A stretch of 42,638 nucleotides of DNA from an uncultured Erysipelotrichaceae bacterium (lineage in GTDB: Bacteria; Bacillota_I; Bacilli_A; RFN20; CAG-826). The stretch's first letter is position 1. Every line of letters starts with the position of its first letter. Where the stretch lies: the NCBI GenBank assembly GCA_902797855.1, contig CADBUI010000027.1, positions 1-42,638 on the forward strand, in the 5' to 3' direction. The notes under the pieces were generated by a model. It was not told the origin of the DNA, made no database searches, and was given only the letters and a program-made list of their open reading frames with translations. Shown piece by piece: positions 1-42,638 of the stretch. A program made the translations under genes and the position numbers.

Positions 1-101
1 CCATAAAGAGTGTGGTTAGGGACAAGCCCGTTGACCCACCGACAACCCAAGTAATGTTGGGTGCCAAAGCTTGAACGATGGGAACTATAAAATTGTATAT
101 T
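1..101 (+). promoter_or_regulatory. SAM-clan (SAM-I-like) riboswitch aptamer, 5' edge cut by window
   Basis: The RNA shows the SAM-I core in order. P2a is GTGG (12-15) with CCAC (36-39). P2b is GGG (19-21) with CCC (27-29), with a GTTGA kink-turn-like element at 30-34. P3 is ACCCAA (45-50) with TTGGGT (57-62), followed by GGTGCCAAA. The P2 loop CAAG (23-26) is complementary to CTTG (70-73), the position of the SAM-I pseudoknot, where the usual pair is CTGG/CCAG, so the change is compensatory. A P4 hairpin is not obvious, so a SAM-I/IV-like variant is possible. The P1 5' strand may begin before the window. A terminator follows, predicting transcription OFF when SAM is bound. Class assigned by eye. 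Confidence 0.72.
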
Positions 102-129
102 ACTCCTGTCGTAACGATGGGAGTTTTTA
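102..129 (+). terminator. Riboswitch expression-platform terminator
   Basis: A ten-pair hairpin (arms 102-111 and 115-124, loop TAA) is followed by a T-tract. The decamer AACGATGGGA at 113-122, mostly in its 3' arm, also occurs exactly at 74-83 at the 3' side of the aptamer. The upstream copy can therefore pair with the same 5' arm, giving a ready antiterminator. Confidence 0.85.
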
Positions 130-160
130 ATTCCTCTTTATGGTAGAAAAGAGGATTTAT

Positions 161-484
161 ATGGAAAAACAAAACTATTTTAATGGGGAGATATATGCCC
201 TATTACTACCAGAAAACGAAAGTAAATTTGTCCTTAAAGAAATATGCGATAGATTTGGTATTGAATTTACTTATCCAGAATTACTTGATGATGATGTTCA
301 CTACTATAGATGGTTAATTAGTGATCACGGAATCGGATTAGTGGGAACCAGCGTCCTACTAAACGAATTCACAAATAAAAAACGAACGGATAAGATATTT
401 CGTTCGTTAACTCAACTAGAGGATTTTCTTTTAGAAAAACTATCCACCAAAACTGGAAGAAAGATAACTAATAAATTGATATAG
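161..484 (+). CDS. Unknown 107-aa protein under a SAM-clan riboswitch
   Basis: I do not recognise this protein. It is soluble-looking and acidic in the middle (ELLDDDVHYY), with no signal peptide or membrane segment. An in-frame ATG at 140 exists, but I chose 161 because AGAGG lies seven bases before it and 140 has no such site. It is the only gene between the riboswitch terminator and the convergent membrane-protein gene, whose last 45 bases it overlaps, so it appears to be the sole target of the switch. The context suggests a link to methionine, SAM or methylation physiology, but nothing in the protein shows this. It could also be the remnant of a larger gene. Confidence 0.7.
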   Translation: MEKQNYFNGEIYALLLPENESKFVLKEICDRFGIEFTYPELLDDDVHYYRWLISDHGIGLVGTSVLLNEFTNKKRTDKIFRSLTQLEDFLLEKLSTKTGRKITNKLI

Positions 485-1594
485 TGATTCTAAATACACT
501 AAAGCGATTAAAGATACTCCAATAACTGGGATGAAAATATCGATAAGTGTGTTTTTGTGTTTCTTTGTATATGAATATAAAAGAATAAATGGAATAGCAA
601 TTAATAATGGAGCTGTTTGACCTAGTTTAAAGGCACCCATAGTAGTTGCAATGCTTTCATCAATGCTCATCTGCTGAGAGACTACAAAGGCGACCAATAA
701 CACTACTGACAAGATAAAATCGATAGCGATGAATACAGCAATAATTATTGATAGATGAACTGAGAACGATAGTGAATTACGGTTTGTGGCTAAATACTTT
801 TTATATTCTTCTTTTGTAATTCCATATTTAGCGAATACAATTTCGCGGTACTTGATCCAAAGAGTTACCACTACAAAGATTGAAAAGACAATCGGTGATT
901 TAGTGGTTAAAAATGGGAAGATAAAAAATGGAACACTAACAATAGATAACCCAAGTAGAACAATTAATATATAAGAAACAATGATATATGCGATTGGGAG
1001 AATCGCAAATAATCTAAAGATTAATAGTTTCTTTCCAACAAATATCTTCTTAGGAGTGTAGCAAAGGAAGAATTGGAAAAGCACGAACATAAATAAGTCC
1101 GCGAAAACATTTAATTGAACTCTTCTAGAAATAAATAATTCAATCGAATGGAGCATTTCAGAAGAACCATCAAATCCCGCTGCGATAAGTAATCCATTAA
1201 CGTACCTATAGTAGATAAGTATCACTGCAAGAGCAAAACCTATAAAGCCTAATCCATAAGTTAGCATGAGTTGTTTATAATTCTTTTGTCTAGATAAAAC
1301 TAGACCAAAAGATGCCACTAAAAATAATGGCGTGGATAAGGTAGCAAATAAGTTAATAAAGGTTTCGCCAACGTCATTGACAAATCCTTCAATACTTAAA
1401 ACATGAGCGAGGGTAACAAAAACACTTATTTGACCTAACGCAAAGCATATCCAGGCAATAATCCTTAAATAGCGATATGAAAGAGGTCCTTTATATTTAA
1501 TATCGTCATTAGAAAGAACTATATCTCTAACGCGTTTCATGCGTCGATTTTTTCTTTCTTCTTTTCTCTGGGACTTATTATAAGCAATCTTCAT
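440..1594 (-). CDS. Polytopic membrane protein, unknown function (384 aa)
   Basis: A short, very basic N-terminus (many K and R in the first 25 residues) is followed by about eight strongly hydrophobic segments separated by short polar loops. That is typical of an inner-membrane protein with a cytoplasmic N-terminus. I see no transporter or enzyme motif that I can name. A TTG at 1603 would add three residues. I prefer the ATG at 1594 because a TAAAAT box lies only 11 nt upstream and there is no Shine-Dalgarno. It is divergent from the other unknown membrane protein at 1702, and its 3' end overlaps the riboswitch-controlled gene by 45 bp. Confidence 0.75.
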   Translation of the reverse strand: MKIAYNKSQRKEERKNRRMKRVRDIVLSNDDIKYKGPLSYRYLRIIAWICFALGQISVFVTLAHVLSIEGFVNDVGETFINLFATLSTPLFLVASFGLVLSRQKNYKQLMLTYGLGFIGFALAVILIYYRYVNGLLIAAGFDGSSEMLHSIELFISRRVQLNVFADLFMFVLFQFFLCYTPKKIFVGKKLLIFRLFAILPIAYIIVSYILIVLLGLSIVSVPFFIFPFLTTKSPIVFSIFVVVTLWIKYREIVFAKYGITKEEYKKYLATNRNSLSFSVHLSIIIAVFIAIDFILSVVLLVAFVVSQQMSIDESIATTMGAFKLGQTAPLLIAIPFILLYSYTKKHKNTLIDIFIPVIGVSLIALVYLESLYQFISYLSSSFGG

Positions 1595-1605
1595 ACTTAT
1601 CAATT

Positions 1606-1611
1606 ATTTTA
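1606..1611 (-). promoter_or_regulatory. -10 box for the 384-aa membrane protein (leaderless)
   Basis: TAAAAT reads toward the gene and ends 11 nt before its ATG. No convincing -35 and no Shine-Dalgarno sequence are visible. Confidence 0.4.
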
Positions 1612-1685
1612 TGGAATTTATAAAAAGTAGGCAATTATTAATGAAACTTTAGCAAAGTTTTTATTTCTAATTAAAGATAGATTGA

Positions 1686-1691
1686 TATAAT
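1686..1691 (+). promoter_or_regulatory. -10 box TATAAT for the 301-aa membrane protein (leaderless)
   Basis: A perfect TATAAT lies 10 nt before the ATG at 1702, so transcription would start at or within about four bases of the start codon. There is no -35 consensus and no SD. Confidence 0.6.
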
Positions 1692-1701
1692 TTTTCTATC
1701 T

Positions 1702-2607
1702 ATGAAACAATTAGGCTATTCACTTTTAAACTATTTAAAGAATCTTAAATTCGTGATTATTCCTATAGGAATATTCACATTATTTGCTCTACTAGGTATC
1801 GGGGAATTTTTCTCTCATGTTGCTATAGCAATCGATCAGTTAGTGAAAGACGCGAACGCAACTTTATCAAATGGTAATTTTGACTTAGGTTCATATTTAA
1901 GTGTTCTTGTAAATAATTTATCTAAGCTTGATTGGAGCAATCCAAATGAGTACTTATCAAATATTGCAAATCCTGATTTCCTCCAATCATTATTTTCTGA
2001 TTCACTCAGAAACTTCCTATCTCCTGAACAAGTAAGTGGTCTATCTAATTCAATTCAAAACTGTATTGGGACAATATTCCTTTGGCTTGCCTTATTACTA
2101 GTAACTTTAATTGCTGGAATTATTGTTGGTAACTGGGTCACTACAATAGTGATGCATAAATCAATGATGAACACGAAGTGGTCGAAGGTTATTATCTACG
2201 CTCTATTTGATGGAGTGTTCATGGCACTTATTGCTCTATTTATAATATTCATGAATTCACTTTGGAATTATGCAGTGTTTATTATTGTTCCAGTCTCAAT
2301 TGTTCTTGCAGAATTCTGGCATATTTCTCTTTCATATATTATCTACGCTAGAAAGAAAATTAAATTTAGAGAAGTATTCAACACAAAAACTACTTTATTT
2401 TCCATTTTAGCGAACTTTATTATCACTATTATCACCGCTGGATTATGTCTTTTACTTTGGTTCTTTGTTTCTAAGCTTCTTGCAATCTTCTTAATTGTTT
2501 CACTTATTCAAGTGATGTTCGCTATCAATGAATTCAACACTTCAAGTTATGTAAAAACGATCGCTGAGAGAAAAGAAGCTCCTAAAAAGAAAGAAAAAAG
2601 CGCCTAG
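1702..2607 (+). CDS. Membrane protein, unknown function (301 aa)
   Basis: One N-terminal membrane segment (about residues 17-38) is followed by a roughly 80-residue polar, Asn/Ser-rich region. Then come about five hydrophobic segments (from about residue 120 to 275) and a Lys/Glu-rich tail. The topology resembles small permease-like or DUF membrane proteins, but I cannot assign a family. It is divergent from the 384-aa membrane protein with only about 100 bp between the starts. Its stop codon lies inside a 14-bp palindrome that also contains the stop of the convergent acetyltransferase gene. Confidence 0.75.
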   Translation: MKQLGYSLLNYLKNLKFVIIPIGIFTLFALLGIGEFFSHVAIAIDQLVKDANATLSNGNFDLGSYLSVLVNNLSKLDWSNPNEYLSNIANPDFLQSLFSDSLRNFLSPEQVSGLSNSIQNCIGTIFLWLALLLVTLIAGIIVGNWVTTIVMHKSMMNTKWSKVIIYALFDGVFMALIALFIIFMNSLWNYAVFIIVPVSIVLAEFWHISLSYIIYARKKIKFREVFNTKTTLFSILANFIITIITAGLCLLLWFFVSKLLAIFLIVSLIQVMFAINEFNTSSYVKTIAERKEAPKKKEKSA

Positions 2608-2612
2608 GCGCT
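2587..2612 (-). terminator. Terminator of the mutS2-uvrC-GNAT operon inside a perfect 14-bp palindrome
   Basis: AGCGCCTAGGCGCT (2599-2612) is a perfect palindrome. On the minus strand it is followed by TTTTTTCTTTC, giving a factor-independent terminator. There is no T-tract on the plus side. Both flanking genes end Ser-Ala-TAG within it. Confidence 0.6.
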
Positions 2613-2843
2613 AAAATATTTAACTGCATAAGAACAAACTGGCTTAATTCTTAGTTTGTTCTTTTTTGCTATTTCATCACATTTTTCCATGAGCTTTTTA
2701 GCTAAGCCTTGTCCGCGATAAGACTCATCTACAAATGTGTGAAGGATGATGAGTTCATCACCACTAATTTCAAAAGAGACAACTGCGATTACCTTATCAA
2801 TGTCCACTAAAGAATATGAATTAGATGTTAAAAGTTCTTTCAT
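2604..2843 (-). CDS. Small GNAT-family N-acetyltransferase (YjdJ-like)
   Basis: This 79-residue protein carries the acetyl-CoA-binding motif RGQGLAKKLM (about 43-52) and ends CSYAVKYF, the pattern of the minimal single-domain GNAT family typified by YjdJ. Such proteins bind acetyl-CoA, but their natural acceptors are mostly unknown. The ATG overlaps the uvrC stop codon as ATGA, so it is the last gene of the mutS2-uvrC operon and is probably translationally coupled to uvrC. Its stop codon lies in the shared palindromic terminator. Confidence 0.85.
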   Translation of the reverse strand: MKELLTSNSYSLVDIDKVIAVVSFEISGDELIILHTFVDESYRGQGLAKKLMEKCDEIAKKNKLRIKPVCSYAVKYFSA

Positions 2844-4594
2844 TTAATTTTCTCCTTTATTGCTAAAGCAATTTCCATTGGAACAAGTTGAGAGAGTTCT
2901 TCAACGGAGGCAGACTTTAAAGCATCGATATTGTCATAGTGACTTCTAATAAGTTCTTTGCGTTTTTCCCCAAGTCCTTTGATATCATCAAGCACTCCTT
3001 TAGTGAATGCCTTGGATCGTTTTTGATGATGGAAAGAAATCGCAAAGCGATGAACTTCATCTTGCATTCTCACAAGCATAAAGAATAATGCTTTATTATC
3101 ATCAAGAGGATATGTTTTTCCTTCTTTATCCATCATTCCTTTCGTGGAATGTTTATCGTTTTTATATAGTCCATATACTGGGATAGGTAGTCCTAGTTCG
3201 CTTATGATTTCATTTCCAGCGTGAATCTGAGTGATGCCACCATCAACAAGGATTAAATCAGGGAGAGATTCGTTGTTATCTTTAAGTCTTTTGTATCTAC
3301 GATACATGACTTCTTTCATAGAGGCAAAGTCATCTCGCTTTTCAATATGCTCAATATTGTATTTACGATACATCTTTTTAACAGGCTCACCATTAATAAA
3401 GACCACTAACGCACCTACTGGAGCGTCCCCTTGAATATGTGAGTTATCAAATAGTTCAATTCGATATGGAGTTTTTATTCCTAGTCTAGAACCTAAATCA
3501 TCAAGAAGGGATGACATATCATCACTTAAACGAGCACTGACAAAGTGAGCGTCTAATCCTTGTCTAGCGTTCATATTTGCCATTTCGATAAGTTCGACAA
3601 GGTTACCTTTACTGACAGAGTTAACACTCACTCCATCATAGATGGATTCGATAGATTCTTTTAAGTTAGGAATATTCGCGAGTATCTCTTTTGGAAGAGG
3701 ATGGGATTGATAATATTGAAGAATGAGTTCATTTATCTGTTCGTTTTCTTCACCAAATTCTTCAACAATGAATGTTTCTTTTCCTAAAAGAATTCCTCTA
3801 CGATAAGTTAATACTGCAATTGAGATATATCCGTTTCTACTTGTGTAACTAAATACATCACGAGAAACGTGATCTTTATTTTCTACACCTTGATGAGATT
3901 GAATATGCTCAATTGCTTTTAAGATATCTTTATATTCATTTGCCTTTTCAAATTCGTATCTTTCTGAACACGCTAGCATCTTTTCTTTGATATCTTTTTT
4001 GATATCTTCATTATGTCCTTCTAGGAAGGATTTGATCTTTTCTTTTAGTTCATCATATTCTCTTTCATCAATTTTATTGATGCATGGAGCGAGACATTGC
4101 CCTAAATGATAATATAGACATGGACTAGATGGGATATTTTTACATTTTCTTGTTGGGAAAAGTTTATTAAGTAAATTAATTATTTCATAAGCATATGAAG
4201 AAGTTGAAAATGGTCCGAAATAATAATAATTTTTATCCTTATCATTTCGGGCGATTTTTAAATATGGATCACCTTTCTTTTTTAAGGCAATATACGGATA
4301 ATGTTTCCCATCTTTAAGGAGAATATTGTATCTAGGATAGTAAGTATGAATTAGATTCTCTTCTAATAGAAAAGCTTCCTTATCAGTCTTAGTCATTATC
4401 GTTTCAAAATGGTCAACGTTTAAGACCATCGCAGCGACCTTACCAACTTGAGGACGAAGGAAATATTGAGACACTCTATTATATAGATTAATAGCCTTAC
4501 CAACATAAATGACTTTGTCATCTATGTTTTTCATTAAATAGACGCCTGGAGAGTGAGGGAGTAATGGGATGGCGTTTTTTACTTTATCTGTCAT
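2840..4594 (-). CDS. uvrC: Excinuclease ABC subunit C (UvrC)
   Basis: The dual-incision endonuclease of nucleotide excision repair, recruited by UvrB at the lesion. An N-terminal GIY-YIG nuclease (PHSPGVYLM ... VIYVGKA, with the Glu in LLEENLIH) makes the 3' cut. A Cys-containing linker follows, then a UVR helical hairpin near residues 200-230 that contacts UvrB. The C-terminal RNase H-like nuclease (IELFDNSHIQG, LILVDGG) makes the 5' cut, and a helix-hairpin-helix tail begins around GVLDDIKGLGEKR. At 584 aa it is near the usual length. It starts inside the mutS2 stop codon (ATGA overlap) and ends with TGA overlapping the acetyltransferase ATG. Confidence 0.97.
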   Translation of the reverse strand: MTDKVKNAIPLLPHSPGVYLMKNIDDKVIYVGKAINLYNRVSQYFLRPQVGKVAAMVLNVDHFETIMTKTDKEAFLLEENLIHTYYPRYNILLKDGKHYPYIALKKKGDPYLKIARNDKDKNYYYFGPFSTSSYAYEIINLLNKLFPTRKCKNIPSSPCLYYHLGQCLAPCINKIDEREYDELKEKIKSFLEGHNEDIKKDIKEKMLACSERYEFEKANEYKDILKAIEHIQSHQGVENKDHVSRDVFSYTSRNGYISIAVLTYRRGILLGKETFIVEEFGEENEQINELILQYYQSHPLPKEILANIPNLKESIESIYDGVSVNSVSKGNLVELIEMANMNARQGLDAHFVSARLSDDMSSLLDDLGSRLGIKTPYRIELFDNSHIQGDAPVGALVVFINGEPVKKMYRKYNIEHIEKRDDFASMKEVMYRRYKRLKDNNESLPDLILVDGGITQIHAGNEIISELGLPIPVYGLYKNDKHSTKGMMDKEGKTYPLDDNKALFFMLVRMQDEVHRFAISFHHQKRSKAFTKGVLDDIKGLGEKRKELIRSHYDNIDALKSASVEELSQLVPMEIALAIKEKIK

Positions 4595-6900
4595 TTTAAA
4601 GTAACGATGGTCGCTCCATCGCCTCCATCATAATATCCCGCTACGTGATATTCTTCGACAAATGAACATCCTTTTAGATAGTCGTGGACTGCTTTACGAA
4701 GCGCTCCACTACCTTTTCCATGGACAATTCTAACTTGTTTAAATCTTTTTATTCTTGCGTCATCAAGATATTTGCTTAATAAGATGATTCCATCTTCAAC
4801 ATGTTCACCGATGATATTAAGTTCAAGTTTAACGTCACCTTTGATTTTAATCATTTCATCAACGTTGCTTTTAAATACTCTAGTGTTAATTGGCTCACTA
4901 GTGAGCATAACTTTATTTTTCTTAGTGGAAACACTCATTCCATCAGTAGTGATGAGTTCAAGTTTTTCTCCTTTAATCGCTTTGACTTTTCCAACTAGTC
5001 CAAGAGAATCAACTTTAACGTAGTCTCCTACTTTTATATCTTCATCGCTAATTTCTTCAGGAACGATAGATAATTCACTAAGTTCTTTCTTAGCCTTAAG
5101 AAGTTCACCTTTGGTGACACTAGGATTTTCAAGAAGTTTTAATACTTCATTTATCTTTTTATTTGTGTCGCTTAAAAGAGCTTCTTTAGTGTCTTCAACA
5201 TCTTTTAAAAGATTCTCTTTTTTATAGTTTAGAGTTTCTTCTTTAGTTTTTAGTTCGTTCTCTTTAGCAAGAATTAATCTTTCTTTCTCTTTAAGAGACT
5301 TATTTAGTTCGTCATTTTCTTTAACGACTTCACCAAGTTTATCTAAGATATCGTTAACATCATCTTTTTTAGATTTATTGATGCGAGCTTTCGCGTTATC
5401 CACTATCTCGTTATTAAGATGATATCTTTTAGCCATTTCAAGTCCATATGATCTACCAGGTAGACCAATTTTAAGAACATATGTTGGAAGAAGATTTTTA
5501 TCATCAAAAATCATCATTGCATTCACGATTCCATCTTTGGAATAGGCATATTCTTTGACTTTGTCAAAATGCGATGAAATAACTCCAAAACATTTCTTAG
5601 ACACTAAATAGTCAAGAGTCGCTAAAGCGATGGATTCTCCTTCAAGAGGAGATGTACCTGTTCCAAGTTCATCAATTAAAACTAGGTCACTACTTGTGAC
5701 AAAGTGAGTGATTGTTGAAATATTTGATATATGAGCAGAGAAAGTAGATAAATTATCACTAAGTGATTGGTTATCTCCAATATCTGCAAATATTCTTGGG
5801 AAATATGATAGATGGGCGCTTTCACTAGTAGATAGAGCTAGTCCCATTTGATTCATCATGACCATTAGTCCAAGAGTTTTTAAGGCAACTGTTTTACCTC
5901 CAGCATTTGGACCACTGATAATGATGAGCCTTTGCTTTTCGTCTAAGTAGAAAGAATTCGCCACTACACTAGATTTATCAATTAATGGATGTTTAGCGTT
6001 TTTTAGTTCGATAATTCTTTCATCGGTAAGAGTAGACACGACACAATCATTATCGTTAGCGTATCTAGCTTTCGCATGGATAAAATCAAGTTCAGCAATA
6101 ACATTGTTATTGTTTCTAATTTCATTAGCGGAAACCGCTACTAAATTAGTGAGTTCTTTAAGTAGTCTATGAATCTCTTCTTGCTCTTTCTTTTTTAGTA
6201 AGTAGATATTGTTAGAAAGTTCCACCATTTGAGAAGGTTCAATAAAGGTTGTTTGTCCACTATCACTGACATCATGAATAATACCTTCAACCTTGTTTTT
6301 ATCTGAACTTTTAAATGGAAGAACATAGTGATCATTTCGAAGTGTGTAACTAGATTCACTTAGGTTATCTTTATATCTATTTATCAAAGATAAAAGAAGC
6401 TTACGAGCGTCATTTTCTTTCTCTTTGATACTTCTTCTAATACTTTGAAGTTCTTTGGATGCATCATCTTTAATATTTAGATTTGGAAGCACTACTCTTC
6501 TAATGGAGCTAGCTAAAGAAGATAAATCAAATAACGTTGATTCAAGAGCGATTAGATTTGGATATAGATTTTTCTCAACTTTATGGAAATATTCATTTAG
6601 CTTTTCACTAAGAGAGATATCACTAACAATACGGTCAAGATCAAGAGGAGTTAAGACGCCTCCTTTAAGCGCTAAATCGATATAATTAGATAAATCTAAG
6701 GATGAGTCAATAGGAAGTAATGAGTGTCGATATATAAGCGACATCATCTCGTTAAGAAGAGTTAAAGATTCATTAACTTCTTTCTTACTTGCTAGCATTT
6801 TTAAAGAAAGAATCTTATCGTGAGCAATCTCAGTTTTTGAGTAGTCACTAATAAGTTCTAAGACTTTTTTAATTTCTAATGTCTCATATATATCCAACAT
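4591..6900 (-). CDS. mutS2: MutS2 family ATPase/nuclease
   Basis: MutS2 lacks the mismatch-recognition domain of MutS; family members act in recombination control and on collided ribosomes. Core and lever helices come first, then the ABC-type ATPase with Walker A GPNAGGKT (about 330) and Walker B LVLIDELGTGTSP (about 404). A charged coiled-coil stretch (about 510-590) and a linker lead to the C-terminal Smr domain (about 690-769), which has the HGKGSGALR nuclease motif. The 769-aa length is typical. It heads the mutS2-uvrC-GNAT operon. An extended -10 lies 11 nt upstream and there is no SD, so it is predicted to be leaderless. Confidence 0.96.
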   Translation of the reverse strand: MLDIYETLEIKKVLELISDYSKTEIAHDKILSLKMLASKKEVNESLTLLNEMMSLIYRHSLLPIDSSLDLSNYIDLALKGGVLTPLDLDRIVSDISLSEKLNEYFHKVEKNLYPNLIALESTLFDLSSLASSIRRVVLPNLNIKDDASKELQSIRRSIKEKENDARKLLLSLINRYKDNLSESSYTLRNDHYVLPFKSSDKNKVEGIIHDVSDSGQTTFIEPSQMVELSNNIYLLKKKEQEEIHRLLKELTNLVAVSANEIRNNNNVIAELDFIHAKARYANDNDCVVSTLTDERIIELKNAKHPLIDKSSVVANSFYLDEKQRLIIISGPNAGGKTVALKTLGLMVMMNQMGLALSTSESAHLSYFPRIFADIGDNQSLSDNLSTFSAHISNISTITHFVTSSDLVLIDELGTGTSPLEGESIALATLDYLVSKKCFGVISSHFDKVKEYAYSKDGIVNAMMIFDDKNLLPTYVLKIGLPGRSYGLEMAKRYHLNNEIVDNAKARINKSKKDDVNDILDKLGEVVKENDELNKSLKEKERLILAKENELKTKEETLNYKKENLLKDVEDTKEALLSDTNKKINEVLKLLENPSVTKGELLKAKKELSELSIVPEEISDEDIKVGDYVKVDSLGLVGKVKAIKGEKLELITTDGMSVSTKKNKVMLTSEPINTRVFKSNVDEMIKIKGDVKLELNIIGEHVEDGIILLSKYLDDARIKRFKQVRIVHGKGSGALRKAVHDYLKGCSFVEEYHVAGYYDGGDGATIVTLK

Positions 6901-6911
6901 AGTAGATATAT

Positions 6912-6920
6912 ATTATCACA
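6912..6920 (-). promoter_or_regulatory. Extended -10 promoter of mutS2
   Basis: TG-T-GATAAT on the minus strand ends 11 nt before the ATG. The predicted start of transcription is about five bases from the start codon. Confidence 0.6.
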
Positions 6921-7064
6921 TTTCAAATTCTTAAGTTATTAATGCTTTTTACTATCTTAGAAAATGTAAACAAATGAAAACCTTATCAACCGATAGAATC
7001 GAATGTTTTTGATGGTCACTTTTCAAAAATAATAATTCTTTTTCATGTATTTTTAATAGTTTTA

Positions 7065-7073
7065 TGTTACTAT
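7065..7073 (+). promoter_or_regulatory. Extended -10 promoter of rnhC
   Basis: TG-T-TACTAT ends 8 nt before the ATG at 7082. The upstream in-frame ATG at 7064 falls inside this promoter, which argues for 7082 as the real start and for a leaderless mRNA. Confidence 0.6.
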
Positions 7074-7081
7074 TAAATCGT

Positions 7082-8005
7082 ATGAGTATCGAAATGGTGA
7101 CAATCAATACCGATCTTAAACTTAAGGATAAGATTGTTTCCTATTACCAAAAATACCAACAAGATAATTCTGGTGAATATATTGATTTCTTCGCGAAATA
7201 TGGAGAAGTTAATATTACTGTTTATCATTCTAAAGATGATAAGCATCGTGTCTTTTTCGCTGGAAAAGGAGCCCTTCAAGAGGCTCGTAAATGGGACGAA
7301 AACGCTCAGCTTATTGAGATGAAACTTAAGAAAGAAGGCGCTAAAGCAAACTGGATTGATGTTGGTTTACAAATTGGTAGCGATGAAGTTGGTACTGGTG
7401 ATTTCTTTGGTCCTATTACTGTCGTTGCTTCTCTTGTTACAAAAGATGATATTACATTCCTACGTAATTTAGGTGTGGATGACTCAAAACGTTTAACAGA
7501 TGCTGATATAAATAGGATCGCTCCAATCCTCATTAAAAAAGTGCCATATGCTCATATTTCTTTAGAAAGTCATAAATACAATATGCTTGTGGAACGTGGC
7601 CATAATATGAACGCTATTAAGGCTATTCTTCATAATAAAGTACTTTCCACATTAATTGAAAAACATCCAGAAGTTGAAAATATCTACGTTGATCAATTCT
7701 GTGAACCAGTTAAATACTTTGAATATCTTGAAGGGACTAAGAAAATTATTTCTAACATCATTTTCCGTACGAAAGGTGAATCCTATTACCCTTCTGTCGC
7801 AGTTAGTTCAATCATTGCTAGATATTCATTCTTACAAAAAATGAAAGATATGGGAAATTATTATGGTACTGAATTCCCATTTGGTTCATCTTCTAAAGTT
7901 GATGAATTTGCAAAGAAATTCCTTGAAGAACATGGATTAGAAGAATTTAATAAAGTTGTTAAAAAGAACTTTGTAAATTATAAGGAAATTGTTGAGAAAA
8001 AATAA
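7082..8005 (+). CDS. rnhC: Ribonuclease HIII
   Basis: It cleaves the RNA strand of RNA-DNA hybrids. The N-terminal ~90 residues form the TBP-like substrate-binding domain characteristic of RNase HIII. The catalytic domain opens with IGSDEVGTGDFFGP, whose DEVGTGD carries the first acidic residues and the Gly-containing motif that reads ribonucleotides. Later acidic positions follow in GVDDSK and in YVDQF. At 307 aa it is the normal family length. It is a single gene, divergent from mutS2 and convergent with rluD, and it ends in a shared bidirectional terminator. I chose start 7082 because the ATG at 7064 lies within the promoter. Confidence 0.95.
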   Translation: MSIEMVTINTDLKLKDKIVSYYQKYQQDNSGEYIDFFAKYGEVNITVYHSKDDKHRVFFAGKGALQEARKWDENAQLIEMKLKKEGAKANWIDVGLQIGSDEVGTGDFFGPITVVASLVTKDDITFLRNLGVDDSKRLTDADINRIAPILIKKVPYAHISLESHKYNMLVERGHNMNAIKAILHNKVLSTLIEKHPEVENIYVDQFCEPVKYFEYLEGTKKIISNIIFRTKGESYYPSVAVSSIIARYSFLQKMKDMGNYYGTEFPFGSSSKVDEFAKKFLEEHGLEEFNKVVKKNFVNYKEIVEKK

Positions 8006-8025
8006 AAGGCCTATGGCCTTTTTAT
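8004..8025. terminator. Bidirectional terminator between rnhC and rluD
   Basis: AAAAGGCC-TAT-GGCCTTTT with A and T tracts on either side. It overlaps the stop codons of both convergent genes. Confidence 0.85.
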
Positions 8026-8927
8026 TTAAGTGTATTAATTACACTAGTAAAATATGTTGGAAGAGGGACAGAGAATTCCATCCTCTTTTTTGTTTTAGGG
8101 TGAATAAATGAAATCTTATAAGCAAATAAAAGTTGACCATCATTATAAATGGTGCGGTTACCTTTTCCATATAATGGGTCACCAACAACTGGATGAGAAA
8201 TATATTCCATATGAACTCTAATTTGATGAGTGCGTCCAGTTTCTAAAGAACATTCAACAAGGGTATAACCCTTAAATCTTTCAATTACTGTAAAATGAGT
8301 GACGGCCTCTTTACCGTTTTTTAAATTTACTGCCATTTTAAGGCGGTTTTTAACGTCTCTTCCGATAGGAGCAATAATTGTTCCATCGTTTTCACTTATA
8401 GTGTCCATTACAAGCGCGATATATTTTCTACCTAGAGTGTGATCAGCGAGTTGAGAAGCTAAAAAGGCATGAGCAGTGTCGTTTTTCGCCACCACCATAA
8501 GTCCGGCAGTGTCTTTATCAAGTCGATGAACTATTCCTGGACGAAATTCTCCATTAACACTAGAAAGGTCATCGCTATAAAACTTAAGTGCATTCGCAAG
8601 TGTGTGATTATTTACTCCTGCACCTGGATGGACAACTAGTCCCTTTGGTTTATTTATCACAATTAAATCATCATCTTCATAGACAATATCAAGAGGAATT
8701 TCTTCAGCTTCTAAGGTTAGATTTTTGATAGGAAGATCACCAAGAGTAATCTCATCATTTTCATTAACTTTATAGGAAGCTTTTTCCACTTTAGAATTGA
8801 CTAAAACAAGTCCATCTTTAATTGCATCTTGAATTTTACTTCTAGATAGTTCTGGATTTAAGATGGACAAGACTTTATCAAGTCTTTGTCCGACAAGATG
8901 ATTTTCACTTATGATATATTTATTCAT
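8022..8927 (-). CDS. rluD: RluD-family 23S rRNA pseudouridine synthase
   Basis: It isomerises uridine to pseudouridine in large-subunit rRNA. An N-terminal S4 RNA-binding domain (about 12-75, from LVGQRLDKVLS) precedes the catalytic domain with signature HRLDKDTAGLMVVAK, which includes the catalytic Asp. ETGRTHQIRVHM and HPVVGDPLYG follow, as in all RluA/C/D enzymes. At 301 aa it has the normal length. Its ATG overlaps the lspA stop through ATGAATAA, so it is the last gene of ileS-lspA-rluD, the same lspA-rluD neighbourhood as in other Firmicutes. The S4 domain and partner favour RluD/YlyB over RluA, but the exact target site cannot be read from the sequence. Confidence 0.92.
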   Translation of the reverse strand: MNKYIISENHLVGQRLDKVLSILNPELSRSKIQDAIKDGLVLVNSKVEKASYKVNENDEITLGDLPIKNLTLEAEEIPLDIVYEDDDLIVINKPKGLVVHPGAGVNNHTLANALKFYSDDLSSVNGEFRPGIVHRLDKDTAGLMVVAKNDTAHAFLASQLADHTLGRKYIALVMDTISENDGTIIAPIGRDVKNRLKMAVNLKNGKEAVTHFTVIERFKGYTLVECSLETGRTHQIRVHMEYISHPVVGDPLYGKGNRTIYNDGQLLFAYKISFIHPKTKKRMEFSVPLPTYFTSVINTLK

Positions 8928-9642
8928 CTTTGCTTTGTTCTTGTTTTTCGTTGACTAATTTTTCTTCATCAACTTTTTCTTCTACTTGAGACTTTTCTTT
9001 TTCAAGTTTTTCTCTTTCTTTTGGAGAAATAGAATACTCTCCATCAAGAGCTTTTTGACGGGCTTCTTTAATTAAGTCAATCACTAAGGCAATGATTAAA
9101 ACAATCGCCCCAACAACTAAACTTGCATCAGCGATATTAAATGTTGGGAAAACATAATTTCCGAAGTGAAAACTAATCCAGTCAATAACTCCGTTTGGAG
9201 CACCATTTTGTCCCCAATATAGTGCGCGGTCCACTAAGTTACCAACTGCACCTGGAATCATTAAGGCTAAGCCAACTTTGTACCAATTATTGAGTGAATT
9301 ATATTTTTTAATATAAATGAATGTTAAAGCACCACTCATAATAACTGAGATTAAAAGGAGAACAATTCTACCTCCAACACCCCAGTTAGCTAAAAATGAC
9401 CATGCCGCACCAGTATTATGAGTTAAATAAACATATAAGAATCCATTAATTAAAGGAATTCCATTTGATCCAACAAAACCTGGATTAGTTTCTGCCCAGT
9501 TATAATAGTTATTTTCAACCGCCCATTTAGAGGCAATATCAAGCACAAACATTAAAATCATTAGCCACACTAATGAATGAAAAACGCTGAGCCAAAATTC
9601 TTTGGTAACTAGTCGATTAAAGAAGGATTTAATTTTATTCAT
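8920..9642 (-). CDS. lspA: Lipoprotein signal peptidase (LspA) with long charged tail
   Basis: An aspartyl protease of the membrane that removes the signal peptide ahead of the lipid-modified Cys of prolipoproteins. Four membrane segments are visible. The conserved NTGAAWSF, GAVGNLVDRALY (first catalytic Asp), VIDWISF and FPTFNIADASLVVG (second catalytic Asp) are all present. At 240 aa it is much longer than the usual 150-170. There is an extra N-terminal ~20 residues, and after the last membrane helix a ~55-residue highly charged Glu/Lys tail that is predicted to be cytoplasmic and disordered or coiled. It overlaps ileS and rluD by the same octamer. Two lipoproteins encoded in this window are natural substrates. 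Confidence 0.95.
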   Translation of the reverse strand: MNKIKSFFNRLVTKEFWLSVFHSLVWLMILMFVLDIASKWAVENNYYNWAETNPGFVGSNGIPLINGFLYVYLTHNTGAAWSFLANWGVGGRIVLLLISVIMSGALTFIYIKKYNSLNNWYKVGLALMIPGAVGNLVDRALYWGQNGAPNGVIDWISFHFGNYVFPTFNIADASLVVGAIVLIIALVIDLIKEARQKALDGEYSISPKEREKLEKEKSQVEEKVDEEKLVNEKQEQSKDE

Positions 9643-12364
9643 GGCGATCCTCCTTTAAAGCGTGAGCGCATCTTTCACAGACTTCGTTTTCATCATCAAT
9701 TTTGACGAGTTTATCAACGTAGTTCCAGCATCTTGGACATTTATGTCCACTTGTTCGTTCTGCCTTATTTAAGTCTCCTAAGCTAACTTTAGAAACAATA
9801 AAGAGTCTAGCGAGTTCTTCAAGGTTATTATCTAGATGAGTTTCCTTTAAGATTGGAGAGTTTTTAAGAGTTAAAGAAACTTCTTGAGAAGAACCAACTT
9901 CTCCTTTAGCGCGTAATTCTTCAATGAGCTTATTTGCTTCATTACGGAGCATTAAGAAATCCTTATATTGTCTTAAAACATCTTTAGAGAATTTGTGACT
10001 TCTTTCTTTCATAAGTAGGAGCGATGCGCTCTTACCATTATAGTCTGGCATATTTGCATGCACTTCTTCCATTGTAAATGGAAGGATTGGAGTAAGAAGT
10101 CTAAGAAGAGTAGATGCAACTTCGTAAATTACTGTTTGCATTTGTTTTCTTCTTAGAGAATCTTTTGAAGAGCAATATAAAATGTCTTTGCCAATATCAA
10201 GATAGAAGCTTGATAGGTCAGTTGACATAAATGTCATAATCTTTGTTATCGCACTAGAGAAATCAAAATTATCATAGTCATCAAGGACTGAATTATTGAT
10301 GTCTTCAAGAGTGGCTAAGATGAAGTTATCCACCACTTCAAGATTTTCGACTTTGTCAGTTATTGGATTAAATTTAGATTCATCTCCATTAGAAAGATTT
10401 CCTAAAAGGAATTTAAATGTATTTCTAATCTTACGATATTGATCGCTTACTTGAGCGATTAGACTATCGGACAAACGAACATCTTGACGATAATCAACAG
10501 TCGAAACCCAAAGTCTAAGAATATCTGCTCCATATAGGTTAGCGACCTTAATTGGATCGATACCATTTCCTTTGGATTTGGACATCTTTTCGCTCTTTTC
10601 ATCAAGCACCCAGCCATGAGAGACAACAGTCTTATATGGGGCCTTATCATAGCAAGCAACGCTTACTGTTAATGAAGAGTTAAACCAACCACGATATTGG
10701 TCACTACCTTCTAAATATAAATCAGTTGGGAATGGGTGATTTCCTTTCACCATAACAGCGTTAAAGGAGGAACCACTATCAAACCAGACATCCATGATGT
10801 CTTTTTCTTTGGTAAACACTCCATTTGGTGAATGAGCGTTTTTATATCCTTTTGGAAGGAAATAGTTTGCATCTTTACTAAACCAAACATCACTACCTTC
10901 ATTTTTAAAGATAGAAACGATGTTATCAAAGACTTCTTTTTCGATGATTGGTTCACCGTCTTCACAATATATAACTGGAATTGGTACACCCCAGATTCTT
11001 TGACGAGATATACACCAGTCAGTGCGGTCTTTAATCATATTTGTCATACGATCTTTACCCCACTCTGGGACCCATTTAACATTATTCACTTCTCTAAGAA
11101 GTTCGTTTTTAATTTTGGAAATTGAACAGAACCATTGAGGAGTAGCTCTAAAGATGAGAGGTTTACCTGTTCTCCAGTCATGAGGATAGGAGTGAACAAT
11201 CTCATCTACTTTTAGTAGACTTCCATTATTTTTTATGATTTCAAGAACTTTTAGATTAGCGTCTTCATAGAATAATCCTGCTAGTTCAGGACCGACTTCC
11301 TCGGTGAGTTTACCATGGTCATCAACTGGACAATAAACTTCAATTCCATATTTTTGACAAACAACATAGTCATCTGCACCTAGTCCAGGAGCGGTATGAA
11401 CGCATCCAGTTCCACTATCGCTGGTAACGTGTTCACCAAGGATAATAACTGATTCACGGTCATAGAATGGATGCTTTGTTTTAACAAATTCGAGTTCTTC
11501 ACCTTTAAATTCTTGTTTTAATTCACATTTAGTTAGTCCAAGAGCACTTACAAGGTTATCTTTAAAGTCTTTTAAGAAAAGAAGATCTCCTTTATCTGTT
11601 TCAAATACACCATAGGTGAATTTTGGATTAAGTGAGATAGCAAGGTTACTTGGAAGTGTCCAAGGTGTAGTTGTCCAAATAACGACCTTGGTGCCTTCTT
11701 TTAGTTTTCCTTTTCCATCGATTACTTTAAAGGCAACATAGATTGAAAAAGACTTAACATCTTTATATTCAATTTCAGCTTCCGCTAAAGCAGATTCACT
11801 ACTCCAAGACCAATAAACTGGTTTAAGTCCTTTATAGATAAGTCCTCTAAGAGCCATCTTAGCAAAGACTTCGATTTGTTGAGCTTCATAGTCTCTATTA
11901 AGTGTTAGATATGGATGCTCGTAATCCCCAAGCACTCCTAAACGAACAATTTGTTCTTTTTGATGAGCGACTTGTTTTAAGGCGTATTCACGACATTTTT
12001 GTCTGAAGACATCTGGAGGAGTAAGTTTACGGTTAACACCTTGTTTAATAACTTGGTTTTCAATAGGTAAACCATGTGTATCAAAACCAAAAGTGAATGG
12101 AACATAATATCCTTCCATTGATTTACTTCTTACAACGATATCCTTTAGGATACGGTTAAGCATATGTCCACAGTGGATATCACCATTAGCGTATGGTGGG
12201 CCATCATGAAATGCATATTCTTTATTTCCTTTACGAGACGATAAAATTTCTTCGTAAAGATGTTCATCTTGCCATTTCTTCACTAAGAGGGGTTCTTTAG
12301 TAGCTAGATTACCTCTCATTTCAAAGTTAGTTTTAGGCATTAATAGAGTTTTCTTAAGTTCCAT
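9635..12364 (-). CDS. ileS: Isoleucyl-tRNA synthetase
   Basis: A class I synthetase charging tRNA-Ile. The HIGH-type motif lies in DGPPYANGDIHCGH (about residue 55-68). The CP1 editing domain (about 200-400) contains WTTTPWTLPSNLA and the GCVHTAPG motif. KMSKSKGN follows near residue 600, then the anticodon-binding domain and a C-terminal zinc site (CPRCWNY ... CERCAHAL). At 909 aa it has the normal length for the bacterial form. An Ile-specific T-box precedes it, so uncharged tRNA-Ile should induce it together with lspA and rluD. GGAGC lies upstream of the ATG. Confidence 0.98.
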   Translation of the reverse strand: MELKKTLLMPKTNFEMRGNLATKEPLLVKKWQDEHLYEEILSSRKGNKEYAFHDGPPYANGDIHCGHMLNRILKDIVVRSKSMEGYYVPFTFGFDTHGLPIENQVIKQGVNRKLTPPDVFRQKCREYALKQVAHQKEQIVRLGVLGDYEHPYLTLNRDYEAQQIEVFAKMALRGLIYKGLKPVYWSWSSESALAEAEIEYKDVKSFSIYVAFKVIDGKGKLKEGTKVVIWTTTPWTLPSNLAISLNPKFTYGVFETDKGDLLFLKDFKDNLVSALGLTKCELKQEFKGEELEFVKTKHPFYDRESVIILGEHVTSDSGTGCVHTAPGLGADDYVVCQKYGIEVYCPVDDHGKLTEEVGPELAGLFYEDANLKVLEIIKNNGSLLKVDEIVHSYPHDWRTGKPLIFRATPQWFCSISKIKNELLREVNNVKWVPEWGKDRMTNMIKDRTDWCISRQRIWGVPIPVIYCEDGEPIIEKEVFDNIVSIFKNEGSDVWFSKDANYFLPKGYKNAHSPNGVFTKEKDIMDVWFDSGSSFNAVMVKGNHPFPTDLYLEGSDQYRGWFNSSLTVSVACYDKAPYKTVVSHGWVLDEKSEKMSKSKGNGIDPIKVANLYGADILRLWVSTVDYRQDVRLSDSLIAQVSDQYRKIRNTFKFLLGNLSNGDESKFNPITDKVENLEVVDNFILATLEDINNSVLDDYDNFDFSSAITKIMTFMSTDLSSFYLDIGKDILYCSSKDSLRRKQMQTVIYEVASTLLRLLTPILPFTMEEVHANMPDYNGKSASLLLMKERSHKFSKDVLRQYKDFLMLRNEANKLIEELRAKGEVGSSQEVSLTLKNSPILKETHLDNNLEELARLFIVSKVSLGDLNKAERTSGHKCPRCWNYVDKLVKIDDENEVCERCAHALKEDRHE

Positions 12365-12369
12365 AATTT

Positions 12370-12595
12370 GCTCCTTATGCGCAAATAAAGCGCCCTCTTA
12401 AGGACGCCTTAGCGCGGTACCACCTTAATTCTACAACTATGTTGTAGCGCTTCATTATTCTCTATATCGGAGAGATCCGGTCTTCCTACTAATTTCAGAA
12501 GGCGTGCTCAGAAGTGATATTTCTAACAAGTTGATGAGCTTGCACCATCCTCATCTCGCTAAAGGGGGTTAGAAACGTGTCTTCGTCATCGCGAG
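12370..12595 (-). promoter_or_regulatory. T-box leader, isoleucine-specific
   Basis: On the minus strand the core AAGGTGGTACCGCG is at 12426-12413, followed by a terminator (arms within 12407-12390) and T-rich sequence. The Stem I specifier loop shows an Ile ATC codon at 12518-12516. This matches the downstream ileS. The leader begins two bases after the ftsZ stop, and I see no strong promoter there, so it may be entered by transcripts reading through from ftsZ. Confidence 0.93.
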
Positions 12596-12596
12596 T

Positions 12597-13760
12597 TTAT
12601 TCAATGTGTTTACTTTTTAAGAAATCAGTGAGGAAGTTATCTCCAAAGTCATCTTCTTGTAAATCTGGCTCTTCGTTAACTTTTTCTTCAACTGGTTTTT
12701 CTTCACTATTTGTTTCACTAGCGTTTTCATTTGAAAGAACTAAATCAGATGGTTTAGATACTGGTCTAACTCTTTCAGCAGGAACTGTACTAGCAAAATC
12801 ATATTCTTTATCGAAGTCACTAGCGATTACACTAACTAAGATTTGATCGCTTAGTTGGTCATTGATTGATACACCAAATTTGATATCAATTGCTTCTCCA
12901 GCAGCTTCAATAATTCTTTCAACTGTTTCTTGTGCTTCGTAAAGAGAAACGTTTGGTCCACATGTGACAGCACATATAGCGCGTCTAGCTCCTGCAATAG
13001 AAGTTTCAAGAAGAGGTGAATTAATAGCGTTATTAGCGGCTTCTTCGGCTTTCTTTGGACCTTGTCCCATACCAAAACCAATAAGAGCCACTCCACTATT
13101 CTTAAGAGTGTTTCTTACATCAGCGAAATCAAGATTGATGACCGCTGGCATAAGAATTAAGTCAGTGACTGTTTTAACGCTTTGAGCGAGCACTCGATCA
13201 GATTCAGAGAATGCTTCTTGAATCGAATTAGTGCCGTTAACCATAAGTAATTTATCGTTAGAAACGATAATGATGGAATCCACTGATTCTTTAAGTTCAT
13301 TTAGACCTTCAACTGAATTAGCGATTCTCTTCTTACCTTCAAATCCGAATGGACGGGTAACAATTGCAACTGTAAGCGCACCTTCTTCACGGGCAACGCG
13401 TGCAATGACTGGGGCCGCACCGGTACCGGTACCTCCACCCATACCTGCAGCGACAAAGACCATGTTTGCGCCTTTAACGATATTTCTAATATCTTCAATG
13501 CTTGCTTCAGCAGCTTGACGACCAACTTCTGGTTCGCCTCCTGCTCCTAAGCCTTGAGTGTAATCTCCACCTAAGACAAGTCTATTTCTAGCTTTAGAGG
13601 TTGATAAAGCTTGTTTATCGGTATTAAGAACGTAAAATTCGACTGATGAGATATCTTCATCAATCATTCTATTAACAGCGTTATTACCTGCGCCACCGAC
13701 ACCGATGACAACAATTCGGGCTACCGCTTCAAAATTATCTAAATCATCATAACCTTCCAT
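12597..13760 (-). CDS. ftsZ: Cell division protein FtsZ
   Basis: The tubulin-like GTPase that forms the Z ring at midcell. GTP-binding loops [13 protein letters not shown] (about 20-32) and the tubulin signature [10 protein letters not shown] (about 107-116) are intact. The C-terminal linker is Glu-rich and ends in [13 protein letters not shown], a plausible conserved C-terminal peptide for binding FtsA. At 387 aa it has a normal length. I chose the ATG at 13760 over an in-frame start 30 bases upstream because GGAGG sits just before it. It follows ftsA by 16 bp. Confidence 0.97.
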
Positions 13761-13776
13761 AATTACCTCCAATAGA

Positions 13777-14988
13777 CTATTTGTCTTCACTGCTTTCTCT
13801 ACTTACTTGAGCAACTTTCGCTCTTTGATCAGTAAGAGAACCTCTGTATTTATTTGATAAATAGAGTGCACCAATCGCATTGACGAAACGTGGATAACGT
13901 ACGCCAAGAGATTTTGGGCAAATAAATTTGATTTCTTTTGAATTTGTGAATTTATTTTCTAAATAAATGTTTAGTCCATGAAGCCTAGAAAAATCACCAC
14001 TAACGATAATTGGGAATCTATTAACTTCTTCTGGGAATCCTTTTGTGAGACTTGTCAAAGCAACATCAATTTGTTTAAAGTAATCATTCATGAAGCTAGC
14101 AATCACATTATTTAAGTCACTAGTCTTATAAACGGCTTTCACTCCGCTTTCATTAACTGAACGGGTAATAGCAGGACTAAATTCACTAATAGAATCATCC
14201 ACACCATATAGTTCGATAATTCGTTTTGCTTCTTCTTCACTAATTTCAAATGTTTGAGCGACTCTTTCACGTAAATCTTTTGCACCCATAAGTATGGACT
14301 GGGATGCGTATGGATAATGCTTACCCATAAGTGTGAAGGATGTGACACCTTCACCCATATCCATCACAATTGCATCAGCGTACATACCTTGAACGTGAGA
14401 TGTGAAGTGCGTAAGAGCATATGAACTCACGAATGTACGCTTAGCAACAATGCCAGCGCCTTCGAACGCACGACGATACGAATCAACGATGTGAACTGGT
14501 AAAGTATGGACAAATGCTTTAAGAGTTACAGAAGATGATTTTTGACCTAATGGAGGTTCACCAAACATTCTATTTCCTTCAAGAAGGAAACTTTCAGGAA
14601 TAATATCGATGACATCACTGCCATTAGGAATTGTTTCTTTAGACACTAAAGAGATAGCGTTTTGAATATCGATTGGTTCGATAGTGCTAGTTGAGGAAAC
14701 AACATTCGTGGTCTTTGTAGTTTGGAAAACTTCAAAACCAATTGGAGGGAGAATAACAGCGGCTTCTTTAACATTGATACGAAGCTTTGCTTGTGGATCA
14801 GAGATAGTTTTGAATTCAGAAAGAATCTGGACTAAGCCATTGTGATCTTTAATTTCGCCTCTTTCGACAGTTCCTTGCGTAGGCACCTCGCGCGTATAAA
14901 TAATAGCTGGCTTGCCATCAACGACATAGCCAATCACTATTCTAATAACACTATTTGTAATTTCTATAACAGCTGTAGGTTGTTCCAT
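13777..14988 (-). CDS. ftsA: Cell division protein FtsA (divergent)
   Basis: An actin-like ATPase that normally tethers FtsZ to the membrane. The N-terminal strand AVIEITNSVIRIVIG and phosphate-loop equivalent VMDMGEGVTSFTL align with the actin-fold motifs, and the position next to ftsZ supports the call. The phosphate 2 motif departs from the usual IDxGGGTTD: Gly-Glu-Gly replaces Gly-Gly-Gly and the Asp is missing. The protein ends in a polar DQRAKVAQVSRESSEDK, with no visible amphipathic membrane-targeting helix. At 403 aa the length is normal. AGGT precedes the ATG, and a possible promoter lies 15 nt upstream. Confidence 0.88.
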   Translation of the reverse strand: MEQPTAVIEITNSVIRIVIGYVVDGKPAIIYTREVPTQGTVERGEIKDHNGLVQILSEFKTISDPQAKLRINVKEAAVILPPIGFEVFQTTKTTNVVSSTSTIEPIDIQNAISLVSKETIPNGSDVIDIIPESFLLEGNRMFGEPPLGQKSSSVTLKAFVHTLPVHIVDSYRRAFEGAGIVAKRTFVSSYALTHFTSHVQGMYADAIVMDMGEGVTSFTLMGKHYPYASQSILMGAKDLRERVAQTFEISEEEAKRIIELYGVDDSISEFSPAITRSVNESGVKAVYKTSDLNNVIASFMNDYFKQIDVALTSLTKGFPEEVNRFPIIVSGDFSRLHGLNIYLENKFTNSKEIKFICPKSLGVRYPRFVNAIGALYLSNKYRGSLTDQRAKVAQVSRESSEDK

Positions 14989-15003
14989 AATTTTACCTGT
15001 TAT

Positions 15004-15032
15004 ATTTTATATATAACTTTTGATATTAACAA
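15004..15032 (-). promoter_or_regulatory. Possible internal promoter for ftsA-ftsZ
   Basis: TTGTTA and TAAAAT are separated by 17 bp and end 15 nt before the ftsA ATG, in the 65-bp gap after the small membrane protein. Confidence 0.4.
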
Positions 15033-15053
15033 GTACTTTCTTAAGAAAGACTA

Positions 15054-15215
15054 TTATTGACGATTTTGCACTTGTGGATTAGATGTACTTAAAGAGACAC
15101 TTACTGGGATAGCTACAGCCGCAACAGAAAAAGTTATCGCTAAAGCGATTATAAGCAAATTACGTAACACGAAATAGCTTGGCTTTTTGTGATGCTTTGT
15201 AAGCTTATCTTTCAT
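15054..15215 (-). CDS. Small single-pass membrane protein in the division cluster (53 aa)
   Basis: The ATG at 15215 follows a good SD (GGAGG with proper spacing) and lies 9 bp after rsmH. The protein has a basic N-terminus (MKDKLTKHHKKPS), one hydrophobic helix of about 22 residues (about 18-42) and a short Ser/Asn/Gln-rich outer tail ending VQNRQ. In walled Firmicutes this slot between rsmH and the murein genes holds ftsL, a short single-pass protein of similar orientation. This one is far shorter and has no coiled coil, so homology to FtsL is not shown. It could be an FtsL remnant or a new division factor. Confidence 0.75.
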   Translation of the reverse strand: MKDKLTKHHKKPSYFVLRNLLIIALAITFSVAAVAIPVSVSLSTSNPQVQNRQ

Positions 15216-15224
15216 AAGACCTCC

Positions 15225-16163
15225 TTATCTAATTTTTTCGATCACTCTCATCTTTGCAGATTTTGAGCGTGGATTTATATTCATTTCTTCTTCGCTAGGA
15301 AGAATAACTTTGTTATTCACTAATTTAAAATTGGTTTCCTCTTCCTGGCTAGGAAGGCTCCAAACATTTTTCCTGGAACCTTCCTTTTTAGCCACTTCTT
15401 GGAAGGCATTTTTGACAATGCGATCTTCCAAACTTTGGAAGGAGATTATAACTAGCCGTCCACCGATAGAAAGGATTTCAAGTGCGTCCTTTATCGCAGC
15501 TCTTAGGGCTCCAAGTTCATCGTTTACTTCGATACGCAACGCTTGAAATATTTGTTTAGCTGGATGACCCTTTTTAGCTAGTTCTTTAGCCGGTTTAACC
15601 GACTTGATGAGGCTAACAAGTTCATCTGTAGTGACAATTGGTCCGTTTTCCCTGACTTTGACGATACGCTTGGCGATTTGATATGCGTATTTATCTTCGC
15701 CGTACTCCCGAAAAACCCTCGCAAGATCTTGAGCGCTATAAGTATTGACTACGTCATAGGCCGTTAATGATTGGCGAGAATCCATCCTCATGTCGAGTTT
15801 CGCTGACTCTCTATACGAGAAGCCACGTTCGGCACAATCGAACTGAGGAGATGAAACTCCTAAGTCCATCAGGATGCCATCTACAGAATAGATGCCTAGT
15901 CTATGTAATTCTTCCTTGAAGTTTCGGAAATCATTCCTCACCACAACGAAGTTATTACCAATTTTAGATAAAGTTGAAGTTGATTCATTTATCGCTACTT
16001 CATCTTTATCGATTCCGATGAGCTTTCCACCATCAGTGAGTCTTTTAAGAATCTCACTGCTGTGGCCTGCTCTTCCAAGTGTTAGATCAACATATGTTCC
16101 ACTTGGCTTGATGTTAAGATACTCAATTGCTTCATTAAGAAGCACTGGAATATGCTCAGTCAT
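15225..16163 (-). CDS. rsmH: 16S rRNA (cytosine-1402-N4)-methyltransferase RsmH
   Basis: It transfers methyl from SAM to N4 of C1402 in the ribosomal P site. The start is set at MTEHIPVLLNEAI, the usual RsmH N-terminus; upstream in-frame codons would run deep into mraZ. The SAM-binding motif DLTLGRAGHS and the family motifs GILMDLGVSSPQFD, GFSYRESAKLDMRMD, KGHPAKQIFQALRIEVN and VIISFQSLEDRIVK are all present. The length is 312 aa. The ATG overlaps the mraZ stop as ATGACTGA. The mraZ-rsmH pair is the conserved start of the division cluster. Confidence 0.97.
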   Translation of the reverse strand: MTEHIPVLLNEAIEYLNIKPSGTYVDLTLGRAGHSSEILKRLTDGGKLIGIDKDEVAINESTSTLSKIGNNFVVVRNDFRNFKEELHRLGIYSVDGILMDLGVSSPQFDCAERGFSYRESAKLDMRMDSRQSLTAYDVVNTYSAQDLARVFREYGEDKYAYQIAKRIVKVRENGPIVTTDELVSLIKSVKPAKELAKKGHPAKQIFQALRIEVNDELGALRAAIKDALEILSIGGRLVIISFQSLEDRIVKNAFQEVAKKEGSRKNVWSLPSQEEETNFKLVNNKVILPSEEEMNINPRSKSAKMRVIEKIR

Positions 16164-16587
16164 TTTTCTTAAGAAGAGATTCGGATTTTTCTTCGAAATC
16201 CTTCTCGTTTTCATTAAGGTAGTTGTCCCATTTGGATTTATTCCAAATTTCTATGTGATCGAGCACACCTAGAACGACAACTTCGTGACCGATTGAATAT
16301 TTTTGAGATAGTGCAGCAGGAATTTGGATACGATTCTGTGAATCGATTTCAAGTTCAGCAACTGTCGATAATGCTACACGCTCAACATCACGGGAAAGTT
16401 TTGACGCGAAAGATTGTGATTTGAGATTGGCTAAATAGTTTTGGAAGTCTTCTTCACAATATAGTGAAAGTGCACCGTCATAACCCTTAATGATGTAAAG
16501 CTTTGAGCCAACTGCTCCACGAAGCTTACTAGGAATGACTAAGCGGCCTTTTTCATCAACTGTGTGAACATAGCTACCGAAAAACAT
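16156..16587 (-). CDS. mraZ: Transcriptional regulator MraZ
   Basis: An AbrB-fold DNA-binding protein that controls its own division operon. Both family repeats are visible, HTVDEKGRLVIPSKLR and LEIDSQNRIQIPAAL. I chose the ATG at 16587 (MFFGSYVHTVD, the usual N-terminus) over a GTG at 16596. The leader between promoter and start carries three repeats of AAAGTGG at 10-bp spacing that look like its own operator, so autoregulation is likely. It is the first gene of mraZ-rsmH-small membrane protein-ftsA-ftsZ. The length is 143 aa. Confidence 0.96.
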   Translation of the reverse strand: MFFGSYVHTVDEKGRLVIPSKLRGAVGSKLYIIKGYDGALSLYCEEDFQNYLANLKSQSFASKLSRDVERVALSTVAELEIDSQNRIQIPAALSQKYSIGHEVVVLGVLDHIEIWNKSKWDNYLNENEKDFEEKSESLLKKND

Positions 16588-16592
16588 ATTCT

Positions 16593-16619
16593 CCACTTTC
16601 TCCCACTTTCTTCCACTTT
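16593..16619 (-). promoter_or_regulatory. Triple MraZ-box operator
   Basis: Three copies of AAAGTGG read on the minus strand (plus-strand CCACTTT at 16593-16599, 16603-16609 and 16613-16619) at exact 10-bp spacing. They lie between the promoter and the mraZ ATG, and the last abuts the SD. Confidence 0.85.
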
Positions 16620-16627
16620 GTAACTAC

Positions 16628-16656
16628 ATTATATTTTCTGGATTTTGTTTTGTCCA
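16628..16656 (-). promoter_or_regulatory. Promoter of the mraZ division operon
   Basis: TGGACA (16656-16651) and TATAAT (16633-16628) are separated by 17 bp. Predicted transcription starts just upstream of the three MraZ boxes. Confidence 0.85.
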
Positions 16657-16680
16657 CACGAAATTTCATTTATACACGTA

Positions 16681-16707
16681 AATAAAAAGACCAACTCTCG
16701 CTGGCCT
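16681..16707 (-). terminator. Terminator after the pheS-pheT-yceD operon
   Basis: On the minus strand AGGCCA and TGGTCT form a six-pair stem with one G-U, followed by TTTTTATT. It lies about 85 nt after the yceD stop. Confidence 0.6.
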
Positions 16708-16792
16708 AATTATTCTATAACTATGTTATACGTATTTTGATTAGTATTAAATTAGTTGATTTTTGGTATTGTAATTATTTTTAATTATTCTA

Positions 16793-17290
16793 CTAATCTA
16801 GGTCTAAATCCGCTAATTTATCGAACTTATCATTACCTTTACTAGACTCTTCTAAAAGGAGATCATCTTCGCTTATCACGCGATAACCTTCACCACTTTT
16901 AGGAAGAGTTGCGCCTGGGGCTTTAGGTGAAGTAGGAACACTAGAAATTATTAACTCGTAGATGTATTCATCTAAATCGATTCTATTTCCTTTATAGATG
17001 ATGAAATCATCATCCTCTTCACTTTCAAATGTTGTGAAGTTAAATTCTTCCTCACCACTAACTTTGCTCTTAAATGGCTTTAATGTATATGAACACTGAA
17101 GTATAACTTCAGCTTTCACACTTAAATGAACATTGATAAAATCATCATACCTATTAACCTTCGCTTTAGCGAAGACTTTACCAATTTCTAGAATTGGAAA
17201 ACTTGGAGCAAATTTTTCTTTATCTAGCTCCACTATTTCTTCAACAACTAATTTCTTAGTGTTTGGTATTTTATAAATATCAATCTTCAT
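16793..17290 (-). CDS. YceD/DUF177 family protein
   Basis: The family is linked to large-ribosomal-subunit and 23S rRNA metabolism in bacteria and plastids. The protein shows the DUF177 pattern: VHLSVKAEVILQCSYTLKPF (single Cys before the central strand), an acidic EEDDD stretch, then DLDEYIYELIISSVPTSPKAP, the conserved segment that usually reads P..P.C. The 165-aa length fits. Its ATG overlaps the pheT stop by one base (TAATG). It usually sits just before rpmF (ribosomal protein L32), but no rpmF ORF follows here. Confidence 0.85.
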   Translation of the reverse strand: MKIDIYKIPNTKKLVVEEIVELDKEKFAPSFPILEIGKVFAKAKVNRYDDFINVHLSVKAEVILQCSYTLKPFKSKVSGEEEFNFTTFESEEDDDFIIYKGNRIDLDEYIYELIISSVPTSPKAPGATLPKSGEGYRVISEDDLLLEESSKGNDKFDKLADLDLD

Positions 17291-19677
17291 TATTTTCTAA
17301 GCTCTGCGTTAAATCTGTTTTCGAGGGCTTTGATGATACTTTCTTCTAAAGAAGAAACGTCTTCGCTTGTAAGTGTCTTTTCTAAGCTTGTATAGGTGAT
17401 TGAAACCGCTAAAGAATAGTAGCCTTCTTTAATATGTTCACCTCTATATACGTCAAAGACGTCAACCTTAGAAATGAGTTCACGGTTAACTTTATAGATT
17501 TCTTTAATGACATCAGCACTACTGATATCGTCTCTTAAGACGATAGCGAGGTCATGGTTAACTGGTGGGAACTTAGAGACAACAGACATCTTTTTTGCGG
17601 ATGTACGCACATTAAACAATGCGTCTAAATCCATTTCAAGGACAGCGACATCTTTTGACTTAAGTGAATACTTATTTAATGTATTTGGATGAAGTTCACC
17701 AAAGGTGGCAATACGTTTTCCATCTACTTTGATCTCTGCTGATTTACCTGGATGATATTCTTTCTCATTACATCTAGAGATAACTACACGCTTATCATCA
17801 ACATTAAATAAGGCAAGTAGACCATCAACAATACCTTTGATATGGAAATATCCATATGGAACGTTAGAAAGCATTCCTTGACGGTTATCGTTTCCGTGCA
17901 TCACTACTGCTAGATGGATGTGTCTATTATTTTCGCTATATAGATCACTTACTTCAAAGATGGCAAGGTTAGGATTACCATGGCTTACATTATATGTAAG
18001 AGTGTTCATAAGTGAAGGAAGAAGATTAGTGCGAACATAGGCATGTTCATCCGTTAATGGATTCATAACTTTATAAGCTTCTTCTTTGTTTAGAATTCTA
18101 AAGTCATTAATTTCACTTTCTTTCACTAGTGAATAGGTGAGTTCTTCATCAAGACCTAAACCACGAAGATAATTTCTCACCATTCTCTTTTTGAGGAGTT
18201 TTTCTTCAAGTTTTCCTACGGAAAGAGTCATGCTTGGAAGTTCACTTCTAACATGTTCAAATCCTAAAATACGAATGACTTCTTCGCTTAAGTCAGCTTC
18301 ACCAGTAATATCAATTCTACTATCTGGAATATGAGCAACTAATTCGCCTTTATTATTTTCTACTTTAATAAATGCGCTTTCTAAAGCAGAAACAATCTCT
18401 TCATCCTTAAAGGATGTACCTAGTCTATTATTAATATATTTAGTGGATGAAGTAATTACTTTACTTTCGTATTTCTTTTCTAAATAGGTAACAACTTCAC
18501 TATTAGATTTAGCGCTTGCAAGCTCTTTAAGTAGAGATAATGTAAGAGCCATAACTTCGTTATATTGATTTGGATTAATACCTTTAACGAAGCGTTGAGA
18601 TGAATCGCTAGATAAAGCGAGTCTAATTGAAGTTCTTCTTATAGAAGCAAAATCAAAATTAGCGGCTTCAATAACGATATTCTTTGTATTATCGTCCACT
18701 GCACATTCAAGTGATCCCATCACTCCACCTAAACACATAACTTTGTTATTAGAGGTGATACAGACATCACCTTTTTGAAGTTTATATGTCTTTTCATCAA
18801 GAGCGATAAAATCTCCTTCAATATCATCTTTAACGATAAGTTCTTTCTTCGGAAGCTTATCTAAATCATACATATGAAGTGGTTGACCAGTTAGAAGCAT
18901 AACATAGTTACCAATATCAACGATGTTATTAATGGAACGAATTCCACTACTACGTAGAGCGTCTTTAAGCCAGCTTGGTGATTCTTTGACTTTGATATCT
19001 TTAACAACCATCGCGGAGAATTGAGAACATTTTGAAGTTAATGAACTAACCTTGAAGTTAGTCTTTTCTCCTTTAACCATCTCGAATTTAGGAAGAGATA
19101 ATTCTTTATTAAATAAAGTCTTAATTTCTTTGGCGACATTATAAATAGAATATAAGTCACTTCTATTCGCGAGTAATTTTAAATCAAAAATTACATCATC
19201 AAGTCCAAGAAGTTCAAGGACGTTTTCATCCCCTACTTTTCCAACACTAAGTTCTTCAATTCCAGAGAGTTGGGATTCACTTAAGTATTTAGAATCCACT
19301 CCAAGTTCACTTAGTGAACAAAGCATACCTTCGGATTCGTGTCCTCTAATTTTGCCTTTTTTAATTGTTCCACCAGGGAGCTTTGCTCCATCAGTAGCAA
19401 CAATAACTTTAAGTCCTTTTCTAACATTAGGAGCACCACAAACAATATGAAGAACACCATATTTTTCTCCAGCGTTAACTGCAGTTAAATGAAGGTGATC
19501 GCTATCTGGCATATTTTCACAAGTGAGAACTTCACCAACAACAAGGTTAGTTCCACTAGCGAGGCTACTAATTGATTCAACTTCCACTCCTGCAAAGGTA
19601 AGTCTATGAGCGATTTCAGTAGGAGTGAGGTTATCTAAATTAACGAATTTTTTAAGTAAATTTAATGATACTTTCAT
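17290..19677 (-). CDS. pheT: Phenylalanyl-tRNA synthetase beta subunit
   Basis: It forms the alpha2-beta2 PheRS with PheS. The start MKVSLNLLKKFV is chosen because GGAGG precedes it; the open frame continues upstream into pheS without a start signal. Domains in order are the B1/tRNA-binding OB fold (about 40-150, VVGEVLTCE ... HIVCGAPNV), the B3/B4 editing domain (about 200-390), B5 (about 400-475), the catalytic-like core, and the FDX-ACB anticodon domain (about 700-795, VSKFPPVNHDLAIVL). The 795-aa length is normal. It follows pheS by 13 bp and is controlled by the same Phe T-box. Confidence 0.97.
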   Translation of the reverse strand: MKVSLNLLKKFVNLDNLTPTEIAHRLTFAGVEVESISSLASGTNLVVGEVLTCENMPDSDHLHLTAVNAGEKYGVLHIVCGAPNVRKGLKVIVATDGAKLPGGTIKKGKIRGHESEGMLCSLSELGVDSKYLSESQLSGIEELSVGKVGDENVLELLGLDDVIFDLKLLANRSDLYSIYNVAKEIKTLFNKELSLPKFEMVKGEKTNFKVSSLTSKCSQFSAMVVKDIKVKESPSWLKDALRSSGIRSINNIVDIGNYVMLLTGQPLHMYDLDKLPKKELIVKDDIEGDFIALDEKTYKLQKGDVCITSNNKVMCLGGVMGSLECAVDDNTKNIVIEAANFDFASIRRTSIRLALSSDSSQRFVKGINPNQYNEVMALTLSLLKELASAKSNSEVVTYLEKKYESKVITSSTKYINNRLGTSFKDEEIVSALESAFIKVENNKGELVAHIPDSRIDITGEADLSEEVIRILGFEHVRSELPSMTLSVGKLEEKLLKKRMVRNYLRGLGLDEELTYSLVKESEINDFRILNKEEAYKVMNPLTDEHAYVRTNLLPSLMNTLTYNVSHGNPNLAIFEVSDLYSENNRHIHLAVVMHGNDNRQGMLSNVPYGYFHIKGIVDGLLALFNVDDKRVVISRCNEKEYHPGKSAEIKVDGKRIATFGELHPNTLNKYSLKSKDVAVLEMDLDALFNVRTSAKKMSVVSKFPPVNHDLAIVLRDDISSADVIKEIYKVNRELISKVDVFDVYRGEHIKEGYYSLAVSITYTSLEKTLTSEDVSSLEESIIKALENRFNAELRK

Positions 19678-19690
19678 CTTTTTAGCCTCC

Positions 19691-20728
19691 TTATTTTCTA
19701 GTGAATTGTTCGATAAATCGAACATCCCCTTGATATATTCTTCTAATATCGTCAATACCATATCTAAGCATTGCGACACGTTCAATACCAACACCAAAAG
19801 CAAATCCACTATATTCTTTTGGATCATATCCAGCCATCTTTAAGACGTTTGGATGAACCATACCTGCTCCAAGGATTTCAATGTATCCTGTACCTTTACA
19901 GGTTGGGCAGCCTTTTCCATGGCATTCCATACATGAGATATCAACTTCAACACTTGGTTCAGTGAATGGGAAATAACTTCCTCTAAAGCGTACTTCACGC
20001 TTTTCTCCAAACATTTTTCTTAAGAAAAGCTCTAAAGTAGCTTTTAAATTACCAAAGTTAATGTTTTTATCCACTACTAAGCCTTCAACTTGCCCGAATT
20101 GATGTGAGTGAGTGACATCGTCATCATCTCTACGGAAGCATTTTCCTGGGCAGATGATTTTGATTGGTTCCCCTTTTTTCTCATCCATCGCATGCGCTTG
20201 AGCAGGTGATGTATGTGTTCTCAAAAGAAGTGAATTTGTAATATAAAAGGAGTCTTGCATTTCTCTAGCAGGATGGTTTTCTGGAATATTCATTCTTTCG
20301 AAGTTAAAGTAGTCAGTTTCGACATCTGGTCCTTCTTTTACTTCGTAACCCATTGATACAAAGATATCAATGATTTCATCTTGAATTAAATAGAATGGGT
20401 TAATTCCACCCATCTTATAAGAAACACTAGGAAGAGTAATATCAATCTTTTCTTTAGAAAGTTTCTCTTTGATTTCAGCTTCGCTTAATTCAAGTTGTCT
20501 ATTTTGATAAGCTTCAGTTACTTCGTTTCTAGCTTTATTCATTGCTTGACCAAAGTTAGCTTTAGCTTCCCCCACTAAATCTTTGATGTGGGCCATCATA
20601 GCGTTTAATGGTGATTTCTTAGATAGATTCTTTTCACCAGCGAGTTTGAGTTCATTAAGATTCTTAGCTTCTTTAATCTCTTTAATGATCTCGTTTTTTA
20701 GTTCAGTTATTTTGTCGAATAATTCCAT
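19691..20728 (-). CDS. pheS: Phenylalanyl-tRNA synthetase alpha subunit
   Basis: The catalytic subunit of PheRS. An N-terminal coiled coil (about 1-85) that contacts tRNA precedes the class II core: motif 1 region NPFYLIQDEI, motif 2 GKCFRRDDDDVTHSHQFGQVEG, and motif 3 FAFGVGIERVAMLRYGI near the C-terminus. Cys residues in SCMECHGKGCPTCKG form a plausible zinc-type knuckle. At 345 aa it has the normal length. The Phe-specific T-box just upstream indicates induction when tRNA-Phe is uncharged. AAAGGAGAAGG precedes the ATG. Confidence 0.98.
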   Translation of the reverse strand: MELFDKITELKNEIIKEIKEAKNLNELKLAGEKNLSKKSPLNAMMAHIKDLVGEAKANFGQAMNKARNEVTEAYQNRQLELSEAEIKEKLSKEKIDITLPSVSYKMGGINPFYLIQDEIIDIFVSMGYEVKEGPDVETDYFNFERMNIPENHPAREMQDSFYITNSLLLRTHTSPAQAHAMDEKKGEPIKIICPGKCFRRDDDDVTHSHQFGQVEGLVVDKNINFGNLKATLELFLRKMFGEKREVRFRGSYFPFTEPSVEVDISCMECHGKGCPTCKGTGYIEILGAGMVHPNVLKMAGYDPKEYSGFAFGVGIERVAMLRYGIDDIRRIYQGDVRFIEQFTRK

Positions 20729-20739
20729 AACCTTCTCCT

Positions 20740-20955
20740 TTAAATATAAAAGGATGACACAAGGAACGAACTTTGCCGTGGTGCCATCCTATTTCATTTT
20801 ATTTTTAATAAAACACTCTAAGTCTTAACGCGACTAACGATTCTCATTACAAGAAGTGCTCCAAGGTGAATTCACTCATCTATTTAGTGTGTGGGTTCCA
20901 CTATTCCACATTCCCTATCTAAATAGTGACTAGAGTTACTATTTCTTATCAACGC
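20740..20955 (-). promoter_or_regulatory. T-box leader, phenylalanine-specific
   Basis: The minus strand shows a T-box core variant GGATGGCACCACGG (20789-20776) and a terminator pairing GGATGGCAC with GTGTCATCC (20760-20752) followed by TTTT. The specifier loop shows a Phe TTC codon (20870-20868). The core departs from the common GGTGGTACCGCG, with compensating changes in the terminator arm. Confidence 0.9.
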
Positions 20956-20961
20956 GAGATA

Positions 20962-20970
20962 ATTATAACA
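20962..20970 (-). promoter_or_regulatory. Extended -10 promoter of pheS-pheT-yceD
   Basis: TG-T-TATAAT on the minus strand. The predicted start is about 20955, at the 5' end of the T-box. No clear -35. Confidence 0.65.
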
Positions 20971-21010
20971 TTTAGTAAAAATAATAAAAGAGTTTGAATA
21001 AAAACAAATC

Positions 21011-21068
21011 GCACGATTATTTGTTAATAATAGCACACTTTATATTGAATAAGCGCACATTTGATATT
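21011..21068 (+). repeat. Three 22-bp-spaced repeats, probable antitoxin operator
   Basis: GCACGATTATTTGT (21011), GCACACTTTATATT (21033) and GCACATTTGATATT (21055) are imperfect direct repeats at exactly 22-bp spacing, two helical turns. They lie just upstream of the Phd/PIN pair, placed for cooperative binding by the antitoxin or toxin-antitoxin complex. Function inferred from position. Confidence 0.6.
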
Positions 21069-21091
21069 ACCATAAATATGAGGTGATAAAA

Positions 21092-21298
21092 ATGTGCACA
21101 ATTACTGCTACTGAATTAAAAAGACATTTCGGTAAATATGTCGAACTCGGACAAAAAGAACAAATAACCGTGACTCATCGAGGAAACGTGATCTTCACGA
21201 TTGTTCCAAAAAAGATTAATCTTTTAAATAAATGGGATGCTCTTTTTGGAACTTTGCCAAATGAAGCACTAGATGATAATGACATCGAAAGGGAATAA
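21092..21298 (+). CDS. Phd/YefM-family antitoxin
   Basis: The N-terminal DNA-binding fold of the family is seen in TATELKRHFGKYVELGQ, followed by the strand motif ITVTHRGNVIFTIVPK. The C-terminal ~25 residues are acidic (PNEALDDNDIERE) and would wrap and inhibit the toxin. A GTG at 21083 is in frame, but the ATG at 21092 has GAGGTG before it. The 68-aa length is usual. It ends in TAATGATG, joining it to the PIN toxin gene. It probably represses its own operon through the three upstream repeats. Confidence 0.9.
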   Translation: MCTITATELKRHFGKYVELGQKEQITVTHRGNVIFTIVPKKINLLNKWDALFGTLPNEALDDNDIERE

Positions 21299-21300
21299 TG

Positions 21301-21720
21301 ATGAAAGTTCTTTTTGATACAAATGTGATAATTGATGCTTTAGTTAGAAGAGAAGATTCAAATTTCGCCCGTAGATTAATTCAACTAGCAAGTATAGAGG
21401 AAATTGATGCCTATATTTGTTCTAAACAAATCACTGACATTTATTACATTTTAAGGAAATACATCACAAATGAAGAAATAAGACGTTCGTATATTCAAAC
21501 TATCCTTGAAACGTTTAAACTATTACCCTTATTACCCAGCGATTTAAAATATTGTTTAAAAACTAAAATGAATGATTTTGAAGATTCGTTATTAGATGAG
21601 ATTGCAAGCGTAAACATGATAAACAATATTGTCACAAATAACATAAAGGATTATAAAAATTCAAAATCAATAATACTAACTCCTAAGCAATTATTAGATT
21701 TAGCAACTATTAATAAATAA
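21301..21720 (+). CDS. PIN-domain ribonuclease toxin
   Basis: A type II toxin of the VapC-like PIN family, a metal-dependent endoribonuclease. The first catalytic Asp lies in MKVLFDTNVIID. A central acidic region (SIEEIDAY) and the later DFEDSLLDEIAS and IVTNNIKDY supply the remaining acidic residues. The length is 139 aa. The start at 21301 is preferred over 21298 because AAGGG is then seven bases upstream; 21298 would overlap the antitoxin stop by one base. It ends at a strong bidirectional terminator. Confidence 0.88.
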   Translation: MKVLFDTNVIIDALVRREDSNFARRLIQLASIEEIDAYICSKQITDIYYILRKYITNEEIRRSYIQTILETFKLLPLLPSDLKYCLKTKMNDFEDSLLDEIASVNMINNIVTNNIKDYKNSKSIILTPKQLLDLATINK

Positions 21721-21724
21721 AAAA

Positions 21725-21755
21725 GGACGGTTCCTAGCGGAATCGTCCAATTTTT
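21725..21755. terminator. Bidirectional terminator between toxin and lipoprotein genes
   Basis: GGACGGTTCC-TAGC-GGAATCGTCC is a ten-pair stem with one G-U. A T-tract follows on both strands (AATTTTT on plus, TTTTTTATTT on minus). Confidence 0.9.
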
Positions 21756-21767
21756 AAATTACGTAAA

Positions 21768-23852
21768 TTAGATAGTGACTAATTTATAAAGTTGAATAGC
21801 TTGTTGATTGGTATAAGAGGCAGATTTATAGAATCTAAATCTTTCTTGACCAGATTGGTTGTTATATCTAAGATGCGAGGTATTGGATTCAATATCAGCA
21901 TTGCCGTCAGCATCAATTGTGACACTACAATATGCTGGATCAGTTGATTCATTTAGTTTATTTGAACCTGATGTACCAAATATGTATTTTCCACTCGCAC
22001 TGCAAACTGAATATTTTCCAGCATCACTACCAGTACCTTCGGTAATGGTAAATGTAGCAGCTAATAATTCGCTTGTTGCAGCGATAACATTATCACTAAT
22101 AGCTACAGCAATATTGTTTGAAGCAGCTTCTAATGTTGATAATGAACCATCAAAAGCGACGCCTTCTGATTCGCAAACAATGAGGTAATTTCCACCACTT
22201 ACTAGATCAGTAGAGCTTGCAACTTTAACAAAGCTTGTTCCAGTAATTGGAGCGGCAGCTTCGCTCATTTCGAAGTAGGCTTCGAAGACACCTGTTTCTT
22301 CATCAAGATAGAATTCGACAAAGACTCTACCAACATCTTCAATTTCTTTTACTGCTTGTGTATATGGATATTCTTCTGTAGCAGCTGTAATTTCATAGAA
22401 AGCACCTGCTAAATCATTTTGATAAACAACATCAAGCTTATCACCTTCGGTGCCAAATGCTGGATCAACACACTTAACGTAGAATTGGTTCAAACCTTCG
22501 TCTTCGTCTTGATAGACACCTTTCTTGTATCCATAATCAGCATCGTCTGTGAATGGAATGATTTCGTTGATCAAATCTTCATTTTCAATACCGAAGTATG
22601 TAGCAATTGATTCTGCTGGGAAAACATCATCAAATGCTGGTAAATCACTATTAGCATAAACAACTAATGTCGCACTTGTTCCATCAGCAGATGGCGTAAG
22701 TTGAACACCAAATTCTTCGCTCCATAAATATAAGACATATAAGCCATAAGATTCGGTGTAATCTGCTACAGTTCCGTGAGCAGCTTTATAAGAGGCTAGA
22801 TATGCATCTAACACGCCTGTTCCAAGTCCAATAACTTTCACTTGTGCGTATGGATCCTCGGAGTCAGCAACTTCTTCGTAACGATAACTTGTTCCGGTTA
22901 ATTGTGGAACAACACTTGTAATTTCAGTGCCTAAGAATTCAGCGAGTTCTGCTGCTGGCCATTCAGTATAAATAGCTTGTAATTTAGCGGTGATTGTTAT
23001 AGTTGCACCATAACCAATTCCTGAGTAATCAGATAATGCAACTGAAACAGATAATTCGGCATCCTTTTCGCCAACCTTTTGTTCTGATGGTTTGGAGTAA
23101 TCTCCATACCAGTCTGTACCAAACCAGCTTTCTTCTGAATAATGTGAACCACTATATCCACTTGTTGAGGCTTCGAATAATGCGATGTAGTTATTGAAGT
23201 CTTCTAAAGCTAAATCCGAGTCTTCATATTCAAGTTCAACAACAATACCTGATGTACTATCGAAACTTGCATCGGCAGTCATTCCTTCAAAGAATGGAAG
23301 AACTTCACCGAGATTTGTATTCATTGCTTCTTTTTGTTCTGGTGACCAATCAGTATATATAACTACATCACTTGAACCGAAGACAATGCTTAGTCCTTGT
23401 GAACCCTCGACATAGACCTCAGTTGCGTGCCATGTTTGAGTGTATGATGTTTCACCAGTCTTTTCTGATTTATAGTAGTCAACTGATGGAACAGTTGTAT
23501 CAGGTTCTCTTTCAAAAACTGATAAATTAGTATCAGCGTCTAATAAAGCGACGTAGTCGGCAAGTAAGCCAGCGCTTTGAGAATCACTGATTTGATAGAA
23601 TCCAGGATAACCTTGGCTTTCAAGTGAAGCAAACGTTGCACTGTCAGAAAGCACCATAAATGGAAGAACAAAACCAAGAGACTGATTCATTGCAGTTTGA
23701 ATTGAACTTGACCATTCAGTTGGAACAACTGGACCAACAGGACCAACTGGTCCTGGATCTGGACTTGGTGCTGGTTCTGGATTTGTATTATTGTTACAAC
23801 CAGCGAGCAATAATGCTGCGATAGCACCAATAGCTAAAGTTTTAAATTTCAT
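21768..23852 (-). CDS. Repeat-containing surface lipoprotein (694 aa)
   Basis: The signal peptide ends in the lipobox LLAGC (Cys19), followed by a Pro/Gly linker with PVGPVGPV. The body holds four divergent ~115-125-residue repeats. Each opens with a W or FP segment and a LG..LPF-like motif (WSSSIQTAMNQSLGFVLPF, WSPEQKEAMNTNLGEVLPFF, WPAAELAEFLG...VVPQL, FPAESIATYFG...IIPF). The last ~145 residues form a separate domain (ending LRYNNQSGQERFRFYKS ... AIQLYKLV) of a kind I associate with surface proteins of gut bacteria. It is acidic overall and exported, anchored after LspA processing. Ligand-binding or adhesion is possible, but no function is shown. Confidence 0.85.
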   Translation of the reverse strand: MKFKTLAIGAIAALLLAGCNNNTNPEPAPSPDPGPVGPVGPVVPTEWSSSIQTAMNQSLGFVLPFMVLSDSATFASLESQGYPGFYQISDSQSAGLLADYVALLDADTNLSVFEREPDTTVPSVDYYKSEKTGETSYTQTWHATEVYVEGSQGLSIVFGSSDVVIYTDWSPEQKEAMNTNLGEVLPFFEGMTADASFDSTSGIVVELEYEDSDLALEDFNNYIALFEASTSGYSGSHYSEESWFGTDWYGDYSKPSEQKVGEKDAELSVSVALSDYSGIGYGATITITAKLQAIYTEWPAAELAEFLGTEITSVVPQLTGTSYRYEEVADSEDPYAQVKVIGLGTGVLDAYLASYKAAHGTVADYTESYGLYVLYLWSEEFGVQLTPSADGTSATLVVYANSDLPAFDDVFPAESIATYFGIENEDLINEIIPFTDDADYGYKKGVYQDEDEGLNQFYVKCVDPAFGTEGDKLDVVYQNDLAGAFYEITAATEEYPYTQAVKEIEDVGRVFVEFYLDEETGVFEAYFEMSEAAAPITGTSFVKVASSTDLVSGGNYLIVCESEGVAFDGSLSTLEAASNNIAVAISDNVIAATSELLAATFTITEGTGSDAGKYSVCSASGKYIFGTSGSNKLNESTDPAYCSVTIDADGNADIESNTSHLRYNNQSGQERFRFYKSASYTNQQAIQLYKLVTI

Positions 23853-23886
23853 ATTAAACTTTTTCCTTTCTTTTTTTGTTTTTTCA

Positions 23887-23915
23887 ATAATAACATGCTA
23901 AAAGCATAATGAAAA
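23887..23915 (-). promoter_or_regulatory. Promoter of the repeat lipoprotein, with inverted repeat in the spacer
   Basis: TTTTCA (23915-23910) and TATTAT (23892-23887) are 17 bp apart. The spacer contains ATGCT-AAA-AGCAT (23895-23907), a possible operator. An SD-like AAAGGAAAAAG precedes the ATG. Confidence 0.5.
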
Positions 23916-23957
23916 TAAAAAAATCATCGTTTTGACAAACTTTTTTTGATACAGAAA

Positions 23958-25247
23958 CTATTTCTCTTTATAAGCTTTTAGTGAGAGCAATAATGAAATT
24001 ATTATGCAGATTCGAGCATCTTTTTTGTATTTACTAGCGAACTCATCGATGCTTTTGTTATTTCTAATTTGATTAAAAATATAAAACGCAAGAGCACGAT
24101 TTGAGGTATTTTTATTAATTTTTCCTTCGCTAACTTTACTGACAGCATGCATGACATGGAGATTATTTTTTAGTCCATCAATCTTTCTTTCAAGTAAAAC
24201 TAAGAAATCATCAATGTCATAAATTTGGTGATAGTCAATATGAGCATATTCGGCGAATGATTCAAGCGCCCTAATAAGATAATCTTCTTCACTCATTTGA
24301 CCCTTTTCTCTAAAACGAAGAATATCATCAATTTCTGAGAAATTTCTGGTGTTACGTTTCACTAAATCAACAAAGAAAATTTTAGCGAGTTCACGAATAG
24401 TTTTCTTCTGTTCTTCATTAGGAATATTGAATGTATATCTAATACCAATTTTCTTCTTAAATGCCTTTAAGGCATCGTTATAGCCAAGAATCATATTTCT
24501 TTGAATCTTTTCTTGGCGGAAATCCATCATTGAACCAGTGTTCCATGTCGGGACAATTTTAGTCACGAATGGAAGGTCTTCAAGTTCAGAAAACTGAGCG
24601 GCAGGAATTGCATCGAGTTCCACAGCAATAATTTCGTTTGCTCCCATTTCCACCGCTAAATCGATTGGGAGATTATTTCTAAATCCACCATCGACGAATT
24701 TCTTTTTACCAATTTTCTTAATTGGAAAGATAGGATAACACGCACTGCTAGCGTGTAAATAAGGGATGATTTCATTAACATCTAAATCTTTAACTCTAAT
24801 ATCGACTTCTTTTAAATCTGGCCAACTAGTTGTGACTATTCCTAAATCAATTGGAGAACATTTAATTTTTAATGGATCCATAACGGATGCGACAAGTTTT
24901 TCAAATGGTTCAATGTTTGCTCCTTTATGGTGGAAATACTGTCTTAAAAACTTTCTAAATCTAGAATTCTTTCTCAAAGAGAAAGTGGTTTTAAAGAAAT
25001 CAGCATTTATATTAATGCCATCTTGCATGACATTATCAACAGAAATTGAGTTCCAAAGTTTAAGTGCGCCTTCATAATCGTTCATCGCCATCATCGCTCC
25101 ATTAAGAGCGCCGATAGATGTACCAGTGACAATATCAAAATGAATGTCGAGTTCTTTTAAAGCTCTCCAAACACCCATTTCATAGGCGCCCAAAGAACCA
25201 CCACCACATAAAACGATTGCTCTTTTAACTTGAACTTTCTTTTTCAT
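23958..25247 (-). CDS. Patatin-like phospholipase (RssA type)
   Basis: A Ser-Asp dyad lipid acyl hydrolase. The oxyanion-hole motif GGGSLGAYEMG (about 15-25), the nucleophile elbow GTSIGALNG (about 43-51) and the Asp in DGGFRNNLP (about 187-195) are all intact, so it should be active. After about residue 290 there is a helical, charged C-terminal region that I do not recognise. At 429 aa it is longer than RssA (about 300). It has no signal peptide. Its ATG directly follows the stop of the SpoU methyltransferase gene, and it is the last gene of the YgjP-SpoU-patatin operon. Confidence 0.92.
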   Translation of the reverse strand: MKKKVQVKRAIVLCGGGSLGAYEMGVWRALKELDIHFDIVTGTSIGALNGAMMAMNDYEGALKLWNSISVDNVMQDGININADFFKTTFSLRKNSRFRKFLRQYFHHKGANIEPFEKLVASVMDPLKIKCSPIDLGIVTTSWPDLKEVDIRVKDLDVNEIIPYLHASSACYPIFPIKKIGKKKFVDGGFRNNLPIDLAVEMGANEIIAVELDAIPAAQFSELEDLPFVTKIVPTWNTGSMMDFRQEKIQRNMILGYNDALKAFKKKIGIRYTFNIPNEEQKKTIRELAKIFFVDLVKRNTRNFSEIDDILRFREKGQMSEEDYLIRALESFAEYAHIDYHQIYDIDDFLVLLERKIDGLKNNLHVMHAVSKVSEGKINKNTSNRALAFYIFNQIRNNKSIDEFASKYKKDARICIIISLLLSLKAYKEK

Positions 25248-25982
25248 TTATTTGTTCCCAAGTAGGTACATCGCTATTGCTCCAGCGATTGAAACGTTGA
25301 GTGATTCAATCTCTTCGATATGAATTTTTATCTTTTTATCTGCAATTTTGATAGCCTCTTCACTTACTCCATGAGCCTCGTTTCCGAGCACTAAAACATG
25401 TTTATTATTAGGAGTGATATCTTTAATATCATCTGCGTCTTTAAGTGATGTAACAAGAATTTGATAACCTTCTTTTTTAAGACTATTTAAATAGGAGATA
25501 TCTTTTGTAATTATGTTGAGTTTAAATATCGCTCCTTGGCTAGCTTGGACAACTTTTTCATTATATAAATAGCAGCTATTTTTAGAGAGAATAATATCTT
25601 TATAGCCAAAGGCTAATGCACTTCTAAAGATAGTGCCCATATTTCCTGGATCACTAACATCATCTAAATATAAAACATGACTAGAAGATATTTCTTTTTC
25701 TTCTTTCATTTTGCATAAAGCAAGAACGCCTTGAGATGATTTATTTTTGGAGATTTTATCCATGATTTCACTTGTGACAATATATTGAGGAATATCACTA
25801 GGAATATCTTTAATCTCTTTGGTGGTAAACACTTGTTCCACTACTTTTGATTCAAGTGCCATTTCTAGTAGATGAAAACCTTCAACGATAAATAATCCTT
25901 TTTCGTTTTTATATGATTTATCAGAGAGTTTAACAATCTCTTTAATTTTGTCGTTTTGTTTAGATGATATAGTGAAAACCAT
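25248..25982 (-). CDS. SpoU-family RNA 2'-O-methyltransferase
   Basis: A SPOUT-fold enzyme that uses SAM to methylate a ribose in rRNA (or tRNA). The N-terminal ~95 residues match the SpoU substrate-binding domain (SKQNDKIKEIVKLSDKSYKNEKG). The knotted catalytic domain has motif 1 LDDVSDPGNMGTIFRSALAFG, motif 2 VLVLGNEAHGVS and motif 3 IHIEEIESLNVSIAGAIAMYLL. At 244 aa it resembles the YsgA/RlmB-like 23S rRNA enzymes, but the target nucleotide cannot be read. It overlaps the upstream gene by one base (TAATG). Confidence 0.93.
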   Translation of the reverse strand: MVFTISSKQNDKIKEIVKLSDKSYKNEKGLFIVEGFHLLEMALESKVVEQVFTTKEIKDIPSDIPQYIVTSEIMDKISKNKSSQGVLALCKMKEEKEISSSHVLYLDDVSDPGNMGTIFRSALAFGYKDIILSKNSCYLYNEKVVQASQGAIFKLNIITKDISYLNSLKKEGYQILVTSLKDADDIKDITPNNKHVLVLGNEAHGVSEEAIKIADKKIKIHIEEIESLNVSIAGAIAMYLLGNK

Positions 25983-26596
25983 TAAAACTCTCCTCTATCT
26001 AATTTATGTTTAAGTTCATCGTAATTTGGACAATATTTATAGACGACATCATAGAACTTTTTAGAGTGATTAAAGACTTTATCATGAGCAAGTTCATGAA
26101 CAATCACTGAACGGATGATGTCTTTATTAAAATGCACTAAAGAGAGTTGAAAGGATAAAGAGTGAGTTTTTCTAGAATTTGAACCATGTCTAGAAGCCAT
26201 ATCTTTAACTCTGACAGTATAAGGTTTATGTATATCCATAATCTTTTCATATTTACGAACTTCACTATCAAGAAAATCAAGTAAAGTCGATCTTAGCATT
26301 TTCTTCACAAATTTATCATCATGAATATCTGGATCGATTGCTTTATATTCACCAAAGACATAAACGTATCCTTTATTTAAAGAATATGGTTTTTTCTTAG
26401 GTTGTCTTTTCATAGTTAGTTTTGGAGCGAACTTTTTTAGACCTTCCATTATTCTACGATCGCTTAAAAGCGGATTTGCGGACACTAAGAACACTCCATC
26501 TTTAAAACGAAAATACGTGTTTTTAACACGTTTATAAGTCACGACAACAGGATAAGCAATCCCATTATATTCAAATATAAGGTCTTTAGTTTTCAT
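25982..26596 (-). CDS. YgjP-like zinc metallohydrolase (DUF45/WLM)
   Basis: The zinc motif HELAHDKVFNHSKKFY (about 166-181) is the HExxH-xxxNHxxxF pattern of the YgjP family, preceded by the conserved SRHGSNS and LSFQLSLVHF. Members resemble SprT/WLM metalloproteases, and some are reported to act on UTP; the physiological role is unclear. The length is 204 aa. It heads the operon with SpoU and patatin. A -10 lies about 10-12 nt before the ATG and there is no SD, so a leaderless mRNA is predicted. Confidence 0.88.
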   Translation of the reverse strand: MKTKDLIFEYNGIAYPVVVTYKRVKNTYFRFKDGVFLVSANPLLSDRRIMEGLKKFAPKLTMKRQPKKKPYSLNKGYVYVFGEYKAIDPDIHDDKFVKKMLRSTLLDFLDSEVRKYEKIMDIHKPYTVRVKDMASRHGSNSRKTHSLSFQLSLVHFNKDIIRSVIVHELAHDKVFNHSKKFYDVVYKYCPNYDELKHKLDRGEF

Positions 26597-26606
26597 TCTA
26601 CTTGAT

Positions 26607-26617
26607 ATTTTATCTCA
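26607..26617 (-). promoter_or_regulatory. Leaderless promoter of the YgjP-SpoU-patatin operon
   Basis: TG-A-GATAAA on the minus strand, or the overlapping TAAAAT, ends 10-12 nt before the ATG at 26596. Confidence 0.45.
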
Positions 26618-26625
26618 TCTTAAAA

Positions 26626-26636
26626 TGATATAGAAT
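26626..26636 (+). promoter_or_regulatory. Leaderless promoter of the DUF523 gene
   Basis: TG-A-TATAGA overlaps TAGAAT, which ends 8 nt before the ATG at 26645. No SD. It is arranged back to back with the YgjP promoter in a 48-bp gap. Confidence 0.5.
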
Positions 26637-26644
26637 TATTTTGT

Positions 26645-27076
26645 ATGCAAAAAATTCTTATCAGTGCTTGTCTAGTTGGTGACAAAGTTAACTATAAAGG
26701 ACAAGGTAAATATTGTCCAAAGATTGAAAAACTCAAAGAAAAGTATGAGCTTGTCTTATTTTGTCCTGAAGTTGAAGGAGGTTTACCTATTCCAAGACTT
26801 CCTAATGAAATAAGAGGAGATAAAGTGATACGTATCGACGAAAAAGATGTCACAAAAGAGTTCAAAGATGGTGCAGAAAAAGCACTTATGCTCTGCAAAT
26901 ATTTAAATATTAAGAAAGCTGTACTTAAAGAGAAGTCCCCTTCTTGTGGAGTTCATTTCATCCATGATGGAACTTTTAGAGATAGACTTATCGATGGCAT
27001 GGGTGTGACTGCTAGAAAGTTAGCCTCTAATGGAATAGAGGTATATTCCGAAGAGGAAATTGATAAGTTAATATAA
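26645..27076 (+). CDS. DUF523 family protein
   Basis: A 143-residue family member with all the usual marks: ILISACLVGDKVNYKG at the N-terminus, FCPEVEGGLPIPR, an IRGDKV segment, and KSPSCGVHFIHDGTF with the conserved SPSCG, ending in the GVTARKLASNGIEV helix. The three conserved Cys residues suggest metal or sulfur chemistry, but the role is not established. It is a single gene with a leaderless promoter and a strong terminator shared with the convergent dUTPase gene. Confidence 0.92.
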   Translation: MQKILISACLVGDKVNYKGQGKYCPKIEKLKEKYELVLFCPEVEGGLPIPRLPNEIRGDKVIRIDEKDVTKEFKDGAEKALMLCKYLNIKKAVLKEKSPSCGVHFIHDGTFRDRLIDGMGVTARKLASNGIEVYSEEEIDKLI

Positions 27077-27081
27077 AACAA

Positions 27082-27109
27082 ATCCTCTGCCTAGCAGAGG
27101 ATGTTTTTT
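27082..27109. terminator. Bidirectional terminator between DUF523 and dUTPase genes
   Basis: ATCCTCTGC-CTA-GCAGAGGAT is a nine-pair perfect stem. A T-tract follows on plus (GTTTTTT) and on minus (TTTGTTTT). Confidence 0.9.
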
Positions 27110-27602
27110 AATAATTTGTTTCTTGGCGCTTATGATTAACGCTTAATTTTTTCTTATATGAAGAGATGATTTCTTCACTAGACATATCAATAGAAAGCGC
27201 TAGGTTTAGATAATATTGCATCGCGTCTAGATAATGAGACTCATCATAATGCTCTCTAAGCGCTAATGCTTTTTCGTACATTAGATGGAATTGATGAGTA
27301 AGATCATCACTACTTTTATGAAGTTCATATTCTTGCTTAGATACTTTTAATGGGATACCTAACGAAAGAAGGAAATGAAGTCCATCAGCGTATTCATCCA
27401 TCACTATCTCTTTAGGAGATGGTCCTTTATTGGACCAATACTTGAAACATCTCGTTTCATTCGCAAGTTCTCCAAGTTCGATAATTAAAGCGAGCAATCT
27501 TCTTTCAAAAGTAGATTCATAAGAAACGTTATGGTTAATAGCGATTTCTTTATCTAAATCAGCTTGAAGAAGATAAAGTTCTTTAAGATTAACTTTATTC
27601 AT
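27108..27602 (-). CDS. Dimeric all-alpha dUTP diphosphatase
   Basis: It hydrolyses dUTP to dUMP, keeping uracil out of DNA. The metal-binding residues of the all-alpha NTP pyrophosphatase superfamily are visible: ALIIELGELANETRCFKYW (ExxE) and KEIVMDEYADGLHFLLSLG (ExxxD). The start at MNKVNLKELYLLQADLDKEI is the usual N-terminus. An in-frame start 84 bases upstream lies inside glgP. The length is 164 aa. The ATG overlaps the glgP stop by the octamer ATGAATAA, so expression is tied to glycogen enzymes, an unexpected pairing. Confidence 0.88.
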   Translation of the reverse strand: MNKVNLKELYLLQADLDKEIAINHNVSYESTFERRLLALIIELGELANETRCFKYWSNKGPSPKEIVMDEYADGLHFLLSLGIPLKVSKQEYELHKSSDDLTHQFHLMYEKALALREHYDESHYLDAMQYYLNLALSIDMSSEEIISSYKKKLSVNHKRQETNY

Positions 27603-30018
27603 CTCTAGATGCGCCTTCAACTTTTTCAAGTTTCCAGATGTCTTTAACGTAATCTTCAATGGTTCTATCGGATGTAAAATATCCACTGTTAGCGATATTA
27701 ACTAAGCACATTCTTGCCCATTTATTTTTATCTTGATAAAGTCTATCAATCTTTTCTTGAGCTTCGACGTAACTTGGCCAATCTTTAAGGATGAAATAGA
27801 CATCACCATTATTCATAACTTCGTTAAAGATAGTTTGGAATTGACCATCTTTTCTCACCCATGGTCCATTGAATAATGAATCGATGATTTCTTTGATTCT
27901 TCCATCGGAATTATACATATCCCATGGAGAATAGCCACCATTATCATAATAGTTAAGAACTTCGTCGCTAGTTAAACCAAAGATGACAACGTTATCGTCT
28001 CCCACGAATTTAGCGATTTCAACGTTAGCACCATCAAGTGTGCCAAGAGTAACAGCACCATTCATCATGAGCTTCATGTTACTTGTTCCACTAGCTTCTT
28101 TACTAGCGGTTGAAATTTGTTCACTAACATCAGCAGCAGGAATAATTTTCTCTGCAAGAGAAACGCCATAGTTTTCAATGAAGATAACTTTAATATATTT
28201 AGAGACTACTGGGTCGTTATTAACAACATCCGCAACCGCTAAAATAAGTTCAATAATCTTCTTAGCATAATCATAACTTGGAGCAGCTTTGGCACCAAAA
28301 ATGAATGTGCGTGGAGTCATCTTAAAATCTGGATCATGAAGAATTCTGTTATATAGATACATAACATGGAAGATATTCATGAGTTGACGTTTATAAGCAT
28401 GTAAACGTTTGATTTGAACATCGAAAATTGAATCTGGATCAACATCGATATTCATTGTTTTCTTAATGTGATTTGCTAAGGCAACTTTGTTGTCATGCTT
28501 AATCTTTAAGAATTTCTTTTGAACATCTTTATCATCTACATAAGCATTGAGTTTAGTGATTTCATGTTCCATATCGCGGTGCCATTTAGTGCCAATCTTA
28601 TTATCGATAAGCTCACTTAATTCTGGGTTAGCATACATTAGCCATCTGCGATGGGTGACACCGTTTGTCTTATTATTAAATTTCTCTGGGAAGAGTTTAT
28701 AGAATTCTTTGAATGTGACATTCTTAAGAATTTCAGTGTGGAGTTTAGCAACACCATTTACACTAAAGGCAGCAAATATTGCTAAATTGGTCATATGGAT
28801 TTGACCATCTTTAATGATTTGCATTGCAAATCTATCTCCATAATCAACATTCTTTTCTTGGAGGAAGAGATTAAATCTACGAGCGATTTCCTCAATGATC
28901 ATATAGCAGCGAGGAGCAACTCTTTGAACAAAGTTCACTGGCCATTTTTCTAATGCTTCCGCCATAATGGTGTGATTTGTGTATGCTACTGAATGAGTGA
29001 CTTCATTCCAAGCATCATCCCAACCATAACCATATTCATCCATCATAAGTCTCATCATTTCTGGAATAGCAAGAATTGGATGAGTGTCATTAAGTTGGAA
29101 GACATAGTATTTACTTATTCCAATAAGCGAACCATGTTCCCTATTAAATCCTCTTAAAATGGATTGAAGTCCACTACTAACGAGGAAATATTGTTGTTTA
29201 AGTCTAAGAATACGACCAGCTTCAGTTGAATCATCTGGATATAAACCATGTGATAATTCTTTAAGTTCGTTTAAATATGTTTCAAAAGAAACATTCTTTG
29301 GTAAATTGTTTTCACTTGGTTCAGCTGACCATAGTCTAAGAGTATTGGCGACACCATTTTTGTAGCCAACCACACTAACATCATAAGGAACAGCGTTAAC
29401 GCATGTCGCATTGACAGTGCGCATTGCAAATTCACCATTTGGTTTCATATAAGTTTCAACACTACCACCGAATTTAACTTCAACTGAGTGCTTTGGTTTT
29501 CTAACTTCAAAGACAAAGCCATTATTTAACCATTGATCTGGAAGTTCGAATTGTTTACCTTTTTCAATAAGTTGACGGAAGAATCCGTATTCATAACGAA
29601 TACAGTTACCGTTTCCTGGATATCCTAAAGAGGCAATTGAATCAAGGAAACAAGCAGCGAGTCGACCTAAACCACCATTACCTAGACCTGCATCGCTTTC
29701 GCATTCTTCAATTTCGTGAATATCAATACCAAGTTCTGCTAAGCCTTCTTTGGCAACCTTATAAATTCCAAGGTTTTGCATATTGTTTACAAGAAGTCTA
29801 CCAATGAGGAATTCCATTGAAAAATAGACTAATTGTTTTTTACCTTTTTGACGGACTTCGTCACGAGTGCTTCTCCAGTTATAGGAAGCATAGTCTCTAA
29901 CCATTTCTCCGAGAATATCGTACTTTTCAGTAATATGGCTATCTGCAATAGTGTTACCATATTTCTCTAAAAGACGACGTTCAAAATTTTGTTTAAATTC
30001 AAGAGTGTTGGAAAACAT
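27595..30018 (-). CDS. glgP: Glycogen/maltodextrin phosphorylase
   Basis: A PLP-dependent enzyme that releases glucose-1-phosphate from alpha-1,4-glucan ends. The PLP-lysine motif EASGTSNMKLMMNGA (around residue 650) is intact, followed by GTLDGANVEI. Upstream, DAGLGNGGLGRLAACFLDS and the HRRWLMYANPELSEL segment are typical of the family. At 807 aa it is full length. It starts one base into the glgB stop (TAATG) and overlaps the dUTPase gene downstream. With glgB it covers glycogen branching and breakdown; no glgC or glgA is in the window. Confidence 0.97.
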   Translation of the reverse strand: MFSNTLEFKQNFERRLLEKYGNTIADSHITEKYDILGEMVRDYASYNWRSTRDEVRQKGKKQLVYFSMEFLIGRLLVNNMQNLGIYKVAKEGLAELGIDIHEIEECESDAGLGNGGLGRLAACFLDSIASLGYPGNGNCIRYEYGFFRQLIEKGKQFELPDQWLNNGFVFEVRKPKHSVEVKFGGSVETYMKPNGEFAMRTVNATCVNAVPYDVSVVGYKNGVANTLRLWSAEPSENNLPKNVSFETYLNELKELSHGLYPDDSTEAGRILRLKQQYFLVSSGLQSILRGFNREHGSLIGISKYYVFQLNDTHPILAIPEMMRLMMDEYGYGWDDAWNEVTHSVAYTNHTIMAEALEKWPVNFVQRVAPRCYMIIEEIARRFNLFLQEKNVDYGDRFAMQIIKDGQIHMTNLAIFAAFSVNGVAKLHTEILKNVTFKEFYKLFPEKFNNKTNGVTHRRWLMYANPELSELIDNKIGTKWHRDMEHEITKLNAYVDDKDVQKKFLKIKHDNKVALANHIKKTMNIDVDPDSIFDVQIKRLHAYKRQLMNIFHVMYLYNRILHDPDFKMTPRTFIFGAKAAPSYDYAKKIIELILAVADVVNNDPVVSKYIKVIFIENYGVSLAEKIIPAADVSEQISTASKEASGTSNMKLMMNGAVTLGTLDGANVEIAKFVGDDNVVIFGLTSDEVLNYYDNGGYSPWDMYNSDGRIKEIIDSLFNGPWVRKDGQFQTIFNEVMNNGDVYFILKDWPSYVEAQEKIDRLYQDKNKWARMCLVNIANSGYFTSDRTIEDYVKDIWKLEKVEGASRDE

Positions 30019-31856
30019 TATTTTTTCTCCTTAAGTTTAAATATCATTGCTCCAAATGAAGCAATCTTAATGTTAATTCGATATGGTTTATTAAATGGAC
30101 CAAAGTCTTCGGTTTTAACAGGTAGTCCATTATATTGATTCGCACCACTATAAACATCTTTATCAGAGTTAAAGATTTCTTCATAGATACCTTCTTTATT
30201 TACTCCGATATCATAATGTTCATAAAAGTTTGGTGTCATATTAAAAACAAAGACAAGATGAGAACCTTCGACAAATCTTTCGAATGCGAAAATCGAGTCA
30301 TTCGCGTTATCAACCATCAACCAACTAAAATGACTTGGGTTATGTTCTTCAAAGTGCATTGCTTTTTCGTAGCGATAAATGAGATTGAGGTCTCTAATCA
30401 TACGAGAAACACTATCGTGTTTAGGGAAGGTTTTAAGCACCCATGGAAGAGATTTATTCTCGTTCCATTCATCAAAGCTTGCGAGTTCGTTTCCCATGAA
30501 GGAAAGTTTCTTTCCTGGATGAGCAAACTGATAAGTATATAAGTTTCTTAATAAGGCGAATTTTTCTTCATAATTTCCCCAAAGTTTATTGATGATTGTT
30601 CCTTTACCATGAACAACTTCATCATGAGAAAGAGGAAGCAAGAAGTTTTCGTTATAAAAATAAGCCATTGAGAAAGTTAATTTATTATGTTCAAACTTCT
30701 TATAGATTGGATCGAGTGAATAATACTTAAGAGTATCGTTCATCCATCCTAAATCCCATTTATAGTCAAAACCAATTCCACCTTCTGTGGTTGGTTTAGT
30801 CACTCCATAGAAATCACTGCTATCTTCCGCGATCATCATTAGTGATGGATGACGGAGATGGAGAAGAGCGTTAAGGCGTTTTAAGAATTCGATTGAACCT
30901 TCGTTTCTACCTTTTGATTTATCTCCATCATAGAAAAGAATATTGCTAACAGCGTCCACTCTAATTCCATCAAAATGGAACATAGTGACAAAATAATTCA
31001 TCGCAGACATTAAGAAACTTCTCACTGGGTCTTTACCTAAATCAAAATAGGCACTTCCCCATGGAGAAATCCTTCTACGAGTATCTGCTGGTTCAAATAG
31101 ATGCGCGCCATCGTAATTATAAAGTGCCCAATCGTCTTTTGCAAAATGCACAGGAGCGAAGTCTAAAATAACTCCGATACCTGCTTGATGAAGTCTATCA
31201 ACAAAACTCATAAGTTGTTTTGGGTTACCATAGCGAGAATCAACTGAGAAAAACCCAGTTGCTTGATATCCCCAAGAACCATCAAATGGATATTGAACGA
31301 TAGGCATTATTTCTACGTGTGTATACGCGTGCTCTTTAATATATGGTATTAAGTAATCTGCTATTTCTTCATATGAGAGATAGCGATCATCTACTTTACC
31401 TTTCCAGCTTCCTAAATGCATCTCATAAATTGACATTGGTTTATCAAAATTACGAGTTCTTTTTTCTAAGAAATCTTTATCGTGCCAGATAAATCCAGTG
31501 TAATCAAATAAACGAGAGCATGTCGCTGGACGATATTCACTATAGAAAGCGAATGGATCAGCTTTATCTACATATCTATTCTTCGCATTTAAAAAATGGA
31601 ATTTATAGGATTGATAATTTTGTAAACCCGGAATAAAAACTTCCCAGGTTCCACTATCATCAATTTTGTTAAGTTTATCTCTTGTAACATCCCAGTTATT
31701 CCATTCTCCGATAACTGAAACATCATTTGCACATGGAGCGTATAGTCTAAAAACAACTCCATTAACTCCATCGCGCTTTTCAAAGTGCGCTCCGAAGTAA
31801 GTATAGGCGTCAATAGATTGACCCATTAGATAATCATAAAGTAGTCCAAAAGCCAT
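30018..31856 (-). CDS. glgB: 1,4-alpha-glucan branching enzyme
   Basis: It creates alpha-1,6 branches in glycogen (GH13). An N-terminal CBM48-like domain (YTYFGAHFEKRDGVNGVVFRLYAP, GEWNNWD) precedes the barrel. The barrel has VEIMPIVQYPFDGSWGYQATGFF, GIRVDAVSNILF (nucleophile Asp), MMIAEDSS (acid/base Glu) and LPLSHDEVVHGKG (third acidic residue). The length is 612 aa. I chose the ATG at 31856: a TG-C-TACAAT extended -10 lies 12 nt upstream, so longer in-frame starts would precede the transcript. It heads glgB-glgP-dUTPase. Confidence 0.96.
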   Translation of the reverse strand: MAFGLLYDYLMGQSIDAYTYFGAHFEKRDGVNGVVFRLYAPCANDVSVIGEWNNWDVTRDKLNKIDDSGTWEVFIPGLQNYQSYKFHFLNAKNRYVDKADPFAFYSEYRPATCSRLFDYTGFIWHDKDFLEKRTRNFDKPMSIYEMHLGSWKGKVDDRYLSYEEIADYLIPYIKEHAYTHVEIMPIVQYPFDGSWGYQATGFFSVDSRYGNPKQLMSFVDRLHQAGIGVILDFAPVHFAKDDWALYNYDGAHLFEPADTRRRISPWGSAYFDLGKDPVRSFLMSAMNYFVTMFHFDGIRVDAVSNILFYDGDKSKGRNEGSIEFLKRLNALLHLRHPSLMMIAEDSSDFYGVTKPTTEGGIGFDYKWDLGWMNDTLKYYSLDPIYKKFEHNKLTFSMAYFYNENFLLPLSHDEVVHGKGTIINKLWGNYEEKFALLRNLYTYQFAHPGKKLSFMGNELASFDEWNENKSLPWVLKTFPKHDSVSRMIRDLNLIYRYEKAMHFEEHNPSHFSWLMVDNANDSIFAFERFVEGSHLVFVFNMTPNFYEHYDIGVNKEGIYEEIFNSDKDVYSGANQYNGLPVKTEDFGPFNKPYRINIKIASFGAMIFKLKEKK

Positions 31857-31868
31857 AAAACCAACATT

Positions 31869-31877
31869 ATTGTAGCA
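31869..31877 (-). promoter_or_regulatory. Extended -10 promoter of glgB-glgP-dUTPase
   Basis: TG-C-TACAAT on the minus strand ends 12 nt before the ATG at 31856, with no SD between. Confidence 0.6.
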
Positions 31878-32017
31878 TAAATTATATTTACTTAGGCAAT
31901 AAATTAATAAATAGAGCTGATGGTTTGGATATAACAAACTTCCAAAATTAGTGATTTAATTAATTAACGAGTGTAAATCACCATTATCAAATTAATTAAA
32001 AATTACTTTGAAGCTGA

Positions 32018-32046
32018 TTGAAACATATCACTTTTTTATCTATAAT
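32018..32046 (+). promoter_or_regulatory. Promoter of ackA
   Basis: TTGAAA and TATAAT are separated by exactly 17 bp, and GGAGG (32059-32063) precedes the ATG. This is one of the best promoters in the window, in contrast to the leaderless ones. Confidence 0.85.
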
Positions 32047-32069
32047 TTTTACGTATTTGGAGGTAACTT

Positions 32070-33272
32070 ATGGCAAAAGTTATGGCAGTCAACGCTGGTA
32101 GTTCCAGCTTAAAATTTAAACTTTATGAAATGCCTGAAGAAAAAGTAATCTGTTCAGGTAACGCTGAAAGAATTGGTCATGAAGATGCAATCTTCGGCAT
32201 TAAATATAATGGTGAAAATGATAAGAAAGTTTTACCTATTTTAGACCACGCTAGAGCGGTCGAATTACTTGTCGAAGCTCTCATTGAAAAAGGCATCATT
32301 AAATCGATGGATGAAATCATCGCTTTGGGTCATAGAATCGTTCAAGGTGGAAAGTATTTTTCTCACTCCGAATTATTCAATAAAGACACCGAAGATAAGA
32401 TCGAATCTCTCATCCCTCTTGCCCCACTTCATAACAAAGCTCATTTAGTGGGATTTAGAGCCTTCAAAAAGATCCTTCCTAACGTCACAAGTGTCGCTGT
32501 TTTTGATACAGCTTTCCATCAATCTATGGAAGAACAAGACTACGTCTTCCCAATCCCATATGAATATACAGTTAAGTACGATTGCCGTAGGTATGGCGCT
32601 CATGGAACTAGCCATCAATATTTAGCCGAAAAAGGCGCTAAATATTTACCTGGAATTAAGCATCCAAGAATCATCTCTTGTCACATCGGAAGTGGCGCAT
32701 CAATCACCGCAATTAAAGATGGAAAATGCGTCGCTACTTCAATGGGTCTAACTCCACTTGGAGGAATCATGATGGGAACACGTACTGGCGACCTTGATCC
32801 AAGTGTTATGAATTACCTTTGCAAGTGCACTGGAAAATCAGTTGAAGAAATGTATCAAATTTTCAATAAACAATCTGGTTTACTTGGTGTTAGTGAAGTC
32901 TCAAATGACTCTAGAGATATCGCTGCTGCTTGCGAAGCAAAAAATCCAAAAGCATTACTTGCTGATAAACTATTTATCCGCCGTGTTTGTGATTATATCG
33001 GCCAATATTTTGTTCGTTTAGGTGGAGCGGATTTAATCATCTTCTCTGCCGGTATTGGGGAAAATTCACCAGAATTCAGACAAAAAGTCATTGATGAAAT
33101 TGCACCTGCCTTAGGTGTAGAAATTGACCGCGAATTAAATAAAGGTCTTAGAGGTAAAGAAGCCTTGCTTAGCACTCCTAATAGCAAAATTAAAGTCGCA
33201 TTAATTCCTACCGATGAAGAAGTTATGCTTGCTAGAGATGCCTATAAGGCCTACTTAGAAGAGCATAAATAG
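32070..33272 (+). CDS. ackA: Acetate kinase
   Basis: It interconverts acetyl phosphate plus ADP with acetate plus ATP, the energy-yielding step of acetate fermentation. The ASKHA-fold signatures are clear: VMAVNAGSSSLKFKLYEM at the N-terminus, VAVFDTAFHQSM (catalytic Asp), RRYGAHGTSHQYLAE, ISCHIGSGASI, MGLTPLGGIMMGTRTGDLDP and FSAGIGENSPEFR. The length is 400 aa. It is a single gene with a strong promoter, an SD and a ten-pair terminator, suggesting high expression. No pta is in the window. Confidence 0.98.
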   Translation: MAKVMAVNAGSSSLKFKLYEMPEEKVICSGNAERIGHEDAIFGIKYNGENDKKVLPILDHARAVELLVEALIEKGIIKSMDEIIALGHRIVQGGKYFSHSELFNKDTEDKIESLIPLAPLHNKAHLVGFRAFKKILPNVTSVAVFDTAFHQSMEEQDYVFPIPYEYTVKYDCRRYGAHGTSHQYLAEKGAKYLPGIKHPRIISCHIGSGASITAIKDGKCVATSMGLTPLGGIMMGTRTGDLDPSVMNYLCKCTGKSVEEMYQIFNKQSGLLGVSEVSNDSRDIAAACEAKNPKALLADKLFIRRVCDYIGQYFVRLGGADLIIFSAGIGENSPEFRQKVIDEIAPALGVEIDRELNKGLRGKEALLSTPNSKIKVALIPTDEEVMLARDAYKAYLEEHK

Positions 33273-33305
33273 TAAACAAATTCATCTTTGATTCTATTTA
33301 ATCAA

Positions 33306-33339
33306 AACGCTTTCATTGACGTATTGAAGGCGTTTTTTC
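33306..33339 (+). terminator. Terminator of ackA
   Basis: A ten-pair stem (33306-33315 with 33325-33334, one T-G pair) is followed by TTTTTTC. Confidence 0.88.
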
Positions 33340-33348
33340 TTTTTTAAC

Positions 33349-33377
33349 TTGACTATGTCCACTTATTTCACTATTAT
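33349..33377 (+). promoter_or_regulatory. Promoter of the 428-aa lipoprotein
   Basis: TTGACT and TATTAT are 17 bp apart. An SD (AAAGGAG) precedes the ATG at 33417. Confidence 0.85.
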
Positions 33378-33416
33378 GTTTTCAATTTAATATTAAATTT
33401 GAAAGGAGACCTGATT

Positions 33417-34703
33417 ATGAATAACAAGAAAATTGCTCCAATCGCGATGTTAACTTTGTTACTTACAGCTTGCCCTGCTACTCCTACAACAGGAAATCCT
33501 CTTGTGGACTACATGAACTCCTTAGAAGTCGGAGCCCTTAAGAGAAAAGCAGTCGATCATATTTTTAAGAAGAATTTGCTTAAAAGTAATGATAAAGCTG
33601 CTAAAAGTTCAACATATCGTGAAATTCTCTTCACTCCTTATTGGTCAATGTCAGAAGGACTTGAAGAATCAGAATATGCTGAAAATGTTAAAAAATCAGA
33701 TCGTTCTAGATCATATAAAGTCTATGACAACAATATAGTTTTGTGTCATGATGATTCCACTGTTTATCCTTATGATAAATCCACTATCACTGAAGGTGAT
33801 GATATGCCTGATGGAATCGCTAAAGATCCAGTTGTCTATTCTGGTGATGCCTCTATTTGGCATGATGAAGCAGAAGATCAACTTCGTTACGTCTATACAC
33901 GTAATAACGATGTTAGTAACAAATATTCATTTGAAGCTCACGCCGATTTTGATGATTATCTATTTGATGATGTCATCCATGATGGCGGTATGGGCGATAT
34001 TATTACCCAATCCAAAGAAGACGTTGAAGATACATTCAGCATGTATGCTGGCGCATGGGGTGATATGACCCGTAAAGAAACATATAGCGCAGTTAAAAAT
34101 GAAGATGGAAGCATCTCCATTGACTTCGTTGGTGACCTCTGCATGGACCTATACTCCGCTGAATTCTTATGGGGTTGGGAATTTGAAAAAGATATCGATG
34201 GTGAAGACGACTACGAACGTCCGAAGAAGAAAGAGACAAGCGACTTCGACAACATGTATGTTGACCGTAGAATCAGATTCTCATATAACTACCAAATCGA
34301 TCCTAAAGGATTCGTCACAAGTGGTCGTGCTTGTTACTTCTCATATTTAACAAGAATTTACTTCGACTCATTACAAGAATTCTCTGGTAATATCTATCAC
34401 GAAACAAAAAATCCTGAAGGTATCTTAAAACGCGATCTCGATAAGTCAACTATCGATGCACTTCAAACTCCAGGAAGACTTGTTGATGTTGAATATATCG
34501 GTGGTAAAAAGAATCCATACTTAAATACCGAATTTGATGATGGCATGATTTATAACATTGACTACTTCAATTGTTCTGGTGAAAGCAATGGAGATTATAG
34601 TCCAGAACTTCTTCCAGATTATAGTGGATATCGCGCTCAATTCGACATGGTTGATACCGGTGTTTGGGTCGATGCTTACGAATTATTCATGGAAGAACAT
34701 TAA
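33417..34703 (+). CDS. Acidic lipoprotein, unknown function (428 aa)
   Basis: A short basic N-terminus (MNNKKIAPIAM) and hydrophobic stretch end in the lipobox LLTAC (Cys19), so it is predicted to be LspA-processed and anchored outside the cell. The mature part is rich in Asp, Glu and Tyr/Trp, with many aromatic beta-strand-like segments (for example SAEFLWGWEFEKD, IRFSYNYQIDPKGFV), and ends DAYELFMEEH. I recognise no domain. I chose the ATG at 33417 over an in-frame start at 33399 because AAAGGAG lies just upstream. It has its own strong promoter and terminator, hinting at abundant expression. Confidence 0.8.
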   Translation: MNNKKIAPIAMLTLLLTACPATPTTGNPLVDYMNSLEVGALKRKAVDHIFKKNLLKSNDKAAKSSTYREILFTPYWSMSEGLEESEYAENVKKSDRSRSYKVYDNNIVLCHDDSTVYPYDKSTITEGDDMPDGIAKDPVVYSGDASIWHDEAEDQLRYVYTRNNDVSNKYSFEAHADFDDYLFDDVIHDGGMGDIITQSKEDVEDTFSMYAGAWGDMTRKETYSAVKNEDGSISIDFVGDLCMDLYSAEFLWGWEFEKDIDGEDDYERPKKKETSDFDNMYVDRRIRFSYNYQIDPKGFVTSGRACYFSYLTRIYFDSLQEFSGNIYHETKNPEGILKRDLDKSTIDALQTPGRLVDVEYIGGKKNPYLNTEFDDGMIYNIDYFNCSGESNGDYSPELLPDYSGYRAQFDMVDTGVWVDAYELFMEEH

Positions 34704-34722
34704 TTCTTTGAATTAAATTAAT

Positions 34723-34751
34723 AGAGAACTCGTTTCGAGTTCTCTTTTTTT
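34723..34751 (+). terminator. Terminator of the 428-aa lipoprotein gene
   Basis: AGAGAACTCG-TTT-CGAGTTCTCT is a perfect ten-pair stem followed by TTTTTT. Confidence 0.93.
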
Positions 34752-34787
34752 ATCGTCGTAGATGATAAAACTTCATTAATTGTGTAT

Positions 34788-34793
34788 CATAAT
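34788..34793 (+). promoter_or_regulatory. -10 box of nrnA (near-leaderless)
   Basis: CATAAT ends 13 nt before the ATG at 34807 with no SD between. It excludes the in-frame TTG at 34780 as a start. A GTG at 34798 is an alternative start. Confidence 0.45.
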
Positions 34794-34806
34794 CTTGGTG
34801 AAACAA

Positions 34807-35808
34807 ATGAAAGAAAAACTAAATAAACACATCCTTGAAATTGCAGATAAATATAAAAGCAAATATAAACGTCTATTAAAACTTATTGATCGCTTTGATT
34901 ATATTGCCGTTTTTAGACATATTAGACCTGACTTTGATGCTTTCGGTTCCCAAATGGGAATGTATACTTGGCTTATTGATAACTTTAAAGATAAACATGT
35001 TGTCTTTATCGGCGAAGATTCAACCTTAACTCCAAAATGTTTTCCTCTTCCTATGGAAGTTGATGATTCATTTTTCACTAGTCACGAAGTTCTTGCAATT
35101 ATCTTAGATACATCCGGAAAAGTTCGTATCAGCGATGATAGAGTTAAAAAATGTAAATATTTAGTTAAAATTGATCACCACCCTGAAGTTGATCGATATG
35201 GAAGGCTACAAATCGTTGATGAAAATATGTCCGCGGCCGGTGAATTACTCGCGAATATGCTTATTTATTTCACTACGAGAGGATATGTTATCTCTAAAGA
35301 TTGTGCGACTTATCTATTTAAGAGTATCGCTGGAGATTCAAACCGTTTCTTATATGATTCATGCACCGCACACACATTCGCTATTTGTGAATATCTAATG
35401 GAAAGAGGAGTTCACTTATCTAGTCTATATAAAGAGATGTATTTTGAAGATTTATCAGAGCTTGATGTAACTCGCTATGTCATGGATAACTTCAAGGTTA
35501 CTGAGCATGGTGTTGCCTACTACATTTTAGATAAAGAAACCTTAAAAAGGTTTAATATGAGCGCAGACCATGGAAAAGATAACATCAATCTCTTTGATCA
35601 TTTTAATGGAATTAATATTAGAGTTAGCGCAAGTGAAGACGTTGAAAAAAATGTCTGGAGAATCTCAATTAGATCATCAGGTATTGCAATTGATAAAATA
35701 GCTGAAAAATATCATGGCGGAGGACACGCTCAAGCAAGTGGAGCGAAAGTTAAAAACCTTGAAGAATTAAATAAAATGCTCAAGGATTTAGACGACCTCC
35801 TCAAATAA
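34807..35808 (+). CDS. nrnA: DHH/DHHA1 phosphoesterase, NrnA-like oligoribonuclease/pAp phosphatase
   Basis: It degrades short RNAs to mononucleotides and, in characterised homologues, dephosphorylates pAp. The DHH domain shows HIRPDFDAFGSQMG (DxD-type metal site) and LVKIDHHPEV (the DHH motif). AGELLANML and the GDSNRF segment follow. The C-terminal DHHA1 domain ends with AEKYHGGGHAQASGAKV, where GGGH binds substrate. The length is 333 aa from the chosen ATG. It is a single gene between strong terminators. Confidence 0.92.
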   Translation: MKEKLNKHILEIADKYKSKYKRLLKLIDRFDYIAVFRHIRPDFDAFGSQMGMYTWLIDNFKDKHVVFIGEDSTLTPKCFPLPMEVDDSFFTSHEVLAIILDTSGKVRISDDRVKKCKYLVKIDHHPEVDRYGRLQIVDENMSAAGELLANMLIYFTTRGYVISKDCATYLFKSIAGDSNRFLYDSCTAHTFAICEYLMERGVHLSSLYKEMYFEDLSELDVTRYVMDNFKVTEHGVAYYILDKETLKRFNMSADHGKDNINLFDHFNGINIRVSASEDVEKNVWRISIRSSGIAIDKIAEKYHGGGHAQASGAKVKNLEELNKMLKDLDDLLK

Positions 35809-35823
35809 ATATATTCATTAGAT

Positions 35824-35851
35824 AAAAAGGTTCATGAAAATGATCCTTTTT
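35824..35851 (+). terminator. Terminator of nrnA
   Basis: AAAAAGG-T-TCAT and ATGA-T-CCTTTTT pair around a GAAA tetraloop with one T-T mismatch, ending in a T-tract. Confidence 0.85.
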
Positions 35852-35872
35852 CTTTATACGAATACTTATTAT

Positions 35873-35881
35873 TGATACAAT
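35873..35881 (+). promoter_or_regulatory. Extended -10 promoter of dnaE-polA-mutM/coaE
   Basis: TG-A-TACAAT ends 8 nt before the ATG at 35890. An earlier in-frame ATG at 35884 lies two bases after the -10 and would not be transcribed. Confidence 0.6.
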
Positions 35882-35889
35882 AAATGTGT

Positions 35890-38800
35890 ATGTTTATCCC
35901 TTTACATGTCTACACTGGTTATTCTTTTTTAAGAAGTGGGCTAAGAATCGAACAATATTTAAAAGAAGCTAAAAAAATGGGCTACACTGTTTTAGGCATT
36001 TGTGATCAAATGTCTCTTACTGGTGCGCCTCATTTTGTAGAAGGAAGCCAAAAATATGGGATAAAGCCAATTGTTGGAGAAGACTTACTAATTGAAGGAC
36101 TTCTCGTTTCATTTTTTGTTATTAATGAAATTGGTTACCGTAATCTTACAAAGATGTCTTCTTTAGCAAAGACAGGTAACCTACTTTTAAGTGATGTTAA
36201 ATCCTACTCAAATGGATTAGCTGTTATCATTGATATGGATAATTCACTTATCAAAGATAAGTTCACGAATGAATTATCTACTTTTCCTCACTATTTAGCA
36301 GAACTCACAAAAGGAATCACTAATTTATATTTAGGAATTAATGACTATGGTGAAAACAGAGAATATATGGAAAAGGTGAGAGATTTTATCTCTAATTATC
36401 CTTATGATCCAATTGCTTTCCCAATTATCAAATATCTTAAAAAAGAAGATGCTATTGTCTTAAAGATGTTTGAAGCAATTAATAAAAACGAGACTATTGA
36501 AGAAAAAAGTGCAAGCGGAAACCACTACCTCTTATCTAATAAAGAGATCGAACATCTATACACCGAAGAAGAAATTAAAAACACTACAAAATTAGCGTCT
36601 TTGATTAATTTTGATTTACTCACAAATAACCGTGGAAAGATGGTTAAATTTAAAAATGATTTAAATCTTTCTAGTGATGACTATTTAACAAAGTTAGCAA
36701 GTGATGGGCTTAAAAAACTTGGACTGGATGATTTAAAACATATCGATAGATTAAACGAAGAACTTAATGTAATTAAGTCAATGGGATTTTCTGATTATTT
36801 CCTCATCGTTAGTGACTACGTCAATTTTGCTAGAAATAACAACATTCCAGTTGGTCCAGGAAGAGGAAGCGCGGGTGGATCATTAGTCGCTCACGCGCTA
36901 GGAATAACTGTTATTGACCCACTTGAATATGATTTGTTATTTGAGAGATTCTTAAATAAAGCTAGACAAACAATGCCTGATATCGATGTTGACTTCTCCG
37001 ATATTAAACGCGAACTTGTCGTTGAATATATCAAGCAAAAATATGGACGCGACCATGTTTCAAATATCATGGCTGTTCAAACTATTGGGGCGAAGCAATC
37101 ACTACGTGATATCGGTCGAATCTATAACTATCCTCAAAGAGATATCGATTTACTCGCTAAACTGATTCCTACTCATCATTCACAAGACATCACTCTTAGA
37201 GAAACATATAAAACTGTTCCTCAATTTAAAAATCTTCTCGATAAAGATAAATATTATTTAGAAATCGTCTCTTTAGCGAGCAAGATTGAAGGATTCCCTC
37301 GTCAAAGAGGAATGCACGCCGCTGGTATTGTTATTAATGCTGAACCACTTAACGAAGTAATTCCTGTCACAAGTGACATCAACGGAAATCTAGTTGAAGA
37401 ATACGAAATGAATTACCTTGAAAAACAAGGTTTCTTAAAGATGGATATTCTTTCCATCCGTAACCTCACTATTGTTGAGGAAGTTTTAGAAAAACTTAAA
37501 GCTAAGGGAATTAATCTAAAAATGGATGATATTCCTTATAAAGATAAAGAAGCGATAGATGTTATCGCTAAAGGAAATACGACAGGTATTTTCCAACTTG
37601 AAAGTAAGGGAATGAGAAACGCGATATTAACCGTTAAACCTGAAAATTTTGAAGATATCGTTGCAATTCTTTCTTTGTTTAGACCTGGTCCAATGCAAGA
37701 AATTAAATCATATGCAAATAGGAAAATGGGTAAAGAAAGAATTGACTACATCTCCCCAATCACTAAGAAAATACTCGCTCCAACATATGGAATTATTGTC
37801 TATCAAGAGCAAATTATGCAGATAGCTAGTTTAATGGCGGGACTTTCACTTAGTGAAGCTGATTTATTTAGAAGAGCAATTTCTAAAAAAGACACATCTA
37901 AGCTCGCATCCTTAAAAGAGACATTTATTAGAGGATGTCTCAAAAATGGATATAAGCGAGATGTCAGTGAAGATGTCTTTAAAAGTATCTATAAGTTCGC
38001 AGATTATGGCTTTAATAAATCTCACTCAGTATCATACGCTGTCTTCTCATGCCGTATGGCGTATTTAAAAGCTAAATATCCAGAAGAATTCTATGCCTCA
38101 ATTCTTGATAATACGGGTGGAGAAAGTGATTCATTCACTTTAGCGATCTCTGAAATTAAAAGTGCAAAGATTAAAATTAAAGGTCCTGATGTTACTTCTT
38201 CAGGAAAAGAATTCATCATTAAAGATGGAGCACTACTTTTCCCACTTAATAGAATTAAGGGATTATTTAATGAAGTCGCTAATAACATCATTTTAGAAAG
38301 AGAAAGTAATGGACCATTCTATGACTATTATGATTTTGTCACTAGAATGAAGCGATATAAACTTGCTTCATCTCAGTTAATGAAACTTATTGACGCAGGT
38401 GCACTTGATTCTCTTGATAAATCAAGAGCGTCCCTTAGACTTAACATGTCTAATGCGATAGCCTATGCCAATATGATTGCCGATGATGAAGGTACTTTAA
38501 TCATCGATATGCGCGATTTTGCTAAACCAGTATACGAGCATATCGAAGATGATTTACTTGAAAACTTAAATAAAGAATATGAATCACTAGGACTTATGCT
38601 TAGTGGATCACCACTTGACTTATATAAAGATAAATTATCTAAGATAAAACTCACCTCTTTAGTGGATGTAGCCTCTTCTAGAGGAGATATCGTTGTTGCT
38701 GGAATTATTAAAACAATTAAGACAATTAAAACTAAAAAGGGCACTCCAATGGCGTTTATGACAATTTATGATGAATCAGGCGAACTTGAAGTTACTTTAT

Positions 38801-38937
38801 TTAGTGATATCTATGAAATGTCAGCTTCTTTCTTAAAAAGAAACAAAGTTGTAGTGATTAAAGGATATTATCAACTTTCTAGAAATACATTTAATGTAAG
38901 TGAAATTCTTCCTGTGGAGGAAATGAAAAATGAATAA
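35890..38937 (+). CDS. dnaE: DNA polymerase III alpha subunit, DnaE type
   Basis: A C-family replicative polymerase without a proofreading domain. The PHP domain (about 1-200) starts MFIPLHVYTGYSFL. Compared with an active PHP domain, metal-binding His residues are replaced (Tyr at the last position of the His cluster, and CDQ in place of TDHG). The polymerase core has GPGRGSAGGSLVAHALG and the catalytic PDIDVDFSD. The C-terminus holds the helix-hairpin-helix region and an OB fold (VVAGIIKTIKTI ... LEVTLFSDIYE). At 1015 aa it is typical of the shorter Gram-positive DnaE. I chose start 35890 from the promoter. The stop overlaps polA through ATGAATAA. Confidence 0.96.
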   Translation: MFIPLHVYTGYSFLRSGLRIEQYLKEAKKMGYTVLGICDQMSLTGAPHFVEGSQKYGIKPIVGEDLLIEGLLVSFFVINEIGYRNLTKMSSLAKTGNLLLSDVKSYSNGLAVIIDMDNSLIKDKFTNELSTFPHYLAELTKGITNLYLGINDYGENREYMEKVRDFISNYPYDPIAFPIIKYLKKEDAIVLKMFEAINKNETIEEKSASGNHYLLSNKEIEHLYTEEEIKNTTKLASLINFDLLTNNRGKMVKFKNDLNLSSDDYLTKLASDGLKKLGLDDLKHIDRLNEELNVIKSMGFSDYFLIVSDYVNFARNNNIPVGPGRGSAGGSLVAHALGITVIDPLEYDLLFERFLNKARQTMPDIDVDFSDIKRELVVEYIKQKYGRDHVSNIMAVQTIGAKQSLRDIGRIYNYPQRDIDLLAKLIPTHHSQDITLRETYKTVPQFKNLLDKDKYYLEIVSLASKIEGFPRQRGMHAAGIVINAEPLNEVIPVTSDINGNLVEEYEMNYLEKQGFLKMDILSIRNLTIVEEVLEKLKAKGINLKMDDIPYKDKEAIDVIAKGNTTGIFQLESKGMRNAILTVKPENFEDIVAILSLFRPGPMQEIKSYANRKMGKERIDYISPITKKILAPTYGIIVYQEQIMQIASLMAGLSLSEADLFRRAISKKDTSKLASLKETFIRGCLKNGYKRDVSEDVFKSIYKFADYGFNKSHSVSYAVFSCRMAYLKAKYPEEFYASILDNTGGESDSFTLAISEIKSAKIKIKGPDVTSSGKEFIIKDGALLFPLNRIKGLFNEVANNIILERESNGPFYDYYDFVTRMKRYKLASSQLMKLIDAGALDSLDKSRASLRLNMSNAIAYANMIADDEGTLIIDMRDFAKPVYEHIEDDLLENLNKEYESLGLMLSGSPLDLYKDKLSKIKLTSLVDVASSRGDIVVAGIIKTIKTIKTKKGTPMAFMTIYDESGELEVTLFSDIYEMSASFLKRNKVVVIKGYYQLSRNTFNVSEILPVEEMKNE

Positions 38938-41530
38938 ATGCTATATCATCGATGGAAACTCACTTCTATTTAGGGCCTTCTATGCGACTTATCGCGGGAA
39001 CGATAATGAAGTCCTTAGAACTAAATCAGGTATTCCTACGAATGCCTTATTTGCATTCGCAAATATGATTAATAGAATATTAGCTGGACTTAAACCAAAT
39101 GATTCTATCTTTGTTGCTTTTGATACAGGCAAAGCTACCTTTAGACATATCGAAGACAAAGACTATAAGGCTAACCGTAAACCTTGCCCACCTTTATTAA
39201 AAGAGCAGATGCCAATAGTGAGAGAATTTTTAAAATCTCTTAATATTTTCACCTACGAAAAAGAAGGATATGAGGCTGATGATATCGCTGGAACATTCGC
39301 TAAAAAAGCCAAGAAAGAAGGATATGAAGTAATTATCTACACAAGCGATAGAGATTATCTCCAACTTATCGAAGATAATATCGCTATTCATATTTTAAAA
39401 ACAGGTATGAGTAATATTGTCGTCATGGATGAAGAAAACATGATGAAAGAATATGGTATTAAACCACTTCAAATCATTGACTATAAAGGTCTAAGAGGAG
39501 ATTCAAGCGATAACCTTCCTGGTATACCAGGAGTGGGTGATAAAACCGCGATCAAACTCATCCAAGAATATGGAAGTTTTGAAAAAATCTTAGAGATCGC
39601 TCCAACGCTTAAATCGAAAGTTGGAGAAAGCATTGTTAAAAATGCTGAGATGGGTAGATTATCCTACCATTTAGCGAAAATTGATATTAATGTCGAACTA
39701 CCTTTTACAGTTAAAGATACTGTTTATGAAGGCTATGACTTTAAAGCAATTAACGAATTCGCATCTCGCTATGAATTAAAACAATTCATGAACAAACTCC
39801 CTCAAAAGCTTAAAAAAGATGATGGAGAAAGCGTTAATTTAGAAATTATAAATAAAACTAATTTTGACGATGTCTCTTTTAGTGATGAAATTGGTATCGC
39901 TTTAGATAAAGATGAAGGTAATTATAACGACGCAAATATTTATGGACTTGCAATCTATAACAACGATATTAGTTATTACATAACTAAAGAAGATATGCTT
40001 AAGGACGAATATCTCCTTAAAGCGCTTAAAGATAAATCAATTAAAAAATACTGCTATGACTTTAAAGCAATTAAGGTTGCGCTTTCTCATGAAAATATTG
40101 AAATAGATGGACTATATTTTGATTCTTTATTAGCAGCCTATCTACTTGATTCATCACTTAACAACAACGTTGATGCTGTCATGCATTACTTTGGAGTGGA
40201 TGTTTCCACAAATAAAGATAATTCACTTTCCTTATTTGATAATTCTGATCCGCTTAAAGCATCTAAGATTGCCTATTATTCAAAAAGAATCGCTGTTAAA
40301 GCGATTTCTGAAATGGATAAGATGGAACTTCTTAAGCTATATAACGAAGTTGAAATTCCTCTATGTAATGTCCTTTCCGAAATGGAAATTGAAGGTTTCC
40401 CATTAAATGGTGAGACTCTTGAAAAGATGGGAGAAAACTTCAAAGTTAATTTAGAAAATTCAAAGCGTAAGATTTATGAGCTCGCAGGTGAAGAATTCAA
40501 TATCGATTCACCAAAGCAAGTTGGAGAAATCTTATTTAGTAAACTCGCTCTACCTTGTGGAAAGAAACAATCAACATCAGTGGAAGTACTTAAATCACTT
40601 GAAGGACTTCACCCAATCGTCGGGGAAATCTTAGTGTATCGAAAATACGCAAAACTACTATCCACTTATGTAACTGGATTACTTTCTCATATTAGAGAAG
40701 ATGGAAAGATTCATGCAATGTTTAACCAAGCCTTAACTCAGACAGGTAGACTATCATCTAGTGAACCTAACCTTCAAAACATCTCTATTAGAGATGAAGA
40801 AGGTAAGATGATCCGAAAAGCTTTCTTTTATGAAGATGAAAAATATTCAATTCTTTCACTAGATTATTCTCAAGTTGAACTTAGAGTACTTGCCTCATTA
40901 AGCGGATGTAAAAAATTACAAGAAGTATTCTCAAGTGGAGAAGATATCCACGCTTCCACCGCTAAAAATGTTTTCCATGTTGATAATCCAACTAGTGAAC
41001 TTCGCCGTAGAGCGAAAGCTGTCAATTTCGGAATTATATATGGAATAAGCGATTGGGGACTTGCTGAACAAATCGGAGTGTCTCCAAAAGAGGCTAAACA
41101 AATAATTTCATCATTTTATGATGCCTATCCAGAAATTGGAACGTATTTCCAAAAAGTTGTCTCTAGCGCTGAAAAGAATTCATATTCCACAACATTACTT
41201 GGTCGAAGAAGATATCTTCACGAAATTCATGACGCTAATTATCAAGTTAGAGAATTCGCTAGAAGAGCTGCGATGAACGCTCCTATTCAAGGAACAGCTG
41301 CCGATTTAATTAAAGTCGCAATGATTAAAGTAAATGACGCTTTAAAAGAAAAGAAACTTAAATCTAAACTTGTTTTACAAATCCACGATGAACTTTTGTT
41401 TAAAGTTCCTAGTGAAGAAAAAGATATCGTTTTACCACTTGTGAAACAAATAATGGAAAACGCGATAAAATTAGATGTTAAATTAGAAGTAGATGGAGGA
41501 TATGGTCGAACATGGTTCGATGCTAAATAA
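38930..41530 (+). CDS. polA: DNA polymerase I
   Basis: Gap filling and primer removal. The N-terminal 5' nuclease domain (about 1-290) starts YIIDGNSLLFRAFYA and contains EADDIAGT and LRGDSSDNLPGIPGVGDKTA. The middle domain (about 300-460) keeps the exonuclease fold, but the active-site acids look partly lost: ALDKDEG at the first site and SKRIAVKA where a YxxxD motif is expected. The polymerase domain has motif A LSLDYSQVELRVLASL, motif B RRRAKAVNFGIIYG and motif C LQIHDELLF. The length is 866 aa. GGAGG inside the dnaE 3' end serves as its SD. Confidence 0.97.
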   Translation: MNKCYIIDGNSLLFRAFYATYRGNDNEVLRTKSGIPTNALFAFANMINRILAGLKPNDSIFVAFDTGKATFRHIEDKDYKANRKPCPPLLKEQMPIVREFLKSLNIFTYEKEGYEADDIAGTFAKKAKKEGYEVIIYTSDRDYLQLIEDNIAIHILKTGMSNIVVMDEENMMKEYGIKPLQIIDYKGLRGDSSDNLPGIPGVGDKTAIKLIQEYGSFEKILEIAPTLKSKVGESIVKNAEMGRLSYHLAKIDINVELPFTVKDTVYEGYDFKAINEFASRYELKQFMNKLPQKLKKDDGESVNLEIINKTNFDDVSFSDEIGIALDKDEGNYNDANIYGLAIYNNDISYYITKEDMLKDEYLLKALKDKSIKKYCYDFKAIKVALSHENIEIDGLYFDSLLAAYLLDSSLNNNVDAVMHYFGVDVSTNKDNSLSLFDNSDPLKASKIAYYSKRIAVKAISEMDKMELLKLYNEVEIPLCNVLSEMEIEGFPLNGETLEKMGENFKVNLENSKRKIYELAGEEFNIDSPKQVGEILFSKLALPCGKKQSTSVEVLKSLEGLHPIVGEILVYRKYAKLLSTYVTGLLSHIREDGKIHAMFNQALTQTGRLSSSEPNLQNISIRDEEGKMIRKAFFYEDEKYSILSLDYSQVELRVLASLSGCKKLQEVFSSGEDIHASTAKNVFHVDNPTSELRRRAKAVNFGIIYGISDWGLAEQIGVSPKEAKQIISSFYDAYPEIGTYFQKVVSSAEKNSYSTTLLGRRRYLHEIHDANYQVREFARRAAMNAPIQGTAADLIKVAMIKVNDALKEKKLKSKLVLQIHDELLFKVPSEEKDIVLPLVKQIMENAIKLDVKLEVDGGYGRTWFDAK

Positions 41531-41532
41531 AA

Positions 41533-42638
41533 ATGCCTGAATTACCAGAAGTTGAAACTGTTAAAAATACTTTAAAAAATCTAATCATTAATAAAAAGAT
41601 TGTTAGTGTTGATATTTATCGAGAAAAGACAATCTTAAATGATATTAGAACTTTTAAAGATGCTTTAATTAATTCAACAATTTTAGATATTTCTAGAGTT
41701 GGTAAATATCTTATCTTCCATTTAGATAATGACTATGTCATGATTGCTCACTTAAGAATGGAAGGAAAGTTCTTCTATAAAGAAGAAATTAGTCCAATTA
41801 CTAAACACGATTTAGTGCTCTTCACTTTTAGTGATTCAACTTCTTTAACATATAACGACACGAGAAGATTTGGAATTTTAAAAGTCTTAAGTAAGAATAA
41901 CTATTTAAATGAAGACCCACTTAATAAAGTTGGTCCTGATCCATTTATGATGAAAGACGCTTCTAGATTAATTAAAGAGTTTAAAAATAAGAACATTCCA
42001 ATTAAGAGTGCGCTCCTTGATCAAAGCATTATGTCTGGACTAGGAAACATCTATGTTGATGAAGTTCTTTTTGACACGAAAGTTCATCCATTAACCCCTG
42101 CTAAAGATATATCAAAAGCTAAATTAGAAGAGATTTTATTATCTTCAAAGAAGATATTAAAACAAGCCATTAAACAAGGTGGATCCACCATTAAGTCATA
42201 TCATCCAGCGGAAGGTATTTCAGGTGAATTCCAAATTAACTTAAAGGTTTATGGTCATAAAGATGGTAAGTGCGCTAGATGCCACCACCACCTTAGAAAG
42301 ATATTTGTAAATGGTAGAGGAACTACCTATTGTCCAAACTGTCAAAAGAATATATCTGCTCCGCTTGTGATTGGTTTAACTGGCCCAATTGGAAGTGGAA
42401 AGTCCACCGCTAGTGAGTATTTCCTTAAGAAAGGATTTAAAGTTATCGATGCAGATAAAATCGTTAATGAACTATATTCTTCTAAAGAAGTAATCGATAA
42501 TTTAAAAAGGATTATTCCTACTTTAAAAGTAAGTGATAACAAAGTTGATAAATCTTTCTTAAGAAACTATTTGGTGGATAATCCTGCTAAAAAAGCTCGT
42601 TTAGAAAAATATATCCATTCTCTTGTAATTGCTCATAT
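41533..42638 (+). CDS. mutM-coaE: Fusion of formamidopyrimidine-DNA glycosylase (MutM) to dephospho-CoA kinase (CoaE), 3' end cut by window
   Basis: One open frame from ATG 41533 to the window edge (368 codons) with no stop. Residues 1-272 are a complete MutM: MPELPEVETV with the catalytic Pro2/Glu3, VGKYLIF, IAHLRMEGKF, NDTRRFG, QSIMSGLGNIYVDEVLF, and the C-terminal zinc finger CARCHHHLRK ... GRGTTYCPNCQ. After only about five residues, LVIGLTGPIGSGKST (from about 278) opens a CoaE domain. Its P-loop, VIDADKIVNELY and the start of the lid/helix region follow. MutM removes 8-oxoguanine; CoaE phosphorylates dephospho-CoA. The gene order polA-mutM-coaE is known in Bacilli as separate genes. The start lies two bases after the polA stop. 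Confidence 0.9.
   Translation, partial: MPELPEVETVKNTLKNLIINKKIVSVDIYREKTILNDIRTFKDALINSTILDISRVGKYLIFHLDNDYVMIAHLRMEGKFFYKEEISPITKHDLVLFTFSDSTSLTYNDTRRFGILKVLSKNNYLNEDPLNKVGPDPFMMKDASRLIKEFKNKNIPIKSALLDQSIMSGLGNIYVDEVLFDTKVHPLTPAKDISKAKLEEILLSSKKILKQAIKQGGSTIKSYHPAEGISGEFQINLKVYGHKDGKCARCHHHLRKIFVNGRGTTYCPNCQKNISAPLVIGLTGPIGSGKSTASEYFLKKGFKVIDADKIVNELYSSKEVIDNLKRIIPTLKVSDNKVDKSFLRNYLVDNPAKKARLEKYIHSLVIAH

Follow-up and report, generated by a model that had tools for sequence, protein, structure and literature searches.

Gene order and domain architecture of the locus

The window, a stretch of 42,638 nucleotides on contig CADBUI010000027.1 of an uncultured Erysipelotrichaceae bacterium, ends within a reading frame that carries a DNA glycosylase (MutM/Fpg) followed by a dephospho-CoA kinase (CoaE). 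The following features, all on the plus strand, were assigned:

38930..41530, + strand, DNA polymerase I gene (polA), the upstream neighbour (translation read, ORF list)
41533..42351, + strand, MutM/Fpg part of the fused gene, residues 1-273 (Pfam, NCBIfam)
42346..42363, + strand, junction or linker of about six residues, K272-N-I-S-A-P277 (sequence, start-codon and Shine-Dalgarno scan)
42364..42638, continuing to contig position 42942, + strand, CoaE (dephospho-CoA kinase) part, with its first ~92 residues inside the window

The fused gene starts with an ATG at 41533, two bases past the polA stop codon. Its frame is open from 41533 to 42636 without a single internal stop in the ORF list and the sequence, and on the parent contig it continues to a stop at 42942, giving a protein of 469 aa (L002:534-1943). 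In the source genome, a draft of 30 contigs, the profile search yielded one CoaE match and one gene with the H2TH domain of the MutM type was present, both within the fused frame. Downstream, convergent genes on the minus strand (L002:1915-4145, contig positions 42914-45144) encode a DnaB_2-type replication initiation protein (PF07261) and a DnaI-like protein, the latter assigned by our own reading of the translation, for which Pfam gave no match. Beyond these follow genes that read as phosphofructokinase, glucokinase and ThrS. The gene order resembles the polA-mutM-coaE-dnaB-dnaI-thrS neighbourhood of Bacillus.

Pfam placed Fapy_DNA_glyco at residues 1-114, H2TH at 134-222, zf-FPG_IleRS at 246-273 and CoaE at 278-451 of the protein. 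The H2TH (PF06831, 85.7 bits) and zinc finger (PF06827, 31.6 bits) matches were each above their cut-off, and the NCBIfam equivalog fpg scored 288.7 bits (cut-off 203.3). The CoaE half matched PF01121 with 100.1 bits (cut-off 27) over model positions 1-178 of 180, on the contig at 42364-42885 with an E-value of 1.1e-29, and the NCBIfam dephospho-CoA kinase model TIGR00152 with 111.8 bits (cut-off 65.55) over model positions 1-187 of 188. The proposal of the first-pass annotation, that MutM and CoaE form one polypeptide, thus stands on a single open frame with complete domains, and the extension of the contig supplied the full CoaE domain. Its reading of CPNCQ at residues 267-271 and of a linker of about six residues was also correct.

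The zinc finger cysteines of the MutM half are C247, C250, C267 and C270; in another fused protein (L132:3001-4416), the last zinc-finger cysteine motif reads CRHLQ in place of CPxCQ. The catalytic dyad P2-E3 was present in every aligned row that reached the N-terminus, and the catalytic K58 was kept in all 83 fused rows. The P-loop GPIGSGKS (residues 284-291) and the DAD motif (306-308) of CoaE both lie inside the window, and G284, G289, K290 and D308 were likewise kept in 83 of 83 fused rows. The active-site residues of MutM and the P-loop and second aspartate of CoaE are invariant among the fused relatives, and, judged by sequence, both halves are full-length with their core catalytic residues retained. 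The CoaE half is looser in the fused set than in separate CoaE proteins: variation affects E391, Q431 and the first D of DxD, and some members may therefore be inactive.

The best sequence match of the MutM part in the PDB was the Lactococcus Fpg 1tdz (E 9e-58). An AlphaFold model was made on a relative of the same genus (L127, 466 aa) and reached a mean pLDDT of 88.4 and a pTM of 0.83. Foldseek matched its MutM half to MutM-DNA complexes with a TM score of 0.94 by target. The junction, residues 271-280, was ordered in the model with a mean pLDDT of 91; the relative orientation of MutM and CoaE in it is suggestive only.

Start signals at the junction

One hundred nine fused genes and 56 non-redundant separate gene pairs were scanned for a Shine-Dalgarno-like word and for an ATG no more than eight codons away from the beginning of the CoaE domain. 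Such an ATG was present in 55 of 56 separate genes, but in only 10 of the 109 fused genes. The near absence of these signals from the fused genes indicates that the means for an independent start of CoaE have been lost.

This result bears on the possibility that the fused frame is real, but that most CoaE arises as a free protein, either because translation starts internally or because the linker is cut. In the window, the linker region 42346..42363 is devoid of a stop, an ATG and a Shine-Dalgarno sequence, as had been described for the absence of a separate coaE start; that description overlooked an in-frame GTG at 42367-42369 (V279), where the CoaE part begins, which would be a candidate start codon for a separate CoaE, although no Shine-Dalgarno sequence precedes it. 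Also in favour of a separate CoaE, one fused gene, L064:837-2300, retains AAGGAG and an ATG within the frame, at the point where CoaE begins. It looks like a recent fusion, and a free CoaE could still be produced from it. It is, however, the only one of the 109 fused genes with both signals, compared to 35 of 56 separate genes, and 84 of the 109 have no ATG, GTG or TTG anywhere near the CoaE start. The short and ordered junction in the L127 model argues in the same direction. Production of CoaE mainly as a separate protein is thus considered unlikely, and the product is better described as one polypeptide, although proteolysis at the linker or a weak initiation at the GTG of the window may occur.

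Distribution and repeated origin of the fusion

In a class-wide sample, a table count found the fused frame in 41 of 41 genomes of the same family with CoaE, with both domains and a length of 460-533 aa. Nearly all genomes of the same order with CoaE have MutM preceding CoaE in one frame of about 460-497 aa. The fusion also occurs in other families of the class (f2, f3, f5, f12, f16, f19, f25, f26, f27 and f28). It is further carried by two genomes of the same genus as the source genome, 'Bacillales bacterium UBA4278' (DGVS01000001.1) and CAMKPL010000002.1, and by the isolates Acholeplasma laidlawii QMP CG1-1743, A. equifetale ATCC 29724 and Secundilactobacillus mixtipabuli. Absence from all close relatives had been named as a result that would speak against the fusion; close and distant relatives alike carry it, and it is common to essentially all sampled relatives of the source organism. 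Apart from one locus, the clade of the window is fused throughout, so that the fusion in this clade is old. In that locus, L170:2692-4045, MutM and CoaE lie in different overlapping frames, a probable frameshift that is either genuine or from assembly. Fission within the genus, suspected in four genomes (G238, G319, G375, G409) from matches with a stop inside, was rejected, as direct reading of the ORFs revealed terminal stops. A gene in a single-contig genome of 0.6 Mb (G479:C1:497380-498795) matched both domains with TGA and TAG codons inside; it may read TGA as tryptophan or may be decaying.

In most other Bacilli mutM and coaE are adjacent, separate genes, in agreement with the earlier view of two unrelated functions that are neighbours in this class. 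The separate genes of Streptococcus, Listeria, lactobacilli and Enterococcus have the same order as the fusion; they differ from it in yielding two proteins, with an own ATG and usually a Shine-Dalgarno sequence for coaE. A single stop codon separates the in-phase genes of Streptococcus, Listeria and several lactobacilli. The spacing of separate pairs is usually 12-35 nt from domain end to domain start, and 11 of 33 pairs in an unbiased locus sample shared the frame, as expected by chance. An apparent enrichment of same-frame pairs (31 of 56) was rejected, as it stemmed from the collection of L145 and the loci after it by tblastn. With this spacing and about a third of the pairs in the same frame, the loss of one stop codon can fuse them. 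Intergenic stop loss, as proposed in the first-pass annotation, fits these data; a spacer gene need not have been lost as well, because a spacer exists in some lineages only, e.g., a GFO/IDH/MocA oxidoreductase gene in L191, and most close pairs are without one. The separate fpg and coaE genes of Streptococcus pyogenes shift their expression together (PMC4259489), which fits co-transcribed neighbours.

On a tree of 104 rows calculated from MutM plus CoaE, the fused or separate state needed 10 changes, 7 of them forced by strongly supported branches; a bootstrapped tree of 57 rows needed 9 changes (bootstrap range 8-10), 6 of them forced. Both counts are unrooted, hence each event may be a gain or a loss, i.e., a fusion or a fission, and L170 was excluded from the careful tree. 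A single ancestral fusion was rejected: none of the bootstrap trees (0 %) had a single state change, and the constraint of all fused rows to one clade failed the AU test (p-AU 1.02e-5). According to the trees, the fusion has arisen repeatedly within Bacilli and Mollicutes. The changes were presumably gains in the majority, since a loss would require that a start site be restored.

The fusion in A. laidlawii PG-8A and A. equifetale shares the domain order and the end-to-end junction (2-6 residues) with the window protein, and in the A. laidlawii QMP and A. equifetale genomes it is present as a single copy, as in the source genome. It forms a tree branch separate from the clade of the window, and its CoaE half is more canonical (139-150 bits versus 100 bits). 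In animals, CoaE is likewise one domain of a two-domain protein, COASY (PPAT-DPCK), which differs in that consecutive steps of one pathway are joined. In Mycobacterium tuberculosis, a UPF0157 domain is located C-terminal to CoaE. This two-domain protein (PMC2765170) differs from the window protein in that UPF0157 is unrelated to DNA repair. Mycoplasmas have a HAD(Cof)-DPCK fusion (PMC8721197), like the window protein one polypeptide with a C-terminal DPCK and the partner at the N-terminus of CoaE, but the partner is a Cof-type phosphatase and not a DNA glycosylase. MutM-CoaE is a neighbour-gene fusion, a kind already known, and CoaE is a frequent fusion partner. The literature searched, with subscription journals and protein databases outside the search, contained no description of a MutM-CoaE fusion. 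UniProt or InterPro may already carry the architecture as an automatic entry.

The several state changes on the tree and the long conservation of the fusion once formed would also be expected if the fusion were a functional device that was selected repeatedly, because attachment of CoaE to a repair enzyme that binds DNA connects oxidative DNA damage with the metabolism of CoA or dephospho-CoA. The tether would then, e.g., make the dephospho-CoA level or CoA-based redox chemistry respond to oxidative damage at the DNA. The pTM of 0.83 and the short ordered linker of the model may suggest a defined arrangement of the halves. Recurrence, however, is easy for adjacent pairs that are often in frame, the mycoplasma fusion indicates that tolerance of an N-terminal partner suffices, and a residue specific for such a link was not found; we regard this device as very unlikely, less probable still than a separately made CoaE. 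An assembly or sequencing error that deleted a stop codon, conceivable for a draft of 30 contigs, has practically no probability and was rejected, since dozens of independently assembled genomes, finished chromosomes and isolates among them, have the same fused frame.

Probable function and annotation of the fused protein

With high probability, the gene encodes one bifunctional MutM/Fpg-CoaE polypeptide that originated from the loss of the intergenic stop between same-frame neighbours, followed by a decay of the coaE start signals. The stop codon would have been lost between the adjacent operon neighbours mutM and coaE, and the start signals of coaE would have decayed after the fusion. The predicted product is an 8-oxoguanine/Fapy DNA glycosylase-AP lyase joined end to end with a dephospho-CoA kinase, probably made at full length, uncleaved and with both active sites working. 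The tie would serve co-expression, as a neutral or mildly useful device, and would not couple DNA repair functionally with CoA synthesis; both enzymes most likely work like their free forms. A type III pantothenate kinase (PanK) and CoaD were present in the source genome, whereas a CoaB (DFP) domain was not detected in it; the genome of A. laidlawii QMP has the same pattern of PanK type III, CoaD and CoaE without a CoaB/DFP domain. CoA is therefore probably made by salvage of pantetheine or 4'-phosphopantetheine via CoaD and CoaE, and selection on the C-terminal half is likely maintained by its CoaE activity.

The fusion affects the annotation of related genomes. A review of phytoplasmas from 2011 described A. 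laidlawii PG-8A as lacking mutM, reported that phytoplasmas encode a CoaE 'annotated as Fpg', and suggested that they perform the last step of CoA synthesis (PMC3322544). A. laidlawii PG-8A (L223) encodes the MutM-CoaE fusion with the junction peptide CPKCQPSYVVAITGG. The phytoplasmas AY-WB (L229) and 'Ca. P. australiense' (L231) encode MutM alone, with 275-277 aa, and CoaE was not found above threshold in these two of the four reviewed phytoplasmas. The statements of the review are contradicted for PG-8A, AY-WB and 'Ca. P. australiense', and for the latter two the suggested final step of CoA synthesis is left without a basis. In the simplest account, the CoaE half gave the Acholeplasma gene its name, which was then transferred to the phytoplasma MutM. 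Automatic naming tends to give a MutM-CoaE gene only one of its two names. The gene presents a clear natural case in which adjacency and a frequently shared frame have led to several independent fusions of two unrelated enzymes.
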